Source: Actinomycetota bacterium (GTDB lineage: Bacteria > Actinomycetota > Actinomycetes > S36-B12). From it: 40,297 nucleotides of DNA. The position numbers and the translations under genes are program-made. Positions within the stretch are counted from its first letter, which is position 1. Every line of letters starts with the position of its first letter. The DNA lies in assembly GCA_947449035.1 (NCBI GenBank), contig CANFQC010000021.1, forward strand, positions 1 through 40,297, in the 5' to 3' direction. Positions 1-40,297 of the stretch are shown here, one piece after another. Under the pieces are notes generated by a model, which did not search any database, was not told the DNA's origin, and saw only the letters and a list, made by a program, of their open reading frames with translations.

Positions 1-438
1 GCCATTGCTGTGGTGCGTGACTCGCTGTGCGCTGATGTCCGCGTGAGCGGGGCGCTTGAGTGCGACATCCTGCTCGCCCTCTGTGATGTACGGGTACGCG
101 ACACGGTTCTGTGGGAGATGGCCAACTCTGAGATTCATGATGCCCATCGAGCTTTCGAGGTAGCGGCAGACCTGTTATGCGGAGCTCCAGTCGGAGCCAT
201 CGCTCCGATCGGCACCGTGGCAGCGATCCTCGGCTGGCTCATCGGTGACGGGGTGCGAGCGATGGCCGCCCTTGACCGAGTCCAGGCCGAGGATCCTGAT
301 TACCCCCTCGCTGAACTTCTTCGGAGATCCATCTCTGCTGGCCTGCCGCCATCAGGCTGGATCGAAATGATGCGAGGCCTTGGGCGAGAGGCCTGCCGGG
401 GCAGGTTGCTGGATTCCCCTCAGTTCGCCAACCGGTGA
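1..438 (+). CDS. DUF4192 family protein, C-terminal part (5' truncated by window edge)
   Basis: The reading frame is open from base 1 to the TGA at 436-438, so the gene begins outside the window; the GTG codons at 10 and 13 are internal rather than starts. The 145 visible codons resemble the end of the actinobacterial DUF4192 family: a segment reading LLALCDVRVRD, an Ala/Gly-rich helix, then GDGVRAMAALDRVQAEDPDYPLAELL and a GLPP turn, as I recall from Streptomyces and Mycobacterium members. Function is unknown. It precedes the methionine riboswitch in the same direction, but the promoter found before the riboswitch makes co-transcription unnecessary. Family assignment is from memory of the pattern and is moderately sure. 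Confidence 0.6.
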   Translation, partial: AIAVVRDSLCADVRVSGALECDILLALCDVRVRDTVLWEMANSEIHDAHRAFEVAADLLCGAPVGAIAPIGTVAAILGWLIGDGVRAMAALDRVQAEDPDYPLAELLRRSISAGLPPSGWIEMMRGLGREACRGRLLDSPQFANR

Positions 439-466
439 ACTCGCGATTCCTCCTGGGCGTGGGCTG

Positions 467-475
467 TGCTACTTT
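467..475 (+). promoter_or_regulatory. Candidate extended -10 promoter of the metY riboswitch RNA
   Basis: TG at 467-468, one base, then TACTTT at 470-475 form an extended -10 element. The predicted transcription start is about 482, just ahead of the riboswitch aptamer. No clear -35 box is visible 17 bases upstream, which fits an extended -10 promoter. Confidence 0.5.
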
Positions 476-481
476 TTTCTC

Positions 482-590
482 AGGTCACGAGTGCCAGCGT
501 TAAGTCTCGGCTAGCTGGACGGCAACCCTCCAACCGCGGTGGGGTGCTCCGAGAGAAGACCTGGCCCCTTCGGGGGCAAGCGCGGGTCTG
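482..590 (+). ncRNA. SAM-IV riboswitch upstream of metY
   Basis: The segment carries the recognisable SAM-IV core: GGTCACGAGTGCCAGCG at 483-499, GGCAACCCTCCAACC at 521-535, GCGGTGGGGTG at 536-546 and GACC at 558-561, which closes stem P1 with GGTC at 483-486. A side hairpin follows, GCCCC-TTCG-GGGGC at 564-577, and then the conserved AAGCGCGGGTC at 578-588. SAM-IV aptamers bind S-adenosylmethionine and are known in actinobacteria upstream of methionine and cysteine synthesis genes. Placement 75 bases before metY fits feedback repression by SAM. No intrinsic terminator follows the aptamer, so translational control is more likely than attenuation (inference). Confidence 0.9.
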
Positions 591-615
591 GCGAGAGCCA
601 AGGCCCAACTGAAGG

Positions 616-645
616 CATCGTCAACGATGTACGCATTTTGCGTAC
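616..645 (+). promoter_or_regulatory. Two abutting hairpins between SAM-IV aptamer and metY RBS
   Basis: CATCG-TCAA-CGATG spans 616-629. The perfect 7-bp stem GTACGCA-TTT-TGCGTAC spans 629-645. The two stems share G629 and end 10 bases before the AGGAG ribosome site at 656-660. No T-run follows, so they are not terminators. They may belong to the riboswitch expression platform. Confidence 0.5.
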
Positions 646-665
646 CCGAATTAGTAGGAGTTCTC

Positions 666-1979
666 ATGAGCAACACCTGGTCTTTCGACACCTTGCAGAT
701 TCACGCCGGCCAGTCGCCCGACGCGACGACCAATGCTCGTGCTCTGCCCATCTACATGACCACGTCGTACGTCTTCAATGACACGGCTCACGCCGCGAAC
801 CTGTTCGCACTCAAGGAACTGGGCAACATCTACACCCGCATCATGAACCCGACCCAGGCTGCGGTCGAGGATCGCGTTGCCGCGCTCGAGGGCGGACTCG
901 CAGGCCTGCTCGTGGCCTCGGGTCAGGCGGCCGAGACCTTGGCCATCTTGAACATCGCCGAGGCTACCGATCACATCGTTTCGAGCCCCTCGCTGTACGG
1001 CGGCACCTACAACCTGTTCCACTACACGCTGCCCAAGTTGGGCGTTGAGGTCTCCTTCGTCGAGAATCCCGATGACCTGGACTCCTGGCGTGCAGCCATC
1101 CGCCCGAACACGAAGGCCTTCTTCGGTGAGTCGATCTCGAATCCGAAGAACGACATCCTCGACATCGAGGGTGTGGCCACGGTCGCTCACGAGTTCGGCG
1201 TGCCGTTGATCATCGATAACACCGTCGCAACTCCGTACCTGATCAAGCCCCTGGAGTTCGGTGCCGACATCGTCGTGCATTCGGCAACCAAGTACCTCGG
1301 TGGTCATGGAACCGCGATCGCCGGCGTCATCGTCGATGGCGGAACTTTCGATTATGCGCAGTACCCGGATCGCTTCCCGAACTACAACCAGCCCGATCCC
1401 AGCTACCACGGCCTGGTTTACGCACGCGATCTCGGCGTGGGTGGCGCATTCGGCGTGAACCTCTCGTTCATCCTGAAGGCTCGTGTTCAGCTGCTGCGCG
1501 ATCTGGGTGCAGCCGCATCACCGTTCAATGCGTTCCTGATCGCTCAGGGCATCGAAACCCTCTCGCTTCGCGTTCAGCGTCACACCGACAACGCTCTTGC
1601 CGTCGCGAAGTTCCTCGAGAAGCACCCGCAGGTGATCTCGGTCAACTACGCAGGCCTGGAGTCCAGCCCGTGGCACAACCGAGCGAAGAAGTACGCACCC
1701 AAGGGCACCGGTGGTGTCCTGAGCTTCGAGATCTCCGGCGGCGTTGAGGCTGGGCAGAAGTTCGTCGAGGGTCTCGTGTTGCACAGCCACGTGGCCAACA
1801 TCGGTGACGTGCGCAGTCTCGTGATTCATCCGGCATCGACCACCCACTCGCAGCTGACCACTGAAGAGCAGGCCACTGCTGGTGTGACACCCGGCCTCGT
1901 GCGTCTTGCTGTCGGTATCGAGGACATCAACGACATCCTCGCTGACCTGGAAATCGGTTTCGCCGCGGCGAAGGCGTAA
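666..1979 (+). CDS. metY: O-acetylhomoserine aminocarboxypropyltransferase (O-acetylhomoserine sulfhydrylase)
   Basis: This 437-residue PLP enzyme of the Cys/Met metabolism family should make homocysteine from O-acetylhomoserine and sulfide in the cytoplasm. Seen directly: an N-terminal DTLQIHAGQ start block, [21 protein letters not shown], the cofactor-binding DNTVATPY and the PLP lysine in [12 protein letters not shown] (K209). The length matches MetY rather than the shorter MetB/MetC proteins (about 380-400). The ATG at 666 is chosen because AGGAG at 656-660 lies five bases upstream and the protein then begins at the usual family N-terminus; an in-frame ATG at 627 falls inside the leader hairpins. 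It follows a SAM-IV riboswitch and precedes metX by 10 bases, so the two genes form a SAM-controlled operon. Confidence 0.95.
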
Positions 1980-1989
1980 TTCCAGGCAT

Positions 1990-3153
1990 ATGTCCGGTGA
2001 CGAGTACGGTCCGCTGACCTACGTCGGTCTCCCTCCTGCCAGCGCAGCCTGGCGGGAGGGAGATCCGGCGGGCAGTCGCCTGTTCCTCGACACCGGTCCT
2101 TTTGTCACCGACTCCGGGTTCGAGTTCCCCTCTGTTCGAATCGCCTACGAGACCTGGGGCACGCTGAATGCTGATCGCAGCAATGCGGTCTACGTTGCGC
2201 ATGCACTGACCGGCGATTCGCACGTGAGCGGCCCAGCTGGCCCCGGTCATAAGACCGGCGGCTGGTGGGACGGTCTGGTCGGCCCCAGCAAAGCGATCGA
2301 CACCGATCAATGGTTTGTTGTCTGCGCGAATGTCCTCGGAGGCTGCCAGGGAACGACTGGCCCGTCGAGCCCGGCTCCCGACGGTAAGCCTTGGGGGAGT
2401 CGATTCCCGGTCGTGACCGTTCCCGACATGGTGCGCATCGAGCATCGCCTTACCGATGCGCTGGGTATCGATACGTGGGCGGTCATGCTCGGTCCGTCAC
2501 TTGGTGGCATGCGTGTTCTCGAATGGATGGTGCGTTACCCCGAGCGCGTGCGCAGCGGGTTGGTGCTGGGTACCACCGCTGCGGTGACCGCTGACGAGAT
2601 CGGCACCCATGAAGTGCAGCTGTCGGCTATTCGCTCCGATCCCCGATTCAATGGCGGTGACTACTACGACGCCGCTGATGGTGAAGGTCCGCACGTAGGT
2701 ATGGGTATCGCTCGCCGCATCGCGCACCTGACCTATCGCAGTGAGCTCGAGCTTGCCGATCGATTCGGGCGCAACCCGCAGCCGGGTGAAGACCCTTACA
2801 GCGGCGGCCGGTTCGAGGTGACCTCCTATCTCGATCACCATGCCGACAAACTGGCGCGACGATTTGATGCGAATACCTACATTGCCCTGACCGATGCGAT
2901 GAGCCTGTTCGACCTCGGTCGCGGCCGCGGCGGAGTCGAGCAGGCATTGAGCACCATCGCGTCGCCGCTGACTGTCGTAGCCATTGACTCCGATCGTCTC
3001 TTCCCGCCGCGGCTTCAAGAAGAGCTCGTCGAACGAGTGCCCGGCGCAGACGGACTTCATGTCGTGAACTCGCTCTTCGGTCACGACGGCTTCCTTGTCG
3101 AGGACGACCAGGTAGCGGCATTCGTCGCGCATTCGCTCGGCCGCATTCCCTAG
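1990..3153 (+). CDS. metX: Homoserine O-acyltransferase (probably acetyltransferase)
   Basis: The 387-residue alpha/beta hydrolase-fold enzyme activates homoserine by O-acylation, supplying the substrate of the MetY gene just upstream. Typical MetX blocks are present: AYETWGTLN, HALTGDSH, the oxyanion segment NVLGGCQGTTGPSS, the nucleophile elbow GPSLGGM (S170), acidic residue D335 in DSDRLFPP and H365 in GHDGF, a complete Ser-Asp-His triad. The ATG at 1990 starts 10 bases after the metY stop; no strong ribosome site is visible, so translation is probably coupled to metY. Whether acetyl- or succinyl-CoA is used cannot be settled by eye, but pairing with MetY favours acetyl. A hairpin at 3162-3179 follows the gene. 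Confidence 0.93.
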   Translation: MSGDEYGPLTYVGLPPASAAWREGDPAGSRLFLDTGPFVTDSGFEFPSVRIAYETWGTLNADRSNAVYVAHALTGDSHVSGPAGPGHKTGGWWDGLVGPSKAIDTDQWFVVCANVLGGCQGTTGPSSPAPDGKPWGSRFPVVTVPDMVRIEHRLTDALGIDTWAVMLGPSLGGMRVLEWMVRYPERVRSGLVLGTTAAVTADEIGTHEVQLSAIRSDPRFNGGDYYDAADGEGPHVGMGIARRIAHLTYRSELELADRFGRNPQPGEDPYSGGRFEVTSYLDHHADKLARRFDANTYIALTDAMSLFDLGRGRGGVEQALSTIASPLTVVAIDSDRLFPPRLQEELVERVPGADGLHVVNSLFGHDGFLVEDDQVAAFVAHSLGRIP

Positions 3154-3161
3154 TCATCCAC

Positions 3162-3179
3162 AGCCCGAGATTTCGGGCT
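3162..3179 (+). terminator. Hairpin after metX
   Basis: A 7-bp stem (AGCCCGA with TCGGGCT) and a GATT loop lie nine bases after the metX stop. The bases after it are only moderately T-rich, so it is a weak or Rho-assisted terminator candidate for the metY-metX operon. Confidence 0.5.
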
Positions 3180-3201
3180 TCCACTCGTCTGGCTCCATGC
3201 T

Positions 3202-3207
3202 TACGGT
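3202..3207 (+). promoter_or_regulatory. -10 element TACGGT, leaderless type
   Basis: TACGGT is followed by six bases and then the ATG at 3214, so transcription should begin at or next to the start codon. The purines CGAGGA directly touching the ATG are too close to act as a ribosome site. Confidence 0.5.
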
Positions 3208-3213
3208 CGAGGA

Positions 3214-4002
3214 ATGCGCACGCCCTCGCGACTATTCCTGGTGACTCTGGTTGCCGTTGTATTGACGTGGCTTTCACCGGGCGCGTACGCGGTCGATGTC
3301 GGTGCCGGAGGCGACCGTTACTCGGGCTCAAGCGGGCTGATCTTGCCGGGCGGAGTTGATTCGGGCACGCGACATCAGGCGGCCGAGTGCAGCAACTGTC
3401 GCTGGCGGCTGAGTGATCCATGCGCTGCTGATGGTGGCCCGTGCCTGGCGGTCACGCGTGGCTGCGCGCAATTGGCGTCGTTACTGCGCATTCTCTTGTC
3501 AACAGATGGCGGAGCATCCTGGTCAGATCGCGGACTCGTCTGCATTCCACCGTCAGGCCCGGTGACCGTGAACGACCTGTCGGGGGCACTTCACCAGGAG
3601 TTCGAGCGTCTCGTTCCGGCTCTTCAGCCTCGATATGAGCCGAGTTCGGGAATCGTGACGCGGATACCGGTCAACTTCATCAGTGGTCAGCCCCAAGGTT
3701 TGGGCTCGAGCATTCATCGCGTTCTTGGCCAGTCGGTGCTGCTGCGGCCATTCGTTCGGTGGTCCTGGGAGTTCGGCGACGGTGCCGGACAAGAGGCCGC
3801 GGAGCCGGGAGCCCCTTATCCCGCGGGGTCCATTCGACATGCCTACGGGCAGGCGGGAACCAAGGTGGCGCACGTCATTGCCCATTGGTCAGGCACCTTC
3901 GAAGTCGACGGGCTCGGGCCCTTCCCGGTGGCCGGCGGCATTGAACAATCGGCCCGGATCGAGCTACCGGTGGGTGAGGGTCGGGCCGTGTTGGTTCCCT
4001 GA
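3214..4002 (+). CDS. Secreted protein with PKD-like domain, function unknown
   Basis: The 262-residue protein begins with a signal peptide (MRTPSRLFLVTLVAVV core, cleavage expected after AYA near residue 26). Residues about 55-120 contain six cysteines in short spacings (AECSNC, DPC, GPC, RGC, LVC), suggesting disulfide bonds in an exported domain. Residues about 180-225 have the PKD signature: WEFGDG, then HAYGQAGTKVAHV, the beta-sandwich fold used for extracellular binding. No catalytic motif is seen. It sits alone between the methionine operon and rpoD in the same direction with its own leaderless-type promoter. Export and the PKD-like fold are well supported; the biological role is unknown. 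Confidence 0.75.
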   Translation: MRTPSRLFLVTLVAVVLTWLSPGAYAVDVGAGGDRYSGSSGLILPGGVDSGTRHQAAECSNCRWRLSDPCAADGGPCLAVTRGCAQLASLLRILLSTDGGASWSDRGLVCIPPSGPVTVNDLSGALHQEFERLVPALQPRYEPSSGIVTRIPVNFISGQPQGLGSSIHRVLGQSVLLRPFVRWSWEFGDGAGQEAAEPGAPYPAGSIRHAYGQAGTKVAHVIAHWSGTFEVDGLGPFPVAGGIEQSARIELPVGEGRAVLVP

Positions 4003-4019
4003 CCCGGCCATGGCACAAT
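3991..4019 (+). promoter_or_regulatory. Candidate rpoD promoter (TTGGTT, 17 bases, CACAAT)
   Basis: TTGGTT at 3991-3996 and CACAAT at 4014-4019 are separated by 17 bases, with TGG directly before the -10 element. Predicted start is about 4026, giving a 75-base leader. The same arrangement occurs before the DUF4193 gene at 21384-21412. Confidence 0.5.
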
Positions 4020-4033
4020 GGCGGTATTCCACG

Positions 4034-4064
4034 GCCCGTCCAAGACATAAGTCTTGACACGGGC
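4034..4064 (+). promoter_or_regulatory. Stem-loop in the rpoD leader (or terminator of the upstream gene)
   Basis: The outer stem GCCCGT/ACGGGC (4034-4039 with 4059-4064) and inner stem CAAGAC/GTCTTG (4041-4046 with 4051-4056) give 12 base pairs with an ATAA loop and one small internal loop. TTCCTT follows. It could terminate the PKD-gene transcript, attenuate rpoD, or act as a leader structure. Confidence 0.6.
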
Positions 4065-4100
4065 TTCCTTCGTGGCCGTTAAGCGAAAGGGCTGGCGAAC

Positions 4101-5600
4101 GTGCCGACTAAGTCACCTGCCAAGAAGACCGCTGCGAAGAAGGCTATTCCTGCAAAGAAGGCCGCTCCGGTCAAGAAGGCTGCGCCCGCGAAGAAGGCTG
4201 TTCCTGCGAAGAAGGCGGCCCCGGTCAAGAAGGCTGTGCCCGCGAAGAAGGCCGCTCCGGTCAAGAAGGCTGTGCCCGCGAAGAAGGCCGCTCCGGTCAA
4301 GAAGGCTGCGCCCGCGAAGAAGGCCGCCCCGGTCAAGAAGGCCGCTACTGCTCCCGCAAAGAAGGCTGCACCCGCGAAGCAGGCTGCGGCCGCTCCTGCA
4401 GCCAAGGGCAAGAAGGGCACCGCGAAGGGTGACGCTCTCGTTGAGGTCCTCGAGACTGAAGACGGCGTCGTAGTCGTCGACGCTGATGATGTCGATGAGG
4501 CCGAGCTCGAAGTCGTCGCGGAACTCGAAGTCGAGCTTGAGGCTGATCTGGCTGAGGATCTTGCGGCCGTGGCCGAGGAAGTCACTGAGGAAGTTGCAGC
4601 ACCTGCCGAGGCTGAGGCCGAGGAAGAGGGCTTCGTTATCTCCGATGTCGATGACACCGACGAGCCCGTGCAGACCGTCACCGTCGCCGGCGCCACCGCA
4701 GACCCGGTCAAGGATTACCTGAAGCAGATCGGCAAGGTTCCGCTGCTGAACGCCGAGCAGGAAGTTTCGCTCGCCAAGCGCATCGAGGCCGGCCTGTTCG
4801 CCGAGGAACTCCTCAACTCCGGCAAGAAGATCGACAAGAAGCTGCTTCGTGACTACGAGTACATCGCCCTCGATGGTCGCCGCGCCAAAAACCACCTCCT
4901 CGAGGCGAACCTTCGTCTCGTGGTCTCGCTGGCCAAGCGCTACACCGGTCGCGGCATGCTCTTCCTCGACCTCATCCAGGAGGGTAACCTCGGTCTGATC
5001 CGTGCCGTCGAGAAGTTCGACTACACCAAGGGCTACAAGTTCTCGACCTACGCCACCTGGTGGATCCGTCAGGCGATTACCCGCGCCATGGCCGACCAGG
5101 CTCGCACGATCCGTATCCCCGTCCACATGGTCGAGGTCATCAACAAGCTCGCACGTGTGCAGCGTCAGATGCTCCAGGATCTCGGTCGCGAACCCACGCC
5201 CGAGGAGCTCGCCCGCGAGCTCGACATGACGCCTGAGAAGGTCGTCGAGGTCCAGAAGTACGGCCGCGAGCCCATCTCCTTGCATACCCCGCTGGGTGAA
5301 GAGGGCGACAGTGAGTTTGGTGACCTCATCGAGGACTCCGAGGCCATCGTTCCCTCCGACGCAGTTTCGTTCACGCTCCTGCAGGAGCAGCTCGAGTCAG
5401 TGCTCGACACCCTCAGCGATCGGGAGGCCGGTGTCGTGCGCATGCGCTTCGGCCTGACCGACGGACAGCCCAAGACTCTCGACGAGATCGGCAAGGTCTA
5501 CGGGGTAACGCGCGAGCGCATCCGCCAGATCGAGAGCAAGACGATGTCGAAGCTTCGCCATCCGTCGCGTTCGCAGGTTCTGCGCGACTACCTCGACTAA
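4101..5600 (+). CDS. rpoD: Principal RNA polymerase sigma factor (sigma-70 group 1)
   Basis: This 499-residue protein is the housekeeping sigma factor (SigA/HrdB type). Residues 1-108 are a Lys/Ala/Pro tail, 112-190 a very acidic stretch, 201-233 region 1.2 ([20 protein letters not shown]), 265-337 region 2 with the core-binding and -10 recognition helix ([16 protein letters not shown]), 338-420 region 3, and 424-490 region 4 with the -35 helix-turn-helix ([20 protein letters not shown]). The GTG start at 4101 has GAAAGG nine or ten bases upstream. Basic-then-acidic tails are known in actinobacterial primary sigma factors, but here the basic part is a near-perfect tandem repeat. A long structured leader precedes it. 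Together with parE, DUF7455 and parC nearby, the setting matches the primary sigma locus of Streptomyces. Confidence 0.97.
4191..4334 (+). repeat. Tandem 36-bp repeat coding for Lys/Ala/Pro tail of RpoD
   Basis: Four consecutive 36-base units encode residues 31-78 of RpoD. Three translate as [12 protein letters not shown] and the fourth as [12 protein letters not shown]. Looser copies flank them on both sides. The near-identical DNA suggests recent expansion by slippage or recombination, so copy number may vary between strains. Confidence 0.85.
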
Positions 5601-5604
5601 GCCC

Positions 5605-5610
5605 TATCCT
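5605..5610 (+). promoter_or_regulatory. Candidate -10 element TATCCT for the secreted sensor-like gene
   Basis: TATCCT lies just after the rpoD stop. A start near 5617 would give a 34-base leader that contains the AGGGAG ribosome site at 5639-5644. The dyad CAGCCGGCTG at 5618-5627 sits at the predicted transcription start. No -35 box is evident because that region is still rpoD coding sequence. Confidence 0.35.
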
Positions 5611-5650
5611 GAGGTGTCAGCCGGCTGGCTAATCCTTCAGGGAGTTCCTC

Positions 5651-6949
5651 ATGCGTCGACGCTTGGTTTCAGGTGCTGCAGTTTTTGCTGTTCTGGCGTG
5701 CGTGCTGTGCTCGCCGGGTATCGCTAGTGCGCATGACGCAGTGCCCGCCGGGCCTTCTCCCGAAGCATTAGTCCAGGCTACGAATGCGATGCTCCGACCA
5801 GCCGATGTACCCAAGACCTATCCCAACATTCGCGACGGTGGGGTTGAGTTCGATACCGGATACCGGACCTCCTACTGGGGCACCGACGACTTTGATGTGT
5901 GCTTCGATCCTCTGACTGCTATGCCAGTCAAGGTTTCTTGGTGGAATGGTGCGACCATCTACGAGGCCTCGTACGGCGCGCGCGACGACATAGCCGCCCG
6001 CGTTAATCAGTGGGTGTACGACTACCCGACCCCGGATGCGGCCTTGAAGGCCTGGACTGACTTCAGTAAGAGCGCCACGGCGAAATGCAATGGCTCGCAC
6101 ACCGTTGATGGCATTTCATATGTTGCGAAGACGACTCCCGTTGTCGGTGTTGAAGGAGTCCGTGGCCTTGGTGTCTACATGTTCTCCAGCAATCCTGACA
6201 GCTACAAGTACACGGTCGTAAACCTCATTGGGTCGTCGATTCAGATGGTCGGCGGATACGACGGCGACACCAATCCGTTGAAGGACGGCCGCGCGGCGAC
6301 AGTGAGGAAGATTGCAGCAGAGCTCACGGTCAGGTGGCAGAGCCGTGCTCAACTTCCGATTACCCAGAATCCCCTGATCACTCGTGCGGCCAGCACCATG
6401 ATCCAGCCCTCAGACCTGACTCCCGCAACGCCGATCCTGCAGCCTGGTCGCGGCGGTGATAGTTACTTCGCCAACCGGGCGAACGCGCTCTCTCTGTGTA
6501 GCCAGGACGTTACGAGCCCTGCTCCGCATGATTCCTTCAGGACAAGCTTGGGCGTAGGCGAGCCGCCTGCTTCGATTCCAGGTGACATTGATCAGACGAT
6601 GTACGTCTATTCGTCCGCGTCCGCGGCGAAGAATGCCTGGAGTCAGTTGACCAAGATTCTGTCATCGTGTACCTCCAAGGCGAAGGCATCTGCGTCCGGC
6701 ATGACGACCAAACAGGGCGTGTCACCTCTGACGTTCAACGGTGTCGCGGGCATTTGGACAAGGTCGTGGTGGAAGCCTGAACCCATTTCGGAAAGCGACT
6801 ACGGCCTTTACCTGCTGGTCGGCAATGCCATTCAGGTAGTGAGTTACTCACGCGCACTGAAGGGTGACACATCAGCGCCGATCGATCAGGCGGCCGTTAA
6901 CAAGCTCGCCGAGAGTCTCGCGCTTAGGTGGTCAGGCTCGCTGCGCTAA
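5651..6949 (+). CDS. Secreted protein with two PknH-type extracellular sensor-like repeats
   Basis: The 432-residue protein has a signal peptide with likely cleavage after IASA (about residue 27); cysteines in the hydrophobic core do not fit a strict lipobox. The mature part is two copies of one domain, about 40-235 and 245-432. Each copy begins with a MLRPADVP / MIQPSDLT block, has a paired-cysteine middle (DFDVCF and AKCNGS; LSLCSQ and SSCTSK), an Ala-rich helix with AAxxAW, and ends IQxVxxY then LTVRW / LALRW. This pattern recalls the PknH extracellular domain (PF14032) of mycobacterial kinases and lipoproteins. No kinase or membrane segment is present. AGGGAG six bases before the ATG supports the start. 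It overlaps the convergent next gene by four bases. Confidence 0.7.
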   Translation: MRRRLVSGAAVFAVLACVLCSPGIASAHDAVPAGPSPEALVQATNAMLRPADVPKTYPNIRDGGVEFDTGYRTSYWGTDDFDVCFDPLTAMPVKVSWWNGATIYEASYGARDDIAARVNQWVYDYPTPDAALKAWTDFSKSATAKCNGSHTVDGISYVAKTTPVVGVEGVRGLGVYMFSSNPDSYKYTVVNLIGSSIQMVGGYDGDTNPLKDGRAATVRKIAAELTVRWQSRAQLPITQNPLITRAASTMIQPSDLTPATPILQPGRGGDSYFANRANALSLCSQDVTSPAPHDSFRTSLGVGEPPASIPGDIDQTMYVYSSASAAKNAWSQLTKILSSCTSKAKASASGMTTKQGVSPLTFNGVAGIWTRSWWKPEPISESDYGLYLLVGNAIQVVSYSRALKGDTSAPIDQAAVNKLAESLALRWSGSLR

Positions 6950-8124
6950 CTGCCGTATCGAGGCAGGAACCGGTTGCAGACGTAGCCGCCCGTGCCACCA
7001 TTGGGCCAGTAGTCCCATGAAGGCGTGTAGCCGGTCGGGCACGCGGCGGCAGAGGTCGTGCGCCCTATCGCCTGCTGCCACATCGGTGTGGCTGCAGCGC
7101 TAGCCGGCAGGCCGATCCAGATCACCGACACGGTTCCCTCGGATGAGGATGATGGACCGTCCTGGTTGGTGACGTAGGCGTATCCATTCGAGATGGCGAC
7201 GTCTGTCGAAAGGGGATCTACTGTGATGGTGGCCTTCACCGTCCCCGATGCGGAGTCAACCACCGAGACTGTTCCGCCGAAGCAATTGGCGATGTAAATG
7301 CTCGAACCCTGCCCGGCGATTCCGGCAGGACCATTTCCGACCGAGATATTCCGTACCGTCTGGTTAAAGGTGGGTGAGCCGGGGTTAATGTCAATCACGG
7401 ATACCGAGTCATCGGTGAAGTTGGCGACGTACAGGAAACCCGCTACGGCACCGAGATTCATTGGTCCTTGGCCAACCGTGATCGTTTGTATGACGGTTCG
7501 ATAATCGAGCGAAGCAGGATTGATATCCACGACCGAGACAGTGGTACCCAACCCCCCACTTCCGTAGTTCGTCACGTAGGCGAGATTGCCCACGGCGGCA
7601 ATGCTCCAGGGGTAATCAAAGCCTGATGAGATCGTGGCCGCGACGGTGTTGAATTGTTGCGATGTGGGGTCAATGTTGATGACGGTTACCGAGCTTGCTG
7701 GACGATTGGCGACGTAGGCGAAGTTTCCGGCGATCGCCAGATTTTCAGGGTTGGGTCCGACTGGGATGGGGTAACCCGTCCCAGTGATCACCGCGTTGGT
7801 GTCGAGGTCGATGACGACGACTTCACTGTTCTGGTTCATCGTGACGTAGGCGTAATGGCCGGAGATGCCTACATCGACGGGGTGCGGTCCTACGGTGATC
7901 TGCTGCGTGACGGTGTTGGTGGTGAGATCAACTACTGACACTGTTCCTGGGGTGAAGTTCGCAACGTAGGCATAGTTACCGGCTATGGCCATGCCCAGTG
8001 GTGAGCCGCCGACCGGGATGGTGTCCACGACCGTGTTCAGAACTGCCGCATGAGCCGGTGAAGTGACTGCCGACAGTGGAAGAAGGAAAGTCAGGGTCGC
8101 AAAGGCGACCAGGGCTTTGCGCAT
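6946..8124 (-). CDS. Secreted YVTN-type beta-propeller protein with Cys/Trp C-terminal tail
   Basis: The 392-residue protein has a signal peptide (cleavage near AHA, residue 27) and then about seven blades of roughly 43-45 residues, each with the YAYVAN / YVTN / VSVVD signature of the 40-residue YVTN family beta-propeller. Such propellers are exported binding scaffolds; no enzyme motif is evident. The last 45 residues (348-392) form a separate tail, WQQAIGR, then ACPTGYTPSW, WPNGGTGG and YVCNR, with two cysteines. I recall similar endings on many exported actinobacterial proteins, which suggests a sorting or anchoring role (inference). The ATG at 8124 lies six bases after TAGGCT, a leaderless-type start. 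Its TAG stop shares CTAA at 6946-6949 with the opposite gene's TAA. Confidence 0.8.
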   Translation of the reverse strand: MRKALVAFATLTFLLPLSAVTSPAHAAVLNTVVDTIPVGGSPLGMAIAGNYAYVANFTPGTVSVVDLTTNTVTQQITVGPHPVDVGISGHYAYVTMNQNSEVVVIDLDTNAVITGTGYPIPVGPNPENLAIAGNFAYVANRPASSVTVINIDPTSQQFNTVAATISSGFDYPWSIAAVGNLAYVTNYGSGGLGTTVSVVDINPASLDYRTVIQTITVGQGPMNLGAVAGFLYVANFTDDSVSVIDINPGSPTFNQTVRNISVGNGPAGIAGQGSSIYIANCFGGTVSVVDSASGTVKATITVDPLSTDVAISNGYAYVTNQDGPSSSSEGTVSVIWIGLPASAAATPMWQQAIGRTTSAAACPTGYTPSWDYWPNGGTGGYVCNRFLPRYGS

Positions 8125-8130
8125 GACGGC

Positions 8131-8136
8131 AGCCTA
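8131..8136 (-). promoter_or_regulatory. -10 element TAGGCT, leaderless type
   Basis: On the minus strand TAGGCT is followed by six bases and the ATG at 8124 of the beta-propeller gene. It lies in the 22-base gap behind the crotonase gene, so the propeller gene need not depend on that gene's promoter. Confidence 0.5.
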
Positions 8137-8146
8137 ATGCTGTGTG

Positions 8147-8926
8147 CTATTCACCGCGGAAGTTTGGGGAGCGACGTTCCGTGAACGCGTCTCGCCCTTC
8201 CATGAAGTCCTTGCTTGCCCAGGCTTGCTCACGCAAGCGGAGCAGCTCAGCAACGTCTGCAGCTGCAGGTGAAGTCTGAGCAGAGATCTCAGCCTTGATT
8301 GAGGCCAATGACAGGGGCGCGCGAGAGGCGATCGTGCGTGCCAGGTCTCGAGCCGTCTCACGGGCGGAGGCGGGGGAGTCGCTGACTGCGTTGACCACGC
8401 CGAGCCGCTCGAGTCGGGCAGCCGTGACCGGTTCGGCGGTAAAGAACATCTCGCGAGCGATGTTGACCGGCAGCGCGGCTAAGAAGTCGGCGATACCGGC
8501 CGAGTCGTACGCGACTCCAAGCTTGGCGGGCGTGATGGCGAACGATGCCTCGTGGGTGGCCACGATCAGGTCACAGGACAGGGCGAGGTTGCATCCGCCA
8601 CCCCAGGATCCGCCGTCGACTACCGCGATAACAGGAATCGGGAGTTCCCTCAAGGTCGCGAGGGCGCGATCGAAGGGGCTGGTGGCCGGGTCTGGCATCG
8701 AGCCATCGGTCGGAAGTGACATGATGTCGAATCCGGCGCTCCAGACTCCGGAAACCGTCTGCGCTCCGAGGATCACGACACGTGAATCGTGGGCAGCCCG
8801 GGAAAGCGCCTCGATGAGCTCAATCAGAAGTTCGTCATTGAGAGCATTGCGACGCTCGGGGTTGGCGAGGTCAATGCAGGTGATGTGGTCGTCGGTAGAA
8901 ACCGACAGGTAGTGGTGCGCAGGCAA
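8147..8926 (-). CDS. Crotonase-family enzyme resembling methylmalonyl-CoA decarboxylase
   Basis: The 259-residue protein is an enoyl-CoA hydratase/isomerase superfamily member: ERRNALN near residue 26, SAGFDI, the oxyanion segment GGSWGGGCNLAL, and TPAKLGVAYDSAGI. Several blocks align by eye with E. coli ScpB, methylmalonyl-CoA decarboxylase: the SAGxDI stretch, SxWGGxxxxxxSxDLI, the TPxxLGVxY tyrosine block, FTAxPxTAxR, and the C-terminal EGxxAFxERRxPNF. The ScpB histidine of SAGHDI is Phe here. The hydratase glutamates are not where they would be in FadB-type enzymes, so simple hydratase activity is doubtful. The start appears to be TTG at 8926, seven bases after the upstream DUF7455 stop, implying an operon. 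The CoA-enzyme fold is certain; the substrate is tentative. Confidence 0.7.
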   Translation of the reverse strand: MPAHHYLSVSTDDHITCIDLANPERRNALNDELLIELIEALSRAAHDSRVVILGAQTVSGVWSAGFDIMSLPTDGSMPDPATSPFDRALATLRELPIPVIAVVDGGSWGGGCNLALSCDLIVATHEASFAITPAKLGVAYDSAGIADFLAALPVNIAREMFFTAEPVTAARLERLGVVNAVSDSPASARETARDLARTIASRAPLSLASIKAEISAQTSPAAADVAELLRLREQAWASKDFMEGRDAFTERRSPNFRGE

Positions 8927-8933
8927 GAAGTGA

Positions 8934-9152
8934 CTAGCGCTCGTCGACGGGGGCGACAGCAGTCAGCTTGTGAGTCTCGTCGACAACCTCGGCGGCCTGG
9001 GGACGCAGTTTCTCCTCATGCGCATTCCAGTGATGGCTGCAGAACAGGAGGTCAGAACCGCCGGGGAGTACGACACGCACGTACGCCTGGGCACCGCAGC
9101 GATCGCAGCGATCGGTAGCGCTCAGGACAGGAGTAGCGAATGTCGTGGTCAT
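8934..9152 (-). CDS. DUF7455 family small zinc-ribbon-like protein
   Basis: The 72-residue protein has CDRCGAQAYVRV and, after a short hairpin, LLFCSHHWNAHE, giving a Cys2-Cys-His-type metal site, and a charged C-terminal tail. This matches the small actinobacterial family DUF7455, which I recall lying next to parE and the principal sigma gene in Streptomyces; the same setting is found here. The role is unknown. GGAGG about six bases before the ATG supports the start. It is divergent from parE and appears co-transcribed with the downstream crotonase. An inverted repeat at 9172-9186 lies about 20 bases upstream of the start. Confidence 0.8.
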   Translation of the reverse strand: MTTTFATPVLSATDRCDRCGAQAYVRVVLPGGSDLLFCSHHWNAHEEKLRPQAAEVVDETHKLTAVAPVDER

Positions 9153-9171
9153 GCTCTACCTCCGTAATCGG

Positions 9172-9186
9172 CCAGTTCTTAACTGG
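9172..9186. promoter_or_regulatory. Perfect inverted repeat upstream of the DUF7455 gene
   Basis: CCAGTTCTTAACTGG has two 6-bp arms around a 3-base centre. It ends 20 bases before the DUF7455 start, where an operator would be expected. The protein that might bind it is unknown. Confidence 0.4.
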
Positions 9187-9267
9187 AGTAACAGTCTCCC
9201 ATGGTGGTGCTATTCCCGAGTCGCCACGCCGACCGCGTTCGCCCACAGCGCAGGGCGCTCGCGCCCT

Positions 9268-9283
9268 TGTGAATTGGTTCACG
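9268..9283. promoter_or_regulatory. CRP/GlxR-like site upstream of parE
   Basis: TGTGA-ATTGGT-TCACG matches nine of ten conserved positions of the CRP consensus TGTGA-N6-TCACA, and its core GTGAA-TTGG-TTCAC is a perfect dyad. The centre is about 69 bases before the predicted parE transcription start. A GC-rich dyad (AGGGCGC-TC-GCGCCCT, 9252-9267) abuts it. Confidence 0.4.
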
Positions 9284-9332
9284 CCAGGCCTCTTCCACCA
9301 TGTCGGTCAGCGGATCTGTCGGTCTGGCGCAA

Positions 9333-9338
9333 TAGGTT
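9333..9338 (+). promoter_or_regulatory. -10 element TAGGTT, leaderless type (parE)
   Basis: TAGGTT is followed by six bases and the parE ATG at 9345. No ribosome-binding sequence is visible in those six bases. Confidence 0.5.
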
Positions 9339-9344
9339 CGCGTC

Positions 9345-11438
9345 ATGGCTTCCGCATCCAAGACCTCCGCACCTAAGGAGCCCTCGGGCTACTCGGCCAA
9401 GAACCTGGCCGTCCTCGAGGGCCTGGAGGCCGTGCGCAAGCGCCCAGGCATGTACATCGGCTCCAACGACGGTCGTGGTCTCATGCACTGCCTCTGGGAG
9501 ATCGTCGACAACGCGGTCGATGAGGCACTGGGCGGTCACTGCACCTCGATCATCATCACCTTGCACCCCGACGGCTCCGCTGAGGTCGCCGACGACGGCC
9601 GAGGTATCCCTGTCGATATCGAGCCCAAGACGAAGCTCACGGGCGTTGAGGTCGTGCTGACCAAGCTCCACGCTGGCGGCAAGTTCGGCGGCGGTTCGTA
9701 CGCGGCCTCAGGCGGCCTGCACGGCGTGGGCGCCTCGGTGGTCAACGCCCTGTCAGCTCGCCTTGATGTCGAGGTTGATCGCGGCGGCAAGATCCATGTG
9801 ATGTCGTTCAAGCGCGGCGTGCCCGGCATCTTCGATGCCGATGGCCCCGATGCCGAATTCACCAAGAAGAGCGGACTGCAAATTGGCGGGAAGTGCCCGC
9901 GAACCCGCACTGGCACACGTGTGCGCTGGTGGGCCGATAAGCAGACCTTCACCAAAGATGCCGCCTACGACCGCGAGCAACTACGTGACCGAGCCATCCA
10001 GAGCACCTTCCTCGTGCCCGGACTCAAGATCACCGTGCACGATCTGCGCGACCCGTCCGACATTCTCGAGGAGACCTTCCAGCACAAGGGCGGCATCGGC
10101 GAATACGTCGAGTCGATCTCCACGGGTGAGCCCGTGTGCTCGGTGATTCGGCTCCAGGGATCAGGCCACTTCGCCGAGACCGTGCCGGTGCTCGACGACA
10201 AGGGTCACATGCACTCACAAGAGGTCCAGCGAGACCTGGGCGTCGATATCGCCCTGCGCTGGGATACCGGCTACGACAGCAACCTGCGCTCCTTCGTCAA
10301 CGTGGTGGCCACGCCCAAGGGCGGCACGCACGTCATCGGCTTCGAACGCAGCATCGTCAAGGTGTTCAATGACCAGCTTCGAGCCGCGAAGATCCTGCGG
10401 GCCACCGAGGACAACATCACCAAGGACGACGTCATGGAGGGCCTCACCGCGGTCGTGGCCATTCGCCTGGCCGAGCCGCAGTTCGAGGGCCAGACCAAGG
10501 AGATCCTGGGCACCCCGGCAGCCACGCGCATCGTCGGCAACGTCGTGGCCAAGGAGCTCGCCGCCTGGTTCACGAACCCTCCGCGGGGCGAGAAGGCAGC
10601 TGCCAAGGCTGTCCTCGAGAAGTCGGCAAACGCCATGCGTGCCCGTATCGCCGCGCGCACCCATCGCGATACGCAGCGCCGCAAGACCGCCCTCGAGTCG
10701 TCGGCACTGCCCGCCAAGCTCGTCGACTGCCGCGCTGACGACGTCGAGCGCACCGAACTCTTCATCGTGGAGGGCGACAGCGCCCTGGGTACGGCCAAGG
10801 TGGCACGCAATGCCGACTACCAGGCACTGCTGCCGATTCGCGGCAAGATCCTCAACGTCCAGAAGTCATCCTTGGCCGACATGCTCAAGAACAACGAGTG
10901 CGCATCGATCATCCAGGTCATCGGTGCCGGTTCAGGTCGCTCCTTCGAGCTCGACCAAGCGCGCTACGGCAAGGTCATCTTGATGTCTGACGCTGATGTC
11001 GACGGCGCGCATATTCGCTGCCTGCTGCTGACCTTGATTCATCGCTACATGCGTCCGCTTCTTGATGCTGGGCGGGTGTTTGCTGCTGTTCCTCCGCTGC
11101 ATCGTCTCGAGATCATCAACGCGGGCAGCAAGGCCAATGAGGTCGTCTACACGTACTCAGATGCAGAAATGAAGTCATTGCTTGTCGATGCTGACAAGCG
11201 CGGCAAGCGGGTGAAGGATCCCGTCCAGCGCTACAAGGGTTTGGGTGAAATGGACGCCTCCCAGTTGCGCGAGACCACCATGGATCCGGCTCACCGCACG
11301 CTGCGACGAATCTCGGTGTCTGATGCTCAGGCAGCTGAGGAGGTCTTCGACCTGCTCATGGGCAATGATGTCGCTCCGCGCAAGGAGTTCATCGTCGACG
11401 GTGCTGCGGGGCTCGATCGCGACCGCATTGACGCATAG
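9345..11438 (+). CDS. parE: DNA topoisomerase IV subunit B (GyrB-type ATPase)
   Basis: The 697-residue type II topoisomerase B subunit drives DNA decatenation together with ParC. Visible motifs: GLEAVRKRPGMYIGS, the ATP-binding EIVDNAVDEAL and DDGRGIPVD, the glycine-rich lid GLHGVGASVVNALS, the TOPRIM glutamate in VEGDSAL (E476) and metal-binding MSDADVDGAHI (D549, D551, D553), then the tail QRYKGLGEM. I call it parE rather than gyrB because a GyrA-like partner lies 3 kb away, as with the second topoisomerase pair beside hrdB in Streptomyces; gyrB is normally near the origin. The protein starts at the usual family N-terminus with a leaderless-type promoter. A tree with GyrB would settle the paralogue. 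Confidence 0.9.
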   Translation: MASASKTSAPKEPSGYSAKNLAVLEGLEAVRKRPGMYIGSNDGRGLMHCLWEIVDNAVDEALGGHCTSIIITLHPDGSAEVADDGRGIPVDIEPKTKLTGVEVVLTKLHAGGKFGGGSYAASGGLHGVGASVVNALSARLDVEVDRGGKIHVMSFKRGVPGIFDADGPDAEFTKKSGLQIGGKCPRTRTGTRVRWWADKQTFTKDAAYDREQLRDRAIQSTFLVPGLKITVHDLRDPSDILEETFQHKGGIGEYVESISTGEPVCSVIRLQGSGHFAETVPVLDDKGHMHSQEVQRDLGVDIALRWDTGYDSNLRSFVNVVATPKGGTHVIGFERSIVKVFNDQLRAAKILRATEDNITKDDVMEGLTAVVAIRLAEPQFEGQTKEILGTPAATRIVGNVVAKELAAWFTNPPRGEKAAAKAVLEKSANAMRARIAARTHRDTQRRKTALESSALPAKLVDCRADDVERTELFIVEGDSALGTAKVARNADYQALLPIRGKILNVQKSSLADMLKNNECASIIQVIGAGSGRSFELDQARYGKVILMSDADVDGAHIRCLLLTLIHRYMRPLLDAGRVFAAVPPLHRLEIINAGSKANEVVYTYSDAEMKSLLVDADKRGKRVKDPVQRYKGLGEMDASQLRETTMDPAHRTLRRISVSDAQAAEEVFDLLMGNDVAPRKEFIVDGAAGLDRDRIDA

Positions 11439-11467
11439 GTGCGCCACCTAGCCAATCGGGTTAAGGC

Positions 11468-11980
11468 TCAGCCGTGATGGATGTTCAGGCGACCGGTGCG
11501 CACGTCGTAGATCGCTCCGCCGACCTGGAGGTCCTTCGGCAATAGCGGGAAAGCCCGAATCCGATCGAGATCGGTCTGCAGAGCTGATACCTGGTTGTCG
11601 ACCGTCCGAAACTCAATGCTGCGGGTGTCGACGTCGAAGCGTTCCTTGATTTCCGCGTGGATCGCCGCCTCGGTGCCGCTGGCCATCTTGCACTCGGTGT
11701 GCGGCATGACGAGCACGCGATTGACGTTCAGCAGGTAGCTGGCGAGGACCAAAGTACGCAAGACGTCATCGGTGACGCGAGCGCCGGCGTTACGAATGAT
11801 CTTGACGTCGCCTGCTTCCATTCCGACAACCGCGAGAGGGGCGATGCGGCTGTCCATGCAGGTGATGATGGCCAGGCCCTTGGCTGCGATACCCGTGAGT
11901 GCACTGGCAGCGAAGCCGGCCTCGTGGGCCTGGTTGCTCGCCAGGACGTCAGCAAAGGCGTCGGTCGGGAAGTCGGTCAT
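11468..11980 (-). CDS. Beta-class carbonic anhydrase
   Basis: The 170-residue cytoplasmic enzyme interconverts carbon dioxide and bicarbonate with zinc. The metal ligands and Asp-Arg dyad are all present: CMDSRI (C41, D43, R45) and HTECKM (H94, C97). The short form without long extensions resembles the small mycobacterial beta enzymes of the Rv1284 kind. The ATG at 11980 is six bases behind TAGAGT on the minus strand, a leaderless-type start. It is convergent with parE (29 bases apart) and divergent from the ferredoxin reductase. A second, gamma-class homologue lies at 20826-21344. Confidence 0.9.
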   Translation of the reverse strand: MTDFPTDAFADVLASNQAHEAGFAASALTGIAAKGLAIITCMDSRIAPLAVVGMEAGDVKIIRNAGARVTDDVLRTLVLASYLLNVNRVLVMPHTECKMASGTEAAIHAEIKERFDVDTRSIEFRTVDNQVSALQTDLDRIRAFPLLPKDLQVGGAIYDVRTGRLNIHHG

Positions 11981-11986
11981 GGCCGA

Positions 11987-11992
11987 ACTCTA
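11987..11992 (-). promoter_or_regulatory. -10 element TAGAGT, leaderless type (carbonic anhydrase)
   Basis: On the minus strand TAGAGT precedes the ATG at 11980 by six bases. The rest of the 152-base divergent gap to 12132 shows no clear second promoter; CATCGT at 12089-12094 is a weak -10 candidate for the reductase gene. Confidence 0.5.
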
Positions 11993-12132
11993 GGGGGTCA
12001 CGACGTGGCTCACGGGATGCGCCATGGGGCGTTGCGTGCACGTGGTCATCGTCACAGTGGCGTGGATGAGCCCCTAGGTCCCTTCGTCTGTGGCATCGTT
12101 CGGGAACCAGCACGCCCCATGGAGGAGTCGGA

Positions 12133-13488
12133 ATGTCACGAGCGCTCAGAGTTGCCGTCATCGGTTCAGGCCCGTCGGGCATGTACGCCGCCGATGCCCT
12201 CGTGGGCCAGACCGATGTTCCGGTGACCGTCGACGTCATCGACAAGCTTCCGGTGCCCTTTGGGCTCGTGCGTTATGGCGTGGCTCCTGACCACCACAGC
12301 ATTCGCTCGGTGCGCGACACCCTCGACAAGACCCTCGACAAGCCTGGTGTGCGATTCATCGGCAATCTCGAGGTGGGCACTGACATCAGTGTCGCCGAAC
12401 TCCATGAGTACTTCGATGCCGTGATCTTCACCTACGGGGCTTCTCGAGACCGTCGCCTGGGCATCCCCGGTGAGGATCTCGCCGGCAGTGTGGCCGCAAC
12501 CGACTTCGTCGCCTGGTACTGCGGCCATCCCGAGGCCGATCGCGCGGAGTTCGAGACCCTTGTGCCCTCGGCAACCGCGGCAGTCGTCGTCGGCGTGGGC
12601 AACGTCGCTGTCGACGTCACGAGAGTGCTCGGCAAGACGGTCGCGGAGCTCAATGACACTGACATGCCCCAACACGTCTTCGACACTCTCGATAAGAGCG
12701 GGATCACCGACATCTACGTTCTCGGCCGCCGCGGCCCGGCGCAGGCGACCTTCACGACCAAGGAACTCAAGGAACTCGGCGAGCTCGCTGACGCTGACGT
12801 GATCATCGATCCCGCAGTAATGGAACTCGATGCCTTCAGCGCTGAGCAGGCTGCAGCCGACAAGGCCACGGCACGCAACGTCGAGGTCATGCGCGAATGG
12901 TCAACTCGCACTCCCGAAGGCAAGCGCCGTCGCATCCACCTGCACTTCTTTGCTCGCCCCGTCGAGATGACTGGTGACGATCGCGTGCGCCAGGTCGTGG
13001 TCGAACGCACGGCACTCGATGCAACCGGCGGCGCTTCAGGCACGGGCGAGATGTACACGGTTGATGCGGACTTCGTCGTGCGTAGCGTCGGCTACCGCGG
13101 CACGGCGCTCGATGAAGTGCCCTTCGACTCGGGCAAGAACGTGATCCCCAGTTCCGAGGGACGCGTGCAACGCGATGGCGTGACCGTGCCGGGCGAGTAC
13201 GTCGCTGGCTGGATCAAGCGCGGGCCGACAGGCATCATCGGCACCAATAAGAAGTGTGCGGTCGGCACGGTGGCATCACTGCTCGAGGATGTCAGTGCGA
13301 ATCTGCTGCCGGCAGCGCCGCAGGGCACCATCGAGGAGTTCGACGCTCGTATTGCCGGCATTGAGACCGTCGACACCGCCGGCTGGCGTTCGATCGACAA
13401 GGCCGAGCGTGCCTTGGGTGAGTCAGCAGGGCGGGCGCGTACCTCGCTGCATACCGAGGCCGACATGCTCGCCGCTGCGAAGGCCTAG
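12133..13488 (+). CDS. fprA: Ferredoxin-NADP reductase, FprA/adrenodoxin-reductase type
   Basis: The 451-residue flavoenzyme moves electrons between NADPH and ferredoxin. FAD-binding GSGPSG (11-16) follows the first strand, then the family signature VPFGLVRYGVAPDH, the NADP-site VVGVGNVAVDVTR, LGRRGPAQATFT, and the C-terminal AGWIKRGPTGIIGTNKKCA. All match mycobacterial FprA. GGAGGAG lies about six bases before the ATG, a strong ribosome site. It ends in CTAG, shared with the stop of the convergent sucrase/ferredoxin-like gene. The partner ferredoxin is not in the window, though that convergent gene encodes an iron-sulfur-type protein. Confidence 0.9.
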   Translation: MSRALRVAVIGSGPSGMYAADALVGQTDVPVTVDVIDKLPVPFGLVRYGVAPDHHSIRSVRDTLDKTLDKPGVRFIGNLEVGTDISVAELHEYFDAVIFTYGASRDRRLGIPGEDLAGSVAATDFVAWYCGHPEADRAEFETLVPSATAAVVVGVGNVAVDVTRVLGKTVAELNDTDMPQHVFDTLDKSGITDIYVLGRRGPAQATFTTKELKELGELADADVIIDPAVMELDAFSAEQAAADKATARNVEVMREWSTRTPEGKRRRIHLHFFARPVEMTGDDRVRQVVVERTALDATGGASGTGEMYTVDADFVVRSVGYRGTALDEVPFDSGKNVIPSSEGRVQRDGVTVPGEYVAGWIKRGPTGIIGTNKKCAVGTVASLLEDVSANLLPAAPQGTIEEFDARIAGIETVDTAGWRSIDKAERALGESAGRARTSLHTEADMLAAAKA

Positions 13489-14438
13489 CGCCAGTTCGCG
13501 CTCTCGCTCATTGCCACAGGTATCCATGCGGTACCGGTGACAGGCTCCTTGCCACATGACTCCGCTCGGGCGGCAATCTCCTGCGTGCGCACGCTGACCC
13601 GCCATGAGCGGCCGTCGCGATGACGCACCTCGGCCATCAACTGTGCGAGATTCTCGAAGCGCACACCCGCACGTACGGGTACAGCGCGGTCATCAAGGAC
13701 CCACAAGACATCCAGGGCATTCTCTGCGCGCTCCTGGATCACTCCGCGCACATGAGCCTCGGCGACCTGGAGGGGCTGCGGCCACGCTGATCGGCCACGG
13801 TACGAGTCTGTCGTGATCTCGCGCGCGAATGCCGCTGCGTGGATCTCCAGAGCGCGCTCTGTAGTCAGGCGGCCCCAGACGGCACCGGAAGGAATGGTCA
13901 GTGCGGTGGGAGCAAAGCGGTGACCACCCAGGTGGCTGCATTCCCACACCGATGATCGAACTTCGGCCGGGAGAGCCTCGTGAACGGCAGCAATGAGAGC
14001 CCGACCGTGAATCGCGCAGCACGTATCGCGCCCACTGTGGGTGCAGATGAACATCGTGGGGTCGGCGACCTTGGTGCCAATCGGCGGAAGCTGGCCCTGG
14101 GCCATCGCGGCGAAATCCCAGGTGGCAAGTTCGCTGAGATCGCGGATGAGTCCGTGTCGCATCCAGCAGTCACCGGGGCTGGTGTGCACGACCCACACGT
14201 TGTGCTCGGTGATCGTGCGATCAGTGCGATCGGGATGACGAGCCAAGAGCAGCGAGGTACCGGTGCCTTCGGCCCGCTCGATCAACTGCTGACCGAGAAC
14301 AGGGTCAATCGTGCTTTCGAGCAGCGCCTGGCGACCCCACGGCCCGGGCTGTTCGATGATCACCCAGCACTGGGCTACCTGTGCTGTGCCTGACAGCGGC
14401 TCGCTGACGGCCAGGGAATCGAGTGAGCAGGTGCTCAT
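13485..14438 (-). CDS. Sucrase/ferredoxin-like family protein
   Basis: The 317-residue protein fits the sucrase/ferredoxin-like family (PF06999), thioredoxin-fold proteins related to 2Fe-2S ferredoxins. Key parts: GPWGRQALLES near residue 32, ICTHSGRDTCCAIHGR with three cysteines, and WECSHLGGHRFAPT with Cys and His residues, which form the probable metal centre. The C-terminal part reads HRDGRSWRV and has a late cysteine. The name is historical; sucrase activity is not implied. The start overlaps the parC stop as TGATG, so it is translated with parC. It also overlaps fprA by four bases at its end. A redox link to FprA is possible but is only inference from position. Confidence 0.82.
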   Translation of the reverse strand: MSTCSLDSLAVSEPLSGTAQVAQCWVIIEQPGPWGRQALLESTIDPVLGQQLIERAEGTGTSLLLARHPDRTDRTITEHNVWVVHTSPGDCWMRHGLIRDLSELATWDFAAMAQGQLPPIGTKVADPTMFICTHSGRDTCCAIHGRALIAAVHEALPAEVRSSVWECSHLGGHRFAPTALTIPSGAVWGRLTTERALEIHAAAFAREITTDSYRGRSAWPQPLQVAEAHVRGVIQERAENALDVLWVLDDRAVPVRAGVRFENLAQLMAEVRHRDGRSWRVSVRTQEIAARAESCGKEPVTGTAWIPVAMSESANWR

Positions 14439-16879
14439 CAGATGGACCCACCCACGCCAGCGATCGGGGCGGTACCAGCACTACCGGTGCCGTCGCGACG
14501 GTCGTCAATAGCGGGAAGCTCGACAGCCACACCGGAGGCGGTGGCGGCGCGTGGGGGTGCACTCACTGCCCAGGCTCCGATAAGTGCGTCTTCGCCCGAA
14601 CGCAGTTTGTGGCAGCGCACTCCCGCGGTGGCACGACCCTTTGCTGGGTATTCGGTGAAGGCGGTGACCTTGATGCTGCCGGCATCGGTGCCTGGCAGCG
14701 CACTGGACGAGCCTGCGATCGTGACGACGCATGCCTTTGCCGGGTCGGTAATCACGGAGAAGCCCAGCACTTCGTCGCCGGCACCCAGCTTGATGCCAGC
14801 CATGCCTCCAGCGGCGCGACCTTGCGGGCGAACGGCGCTGGCCGGGAAGTGCAGCAGCTGTGCCTGAGCGGTGATGAGCACGAGCTCGGCTGACTCTGCG
14901 GTTGCCTCGTCAAGTGCGCAGGCGCCGATGACCTGGTCGTTGTCATCGAGCCGGATGACGTCCCAGGAGTCCTTGTTGCTCAGCGCATCGGGTTGCACCC
15001 GCTTGATGACACCGGAGCGCGTGGCGAGTGCGATTCCGGAATCCAGGGGAGTCAGGCACAGCACCGATTCGCCCTTCGGCAGGTCAACGAATGCGCCGAG
15101 TGGTGCACCGGCCGAGAGGGCAGGAGTGCCATTGACGGCAGGCAGAGACGGAATGTCGAGAACCGACATTCGAACTACGCGGCCGGCACTTGTCACGAGA
15201 CCGATCTGGCCGCGAGTGGTTGCCGGCGTGAACGACGTGATGACGTCGTGCTTCGCTCGGGTTGCATCGGGGTCTGAGGCGAGCCGAGTGTCAGAGGTAC
15301 GGGCAATGAGACCAGTGCTCGACATCAGCACCATGCACGGTTCATCCTCGACCTCGAGTGAGATTGCAGCGCTGGGCACGGCGACACTGCCCTCCATCAG
15401 CAAGGTACGCCGCGGAGTTGCGTGCGCCTTAGCGACCGCAGCGAGTTCATCTGAGACCACTGTGCGCAGGGCGTTGTCGTCGTCAATGATCGCGGTCAGT
15501 GCCTCGATATCACTTCGAAGGCCGTCGGCTTCCTTCTCGAGCTCAATGCGCGAGAACTTCGTCAAACGGCGCAGGGGCATGTCGAGGATGTAGTTGGCCT
15601 GAGTGTCGGACAGATCGAATACCTCGATGAGGCGCTGCTTGGCTGACGCGGCGTCGTCGGACTCGCGAATGAGTTGAATAACCTCGTCGATATCGAGGAT
15701 CGCAATGAGCAGGCCCTCGACGATGTGCAGGCGATCTTGGGCCTTGGCGCGGCGGTAGCGGCTGCGGCGTAGCACGACCTCGAAGCGATGTGCGAGGAAT
15801 ACGTGCAGCATGTCGAGGATGCCAAGTGTCTGCGGCTGACCCTGAACAAGAGCAACCGCGTTGATGTTCACGCTGTCTTCCATCGGCGTGAGCTTGAAGA
15901 GCTGCTCGAGGACGGCTTCCGGATTGAAAGCGCTCTTGATCTCGATCACGAGGTTCAGGCCGGAGTCGCCGTCGGTCAGATCGATGACATCGGCGATGCC
16001 CTGCAGCTTCTTGGCTTGCACGAGATCCTTGATGCGCTCGATGACGCGTTCGGGGCCGACATTCATCGGCAGCTCAGTCACCACGATGCCCTTGCGACGC
16101 GGACTTACCTGCTCGATGCGCGTGCGTGCGCGCACCTTGAACATCCCGCGGCCCGACTCAAAGGCATCGCGGATGCCGTCGAGGCCGATGATGACGCCAC
16201 CGCCGGGAAGATCGGGGCCTGGGATGAAGCGCATGACCTCGTCAAGACTTGCCTTGGGCTTCTTAATCAGGTGACGGGCGGCGCCGACAACCTCGCCGAG
16301 GTTATGGGGCACCAAGTTGGTCGCCATGCCAACCGCAATGCCCGAGGCTCCGTTGACCAAGAGGTTGGGAATCGCGGCGGGGAGAACTGCAGGCTCGGTC
16401 TCGCGTCCGTCATAGTTCGCGACGAAGTCCACGACATCTTCATCGAGGCTGGTGGTCATATCGAGCGCTGCCGGGGCGAGCCTGGCTTCGGTGTAGCGCA
16501 TGGCAGCGGGGCCATCATCGGCCGATCCGAAGTTGCCGTGACCATCGATCATGGGCAGGCGCAGCGAGAACGGCTGCGCCATGCGCACCAAGGCGTCGTA
16601 AATCGCCGAGTCGCCGTGCGGATGGAGACGTCCCATGACATCGCCGACGACGCGAGCGCTCTTGACGTGGCCGCGATCGGGACGCAAGCCCATTTGCGAC
16701 ATCTGGAACAGGATGCGGCGCTGCACGGGCTTGAGGCCATCGCGGGCATCGGGGAGGGCGCGGGAGTAGATAACGGAGTAGGCGTACTCCAGGAAGGAAC
16801 TGCGCATCTCCTCGGATACGTCGATGTCGACGATGCGGCCATCCCCGGCCGGGGAAGCCTTGGCGGTACGCCGTGCCAC
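14438..16879 (-). CDS. parC: DNA topoisomerase IV subunit A (GyrA-type)
   Basis: The 813-residue cleavage subunit pairs with ParE. Seen: [21 protein letters not shown], the active-site tyrosine in [10 protein letters not shown] (Y129), and the quinolone-determining segment [12 protein letters not shown] with the susceptible-type S91 and D95. The C-terminal half holds six beta-pinwheel repeats ([26 protein letters not shown] and others). I place the start at GTG 16879, because AAGGG at 16886-16890 is six bases upstream and the protein then begins MARRTAK, as Streptomyces ParC does. A GTG at 16945 would add 22 residues across a -10-like CACAAT at 16907-16912. It is divergent from the DUF5998 gene and coupled to the following gene. 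Confidence 0.92.
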
Positions 16880-16906
16880 GTGTTGCCCTTCGTTGACTGA
16901 GCCCTC

Positions 16907-16912
16907 ATTGTG
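16907..16912 (-). promoter_or_regulatory. Candidate -10 element CACAAT for parC
   Basis: On the minus strand CACAAT lies 27 bases before the GTG start and leaves room for the AAGGG ribosome site. It equals the -10 element proposed for rpoD and the DUF4193 gene, but no TTG-type -35 box is seen at 17 or 18 bases. Confidence 0.3.
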
Positions 16913-16995
16913 CTCGTTTGTCCCCCTGGAGCGGTGCTCCGACACCCTCGGCCAGGGGTAGCCCTCGGGGCCCTCGTCGGTCCTCGGATCTCTGC

Positions 16996-17001
16996 CATGA
17001 T
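16996..17001 (+). promoter_or_regulatory. -10 element CATGAT, leaderless type (DUF5998 gene)
   Basis: CATGAT, one base from TATGAT, is followed by six bases and the ATG at 17008. It is the only one of the set that departs from TANNNT. Confidence 0.4.
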
Positions 17002-17007
17002 GGACCC

Positions 17008-17592
17008 ATGAGTCAGGCGACCCTCGACGAGCAATTGCGCTCGGATATCCAGCGCAGCGGTTACTACCCCGACCTCGTGTCCGATGCCCTGAGCACGGCG
17101 CTCGCGGGCGAGGATCTCATCGCGTACGTCGTTCACCACGAGGCCACCTTCGAGCACGATGAGCTGCGTCGTCATGTGACCGTGCTCGCACTGACCCCGA
17201 CCCGCCTGATCGTGGGTCACACCGACGAGCACCCGGCCGATGAGACTCACCCGACCGCAACCGCCACGGCATCAACAGAGGCCGTGCGCATCGAACGAGT
17301 CGATTCCGTCGTCGTTACCCGAGTGGTGGGGGAGCCGGCTCGACATCAGCCCGGCGGCGCAGCTGCTGAGGTGGTTTTGACCATTGGCTGGGGTGCCGTG
17401 AGTCGCATCGACCTCGAACCCGCCACCTGCGGTGATCCCTCCTGTGAGGCAGATCATGGCTACACCGGAACCTCCAGCAACGACGATCTTTCCTTGCGCG
17501 TCTCCGAGGTTGCTGATGGAGCCGAGGTCGTAGCCCAGGCATTGGCCTTCGCGGCCACCTTGTCGCACGCGACCGCGGCGCGACTGCGCTAG
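17008..17592 (+). CDS. DUF5998 family protein
   Basis: The 194-residue cytoplasmic protein has no membrane segment. It begins [28 protein letters not shown], has a central beta-rich part ([29 protein letters not shown]), an Asp/His-rich segment ([14 protein letters not shown]) and a helical end. This matches DUF5998, an actinobacterial family that I recall directly before alkaline-phosphatase-like genes, as here. It overlaps the next gene by one base (TAGTG), so the two are co-translated. ATG 17008 is preferred to upstream codons because it follows a leaderless-type -10 element. Function is unknown. Confidence 0.8.
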
Positions 17593-18674
17593 TGCGCGGT
17601 CTCGCCGACGTACCCGCCTCGGCAGCGGCAAGTCTCGGCGTTCCTGGTTTCACCGACACCCTTGACCTCGGCGTTGCCCAGCATGCGGTGATCGTCCTCA
17701 TCGACGGCCTGGGCTGGAACTCTCTCCAGGCTCATCGCGACATCGCCCCGTGCCTGACGTCAGGCCAGCACACGTCGACTGAGATTTCGACTGTCTTTCC
17801 GTCGACGACGCCGGCAGGGCTTGGCACGTTAGGCACCGCGTTGCTTCCGGGAGCGCACGGAATGGTGGGTGCGAGTTTCTGGCTTCCGGAGGCTGACGAG
17901 ATTCTCACGCCGTTGCACTGGAATGACGGTGTAACGCCCGTGGCAGTGCAACCGGAGTCGACTGTCTTCGAGCGCGCGGAGCACCATGGCATCGAGGTCA
18001 CGACAGTTGCACCCGGGGCGTACTCCGATTCAGGCCTGACACGTGCCGTGCTGCGCGGTGGCTATTACGAGGCAGCTGACTCACTCGCCGCGCGAGTGGA
18101 GCACACTCACCGGCTCACGCGGTCATCCGCGCGATCTCTGACTTATGTCTACTGGCCTGATCTTGATCGCACGGGTCACGCGAAGGGCGTGGGCTCCGAC
18201 GAGTGGAAGTCTGATCTTCGCCAGGTGGATCGACTTGTGGCGCAAATTGCCGAGAGCCTGCCGTCGAACGCCGTGGCACTAGTGACCGCTGATCACGGAA
18301 TGGTGAACTGCGATGAACGCGTGAGTATTGACGACGATCCGGCGTTGTCTGCGGGGATCGTGCGAATCGCGGGCGAGCCACGGATGCGTCACGTATACGT
18401 GCGCGAAGGCTCGGTTTCCGACGTGGTGGAATCGTGGCGACACCGACTCGCGGGCAAGGTTGATATCCGCACGCGTGAGGAGCTCATTGACTCCGGGTTG
18501 CTGGGGGAGGTAGAGCTCGATATCGCCGAACGCATCGGTGACTTTGTCGCGATCTCTCGAGGAACAACGTCGCTCACGAGCTCATTTGACCCGAGGGTCT
18601 CGGGCTTGATTGGTCAGCATGGAGCCTTGACCGACGACGAGATGAGAATTCCCGCGATCGTGATGCGCGGGTAG
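17592..18674 (+). CDS. Alkaline phosphatase superfamily enzyme (nucleotide pyrophosphatase-like)
   Basis: The 360-residue enzyme has the two-metal site of type I phosphodiesterase/nucleotide pyrophosphatases: VIVLIDGLGW (D38), the nucleophile region FPSTTPAGLGTL (T72 or T73), PDLDRTGH (D190, H196), VTADHGM (D234, H235) and the late GQHGAL histidine. No signal peptide is seen, so it should act in the cytoplasm. GTG 17592 shares its G with the stop of the DUF5998 gene. The gene ends 10 bases before the convergent sepH. The fold and metal site are clear; the substrate cannot be read from the sequence. Confidence 0.88.
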   Translation: MRGLADVPASAAASLGVPGFTDTLDLGVAQHAVIVLIDGLGWNSLQAHRDIAPCLTSGQHTSTEISTVFPSTTPAGLGTLGTALLPGAHGMVGASFWLPEADEILTPLHWNDGVTPVAVQPESTVFERAEHHGIEVTTVAPGAYSDSGLTRAVLRGGYYEAADSLAARVEHTHRLTRSSARSLTYVYWPDLDRTGHAKGVGSDEWKSDLRQVDRLVAQIAESLPSNAVALVTADHGMVNCDERVSIDDDPALSAGIVRIAGEPRMRHVYVREGSVSDVVESWRHRLAGKVDIRTREELIDSGLLGEVELDIAERIGDFVAISRGTTSLTSSFDPRVSGLIGQHGALTDDEMRIPAIVMRG

Positions 18675-18684
18675 GGCCGATCTT

Positions 18685-19470
18685 CTACTGATCGTCGCCG
18701 CGAGTGGCGCCGAAGAGGATTTCGTCCCAGCTGGGCACGCTTGCGCGGCGACCCTTGGCCTTTGGCTTCGCGGTCTTCTTCGCAGGAGCTTTCACCGCTG
18801 GCACGTCCAAGGTCTGCTGCTCATTCTCTGGCGCAGACTCGATAAACATCTCTGTCTCGACAACCTCGATCACCTCGACGGTCTCGATGACCTCGATGAT
18901 CTCCTCGCGCGCGATCGCGACAGTCTCATTCGGCTCACTCGGAACTGCCACCAGATGCGGGCGTGACAGGGACTGTGATTGCCGCAAGGTTTCGATGATC
19001 TCGGAATCGTCGACAACCGATACCGCGGCGTCGTCGGTGATGAAGTCGATCTCGTCGGGCTCGGCCTCGACAAGCGTGACGCCCATCAGGTGGCGTGCAG
19101 TCTCGTCGAGCGGGTGAAGGTTGCTTCCGGCGTTGTCGAAAGTCCAACTTGCGCGGGCATTGCCGGCGCCGCGTGCATACGCGACTGTCACGATCCACTT
19201 GGCATCCTCGCGTCGCCACGAGTCCCACTCCACTGAGCCCAAATCGACGCCATCGGCCAGGAGGACGGCCTGCGCGCTTGCCGTCAAGCTCACGCCCGCG
19301 CGAACATCAACGGCTTGAGCTCGATCGGCGATGTATGCGCGCTCGGCCAGCGGCGGACCTGCATAGCGCTCGACCTTCGCGAGTTCCCAGCCCATCTCGG
19401 CTGCCACGACGTCAGGAGAGGCCCCGGCGCGAACGCGGGCCTGGATCTCCTTGGGGCTGAGCGGTTGCAG
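18685..19470 (-). CDS. sepH: Septum-associated protein SepH (DUF3071), atypical N-terminus
   Basis: The protein has the two ends of SepH, an FtsZ-regulating division protein of actinobacteria: the DUF3071 helix-turn-helix (LQPLSPKEIQARVRAGASP, then ELAKVERYAGPPLAER) and a C-terminal PSWDEILFG motif, joined by an acidic Glu/Val-rich linker and a Lys/Ala stretch. SepH normally starts about 50 residues earlier with a beta-rich part. Here the frame is closed by TGA at 19480-19482, and only CTG 19470 (AGGAG at 19476-19480, five bases upstream) gives the helix-turn-helix; GTG 19407 would remove half of it. Either a CTG-started short form or a frameshift near 19470-19483 is possible. I annotate from CTG, 261 residues. 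TAAGTT (minus strand, 19505-19510) may be the -10 element. Confidence 0.7.
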   Translation of the reverse strand: MQPLSPKEIQARVRAGASPDVVAAEMGWELAKVERYAGPPLAERAYIADRAQAVDVRAGVSLTASAQAVLLADGVDLGSVEWDSWRREDAKWIVTVAYARGAGNARASWTFDNAGSNLHPLDETARHLMGVTLVEAEPDEIDFITDDAAVSVVDDSEIIETLRQSQSLSRPHLVAVPSEPNETVAIAREEIIEVIETVEVIEVVETEMFIESAPENEQQTLDVPAVKAPAKKTAKPKAKGRRASVPSWDEILFGATRGDDQ

Positions 19471-19551
19471 GATGACTCCTCATGTGACGGGTGTACTGCC
19501 TGACAACTTACCGCTTTGCGCAGTGCGTGGGGGACATCGGTGGAGTCCGCG

Positions 19552-20823
19552 TTAATTCGAGTCGGAGTTGTCGAAACTTCCGGCTACGGGGCCGGGGATC
19601 GGATCCCAGCCCGCTGCGAAGACAGCCGGCTCCTGGCCGTGGCGCATATGGCGCTCCAAGTGGCCGCGGAATCCCCAGGCGAGGGCGAAGGCGACGATCG
19701 CACCATTCAGCGCGACGGCGAACCCGGCGCGAACGTCGATCGCGTCGATCAGGGCGCCGGCAAGCGCACTTCCGGCGGCAAATCCCAGCGTGATCCCCGA
19801 CATGGCCCAGGTGATGCCCTCGGTGATGCGGTCAGTGTCGACAAGTCGCTCAGCGAGAGAGAACTGCGTGATGAGGGAGGGTGCGACAGCAACTCCGGCC
19901 ACAAAGGCGGCTAAGACGCTCACTGCGATCGAGTAGTCAATGAGTCCAGGGATCATGGCAAGTGCCAGGCAGCCGATCGACAGTTGCGCCTGGCGGGGTA
20001 GGCCGGCCTTCCAATGCCTGGTGCCGAACCAGAGTCCGCCCAGCATCGAGCCCACGGCCCATATTGCGAGCACGAGCCCGCTGGCATTCGGCGCCCCTTG
20101 CTCGCGGGCGAATGCCGGTACGGCGACCTCATAAGCGCCAAACATCACTCCGACGCCGGCCAAGGTAATAACGACGATGGGAAGGCCGTTGCGCATGAGT
20201 CCGCCGCGGTGCCGATGCGGATCGGGTGTGCTGGGCGAAGGCTGAGTCGAACGCAAGGTCGCAAGCCCACAGCCGAAGACCACGGTCATGATCGCGGCCG
20301 CGATGAGCGGCGCTGCAGGGTCGAGCACTGCGGCGAGCGTGGCGGTGAGTAGCGGGCCAATCGCCCAGTCGACTTCGTCGAAGGTGCTCTCCATGGCGAA
20401 GGCCGTGCGCACTTGGTCGCCCTCGGCGATATGCGCCCACCTGGCGCGGATCATGCTTCCGATCGACGGCATGAATGCGCCAGCCACTGCAATGAAGATT
20501 CCGGAGACGAGTAACGGAAATTCGCGCTGCATGCTGATGACAAAGAGAATCGTGAACGCGGCATTGATCGTGCATAGCAACGGAAGTACGCGCGCCTGGC
20601 CAAGGCGATCGGAGACTCTGCTGCTCACGATGCTGGCCGATGATGCGCTGATCTGGAACGCGGCGGCCATCGCACCAGCCACGGCGAAGGAGTCGGTTTG
20701 AGCACTGACGAACAAGATGATGGCGAGAACGATCATCGCGGCGGGCAGTCGTGCGAGCAGACCGATGGCAGAGAACCGGGCTGCGCCCCGAATGCTCAGG
20801 ATGTCGCGGTATGGCGCGAGCAT
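19552..20823 (-). CDS. Major facilitator superfamily transporter
   Basis: The 423-residue membrane protein has about 12 hydrophobic helices with the MFS charge signature between helices 2 and 3 (SSRVSDRLGQARVLP), an Arg/His-rich central cytoplasmic loop (about 200-215, HRHRGG) and a soluble C-terminal tail. The second half begins GLPIVVITLAGVGVMFGAYEVAVPAFARE, typical of drug or metabolite efflux MFS proteins. Its ATG comes two bases after the TGA of the gamma carbonic anhydrase-like gene, so the two form an operon. The substrate is unknown. Confidence 0.85.
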   Translation of the reverse strand: MLAPYRDILSIRGAARFSAIGLLARLPAAMIVLAIILFVSAQTDSFAVAGAMAAAFQISASSASIVSSRVSDRLGQARVLPLLCTINAAFTILFVISMQREFPLLVSGIFIAVAGAFMPSIGSMIRARWAHIAEGDQVRTAFAMESTFDEVDWAIGPLLTATLAAVLDPAAPLIAAAIMTVVFGCGLATLRSTQPSPSTPDPHRHRGGLMRNGLPIVVITLAGVGVMFGAYEVAVPAFAREQGAPNASGLVLAIWAVGSMLGGLWFGTRHWKAGLPRQAQLSIGCLALAMIPGLIDYSIAVSVLAAFVAGVAVAPSLITQFSLAERLVDTDRITEGITWAMSGITLGFAAGSALAGALIDAIDVRAGFAVALNGAIVAFALAWGFRGHLERHMRHGQEPAVFAAGWDPIPGPVAGSFDNSDSN

Positions 20824-20825
20824 GG

Positions 20826-21344
20826 TCAGTCGAGCCTGCGCATCTCGGCGTTGTACTGATGGACATTGCGCACGTAACTGTCGACGGCGTGCTCGAAGTC
20901 ATCGTCACCGATGGCGTTCTCGATGATGGTGACCGGAACCCCGAGAGCCTTGGCGTAAGGAGGGATCACCTTGTTGTTTGGCACCATCGCGCAGGCGCCG
21001 ACAAGTGAGTGAGGTCCTACCTGGACGTTGTGCAGTACAACGGAGCCCGAGCCGATCAGGCTGTGATCGAAGATGGTGCAGCCCTCGAGGTGAGCGTTGT
21101 GGCCGACCACGCACCGATCCCCGATCGTGGTGGGGATCCCTCGAGACACGTGAATCACCGTGCCGTCCTGGATAGAGGTCTGAGCGCCGATCACGATCGG
21201 GGCATGGTCACCTCGAAGCACCGCGGTGGGCCAAATACTCGACTCTGGGCCGACGGTCACATCCCCGATGATCACCGCGTCGGGATGGACAAAGGCGGTG
21301 GGGTCAATGTGGGGGACGAGGTCCCCGAGGGCGTAGATCGGCAT
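20826..21344 (-). CDS. Gamma carbonic anhydrase-like hexapeptide-repeat protein
   Basis: The 172-residue left-handed beta-helix protein has repeated hexapeptides (VIIGDV, SLIGSG, SLVGACAMVPNNKV). It aligns with the gamma carbonic anhydrase family: NADH-complex and YrdA/PaaY-type proteins with GTVIHV and GHNAxLxGC. Metal ligands H65 and H82 are present, but the third, five residues after H82, is E87 in place of His, with H85 two residues before it. I recall the same GHNAHLEGC form in other actinobacteria. Activity is therefore uncertain. ATG 21344 follows TACCGT by six bases on the minus strand. It leads an operon with the MFS gene. Confidence 0.85.
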   Translation of the reverse strand: MPIYALGDLVPHIDPTAFVHPDAVIIGDVTVGPESSIWPTAVLRGDHAPIVIGAQTSIQDGTVIHVSRGIPTTIGDRCVVGHNAHLEGCTIFDHSLIGSGSVVLHNVQVGPHSLVGACAMVPNNKVIPPYAKALGVPVTIIENAIGDDDFEHAVDSYVRNVHQYNAEMRRLD

Positions 21345-21350
21345 GTCCGA

Positions 21351-21356
21351 ACGGTA
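21351..21356 (-). promoter_or_regulatory. -10 element TACCGT, leaderless type (gamma-CA-like gene)
   Basis: On the minus strand TACCGT precedes the ATG at 21344 by six bases. It diverges from the DUF4193 promoter whose -35 box starts 27 bases away. Confidence 0.5.
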
Positions 21357-21383
21357 CCGCGACACGCAGGGGGTATCCCCGAG

Positions 21384-21412
21384 TTGGTCTGGGGCTGTAT
21401 GTGGGGCACAAT
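21384..21412 (+). promoter_or_regulatory. Candidate promoter of the DUF4193 gene (TTGGTC, 17 bases, CACAAT)
   Basis: TTGGTC at 21384-21389 and CACAAT at 21407-21412 are 17 bases apart, nearly the same as the rpoD promoter at 3991-4019. The predicted start is about 21419. Confidence 0.5.
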
Positions 21413-21415
21413 CTG

Positions 21416-21460
21416 CGCGCCGACACAGGGAACAAATTCTGGCCCCTCGCTGTTGGCGCG
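21416..21460 (+). promoter_or_regulatory. Leader stem-loop of the DUF4193 gene
   Basis: CGCGCCGACA at 21416-21425 pairs with TGTTGGCGCG at 21451-21460 over 10 base pairs, including one G-U, around a 25-base loop. It lies at the predicted 5' end of the mRNA and ends 14 bases before the GGAAGGG ribosome site. Confidence 0.55.
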
Positions 21461-21487
21461 AAGACACAGGCAAGGAAGGGATTCACG

Positions 21488-21784
21488 ATGGCGACCGACT
21501 ATGACGCACCGCGCAAGACCGACGAGGAGCTTGCCGAGGATTCCCTCGAGGAGCTCAAGGCTCGGCGTGCAGACAAGGCGTCGTCCGCAGTCGATGTCGA
21601 CGAGGCCGAGCTGGCCGAGAACCTCGAGCTGCCGGGTGCTGACCTCTCCGATGAGAGCCTGACGGTTCGGGTACTCCCGCGCCAGGCCGATGAGTTCACC
21701 TGCTCAAAGTGCTTCCTGGTGCACCATCGCAGTCAGCTCGATCACGAGGGCAAGACCGGCCCCGTGTGCAAGGAGTGCTCGTAA
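21488..21784 (+). CDS. DUF4193 family protein (zinc-ribbon-like)
   Basis: The 98-residue acidic protein begins MATDYDAPRKTDEELAEDSLEEL, typical of DUF4193, and ends with a four-cysteine zinc-ribbon (FTCSKC and GPVCKECS) around a conserved HHRSQL. Members are small and conserved in nearly all actinobacteria beside dut (Rv2699c in M. tuberculosis, from memory); the role is unknown. The ATG at 21488 has GGAAGGG seven bases upstream. Unlike most neighbours it has a structured leader of about 70 bases and a TTGGTC/CACAAT promoter, suggesting strong or growth-linked expression. It is convergent with the DUF4235 gene. Confidence 0.9.
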   Translation: MATDYDAPRKTDEELAEDSLEELKARRADKASSAVDVDEAELAENLELPGADLSDESLTVRVLPRQADEFTCSKCFLVHHRSQLDHEGKTGPVCKECS

Positions 21785-21786
21785 AC

Positions 21787-21803
21787 ATCGGAGTGCTCCC
21801 GAT
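21787..21803 (+). terminator. Weak hairpin after the DUF4193 gene
   Basis: ATCGGAG and CTCCCGAT pair with one bulged C just after the stop. A loose T-rich stretch (CTTTGTT) follows only some 15 bases later, so it is a weak terminator candidate between convergent genes. Confidence 0.35.
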
Positions 21804-21822
21804 CAGGTGAGCCTCTGCTTTG

Positions 21823-22098
21823 TTAGTCGAGGTGCTGGCTGCGCTTGTTGGCGTAGCGGTAGACCGCCACTTCGACGACCGCTGACGTTGATGCGGTGAT
21901 GACTGTCCAGGCGAGTGCGCGGGCGAATTTGACCTGCGGGTCATGAGTATCAGGGGCGTCGCTTCCGGTTAGCTGCCGATAACCCGTCTGCAGGACCTTG
22001 CGCACCAAGACGGTTGCGCCATACGCGACGAGCGGCGCAATGACGTGCACCATCGGATTGACCTGGGGCTTAGTTGCGTCGACTTCCGCTGAGCTCAT
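21823..22098 (-). CDS. DUF4235 family membrane protein
   Basis: The 91-residue protein matches DUF4235: a first hydrophobic helix (VIAPLVAYGATVLVRKVL, about 18-36), the positively charged TGYRQLTG turn, DAPDTHDPQV, and a second helix (AWTVITASTSAVVEVAVYRYA). These small two-helix proteins are common in actinobacteria, with no known role. The ATG at 22098 lies six bases after TAGCAT on the minus strand; that -10 element overlaps the last codons of the DUF3093 gene, so it can be expressed apart from it. Confidence 0.85.
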   Translation of the reverse strand: MSSAEVDATKPQVNPMVHVIAPLVAYGATVLVRKVLQTGYRQLTGSDAPDTHDPQVKFARALAWTVITASTSAVVEVAVYRYANKRSQHLD

Positions 22099-22102
22099 GC
22101 GT

Positions 22103-22549
22103 TCATGCTAGGGCAGCGGCAAGTTCGCGGGGTCGGGCAGTGGTCAAGATCCAGGCGGGATGAGGGTCGTCCGGATCGCCGATGGTGACAATTGCCCCCG
22201 AGCCGCTGTGCCAAGGGCGCAGCACGGAAAAGCGACGTGGGTCTGCGTCGCGGCCGCGCGCGAGGCGGAAGGCCTCGGTCTCGAGTGCCGAGGTCTCAAT
22301 GATCAGACTGCGGTCAATGAGAGCCGGGCCGGCGCGCAGATGCGTAGCCGTGACCTCGATGATCGGTGAACTGGCCAGCAAACCCCATACCGCCAAGGCC
22401 GTGGCACCGATGAACACAAGCCAGCCGACGCGGGCTCCGAAGGGTGCCCCGTACGCGACAGCCACCATGGCGATGAGTGCCTCGACGATCACGTATACGT
22501 AGGCGCGCGGCGTGAGACGTTCGCGATAGAGGATGTCGGCACTGCTCAT
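22103..22549 (-). CDS. DUF3093 family membrane protein
   Basis: The 148-residue protein has two N-terminal transmembrane helices (about 16-34 and 40-58) and a soluble C-terminal part with SVLRPWHSGSGAIVTI and DPDDPHPAWILTTARP, the hallmark of DUF3093. It lies beside dut in actinobacteria (Rv2698 in M. tuberculosis, from memory). Function is unknown. The ATG at 22549 is eight bases after GAGAGG on the minus strand, a possible ribosome site. The gene is divergent from the thioesterase and followed after four bases by the DUF4235 gene. Confidence 0.88.
   Translation of the reverse strand: MSSADILYRERLTPRAYVYVIVEALIAMVAVAYGAPFGARVGWLVFIGATALAVWGLLASSPIIEVTATHLRAGPALIDRSLIIETSALETEAFRLARGRDADPRRFSVLRPWHSGSGAIVTIGDPDDPHPAWILTTARPRELAAALA
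22105..22110 (-). promoter_or_regulatory. -10 element TAGCAT, leaderless type (DUF4235 gene)
   Basis: On the minus strand TAGCAT precedes the ATG at 22098 by six bases and overlaps the final codons and stop of the DUF3093 gene. Confidence 0.5.
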
Positions 22550-22550
22550 G

Positions 22551-22585
22551 GAGGCAGCCTCTCATGAGGGCGGCCTCCCGTGAGG
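22551..22585. repeat. Three short dyads in the DUF3093/thioesterase divergent gap
   Basis: GAGGC-A-GCCTC (22551-22561), CTCATGAG (22561-22568) and CCTC-CCGT-GAGG (22574-22585) fill most of a 56-base gap between two divergent starts. They may be operator sites. Confidence 0.3.
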
Positions 22586-22593
22586 GCTTGGAG

Positions 22594-22599
22594 TAAGGT
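22594..22599 (+). promoter_or_regulatory. -10 element TAAGGT, leaderless type (thioesterase gene)
   Basis: TAAGGT is followed by six bases and the GTG at 22606. Confidence 0.5.
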
Positions 22600-22605
22600 C
22601 AACGA

Positions 22606-23190
22606 GTGATCCAGGTGCCCGACGACGCTGTTGTTCCCGAGCGTCCTGCACATGCCCCGATGCCCGGTGAGGTCATTCCCTCGCACTTTCGTTGGTGCTT
22701 TGGCTGCGGTGAGGATCACCCGACCGGCCTGCACATGACAATGACCGCGGGCGAGGGACTCACCGTCAAGGGCATCTTCACCGTCACCGACCATCACCAA
22801 GGGGCTCCGGGCTTGGCTCACGGAGGGGTTCTGGCCTCGGCGCTCGACGACGTGCTCGGAGGTCTCAACTGGCTCATCGGATACCCGGTGGTCACAGGTC
22901 GCCTCGAGACCGAGTACCGCCGGCCTGTTCCGGTGGGATCAACGTTGAGCATCGTCGCGCAAATTGACGGCATCAAGGGTCGCAAGGTGTTCACCAGCGC
23001 GGAGGGATTTCTCGATGACAGTCAGCTTGCCGCCCGTGCATCCGCATTGTTCATTCAAGTGCCGATAGAGCACTTCCTCGAGAACGGCAATCGCGAGCAA
23101 GTTGAGCAGGCGATCGCCGACCGCGCGAATGGCGGCCCTGCCTGGCGCGCCGGCGAATCAGCCGGCATGAACTGGGACGTCAATCCATGA
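22606..23190 (+). CDS. PaaI-type hotdog-fold thioesterase
   Basis: The 194-residue protein has one hotdog domain. The N-terminal lead [14 protein letters not shown] is characteristic of a large PaaI/YbgC-like group, followed by the active-site helix [17 protein letters not shown] and the strand [14 protein letters not shown]. It should hydrolyse an acyl-CoA thioester in the cytoplasm; the substrate is unknown. The GTG start follows a leaderless-type -10 element. Its stop overlaps the dut start as ATGA, so thioesterase and dut are co-translated, an arrangement that gives no obvious functional link. Confidence 0.85.
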
Positions 23191-23642
23191 CAGTGCCAGT
23201 TCTCATTACGCGACTCGACGAGAGCCTTCCGCTGCCGGCCTACGAGCACCCTGGTGACGCCGGTCTTGACCTTCGCGCAGCGGAGGCGTTGAGTATTGCG
23301 CCGGGTGAGCGAGCGCTCGTCGCCACCGGAATCGCGATAGCACTCCCGCCGGGTTTCGCGGCATTCGTGCATCCCCGCAGCGGACTCGCCCTGCGAGCCG
23401 GCCTCGGCATGGTCAATGCTCCAGGCGTGATCGACGCGGGGTACCGCGGCGAGATCAAGGTGATCTTGATCAACCACGACCTCCGGGAGTCGATTGATAT
23501 CGCCCAAGGAGATCGCATCGCACAGCTGGTGATTCAGCAGGTTGAAACTGCTGAGTTGATTGAGGTCTCGGACCTTCCGGGCTCTCATCGCGGCGGCGGG
23601 GGATTCGGGTCAACGGGCGGCCACGCCAAGGTGCAAGGATGA
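23187..23642 (+). CDS. dut: Deoxyuridine 5'-triphosphate nucleotidohydrolase (dUTPase)
   Basis: The 151-residue trimeric enzyme converts dUTP to dUMP, keeping uracil out of DNA and feeding dTMP synthesis. All five family motifs are visible: [27 protein letters not shown] with the catalytic Asp, GDRIAQLVI, and the C-terminal [10 protein letters not shown]-loop-like tail. Length is normal. The ATG overlaps the thioesterase stop, and the DUF3710 gene begins four bases after its stop, so it is inside a tight operon running to 25309. Confidence 0.97.
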
Positions 23643-23646
23643 GCGC

Positions 23647-24255
23647 ATGACAGATCGCAGCAAGGGCCCGTGGGACGAATCCGAGATCAACTTCAATGAC
23701 GCTGTCGAGCGCGTCAATCTCGGCGGGCTTCTCGTGACGGCCATGCCGGGCGTCGATGTGCAAGTGCAGGTTGATCAGGCATCCGGAAATGTCGTGCAGC
23801 TCACCTTCACCGGTTTCGACGGAGCTGTGCAGATTCAGCCCTACGCAGCCCCGAAGTCCGGAGGCTACTGGGACGTCGTCCGCGGTGAGATTCTCTCGGG
23901 CATCAATGGTTCAGGCGGCCTGGTCGAGGTCGTAGAAGGGCCGTTCGGGCCTGAGCTTCATGCGCAGGTCAACGACGAAGGCGGACACACGGTGCCCGCT
24001 CGTTTCGCAGGCATCGATGGCCCACGCTGGTTCTTGCGTGCGGTCTTCCTGGGTGCCGCAGCCAGACCGGGTAATGCGGCGGCCGCCCTTGAGAACGTCG
24101 TGCGCGCCTTGGTAGTTGTGCGTGGCCGCGAGGCAATGGCCGCCGGGTCTGCGATTCCCATGCGGCTTCCTGATGCGCCGGTCGCTCCGGCCACCGTGAG
24201 TGTTCCCGTCGTTGATCCTTTCGAGCGTGGCCCTGAAATCACGGAGATCCGTTGA
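23647..24255 (+). CDS. DUF3710 family protein
   Basis: The 202-residue soluble protein begins GPWDESE, typical of DUF3710, with VERVNLGGLLV, a beta-rich core (VQLTFTGFDGAVQIQPYAAPKSGGYWDVVR) and GIDGPRWFLRAVFLGAAARP. It is an actinobacterial family that follows dut (Rv2696c in M. tuberculosis, from memory). Function is unknown. ATG 23647 is used; AAGGATGAG just upstream serves as ribosome site. It overlaps the next gene by four bases. Confidence 0.9.
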   Translation: MTDRSKGPWDESEINFNDAVERVNLGGLLVTAMPGVDVQVQVDQASGNVVQLTFTGFDGAVQIQPYAAPKSGGYWDVVRGEILSGINGSGGLVEVVEGPFGPELHAQVNDEGGHTVPARFAGIDGPRWFLRAVFLGAAARPGNAAAALENVVRALVVVRGREAMAAGSAIPMRLPDAPVAPATVSVPVVDPFERGPEITEIR

Positions 24256-24617
24256 CCGGTCTCCGTGCGCGGCTCTCTCGTCTGGGCCGTAACCAGGCAG
24301 AGCTCGAGGCAGAGGAACTCCTCGATGAGTTGAGCTACGCCGAGATCTCCCGAATCTCCGATTGCAAGCCTGGCGACAAGTTGCGTGTCAGCGGAACGGT
24401 GCGCGCATTGACTATTCGTCCGCGCACCGCGATCCCTGCTCTCGAGATCGAGTTGTATGACGGTTCCGGAAGTCTGCGGGTCCTGTGGCTTGGTCGACGG
24501 CGCATCGATGGCATCGCCCCCGGTCGCAAGATGATCATTCACGGACGCATCACCACGAGCGACCGTCACCTGACCGTGTTCAACCCTCGCTACCTGCTTC
24601 TGCCCGCGGTTCACTGA
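24252..24617 (+). CDS. OB-fold nucleic-acid-binding domain protein
   Basis: The 121-residue protein carries a short helical lead (residues 1-35) and one OB fold: LRVSGTVRALTIRP, LEIELYDGSGSLRVLWLGRR and IHGRITTSDRHLTVFNPRYLL. This matches the actinobacterial OB-domain protein between DUF3710 and DUF3159 (Rv2694c, from memory). It should bind single-stranded nucleic acid, but partners are unknown. The start is TTG 24252 within TTGA, overlapping the previous stop by four bases; the stop overlaps the next ATG as TGATG. Confidence 0.88.
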   Translation: MTGLRARLSRLGRNQAELEAEELLDELSYAEISRISDCKPGDKLRVSGTVRALTIRPRTAIPALEIELYDGSGSLRVLWLGRRRIDGIAPGRKMIIHGRITTSDRHLTVFNPRYLLLPAVH

Positions 24618-25309
24618 TGAGCGACGAGGCCAACGAGCCGAAGACTGATCACGAGAATGCTGCCGACGTTCGCGCGGAGAGCCTCTTACTCGAACGTGCA
24701 ATAGGTGGCTGGCGGGGAATCATCGATTCGGGCCTTCCCACGATGGTGTTCATCGTCGCGTACATCATCACTGGCCAAAACCTTCGCCCGTCCGTGATCG
24801 CGGCAGTTGTCGCGGGGCTCCTCATCGTCGCCTGGCGCTTAATTCGTCGTCAGCCGCTGCAGCAGGTGGGCGCCGGAATGATCGGCCTCGCCGTCTCGGC
24901 AATCTTCACATGGAAGACAGGCCGAGCGGAGAACTTCTTCCTACCCGGACTGCTCACCAATCTTGCCTATGGCACTGCCTTCTTGATCTCGATCTTGGTG
25001 CGCTGGCCGTTACTCGGTATCGCGATGGGCTACTTGGCCTCTGAAGGAACCGCCTGGCGTCGCGAGCCCGCTCTGAGGCGCACGTATGCGGCGGCGAGCT
25101 GGTTGTGGGTGCTGCTCTTCTTCGGTCGGGTCATCGTGCAGACCCCGCTGTATCTCGCAGGCTGGGTCACTGCCCTGGGCATCGTCAAGATCGTGATGGG
25201 CTGGCCGCTGTTCCTTGCAGCGGCGTACTTCACTTACCGGGTGCTCGCGCCGATCCTGGAAGCCAGACGTGCAGCCAAGGCCTCAGAGGTGCCCGAGCAG
25301 CCGCTGTAG
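24617..25309 (+). CDS. DUF3159 family membrane protein
   Basis: The 230-residue integral membrane protein has an acidic N-terminal tail of about 45 residues and five or six hydrophobic helices. Signature pieces are GGWRGIIDSGLPTMVFIVAY and GRAENFFLPGLLTN, followed by GLFR-like RWPLLGIAMGYL. This matches DUF3159, which often stands near TrkA-type genes in actinobacteria. Its role is unknown. It ends the thioesterase-dut operon, and its last 27 bases overlap the convergent trkA-like gene. Confidence 0.88.
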   Translation: MSDEANEPKTDHENAADVRAESLLLERAIGGWRGIIDSGLPTMVFIVAYIITGQNLRPSVIAAVVAGLLIVAWRLIRRQPLQQVGAGMIGLAVSAIFTWKTGRAENFFLPGLLTNLAYGTAFLISILVRWPLLGIAMGYLASEGTAWRREPALRRTYAAASWLWVLLFFGRVIVQTPLYLAGWVTALGIVKIVMGWPLFLAAAYFTYRVLAPILEARRAAKASEVPEQPL

Positions 25310-25942
25310 CTCAGCTTCTTGATCAGGTGAAGCGACGAACAGGAGTTCATCGCCAGAATCGAGCGGATCATCGGCCGAGGGTGCGAACACGCGAGGGCCG
25401 CGAACGATTGCTACGAGTGCAGTATCGGTCGGCCAGTTCTGATCGCCGACGCGATGACCGACAACGGGGGAGTCGGATGACAAGGTGATCTCGACGAGGT
25501 TCGCATCGCCTTGACGGAAAGTGAAGAGCCGCACGAGATCGCCGACGCTGACCGCCTCTTCAACCAGAGCTGAAAGCATGCGCGGGGTCGACACGGCGAC
25601 GTCAACGCCCCACGACTCGTCAAACATCCATTCGTTCTTCGGATGATTCACTCGTGCGACGACGCGAGGCACGCCGTACTCGGTCTTAGCCAGCAGCGAG
25701 ATCACGAGGTTGACCTTGTCGTCGCCGGTTGCAGCGACAACCACCTGGCAGTCGGCAAGACCGGCTTCATCGAGTGCAGAAATCTCGCAGGCGTCTGCGG
25801 TGATGAAGGTCGTGCCCTCTACGCCACCGCGGCCGGCGAGTGAGCCGTCGCGGTCGATTAGGAGCACGTCATGGCCATTGCCCACGAGCTCGCGCGCGAT
25901 GGCACGACCGACCTTGCCGGCACCGGCAATTGCTACCCGCAT
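25283..25942 (-). CDS. TrkA-type potassium uptake regulator (KTN/RCK protein), first copy
   Basis: The 219-residue cytoplasmic protein has an N-terminal Rossmann RCK domain that should bind NAD(H) or ATP (GAGKVGRAIARELVGNGHDVLLIDRD) and a C-terminal TrkA-C domain (about 140-219, NLVEITLSSDSPVVGHRVGD). Such proteins gate potassium transporters. It resembles CeoB/CeoC of mycobacteria (Rv2691-Rv2692, from memory). ATG 25942 overlaps the upstream stop of the second copy (TAATG). It overlaps DUF3159 by 27 bases at the 3' end. Which of the two copies corresponds to CeoB is not clear from sequence alone. Confidence 0.9.
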   Translation of the reverse strand: MRVAIAGAGKVGRAIARELVGNGHDVLLIDRDGSLAGRGGVEGTTFITADACEISALDEAGLADCQVVVAATGDDKVNLVISLLAKTEYGVPRVVARVNHPKNEWMFDESWGVDVAVSTPRMLSALVEEAVSVGDLVRLFTFRQGDANLVEITLSSDSPVVGHRVGDQNWPTDTALVAIVRGPRVFAPSADDPLDSGDELLFVASPDQEAELQRLLGHL

Positions 25943-26604
25943 TACGAGGCCTCCGGTCCGTGCTCGAACACTCGCTCGACCTTTTCGCGGTCACCAGGTG
26001 CGTACAGGGCGTGAATGAGATCCCCATCCTGAAGAACCGTGTAACTCTGCGGAAGGAGTGCATCGCCGTAGCGAGTGATGAACGCAATGCGGGCGCCGGT
26101 CGCGCTCTCGATCTCAGTCGTGGGCTTGCCGATCCAGATCGGGCCGACGTGCACTTCTGCCAGGCACATGGTGCCGCTCGGATCGCGGTACTCCTCCTGG
26201 GCGCCCATCGGCAGCACTCGGCGCAGGATCTGCCCTGCAGTCCAGGCGACGGTGGCCACGGTGGGAATGCCGAGACGCTCGTAGATCTCTGCGCGGCGGG
26301 GGTCATAGATGCGGGCGACGACGCGCTCGACGCCATAGGTTTCGCGGGCCACTCGAGCGCCGAGGATATTGCTGTTATCGCCGCTCGAGACCGCCGTGAA
26401 AGCATCCGCACGCTCAATACCGGCGGACTCCAGGGTCTCGCGATCGAAGCCGACTCCGGTGACGGTGAGGCCGCGGAAATGCGAGCCCAGCCGACGAAAT
26501 GCGCCGGCTTCCTGGTCGATGACAGCCACTGAATGCCCGAGGTCATCGAGGCTGTGGGCGAGGAGCGAGCCAACTCGGCCGCAGCCCATGATCACGATGT
26601 GCAC
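25942..26604 (-). CDS. TrkA-type potassium uptake regulator (KTN/RCK protein), second copy
   Basis: The 220-residue protein has a Rossmann RCK domain (IMGCGRVGSLLAHSLDDLGHSVAVID) and a TrkA-C domain near 140-220 (VHVGPIWIGKPTTEIE). It is translated first in the pair. Its GTG start lies six bases after TAGCGT on the minus strand. It is divergent from the KimA-like permease; the gap is 61 bases and holds both promoters. Two adjacent RCK proteins with no TrkH/TrkG in the window suggest they gate the adjacent permease or a distant channel (inference). Confidence 0.9.
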   Translation of the reverse strand: MHIVIMGCGRVGSLLAHSLDDLGHSVAVIDQEAGAFRRLGSHFRGLTVTGVGFDRETLESAGIERADAFTAVSSGDNSNILGARVARETYGVERVVARIYDPRRAEIYERLGIPTVATVAWTAGQILRRVLPMGAQEEYRDPSGTMCLAEVHVGPIWIGKPTTEIESATGARIAFITRYGDALLPQSYTVLQDGDLIHALYAPGDREKVERVFEHGPEAS

Positions 26605-26610
26605 GGTTGA

Positions 26611-26616
26611 ACGCTA
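26611..26616 (-). promoter_or_regulatory. -10 element TAGCGT, leaderless type (trkA pair)
   Basis: On the minus strand TAGCGT precedes the GTG at 26604 by six bases. Confidence 0.5.
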
Positions 26617-26653
26617 CACGCCTCCCATGTCCTGATGTGGAGCGCCGCGGGCA

Positions 26654-26659
26654 TAGCAT
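26654..26659 (+). promoter_or_regulatory. -10 element TAGCAT, leaderless type (permease gene)
   Basis: TAGCAT is followed by six bases and the GTG at 26666. It faces away from the trkA promoter with 37 bases between the two -10 elements, so their upstream parts overlap. Confidence 0.5.
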
Positions 26660-26665
26660 CTGACA

Positions 26666-28606
26666 GTGCCAGTTTCCGAGGGTGTCAAGCGCCTGCTCTT
26701 AGGCAGGGCATTGCGAAGTGACCGCCTCGGCGACGCAACCCTCAAGAAGCGCATTGCGCTCCCGGTGTTCGCGAGCGACGCCCTGTCATCGAATGCATAC
26801 GCCACCCAGGAAATCCTGCTGGTGCTCTCGCTCGGCGGTGTCGCCACCTACAGCTACGGCATCTGGGTAGCGGCGTTGGTCATCGTCGTGTACTTCGCGG
26901 TGGTGGCGTCCTATCGGCAGAACGTGCACGCATACCCCAGCGGTGGCGGTGACTACGAGGTTGTCTCGGTCAACCTCGGCCCCAAGTGGGGAGTGATGGT
27001 CGCGAGTGCGCTGCTGATCGATTACGTGCTCACTGTGGCGGTGTCGATTACCTCGGCTGTGCAGAACCTTGGCTCGACGATTCCCTATGTCGGCAACAAC
27101 CCGGTGGCGTTCTCTGTCGGAGCGATCGTCATCATCACCTTGCTCAACCTGCGTGGAGTCAAGGAATCTGGCGCCTTCTTCGCAATTCCCGTCTACTTCT
27201 TCGTGTTCTCGATTTTCGTCATGATCGGCTGGGCGATCATCCAGCTGGCTACTGGCCACGAGCTCACCGCGGAGAGCGCGAACTGGACCATCATTGCCCA
27301 GAACAACTTCGCGGGCCTGGCCCTGATGTTCCTGGTCGCGAAGTCGTTCTCCTCAGGCACCACGGCTCTCACGGGCATTGAGGCAATTGCCAATGGCGTG
27401 CCGTCGTTCAAGGAGCCAAAGAGCAAGAACGCCGCGACGACTTTGCTGATGCTCGCCGTGATCTCGATGACCATGTTTGCCGGCATCACGTGGCTGGCCC
27501 TGAAGACAGGCGTGAAGTACGCCGAGCAGGCCAGCGACATGGTCGGCATGCCTGAGGGCCGCACCGATCAGAAGACCGTCATCGTTCAGGTGGCCGAAGC
27601 CGTATTCCCGCATTCGGCCCTCATCGTGCTGATCATCTCGCTTGCCACCGCGATCATCTTGGTGCTCGCCGCCAATACGGCATTCAATGGCTTCCCCTTG
27701 ATGGGCTCCGTCCTCGCCAAGGACGGGTACCTTCCGCGCCAGTTGCACACCCGCGGCGATCGACTGGCGTTCAGCAATGGCATCCTCACTCTCGCGGGTT
27801 TGGCAGTGATCCTCGTCGTGGCCTACGGCGCCGATCCGAGCAAGCTGATCAACCTCTACGTGATCGGTGTCTTCGTCTCGTTCACGTTGAGCCAGCTCGG
27901 CATGATCAAGCACTGGACTCGACATCTCAAGGGCGTGACCGACAAGAAGGAACGCCGCGTGATGATTCGCTCACGGGCGATCAACACCTTCGGCTTTATC
28001 ATGACCTCATCGGTGCTAGTCATCGTGCTCACCACCAAGTTCGCGCGTGGAGCTTGGCTCGTCGTGATCGCGATCCCGATCATCTACTTCATCATGCAGC
28101 GCATCCATGGTCACTATGCAAAGGTCGCCCGCGAACTCGCCACTACCGACGATGAGCGAATGATCCTTCCGGCCCGCGTGCACACGCTGGTACTCGTGTC
28201 CAAGATCCATAAGCCGACCCTGCGTGCACTTGCCTACGCCCGTGCCACGCGGCCGACCGTACTTGAGGCGATCACGGTCAACGTCGATGAGATGGAAACC
28301 GAGATGCTTGAGGCCGAATGGGAGCGCCGCGAGATCCCAGTGACCTTGAAGGTCCTCGACTCGCCTTACCGCGAGATCACCCGCCCGATCGTGAATTACG
28401 TGAAGGAACTGCGATCCGGTAATCCCAATGATGTCGTGACGATCTTCATTCCCGAGTACGTCGTGGGTCACTGGTGGGAGCAGCTGCTTCACAACCAGTC
28501 GGCCTTGCGCCTGAAGTCACGTCTCCTCTTCACGCCTGGCGTGATGGTGACCAGCGTGCCGTGGCAGCTTGAGTCGAGTGAGACCGTTCTCGATCGAGAA
28601 GGGTGA
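26666..28606 (+). CDS. APC-family permease, KimA-like (probable potassium importer)
   Basis: The 646-residue protein begins with KRLLLGRALRSDRLGDATLKKRIALPVFASDALSSNAYATQE, the helix-1 signature of KimA/YdaO-type APC proteins, then about 12 membrane helices to roughly residue 475 and a soluble C-terminal domain (about 500-646; HTLVLVSKIHKPTLRAL) resembling a universal stress fold. KimA of Bacillus subtilis is a proton-coupled potassium importer controlled by c-di-AMP; neighbouring TrkA-type genes agree with potassium here. Amino acid transport remains possible. A homologue (Rv2690c) stands next to ceoBC in M. tuberculosis, from memory. It overlaps the methyltransferase gene by four bases (GTGA). 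Confidence 0.85.
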   Translation: MPVSEGVKRLLLGRALRSDRLGDATLKKRIALPVFASDALSSNAYATQEILLVLSLGGVATYSYGIWVAALVIVVYFAVVASYRQNVHAYPSGGGDYEVVSVNLGPKWGVMVASALLIDYVLTVAVSITSAVQNLGSTIPYVGNNPVAFSVGAIVIITLLNLRGVKESGAFFAIPVYFFVFSIFVMIGWAIIQLATGHELTAESANWTIIAQNNFAGLALMFLVAKSFSSGTTALTGIEAIANGVPSFKEPKSKNAATTLLMLAVISMTMFAGITWLALKTGVKYAEQASDMVGMPEGRTDQKTVIVQVAEAVFPHSALIVLIISLATAIILVLAANTAFNGFPLMGSVLAKDGYLPRQLHTRGDRLAFSNGILTLAGLAVILVVAYGADPSKLINLYVIGVFVSFTLSQLGMIKHWTRHLKGVTDKKERRVMIRSRAINTFGFIMTSSVLVIVLTTKFARGAWLVVIAIPIIYFIMQRIHGHYAKVARELATTDDERMILPARVHTLVLVSKIHKPTLRALAYARATRPTVLEAITVNVDEMETEMLEAEWERREIPVTLKVLDSPYREITRPIVNYVKELRSGNPNDVVTIFIPEYVVGHWWEQLLHNQSALRLKSRLLFTPGVMVTSVPWQLESSETVLDREG

Positions 28607-29793
28607 AGGAGCCCGTAAGTCGCGGCGACGTCATCGAGCTGCGCATCGGCAATATTGCCCACGGAGGGCACTTCATCGCACACTGGGGCGGTCGAACTTT
28701 TTTCGTGCGGCATGCAATTTCTGGTGAACTCGTCAACGCTCGAGTTACTGACGTCACCTCAAAGATCAGTCGTGCAGATGCCATCGAAATCCTTGAGCCT
28801 TCCCCATCACGCGTGCCGGTGTCCTGCGGCGTGGCAGGCCCGGGTGGCTGTGGCGGCTGCGACTTCCTGCACATTGAGCCGTCCGCGCAGCGCGATCTCA
28901 AGACCATCGTTCTTCGTGATGCCCTAACCCGCCAAGGCGGTCTGCTCGCTGATGAGGTCGAGCAGTACTCAGTGGAAGCTCTCGATGACAGATCACTCGG
29001 GTGGCGCTCTCGCGTGCGCTGGAGCATTGATCGCAGTGGTCGACCGGGCATGCATCGTCACCGGTCATCCGAGATCGTGCCGACTAACGAGTGTTTGCTG
29101 GGTATGCCCTCGATCGCCCGCGTGCTCGATCTCGAGGCCCGCGAATCAATCACGGCTGTTCAGGGCAGTGATGACAACGTGACAGTGATCGCCGACGGCC
29201 AGGTGGTCGTCGGTCCAAGTCGGGTGACCGAACGAGTCCGCGACGACGACTGGCGAATCTCAGCGAAGGGCTTCTGGCAGGTTCATCCGGCTCTCGCCGG
29301 TCGGCTTGTCGACCTTGCCTGCGCGGAGGCAAAGCCGGGGGAGCACTGGTGGGATCTGTACTCAGGGGCCGGGTTGTTCAGCCGGTATCTGGCGGAGGCT
29401 GTCGGTGCTGGACGCGTTGATTCGGTTGAGTCGTACACGGCCTCGGTGCGCGATGCCCGCCGAAATCTGCACGACTTCCGCCAGGTGAGCGTTCATGAGG
29501 CTGACGTCGCGGAATGGCTCGAGACGGCACCAGGACGCCCCGATGGCGTGGTTCTTGATCCGCCGCGTAGTGGGGCCGGGGAGGCAGTGGTCACCTTGAT
29601 CGCCGAACGACAGCCGCGCACCGTGGTCTACGTCGCCTGTGATCCGGTGGCCTTCGGCCGCGATCTGGCGATCTTCCGCGCCCAGGGCTATCGGCTCAGC
29701 AGGCTCACCTCCCTCGACGCATTCCCCATGACTCATCACTTCGAGACCGTGGCAACCCTCACGGTCGACATAGATGGACATCCGATAATCTGA
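28603..29793 (+). CDS. TrmA/RlmD-family SAM-dependent RNA (uracil-5)-methyltransferase
   Basis: The 396-residue enzyme has a TRAM domain (residues about 5-65, [24 protein letters not shown]), a cysteine cluster ([14 protein letters not shown] plus CLL near residue 165) fitting a 4Fe-4S site as in RlmD, and a C-terminal SAM-binding Rossmann domain ([26 protein letters not shown]). The catalytic Cys is in YVACDP and the general-base Glu in HHFETVA. It should methylate C5 of a uridine in rRNA or tRNA; which site cannot be told. GTG 28603 overlaps the permease stop. Homologue Rv2689c has the same position in M. tuberculosis (from memory). Confidence 0.9.
29784..29789 (+). promoter_or_regulatory. 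Candidate -10 element GATAAT for acnA
   Basis: GATAAT at the end of the methyltransferase gene would give a start near 29796 and a leader of about 27 bases containing the GAGAGGG ribosome site. No convincing -35 box is seen. Confidence 0.35.
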
Positions 29794-29822
29794 GGGCAAT
29801 ACCGGCAACGAGAGGGCTCATA

Positions 29823-32480
29823 GTGGCGAGCAAGGACAGCTTCAGCGCAAAGGGAGAACTGCAGGTCGGCTCCCAGTCGTACGAGATCTTCCGAATCTCC
29901 GCTGTCGAGGGCTCGGCCCGCCTCCCGTTCACCCACAAGGTGCTCCTCGAGAACCTGCTCCGCACCGAAGACGGTGCCAACGTCACTCGGGAGACCATCG
30001 CCTCGCTCGGCAACTGGGACCCTTCGGCCGAGCCGACTGACGAGATCCAGTTCACCCCCGCTCGCGTGGTCATGCAGGACTTCACCGGCGTTCCCGTGGT
30101 CGTTGACCTTGCCACCATGCGTGAGGCAGTCACCGATCTGGGTGGCGATCCCGCCAAGATCGAGCCGCTTGCCCCCGCAGAGCTCGTCATTGACCACTCT
30201 GTCATCGCTGACTTTTTCGGTGGTGCTGACTCTGAGAGCCTGAACGTGGCACTCGAGTACGACCGCAACCGCGAGCGGTACCAGTTCCTGCGCTGGGGAC
30301 AAGGCGCGTTCGAAGAATTCAAGGTCGTCCCGCCGGGCACCGGCATCGTCCACCAGGTCAACATCGAGAACCTCGCTCGCGTGATCATGGCCCGCGGCGG
30401 CCAGGCTTACCCCGACACCGTCGTCGGCACCGACTCGCACACCACGATGGTCAACGGCCTCGGCGTGCTTGGCTGGGGCGTCGGCGGCATCGAGGCTGAG
30501 GCAGCGATGCTCGGCCAGCCCGTCTCGATGCTTATCCCGCGCGTGGTCGGCTTCAAGCTCTCAGGCGAGCTTCCTGCCGGCACGACTGCCACTGACCTCG
30601 TGCTGACCATCACCGAAATGCTGCGCAAGCACGGTGTTGTCGGCAAGTTCGTCGAGTTCTACGGCAAGGGCGTCGGCGCAGTTCCGCTGGCCGACCGCGC
30701 CACTATTGGCAATATGAGCCCGGAGTATGGCTCGACTGCCGCACTCTTCCCGATCGATGAGGCCACCACCGATTACCTGCGCCTGACCGGCCGCAGCGAC
30801 GAGCAGATCGCGCTCGTGGAGGCCTATGCCAAGGAGCAAGGTCTGTGGCATGACGCAAACCACGAGCCCACGTACTCCGAGTACTTGGAACTCGACCTTT
30901 CGACCGTCGTGCCGTCACTGGCCGGACCGAAGCGTCCGCAGGATCGCGTTCTGCTGAGCGAGTCGAAGGTCTCGTTTGAGAAAGCGCTTCCGGCGTTCAG
31001 CAAGGTGCCGAGCGCCTCAGCGGCAACCACGATCAATGGAGCTGACGTCGTGATTCGCAATGGCGCAGTGGCCATCGCAGCGATCACGTCGTGCACCAAC
31101 ACGTCGAACCCCTCGGTGATGATGGGCGCTGGCATCTTGGCCAAGAAGGCCGTTGAGCGCGGTCTCACTCGCGCACCGTGGGTCAAGACCACTCTCGGCC
31201 CAGGTTCGAAGGTCGTGACCGACTACTACGACAAGGCCGGACTGAGCCCGTACCTCGACAAGTTGGGATTCAACGTTGTCGGTTACGGCTGCACCGTCTG
31301 CATCGGCAACTCCGGTCCGCTGATCCCGGAAGTCAGTGCAGCCGTCAACGAGGCTGATCTCGCAGTCGTGTCGGTGCTCTCGGGCAACCGCAACTTCGAA
31401 GGTCGCATCAGCCCCGACATCAAGATGAACTACCTCGCCTCACCGCCTCTCGTGGTCGCTTACGCGATCGCCGGCACCATGGATATCGATCTCGCGACTG
31501 AGCCGTTGGGTCTCGACACCGAAGGCAAGCCCGTGTTCTTGGCCGATATCTGGCCAAGTGCCGCAGAGGTGCAGGCCACGATCGACGCCACCATCGATGC
31601 CGAGATGTTCAGCAATCGCTACAAGGACGTCTTTGCGGGCGATGCGCGCTGGCAGTCGTTGCAGACCCCGAGTGGTGATCGCTTCGCCTGGGATCCGCAG
31701 AGCACTTACGTCCGCAAGCCTCCGTACTTCGAGGGCATGGGCAAGACGCCGTCGCCGGTCTCGGACATCACCGGCGCTCGTGTTCTCGCCAAGCTCGGTG
31801 ACTCGGTCACGACCGATCACATCTCACCGGCGGGCAACATCAAGGTCGATAGTCCAGCGGGCAAGTACCTCGCCGCGCACGGTGTCGACAAGGCCGACTT
31901 CAACTCCTACGGCTCGCGTCGTGGTAACCATGAGGTCATGATCCGCGGCACCTTCGCGAACATCCGTCTTCGGAACCTGATGCTCAACGATGTCGAGGGT
32001 GGATTCACCGTCGACTTCTCGAACGCCGACAACGAGATCGTCCCGATCTTCGACGCTGCAGAGAACTATGCGAAGGCTGGAACTCCGCTCGTGATTCTCG
32101 CTGGCAAGGAGTACGGCTCGGGTTCGAGCCGCGACTGGGCCGCCAAGGGAACTGCGCTGCTGGGCGTCAAGGCAGTCATCGCCGAGTCGTACGAGCGCAT
32201 CCACCGCTCAAATCTCATCGGCATGGGCGTCATTCCGCTGCAGTTCCAGGCGGGCCAGAATGCCGAATCGCTCGGCCTTCAAGGCGACGAGGTCTTCACC
32301 ATTCGCGGTATCGAAGAGCTCAATGCCGGCACAACGCCGCGTGAGGTCTCGGTCGAGGCGGTGGCTGCTGACGGTCGCACTCGCGAGTTCACTGCGCTGG
32401 TGCGCATCGATACTCCGGGTGAGGCTGATTACTACCGCCACGGCGGCATCCTGCAGTACGTCCTGCGCTCACTTCTCTAG
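29823..32480 (+). CDS. acnA: Aconitate hydratase A
   Basis: The 885-residue enzyme isomerises citrate to isocitrate in the TCA cycle using a 4Fe-4S cluster. The ligand cysteines are in SCTNTSNP (C424) and [10 protein letters not shown] (C490, C493). Other blocks: [47 protein letters not shown], and C-terminal GRRGNHEVM-like [14 protein letters not shown] and [16 protein letters not shown]. Length is typical of IRP/AcnA-type monomers. The GTG start has GAGAGGG (29810-29816) six bases upstream. A small unknown gene follows after five bases. Confidence 0.97.
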
Positions 32481-32485
32481 ACACC

Positions 32486-32839
32486 ATGAGTGCCGGGTGG
32501 CCGCAGGACCTCGTGCCTGTCGTCGCGCCGGATTTCCTGGATCGTGCGATCGGCTGGCTCCTCGACCGAGGGCCAGCCGATCTGCGTATTTCCCCCTTGC
32601 GTGCATACCCCCTGGCCCTGGCCTTCCTGGTCGAACACCACTGCGAGGCTGATGTGCAGGCCACCCGCGAGGCGTATCGGCATGCTCGCGCTGAACTAGG
32701 AACCCACGTGAGTGCGGCCGAGCTCACAGTCATTCAGCAGGCCCTTGAGGCTCAGGGCGCGAAGGCATTGGCGACCCGCCGTGAGGTGGCCCTGGTGCGG
32801 GAAGCCGTTGAACAGGTGGCTGGAGCAGTCGGGGCCTAG
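32486..32839 (+). CDS. Small helical protein of unknown function between acnA and dxs
   Basis: The 117-residue protein is probably all helical, with no membrane segment, cysteine motif or recognised domain. It begins SAGWPQDLVPVVAPDFLDRAIGWLLDRGPADLR and ends with an Ala/Glu-rich helix (ALATRREVALVREAVEQVAG). Its ATG is five bases after the acnA stop without a ribosome site, suggesting translation coupled to acnA. Its stop codon TAG is part of the dxs -10 element. Coding is supported by the tight fit between two genes and by codon bias like its neighbours. I do not recognise the family. Confidence 0.65.
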   Translation: MSAGWPQDLVPVVAPDFLDRAIGWLLDRGPADLRISPLRAYPLALAFLVEHHCEADVQATREAYRHARAELGTHVSAAELTVIQQALEAQGAKALATRREVALVREAVEQVAGAVGA

Positions 32840-32842
32840 ACT
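32837..32842 (+). promoter_or_regulatory. -10 element TAGACT, leaderless type (dxs)
   Basis: TAGACT includes the stop codon of the preceding small gene and is followed by six bases and the GTG at 32849. Confidence 0.5.
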
Positions 32843-32848
32843 CCAGGG

Positions 32849-34783
32849 GTGTCTACTGGTGGTCGCCCGAGCATGATCGAGGGCATTCATGACCCTCGGG
32901 ATCTCCGCGCGCTGGTCCCGGAACAACTTCCCGAATTGGCCGCTGAGATCAGGTCTTTCCTGGTCGAGAAGGTGTCGGCCACGGGCGGGCACCTAGGCCC
33001 GAACCTCGGTGTGGTCGAGCTGACCATCGCCTTGCATCGTGTCTTCATCAGCCCCGACGACGCCATCATCTGGGACACCGGCCACCAGGCATATGTCCAC
33101 AAGATCGTCACGGGTCGGGCGGCCGAATTCGACACCCTGCGCCAAGAGGGCGGCCTCTCGGGGTACCCGAGTCGCACCGAGAGCGTGCACGATTTCGTCG
33201 AGAACTCCCATGCGTCCACGGCAATCTCCTATGCCGACGGCTTAGCCAAGGCATGGGAGCAGCGCGGACTGCTCGGCACCCATCATGTGGTCGCCGTTAT
33301 CGGCGATGGCGCTCTCACTGGCGGCATGGCGTGGGAAGCACTGAACAACATTGCGGGTAGTGAACGCCAGGTGATCATCGTCGTCAATGACAACGGGCGC
33401 TCTTACTCGCCAACCATCGGCGGCCTTGCCCACCACCTGTCGACCCTGCGCACCACGCATGGTTACGAGCGCTTCATGGCCTGGGGTAAGCGAGTGCTGC
33501 ATCGCACGCCGGTGCTTGGTCACACGGTATACGGCGCTTTGCATGGCATGAAGAAGGGAGTCAAGGACATCGTCGCCCCGCAGGGCATGTTCGAGGATCT
33601 TGGCCTGAAATACGTCGGTCCGGTGAACGGGCACGATGAGCTCGAGCTCGAGCATGCACTCCGTCGCGCCAAGGATTTCTCGGGTCCGGTCATCGTGCAT
33701 GCCATTACGCAAAAGGGTCGTGGGTACGCGCCCGCAGAGCAGGACGAAGCCGAGAAGTTCCACGGAGTGGGCATCATCGATCCCGACACAGGCAAGCCGG
33801 TGACCAGCAGTGGCCCCTCGTGGACCAGCACTTTCGGTGAAGAGATGCTGCTCATCGGAGCCGAGCGATCCGATGTCGTGGCAATTACCGCAGCCATGCT
33901 CGGCCCCACCGGCCTCAACTCCTTCGCACGTCAATTCCCGAGTCGTACCTATGACGTCGGAATCGCCGAGCAGCACGCGGCAACGAGTGCGGCAGGCCTG
34001 GCTATGGGCGGCGCACATCCGGTGGTGGCGCTCTATGCCACCTTCCTCAACCGTGCCTTTGACCAGGTGCTCTTCGATTGCGCGCTCCATCGCCTCGGGG
34101 TCACCTTCGCACTTGATCGTGCAGGCATCACCGGCGACGACGGCGCGAGCCACAATGGCATCTGGGATCTTTCGATGCTCGGCGTCATTCCGGGCATTCG
34201 AGTCGCTGCTCCTCGCGATGCGTCAAACCTTCGCTCGCTGCTGCGCGAGGCCGTGGCTGTGAGCGATGCGCCGACAGTCGTGCGCTACCCCAAGGGGGCG
34301 GTGGGCGCTGATATCGCGGCGATCGAACGTCACGAGGGTTTCGACCTTCTTGCCCGACACGGTGATGGCGAGGTTCTGCTCCTCGGTATCGGTGCCATGG
34401 CTGCTGTTGCTGTCGAGGTGGGGGAGCGACTGTCGGCACAAGGGTACGGCGCGCAGGTGGTTGATCCGCGTTGGGTCAAGCCGCTGCACTCGTCCATCAT
34501 CGAACTCGCACGATCGGCATCCCTGGTCATCGTCATCGAGGACGGCGTTCGGCAAGGCGGCATCGGCTCTGCAATGTCACAGGCCATGGGTGATGCCGGA
34601 ATCGACACCCCGGTGCGCACCTTTGGCGTGGACCAGGGTTTCTTGCCGCAGGCCAAGCGTGCACGTTTGCTCGCCGAGGCGGGGCTTACTGCGCAGGACA
34701 TCACGCTGAGCACTATCGAGACTCTCGCTGGCCGCGCGGAATCTGACGTCCGCGAGCCGAGTCAGCAGCCGATCACCGAGTAA
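32849..34783 (+). CDS. dxs: 1-deoxy-D-xylulose-5-phosphate synthase
   Basis: The 644-residue thiamine-diphosphate enzyme joins pyruvate and glyceraldehyde 3-phosphate, the first step of the MEP isoprenoid pathway. Seen: [25 protein letters not shown], the cofactor motif [16 protein letters not shown]...[14 protein letters not shown], the transketolase-type catalytic Glu in [24 protein letters not shown] and PRWVKPL. Length and domain order (ThDP, pyrimidine, C-terminal) are normal. GTG 32849 follows a leaderless-type -10 element; an ATG eight codons in is possible but less likely. It converges on the FadJ-like gene with 13 bases between stops. Confidence 0.97.
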
Positions 34784-34796
34784 TGACGTCCTGCAT

Positions 34797-36887
34797 TTAC
34801 GCAGGCAGTGAGGCAATACCGGGAGCCAGGAATCTCTTCCCGTTTACCCGCTCTGATGCTCCGCATCGATCCAGGTACGGCGTGATACCGCCATTGGCAA
34901 AGGGCCAGCCGGCACCAAGGATCATGCACAGGTCAATGTCCTCCGGTGCGATGACCACGCCTTCGTCGAGCATGAGCCGCGCTTCATCGGCGAGCGCATC
35001 CAGTGCACGCTCGCGCACCTGCGCGGCAGTAAGCGGACTGCTGCCGCGCACGAAAAGGGCCTCAACCTCAGGATCAATCACTTGGCCGCCGGTGCCCGTC
35101 TTCTTCCAGATGCCGGGCTTGCCTGACTCGACCAGCTTGCGCATGTTCTCCGACACGTAAAAACGATCGGGGAATGCGGCATGCATGGTCTCGGACACAT
35201 GGAATGCCACGGCAGGACCCACGAGTGCCAGGAGATTGAACGGCGACATCGGGAAGGCGAGTGGCTGCATTGCCTCGTCGGCAACCGTGAAGTCAGTGCC
35301 TTCATCGACCGCCTTGGTGATTTCACCAAGGAAGCGAGTGAGGAGACGATTGACCACAAATGCGGGCGCATCCTGCACAAGCACGCATGACTTCTTCAGC
35401 GCCTTTCCGACGGCGAAGGCCGTGGCGACCGTGGCATCGTCACTCTGCTTGGCGCGTGCAATCTCGAGTAGCGGCATGACAGCCACGGGGTTGAAGAAGT
35501 GGAAGCCGACCACTCGCTCGGGGTGCTTGAGGCCGCTGGCCATCGCAGTGACCGAGAGCGATGACGTATTCGTGGCAAGGATGCAGGTGTCGGAGACCAC
35601 GGCCTCGAGCTCTGCGAACACAGCCTGCTTCACGCCGAGATCCTCGAAGACGGCCTCGATCACGAAGTCGGCGTCTGCGAATGCCGACTTGTCGGTCACT
35701 CCGCTGACGAGGGCGGTGAGTCGATTGGCCTTGTCGGAACTCATGCGCCCCTTCTCGACCAAGGTTGCAATCTCCTTGTGCACGTAGCCCACGCCCTTGT
35801 CGACGCGAGCCTGATCGAGATCGGTCATCACGACAGGTACTTCGAGACGGCGAGCGAAGAGCAGGGCGAGCTGGCTTGCCATCAAGCCGGCGCCGACGAT
35901 GCCGACCTTGGTGACCGGTCGGGCCAGTGCCTTGTCCGGTGCACCTGCAGGTCGCTTCGCGCGCTTTTGCACGAGATTGAATGAATACAGCGAGGCGCGA
36001 ACCGCATCGCTCATGATGAGGTCGGCGAGTGCCTCGTCTTCCGCAGCGAAGCCCTCATCACGAGTGCGTGACTTCGCGCCGGCGACAAGGTCGAGTGCGC
36101 GGTAGGGCGATGCGAGCGCCCCGTGGAAGCGCGCATCGAGCTGGGCCTTCGCGCCGCCGATGATCATGTCCCACATGCCGTGGTTAGGTTCCTGGCGCTT
36201 AACCTTCACCTCACCGGTGAGCACCTTGGCTGCCCAGAGCATTGACTGTTCAAGGAAGTCTGCCGGCTCGAACAAGGCATCGGCGATGCCTAGGCGCTTC
36301 GCATCGGCAGGCTTCATCTGCTTGTTCATCGTCAGTGCATTGGTGAGAATCACCTCGAGTGCGTCGATCGGTCCGACGAGATTGGGCAGAAGGTAAGCGC
36401 CACCCCAGCCGGGAATGATGCCGAGGAAAACTTCGGGGAGTGAGAGCGCAGCTGCGCCGGTTGAGACAGTTCGATATGTGCAGTGCAGGGCGATCTCGAG
36501 ACCGCCGCCCATGGCTGCGCCATTGACGAAGGCAAAACTAGGGACGGCGAGCTCACCGAGACGTCGGAAGGCATCGTGGCCAGCACGGCCGACGGCCAGG
36601 GCTTCGTCACGTGTGGTGATCATTGCCATTGCTGACAGATCTGCGCCTACCGCAAAGATGAACGGCTTACCGGTCAGGCCCACAGCGACGATGTCGTCCA
36701 TTGCCTGAACCTGATCGATGGCCTCATTGAGTTCGATCAGGCCCTGCATGCCAAACGTGGTCGGGCGGGTGTGATCAAGATCGTTGTCGAGGGTGATCAG
36801 TGCCATGCGGCCGGCCTGAAGTGGAAGCTTGAAGACGCGCACACGCGCGTGAGTGACAACCTCTGTGGGGATCTCGGACTCGCTCAT
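34797..36887 (-). CDS. FadB/FadJ-type bifunctional enoyl-CoA hydratase / 3-hydroxyacyl-CoA dehydrogenase
   Basis: The 696-residue protein catalyses two steps of fatty acid beta-oxidation. The N-terminal crotonase domain (about 20-300) has NGAAMGGGLEIAL and LPEVFLGIIPGWGG with both hydratase glutamates. The NAD-binding domain begins VTKVGIVGAGLMASQLALLFARR (about 325) and includes NTSSLSVT and the catalytic His of GFHFFNPVAVMPL; two C-terminal dehydrogenase domains follow (DAPAFVVNRLL, FPMSPFNLLALVG). ATG 36887 overlaps the fadA stop as TGATG; an upstream in-frame ATG at 36953 lies inside fadA. The operon order fadA-fadJ is typical of actinobacteria. Symbol left blank because FadB and FadJ types are not separable by eye. 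Confidence 0.93.
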   Translation of the reverse strand: MSESEIPTEVVTHARVRVFKLPLQAGRMALITLDNDLDHTRPTTFGMQGLIELNEAIDQVQAMDDIVAVGLTGKPFIFAVGADLSAMAMITTRDEALAVGRAGHDAFRRLGELAVPSFAFVNGAAMGGGLEIALHCTYRTVSTGAAALSLPEVFLGIIPGWGGAYLLPNLVGPIDALEVILTNALTMNKQMKPADAKRLGIADALFEPADFLEQSMLWAAKVLTGEVKVKRQEPNHGMWDMIIGGAKAQLDARFHGALASPYRALDLVAGAKSRTRDEGFAAEDEALADLIMSDAVRASLYSFNLVQKRAKRPAGAPDKALARPVTKVGIVGAGLMASQLALLFARRLEVPVVMTDLDQARVDKGVGYVHKEIATLVEKGRMSSDKANRLTALVSGVTDKSAFADADFVIEAVFEDLGVKQAVFAELEAVVSDTCILATNTSSLSVTAMASGLKHPERVVGFHFFNPVAVMPLLEIARAKQSDDATVATAFAVGKALKKSCVLVQDAPAFVVNRLLTRFLGEITKAVDEGTDFTVADEAMQPLAFPMSPFNLLALVGPAVAFHVSETMHAAFPDRFYVSENMRKLVESGKPGIWKKTGTGGQVIDPEVEALFVRGSSPLTAAQVRERALDALADEARLMLDEGVVIAPEDIDLCMILGAGWPFANGGITPYLDRCGASERVNGKRFLAPGIASLPA

Positions 36888-38080
36888 CACTTGGCTCCTG
36901 CATAGTTGACGTTCTCCCAGATGACCGTGCCACCCATGCCCAGACCGATACACATCGTGGTCAGGCCATAGCGTGCTGAGGGGTTCATCTCGAAATCCTT
37001 GGCGAGGTAAGACATCAGTCGAATGCCACTGGAAGCCAGGGGGTGCCCGACGGCGATCGCGCCCCCGAGCGGATTCACTCGCGGATCCTCATCATCAATT
37101 CCGAAGTGATCAGTGAAGGCGAGTACCTGCACGGCGAATGCCTCGTTGATTTCGAAGAGGTCGATGTCGGAAATCGAGAGTCCGGCACGCTGCAAGGCCT
37201 TCTCGGTGCTGGGTACGGGGCCAACACCCATGATCTCGGGAGCGACGCCGGCGAATGCATAGCCGACCATGCGCATCTTCTTGGTCAGGCCCAGCTCATC
37301 TGCCTTCTCCTCTGATGCGAGAAGTGCAGCGGTTGCGCCGTCATTGAGCCCCGAACTATTGCCCGCGGTAACGCGACCATGTGGACGGAAGGGTGTCTTG
37401 AGCCCGGAGAGTCCTTCGAGAGTGGTTTCCGGGCGCGGGCCTTCGTCCACGCTCACTAGAGACCAGCCATCAACTGAAGGCACGGCGATGGGCACGATGT
37501 CGGGCTGAAGGTGACCGGCGGCGTAGGCAGCGGCTGTCTTGCGCTGGGAGCCCATGGCGTAACGATCGGCACGTTCCTTGGTGATCTTCGGGTAGCGATC
37601 GTGGATGTTCTCTGCGGTCTTGCCCATCACGAGAGCGTCGGTATCAACGAGTTTCTCGGCGACGAATCGCGGATTCGGGTCGATGCCTTCGCCCATGGGG
37701 TGCCGCGTCATGTGCTCGACACCACCTGCGAGGGCGACATCAAGGGCGCCGGCCATGATGCCTGCCGACAACGTGGTTACCGCGGTCATCGCGCCGGCGC
37801 ACATGCGGTCGACGGAGTACCCGGGAACTGAGGAGGGAAGACCGGCCAGGATTCCGGCTGACCGACCCAAGGTCAGGCCCTGATCGCCGATCTGGGTCGT
37901 GGCGGCGACAGCAACGTCGTCAATGGCTGCTGGAGGCAGTGCGGGATTTCGTCGCAGGATCTCCCGAAAGCTCTTGACGACAAGATCGTCAGCTCGCGCC
38001 GAGGCGAAGGCACCGCCGGCCTTGGTAAAGGGGGTACGAACCCCATCGACGAACACGACCTCGCGGACACTGCGTCCCAT
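36887..38080 (-). CDS. fadA: Acetyl-CoA C-acyltransferase (3-ketoacyl-CoA thiolase)
   Basis: The 397-residue thiolase cleaves 3-ketoacyl-CoA with CoA, the last beta-oxidation step, and acts with the FadJ-type product encoded next. Catalytic residues are visible: the nucleophile in VDRMCAGAM, FEINEAFAVQ, the histidine in AIAVGHPLASSG and the C-terminal Cys of TTMCIGLGMGGT. GAGGA a few bases before the ATG acts as ribosome site. The 66-base region upstream holds an extended -10 promoter and two dyads, one at the predicted transcription start, so the operon is likely repressed until acyl-CoA or a related signal is present (inference). Confidence 0.93.
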   Translation of the reverse strand: MGRSVREVVFVDGVRTPFTKAGGAFASARADDLVVKSFREILRRNPALPPAAIDDVAVAATTQIGDQGLTLGRSAGILAGLPSSVPGYSVDRMCAGAMTAVTTLSAGIMAGALDVALAGGVEHMTRHPMGEGIDPNPRFVAEKLVDTDALVMGKTAENIHDRYPKITKERADRYAMGSQRKTAAAYAAGHLQPDIVPIAVPSVDGWSLVSVDEGPRPETTLEGLSGLKTPFRPHGRVTAGNSSGLNDGATAALLASEEKADELGLTKKMRMVGYAFAGVAPEIMGVGPVPSTEKALQRAGLSISDIDLFEINEAFAVQVLAFTDHFGIDDEDPRVNPLGGAIAVGHPLASSGIRLMSYLAKDFEMNPSARYGLTTMCIGLGMGGTVIWENVNYAGAK

Positions 38081-38104
38081 GATTCCTCACCCATCTCGCG
38101 GTTA

Positions 38105-38118
38105 TTACCGACGAGTAA
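38105..38118. promoter_or_regulatory. Operator-like dyad TTACCGACGAGTAA at the fadA transcription start
   Basis: The arms TTAC and GTAA surround a six-base centre, with extra symmetry from neighbouring bases (GTTA... and ...GTAAC). It covers the predicted start site downstream of the -10 element at 38120-38125, where a repressor would block fadA. It resembles TetR-type fatty acid regulator sites in form. Confidence 0.5.
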
Positions 38119-38119
38119 C

Positions 38120-38128
38120 AAAATAGCA
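38120..38128 (-). promoter_or_regulatory. Extended -10 promoter of fadA (TGC-TATTTT)
   Basis: On the minus strand TG, one base, then TATTTT form a strong extended -10 element with predicted start near 38113. The -35 position (about 38143-38148) is poor. The leader of about 33 bases contains the GAGGA ribosome site. Confidence 0.5.
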
Positions 38129-38132
38129 CGAT

Positions 38133-38143
38133 CGGTCTGACCG
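38133..38143. promoter_or_regulatory. Second dyad CGGTC-T-GACCG in the fadA promoter spacer
   Basis: Perfect 5-bp arms around one base lie between the -10 and -35 positions of the fadA promoter. It may be a second regulator site, or part of a hairpin ending the upstream RNase D-like gene on the same strand. Confidence 0.35.
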
Positions 38144-38146
38144 CAC

Positions 38147-39394
38147 CTACGAATCGGCGCCAGGTGGTGTCCATGCCGCGGTCAGGGACTGTGTCAGAAG
38201 AGCCGACTGCCATGCGCGGGCGCCCGCAGAGATCAGGGCCTGGTCAATGCTCTCCGTGGTGATGTCGGCCGGCGGCTCCCAGCACAACCGGCGAAGGAGC
38301 TCGGGATTAACGATGTTCTCCGTCGGCAGGCCACGAGCCTCGCTGATCTCGCTGACAATCGCCTTTGCCGCCTCAAGTCGAGCAAAGGCAGCAGGGTTGC
38401 GGTCTGCCCAGGCCCGTGGCGGCGGCGGGCCAGTGGGCGTGACCGTTGTCGCCGGCAGATCAGCATCGGGGACTGCGTAGGCACGTTCGATCGCGGACCA
38501 CCACGTGGTGCGGCGTCGCTGCTGACCACGACCGCTAAATGGCGGAAGGGCGCTTAGTTCATCGACGTTCTTAGGCAGCGCGATCGCGGCCGCGACGATG
38601 GCGGTGTCCGGAAGTATTCGCCCGGTCGCAATGTCAGATCGAGTCGCGACTAGGTCGCGCTCCCGCCACAGTTCGCGCACCACGGCGAGGTTTCGAGCCT
38701 TGCGCACACCATGAATCCCGCTCGTTTTGCGCCAGGCATCCTCACCGCGTTCGCGGGGTCGAAAGCCAAGTAGGGACGTGAACTCCTCTTGCGCCCATTC
38801 CCACTTGCCGTCCTCGATCAAGGCCGACTGCAGTGAGTCGCGAAGCTCAACGAGGAACTCCACATCCAGGACCGCATACCTGAGTTGATTTGCAGGGAGC
38901 GGACGCACTGACCAGTCGGCGGCGCCATGACCCTTTTCGAGCACATGGCCAAGTTCACTGCGCACCAGTGCACCGAGATTGACGCGTTCGCGCCCGAGCA
39001 GCCGACCGGCGAGCTCGGTGTCAAAAAGAGAAGAAGGCACGAGCCCGACTTCTGCGAGACATGGCAGATCCTGAGTCGCAGCATGCAGAATCCACTCAAC
39101 TCCGATAGTCGCCGCTGCAATAGGCGCGAGATCGGGTACGGCGATCGGGTCAATCAGCGCGCTACCAGCACCCTCGCGACGCAACTGAATCAAGTACGCG
39201 CGCTGGCTGTAGCGATATCCCGAGGCGCGCTCAGCATCGACAGCAAGTGGGCCGTGCCCTGCTGCAAGAGCATCGGCGTACTGCTGAAGTGCGGCGGGGG
39301 TCGTGATGACCTCAGGTACGCCATCGCGCGGTTCGGCGGGAGCGGGCTCCGGCACTTCGGGGATCTCGACCTGTATGTCGACGGTCTCGCTCAT
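38147..39394 (-). CDS. RNase D-like 3'-5' exonuclease with HRDC domain
   Basis: The 415-residue protein has a DEDD exonuclease domain (about 25-210): Exo I acidic pair in AVDAERASGYRYSQ, a second Asp near SLFDTELAGRLL, and YAVLDVEFLVEL with the third motif. An HRDC domain follows (about 215-300; WRKTSGIHGVRKARNLAVVRELWRERDLVAT) and then a long C-terminal region with a second HRDC-like helical part. It matches actinobacterial proteins such as Rv2681 (from memory) and may trim RNA 3' ends. ATG 39394 overlaps the DUF3000 stop as TGATG, so the two genes form an operon; an in-frame ATG at 39487 lies inside DUF3000. Confidence 0.9.
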   Translation of the reverse strand: MSETVDIQVEIPEVPEPAPAEPRDGVPEVITTPAALQQYADALAAGHGPLAVDAERASGYRYSQRAYLIQLRREGAGSALIDPIAVPDLAPIAAATIGVEWILHAATQDLPCLAEVGLVPSSLFDTELAGRLLGRERVNLGALVRSELGHVLEKGHGAADWSVRPLPANQLRYAVLDVEFLVELRDSLQSALIEDGKWEWAQEEFTSLLGFRPRERGEDAWRKTSGIHGVRKARNLAVVRELWRERDLVATRSDIATGRILPDTAIVAAAIALPKNVDELSALPPFSGRGQQRRRTTWWSAIERAYAVPDADLPATTVTPTGPPPPRAWADRNPAAFARLEAAKAIVSEISEARGLPTENIVNPELLRRLCWEPPADITTESIDQALISAGARAWQSALLTQSLTAAWTPPGADS

Positions 39395-39993
39395 CAGGCG
39401 CGAGTGCGGCGACGTGCACTGCCGACATGCGAGATGCCCGAGGGCATAGGAGCGAGTCCGGCAGCTTGGGCCATGACGTCGATCCACGCGTGCACGTGTC
39501 GGTCCATGGTCTCGGGTACAGAGAGTCCGTCGATTTCCAGTGGCGTCCAGGATGCGCGGATCTCGACGAACGACTCTGCAGGGCGATCCGACATGGACCC
39601 AAAGGATGCGCCGGAGGTCACGGTGATGGTGCCACCTACATGGGTGCCGACAGCGCCCGCGCCCGACATTGCGTCGACCAGCCAGCTCCAGGCAACTTCC
39701 TGAAGAATCGGATCTGTGGCTACGTCATGCTCGAGTTCTGCACGGGCGAACACCACTGCACGGAAGGTGCCATCCCACTCATCGACGCCGTCAGGGTCAT
39801 GGAGCAGCACGAAGCGTCCTGAGGCCCTGTCGTCATCAAGGTCGGCCATCTCCGCAGTGATGGCGACTGCATGCGGAGCGAGGCGCTGAGGGGCCGGCCC
39901 CTCCTCAATCACGAACTCCGGCCGGATCGAGGCCGCGCGAACACTGGCCAGCGCATCCGCGAAGGCATTGGCCGTGGCATCGATTGGTCTCAC
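39394..39993 (-). CDS. DUF3000 family protein
   Basis: The 199-residue soluble protein fits DUF3000: AFADALASVRAASIRPEFVIEEGPAPQRLAPHAVAI, GRFVLLHDPDGVDEWDGTFRAVVFARAELE, AWSWLVDAMSGAGA and a C-terminal DRHVHAWIDVMAQAAGLAP. It is an actinobacterial family that precedes the RNase D-like gene (Rv2680-Rv2681 order, from memory). Its function is unknown; coupling with a ribonuclease hints at RNA metabolism (inference). The GTG at 39993 lies six bases after TAGCCT on the minus strand. Confidence 0.92.
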   Translation of the reverse strand: MRPIDATANAFADALASVRAASIRPEFVIEEGPAPQRLAPHAVAITAEMADLDDDRASGRFVLLHDPDGVDEWDGTFRAVVFARAELEHDVATDPILQEVAWSWLVDAMSGAGAVGTHVGGTITVTSGASFGSMSDRPAESFVEIRASWTPLEIDGLSVPETMDRHVHAWIDVMAQAAGLAPMPSGISHVGSARRRTRA

Positions 39994-39999
39994 CTTTGC

Positions 40000-40005
40000 A
40001 GGCTA
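40000..40005 (-). promoter_or_regulatory. -10 element TAGCCT, leaderless type (DUF3000 gene)
   Basis: On the minus strand TAGCCT precedes the GTG at 39993 by six bases. Confidence 0.5.
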
Positions 40006-40048
40006 TTCGGCTCTGGGCACTCGACGGGGGACTGACGCGCCGTCGCCC

Positions 40049-40054
40049 TAGGGT
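40049..40054 (+). promoter_or_regulatory. -10 element TAGGGT, leaderless type (EamA gene)
   Basis: TAGGGT is followed by six bases and the ATG at 40061. It diverges from the DUF3000 promoter with 43 bases between the -10 elements. Confidence 0.5.
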
Positions 40055-40060
40055 GTGGCC

Positions 40061-40297
40061 ATGGCTGCCGTTCTTGCGATCCTCTCGGCACTCATGTGGG
40101 GGACCGCAGACTTCCTGGGCGGTGTTACTGCCCGGCGGCGTTCCGCGGTCGCAATTTATCTCGGCTCACAGGCCTTCGGATTCGTTCTCCTGCTCACGGT
40201 TGCCCTCGTACGCGGGGATTGGCACGCTCCCTTGGGGTATGTGTGGTGGGGCATTGGCCTTGGCATCTCTGGCTTGGTCGCGATGATTGCCTTCTAC
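40061..40297 (+). CDS. EamA/DMT-family transporter, N-terminal part (3' truncated by window edge)
   Basis: The 79 visible codons run open to the last base. They encode three hydrophobic segments: AVLAILSALMWGTADFLGG, then after Arg-Arg-Arg a second (VAIYLGSQAFGFVLLLTVAL) and a third (YVWWGIGLGISGLVAMIAFY). The W-G-x-x-D-F helix-1 motif is typical of the EamA branch of the drug/metabolite transporter superfamily, which usually has ten helices. The substrate cannot be predicted. The start is fixed by the leaderless-type -10 element. The remainder lies outside the window. Confidence 0.8.
   Translation, partial: MAAVLAILSALMWGTADFLGGVTARRRSAVAIYLGSQAFGFVLLLTVALVRGDWHAPLGYVWWGIGLGISGLVAMIAFY

Follow-up and report, generated by a model that had tools for sequence, protein, structure and literature searches.

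Where does translation of sepH begin in this Actinomycetota genome, and is a gene without an ordinary start codon, and without the N-terminal part of its product, still a working gene? The window, meaning the whole stretch of 40,297 nucleotides that was analysed, is one entire contig, C21, of an assembly (G000) that totals 2.36 Mb in 87 contigs and is 97.7% complete. SepH is known from Streptomyces venezuelae and Mycobacterium smegmatis, where it binds FtsZ and stimulates the assembly of filaments; in the S. venezuelae protein the helix-turn-helix (HTH) is the FtsZ-binding element and the C-terminal part helps (PMC7968930). In E. coli systems CUG is a poor initiator (PMC11497404, PMC9845219), and CUG starts are very rare in annotated bacterial genes, 20 open reading frames (ORFs) in 69 genomes being the figure quoted in PMC9845219. 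The terms “start codon” and “isoform” occur nowhere in the available text of PMC7968930, and a literature search, mostly at title and abstract level, returned no report on a non-standard start of SepH. The reading developed here, to which a probability of roughly 0.85 is given, is that the window encodes a functional short SepH which would initiate at a conserved CUG, having lost its N-terminal module and kept the HTH and the C-terminal motif.

The sepH locus

Counted from the CTG and including the stop codon, the sepH coding sequence occupies 18685–19470 on the reverse strand and encodes 261 amino acids; the stop-to-stop frame (19479–18685, reverse strand) is open throughout. The gene is recognised by Pfam DUF3071 (110.5 bits, cut-off 26.9) and by the NCBIfam equivalog SepH (163 bits, cut-off 40), the matches beginning at profile position 54 of 168 and 55 of 351, respectively. 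By profile comparison the protein is thus short of the approximately 53 N-terminal residues of DUF3071, and no ATG, GTG or TTG lies in frame ahead of the conserved LSPKEIQARVRAG segment, which bears out the initial claim of the sequence-only reading that sepH has no normal start or N-terminus here. An MFS transporter gene lies upstream (20823–19552, reverse strand), with only 81 bases between its stop and the CTG, as against the approximately 159 bases of the lost N-terminal part. At the other end, a phosphodiesterase-family gene (17592–18674, forward strand) is convergent with sepH.

The remainder of the protein is intact. Its HTH region (19315–19455, reverse strand) comprises predicted helices at residues 6–14, 19–26, 30–37 and 41–52, and across 39 aligned short proteins Q10, R12, R14, G16, G27, R35, P39, E43 and R44 are invariant. 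The C-terminal SepH motif VPSWDEILFG (18709–18738, reverse strand) is likewise preserved, with P246, W248 and E250–G254 identical in 39/39 of these proteins. In the predicted structure the HTH helices (6–52) and the following beta region are well ordered; a search of the PDB found no sequence relative. The window protein resembles the S. venezuelae and M. smegmatis proteins in its Pfam and NCBIfam family, its HTH region and its VPSWDEILFG-like motif, and differs from them in the absence of the first ~53 DUF3071 residues and in having CTG in place of a standard start. As the HTH binds FtsZ in S. venezuelae and the C-terminal part helps, short SepH retains the regions of known importance.

The start site

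The putative start codon CTG (19468–19470, reverse strand) is preceded by a Shine-Dalgarno (SD) sequence, AGGAG (19476–19480, reverse strand), whose GGAG at 19479–19476 leaves a spacer of 5 nt; the sequence-only reading had correctly called this pair well placed. It had also put a TGA 30 bases upstream of the conserved segment. The TGA is there, in frame (19482–19480, reverse strand), although it stands 12 bases ahead of the CTG and about 21 ahead of LSPKEIQ. It leaves three codons only in between and, since it lies four codons before the CTG, no other start is possible in the window. The same TGA, AGGAG and CTG recur in L002, a genus mate from an independent assembly that is identical to the window over the last 40-odd aligned bases, CTG included.

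The sole standard start found by the ORF listing is a GTG (19405–19407, reverse strand), 21 codons downstream of the CTG. Translation from this GTG, with the CTG an untranslated remnant, is very unlikely: it would drop Q10, R12, R14 and G16, invariant residues of the first two HTH helices, and would leave the conservation of CTG and GGAG in 78/78 family loci against it. Across the family, moreover, the next standard start has no consistent position, varying from 3 to 62 codons downstream of the site, and in 37 of the 60 CTG loci where it was located the distance exceeds 15 codons, which places it beyond invariant residues.

An ATG at 19483–19481, 13 nt ahead of the CTG, is one base out of frame, as first reported, and it is present in L002 too. 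That a one-base indel, whether sequencing error or true frameshift, masks a start at this ATG has a probability close to negligible, given that the block is identical in the other assembly, CTG included, and that L003, of the same genus, carries the CTG without any ATG overlapping the SD. The ATG overlaps the SD itself and would contribute five extra residues only, not the missing module, and the arrangement is found family-wide.

Conservation within the family

A sepH match was obtained in 77/85 genomes of the window’s family, and short sepH is present in 3/3 genomes of its genus. The start-site set comprised the 5′ regions of 78 sepH loci from 76 genomes, covering 13 of the 14 genera; the 77th matching genome, G006, has a C-terminal piece only and was left out, and the contig-end fragments L054 and L078 were retained in the counts. 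The loci are related by descent and the counts are not independent events. Two genomes each hold two sepH loci, G032 (L048, L051) and G074 (L052, L059), possibly as paralogues or mixed assemblies.

The codon aligned with the window CTG is CTG in 71 loci, GTG in four, TTG in three and ATG in none, and GGAG stands 4–9 nt upstream, mostly at exactly 6, in all 78; an SD at conserved spacing is thus combined with variation confined to NTG throughout (78/78). Among the 68 loci that lack the N-terminal module, the site codon is CTG (61), GTG (4) or TTG (3). Comparison with close relatives, proposed as a check in the sequence-only reading, places the CTG arrangement in L002, L003 and the family at large. 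Over 60 distinct contexts from these 68 short loci, information reaches 1.5–1.9 bits in GGAG and 1.4–2.0 bits in NTG, against 0.01–0.33 bits at positions −20 to −11 and 0.10–0.19 bits at −6 to −4; positions −3 to −1 show partial conservation as well (0.5–1.1 bits). Inside sampled ORFs of the window genome, GGAG at the window’s distance precedes about 1.4% of ATG, GTG or CTG codons, so its occurrence with NTG in 78/78 family loci is more than chance.

Two controls bear on whether such a pattern might arise from a coding leucine. Within the gene, Leu, Val or Met makes up at least 85% of nine other alignment columns; eight of these have NTG in 28–51% of loci and one, which is Met-rich, in 72%, CTG making up a third of Leu codons in family sepH genes. 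Outside the family the site could be aligned in 55 of 102 full-length loci, with NTG in 37 (10 of them ATG), CTC in 15, GTC in two and ATC in one. The excess of NTG inside the family gives a Fisher p of 2e-8, or 1e-7 on distinct contexts, both uncorrected for relatedness. A class-wide constraint to NTG was rejected, as 18 of the 55 alignable genes carry CTC, GTC or ATC. The SD and NTG pattern is, on this comparative evidence, best read as a ribosome-binding site with its start codon and not as coding leucine. The option of a real CTG start, one of those listed at the outset, is strongly supported by conservation across the family.

It might be proposed that a longer protein starts at an unrecognised upstream codon, either non-ATG or heading a short divergent N-terminus such as the ATG of L003 would give, and that the CTG is an internal leucine. 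In-frame ATG, GTG or TTG codons do lie upstream of the site in 24/68 short loci, and three of the 24 follow an SD, namely the ATG of L003 (11 codons upstream), the TTG of L042 (62 codons upstream) and the GTG of L065, which immediately precedes the CTG. This proposal is nevertheless very unlikely: in the window three codons only intervene between TGA and CTG, an in-frame stop lies within 12 codons upstream in 25/68 short loci, and an internal leucine would use CTC or CTT as it does elsewhere in sepH. From the upstream stop to the site, 44 of the 68 short loci lack any standard start, the site codon being CTG in 39 of these 44; in the window, as in 39/68 short loci, no standard in-frame start gives the conserved protein. 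L003 could use its upstream ATG, which weakens the case for strict dependence on the CTG in that species, even though GGAG and CTG are both preserved there.

Given initiation at the CUG, the lack of ATG calls for comment. Among the 78 loci the first base of the site codon is C, G or T and never A. This hints at selection favouring weak or regulated initiation, with mutation bias or common descent as possible contributors.

Decoding and mRNA structure

Use of CTG starts by the organism in general was assessed over 440 kb of the window genome (twenty 20-kb stretches and the window), holding 342 ORFs of at least 150 codons. SD-preceded codons near ORF starts were in excess for ATG (31 observed, 5.6 expected) and GTG (22, 8.2), with no excess for CTG (6, 7.8), and general CTG starting was accordingly rejected. 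SD-preceded CTC codons numbered 21 with 11.6 expected, perhaps by chance, which marks the survey as noisy. An SD and CTG ahead of any standard start occurred in 2/342 ORFs, sepH and a 308-amino-acid ORF in L252; the latter, with its CTG 61 codons in, was judged by eye not to be credible as CTG-started, leaving sepH as the only credible case in the surveyed 440 kb.

A standard initiator tRNA anticodon arm (GGG/CCC) was found in 62/82 family genomes, representing 14/14 genera. An altered initiator tRNA behind the CUG starts is therefore not supported, and the standard arm argues against any special decoding aid for CUG. A search for the arm in the window assembly gave no match, and the tRNA may be hidden in an assembly gap. 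The CUG start thus seems to be a feature of the sepH gene and not of the organism’s decoding. In the predicted fold of the window mRNA the start codon is paired (unpaired probability 0.01), which counts against a CUG start; over the family the unpaired probability averages 0.36 and varies, and mRNA structure was set aside as a common feature.

Loss of the N-terminal module

The DUF3071 N-terminal beta module (profile positions 1–53) is absent in 68/78 family loci, the window included, and kept in ten (L016, L018, L058, L064, L067, L069, L071, L072, L073 and L076). Class-wide, SepH matched in 144/148 genomes, and nearly all of the matches listed run from the first profile positions, for which reason full-length SepH is taken as the rule in the class. 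Order-wide, 151/166 genomes matched and, outside the family, most among the matches listed begin at positions 1–3. In the predicted structure of the full-length L016 protein, three strands (4–29) and a low-confidence helix (32–51) precede an HTH from residue 55. The CTG site corresponds to residue 50, in the low-confidence helix or linker between the beta module and the HTH.

A module profile built from 47 modules was run on three frames upstream of the family loci (234 sequences). At E<0.01 none of the frames upstream of the window sepH matched it, and matches of 2–4 bits in other frames of L006, L007, L032 and L033 are at chance level over 234 sequences. Genome-wide, no module was found at E≤1 in G000, G001 and G002, while four full-length genomes used as positive controls returned E values of 3e-24 to 1e-20; some other short-sepH genomes gave weak matches, the best at E 0.008 (G083). 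The sequence-only reading had likened the peptide VPHALRKAV to part of the missing domain. Such a frame exists, at 19535–19509 and not at 19541–19515, and it does not hold up as a DUF3071 remnant: besides the absence of a profile match, the window’s alignment to the L016 N-terminal peptide is no better than 18/200 shuffles, and three of its nine residues differ in L002.

Decay of the N-terminus was a further option raised. As history it is sound, for N-terminal remnants with stops or frameshifts lie upstream of L009, L030 and L046 in other genera. These remnants could be taken to mean that sepH is itself a decaying pseudogene deprived of N-terminus and start, which is exceedingly improbable, as short sepH is found in all three genomes of the genus, the frames are open, and family members share a conserved HTH and C-terminal motif.

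Short SepH with the same boundary also occurs in the class-level family f10 (L139–L143) and in genus g16 of family f3 (L144, L145). In both, ATG is present at the homologous site or at most a few residues away (7/7), with AGGAG before it in g16, whereas the window has CTG; these losses are apparently independent of that in the window’s family. Losses at one boundary point to the N-terminal module being dispensable for some SepH proteins.

Upstream element and probable origin of the start

A −10-like element, TAAGTT (19505–19510, reverse strand), is a candidate promoter that would leave a short leader to the CTG. TANGTT occurs within 100 nt upstream in 53/68 short loci, compared with a mean of 3.0 and a maximum of 7 in 200 dinucleotide shuffles; a standard sigma-70 scan upstream of sepH found no full promoter. 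In L016 and L018 the element falls within codons of the N-terminal part (G-A-K-F) and precedes the CTG by 76 nt. By eye, an inverted repeat (CGCTA, 9 nt, TAGCG) is visible about 50–80 nt before the CTG in L016, L018, L009, L030 and L045; it overlaps the −10-like element and is a possible operator. GACAC, the WhiA-binding motif, recurs by eye about 75–90 nt before the start codon in L011–L017 (genus g11), where it may belong to the upstream gene. A fusion of sepH with the upstream gene in L016 was considered and discarded, the open frame being without a Pfam match.

The site is homologous to coding sequence of the module-bearing relatives. In the ten full-length family genes GGAG…CTG is present as codons, typically for E-I-A-L or E-M-A-L, and the site codon is CTG in 10/10; f3 loci L087, L088, L089, L091, L093 and L095 have E-I-A-L with CTC at the site. 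Among the short genes of genus g10, a decayed N-terminal peptide can be read around the element in L009 (with an internal stop), L030, L046 and L044, its score being matched by 0/200 shuffles for each of the first three and by 1/200 for L044. The same search found none in L041 and L043, and only weak remnants in L019, L021, L028, L035 and L045.

A SepH tree was built from 86 rows, namely 11 outgroup rows and 75 family loci, the other three of the 78 being excluded as near-copies or fragments. On it the long and short states need at least four changes, starred branches forcing at least three, and a loss-only scenario takes about nine losses by hand count; the outgroup rows do not fall on one side of a branch and the deep part of the tree is unsure. 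The simplest history would be that the internal start was in place first and that the module was lost several times afterwards.

Proposed mechanism and significance

GGAG ATC GCC CTG would once have been ordinary codons, E-I-A-L, of a longer protein, and the ~53-residue beta module would have been lost in the window’s lineage. Transcription probably starts just downstream of TAAGTT, after which the ribosome would bind AGGAG and initiate with fMet at the CUG (19470). The resulting short SepH, with HTH and C-terminal motif retained, most likely still promotes FtsZ assembly, and selection favouring weak or regulated initiation may maintain the CUG. A more specific history is tentative, and on balance doubtful: a two-start ancestry, in which a promoter-like element and an SD with CTG inside the long frame gave short SepH beside the full-length protein, the long form being lost repeatedly, and CUG persisting to the exclusion of ATG because the SepH:FtsZ dose is set by weak or IF3-sensitive initiation. 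It is proposed on this basis that the ten module-bearing family loci make two SepH forms. ClpB of M. tuberculosis offers a likeness, existing as a full-length and an N-terminally truncated isoform; it differs in that short SepH stands alone in 68/78 family loci.

The infC gene, encoding IF3, has an AUU start used for autoregulation. It is a bacterial gene with a conserved non-standard start, as proposed here for the window sepH, the gene and codon being different; IF3 regulation of the window sepH is conjecture only.

In practice, tools limited to ATG, GTG and TTG would mis-start or drop this sepH, cutting into the HTH. If the CUG start is real, its persistence in at least 13 genera, never reverting to ATG, would make sepH a natural system for asking why cells retain a poor start codon; as SepH regulates FtsZ, dosage is a plausible reason.
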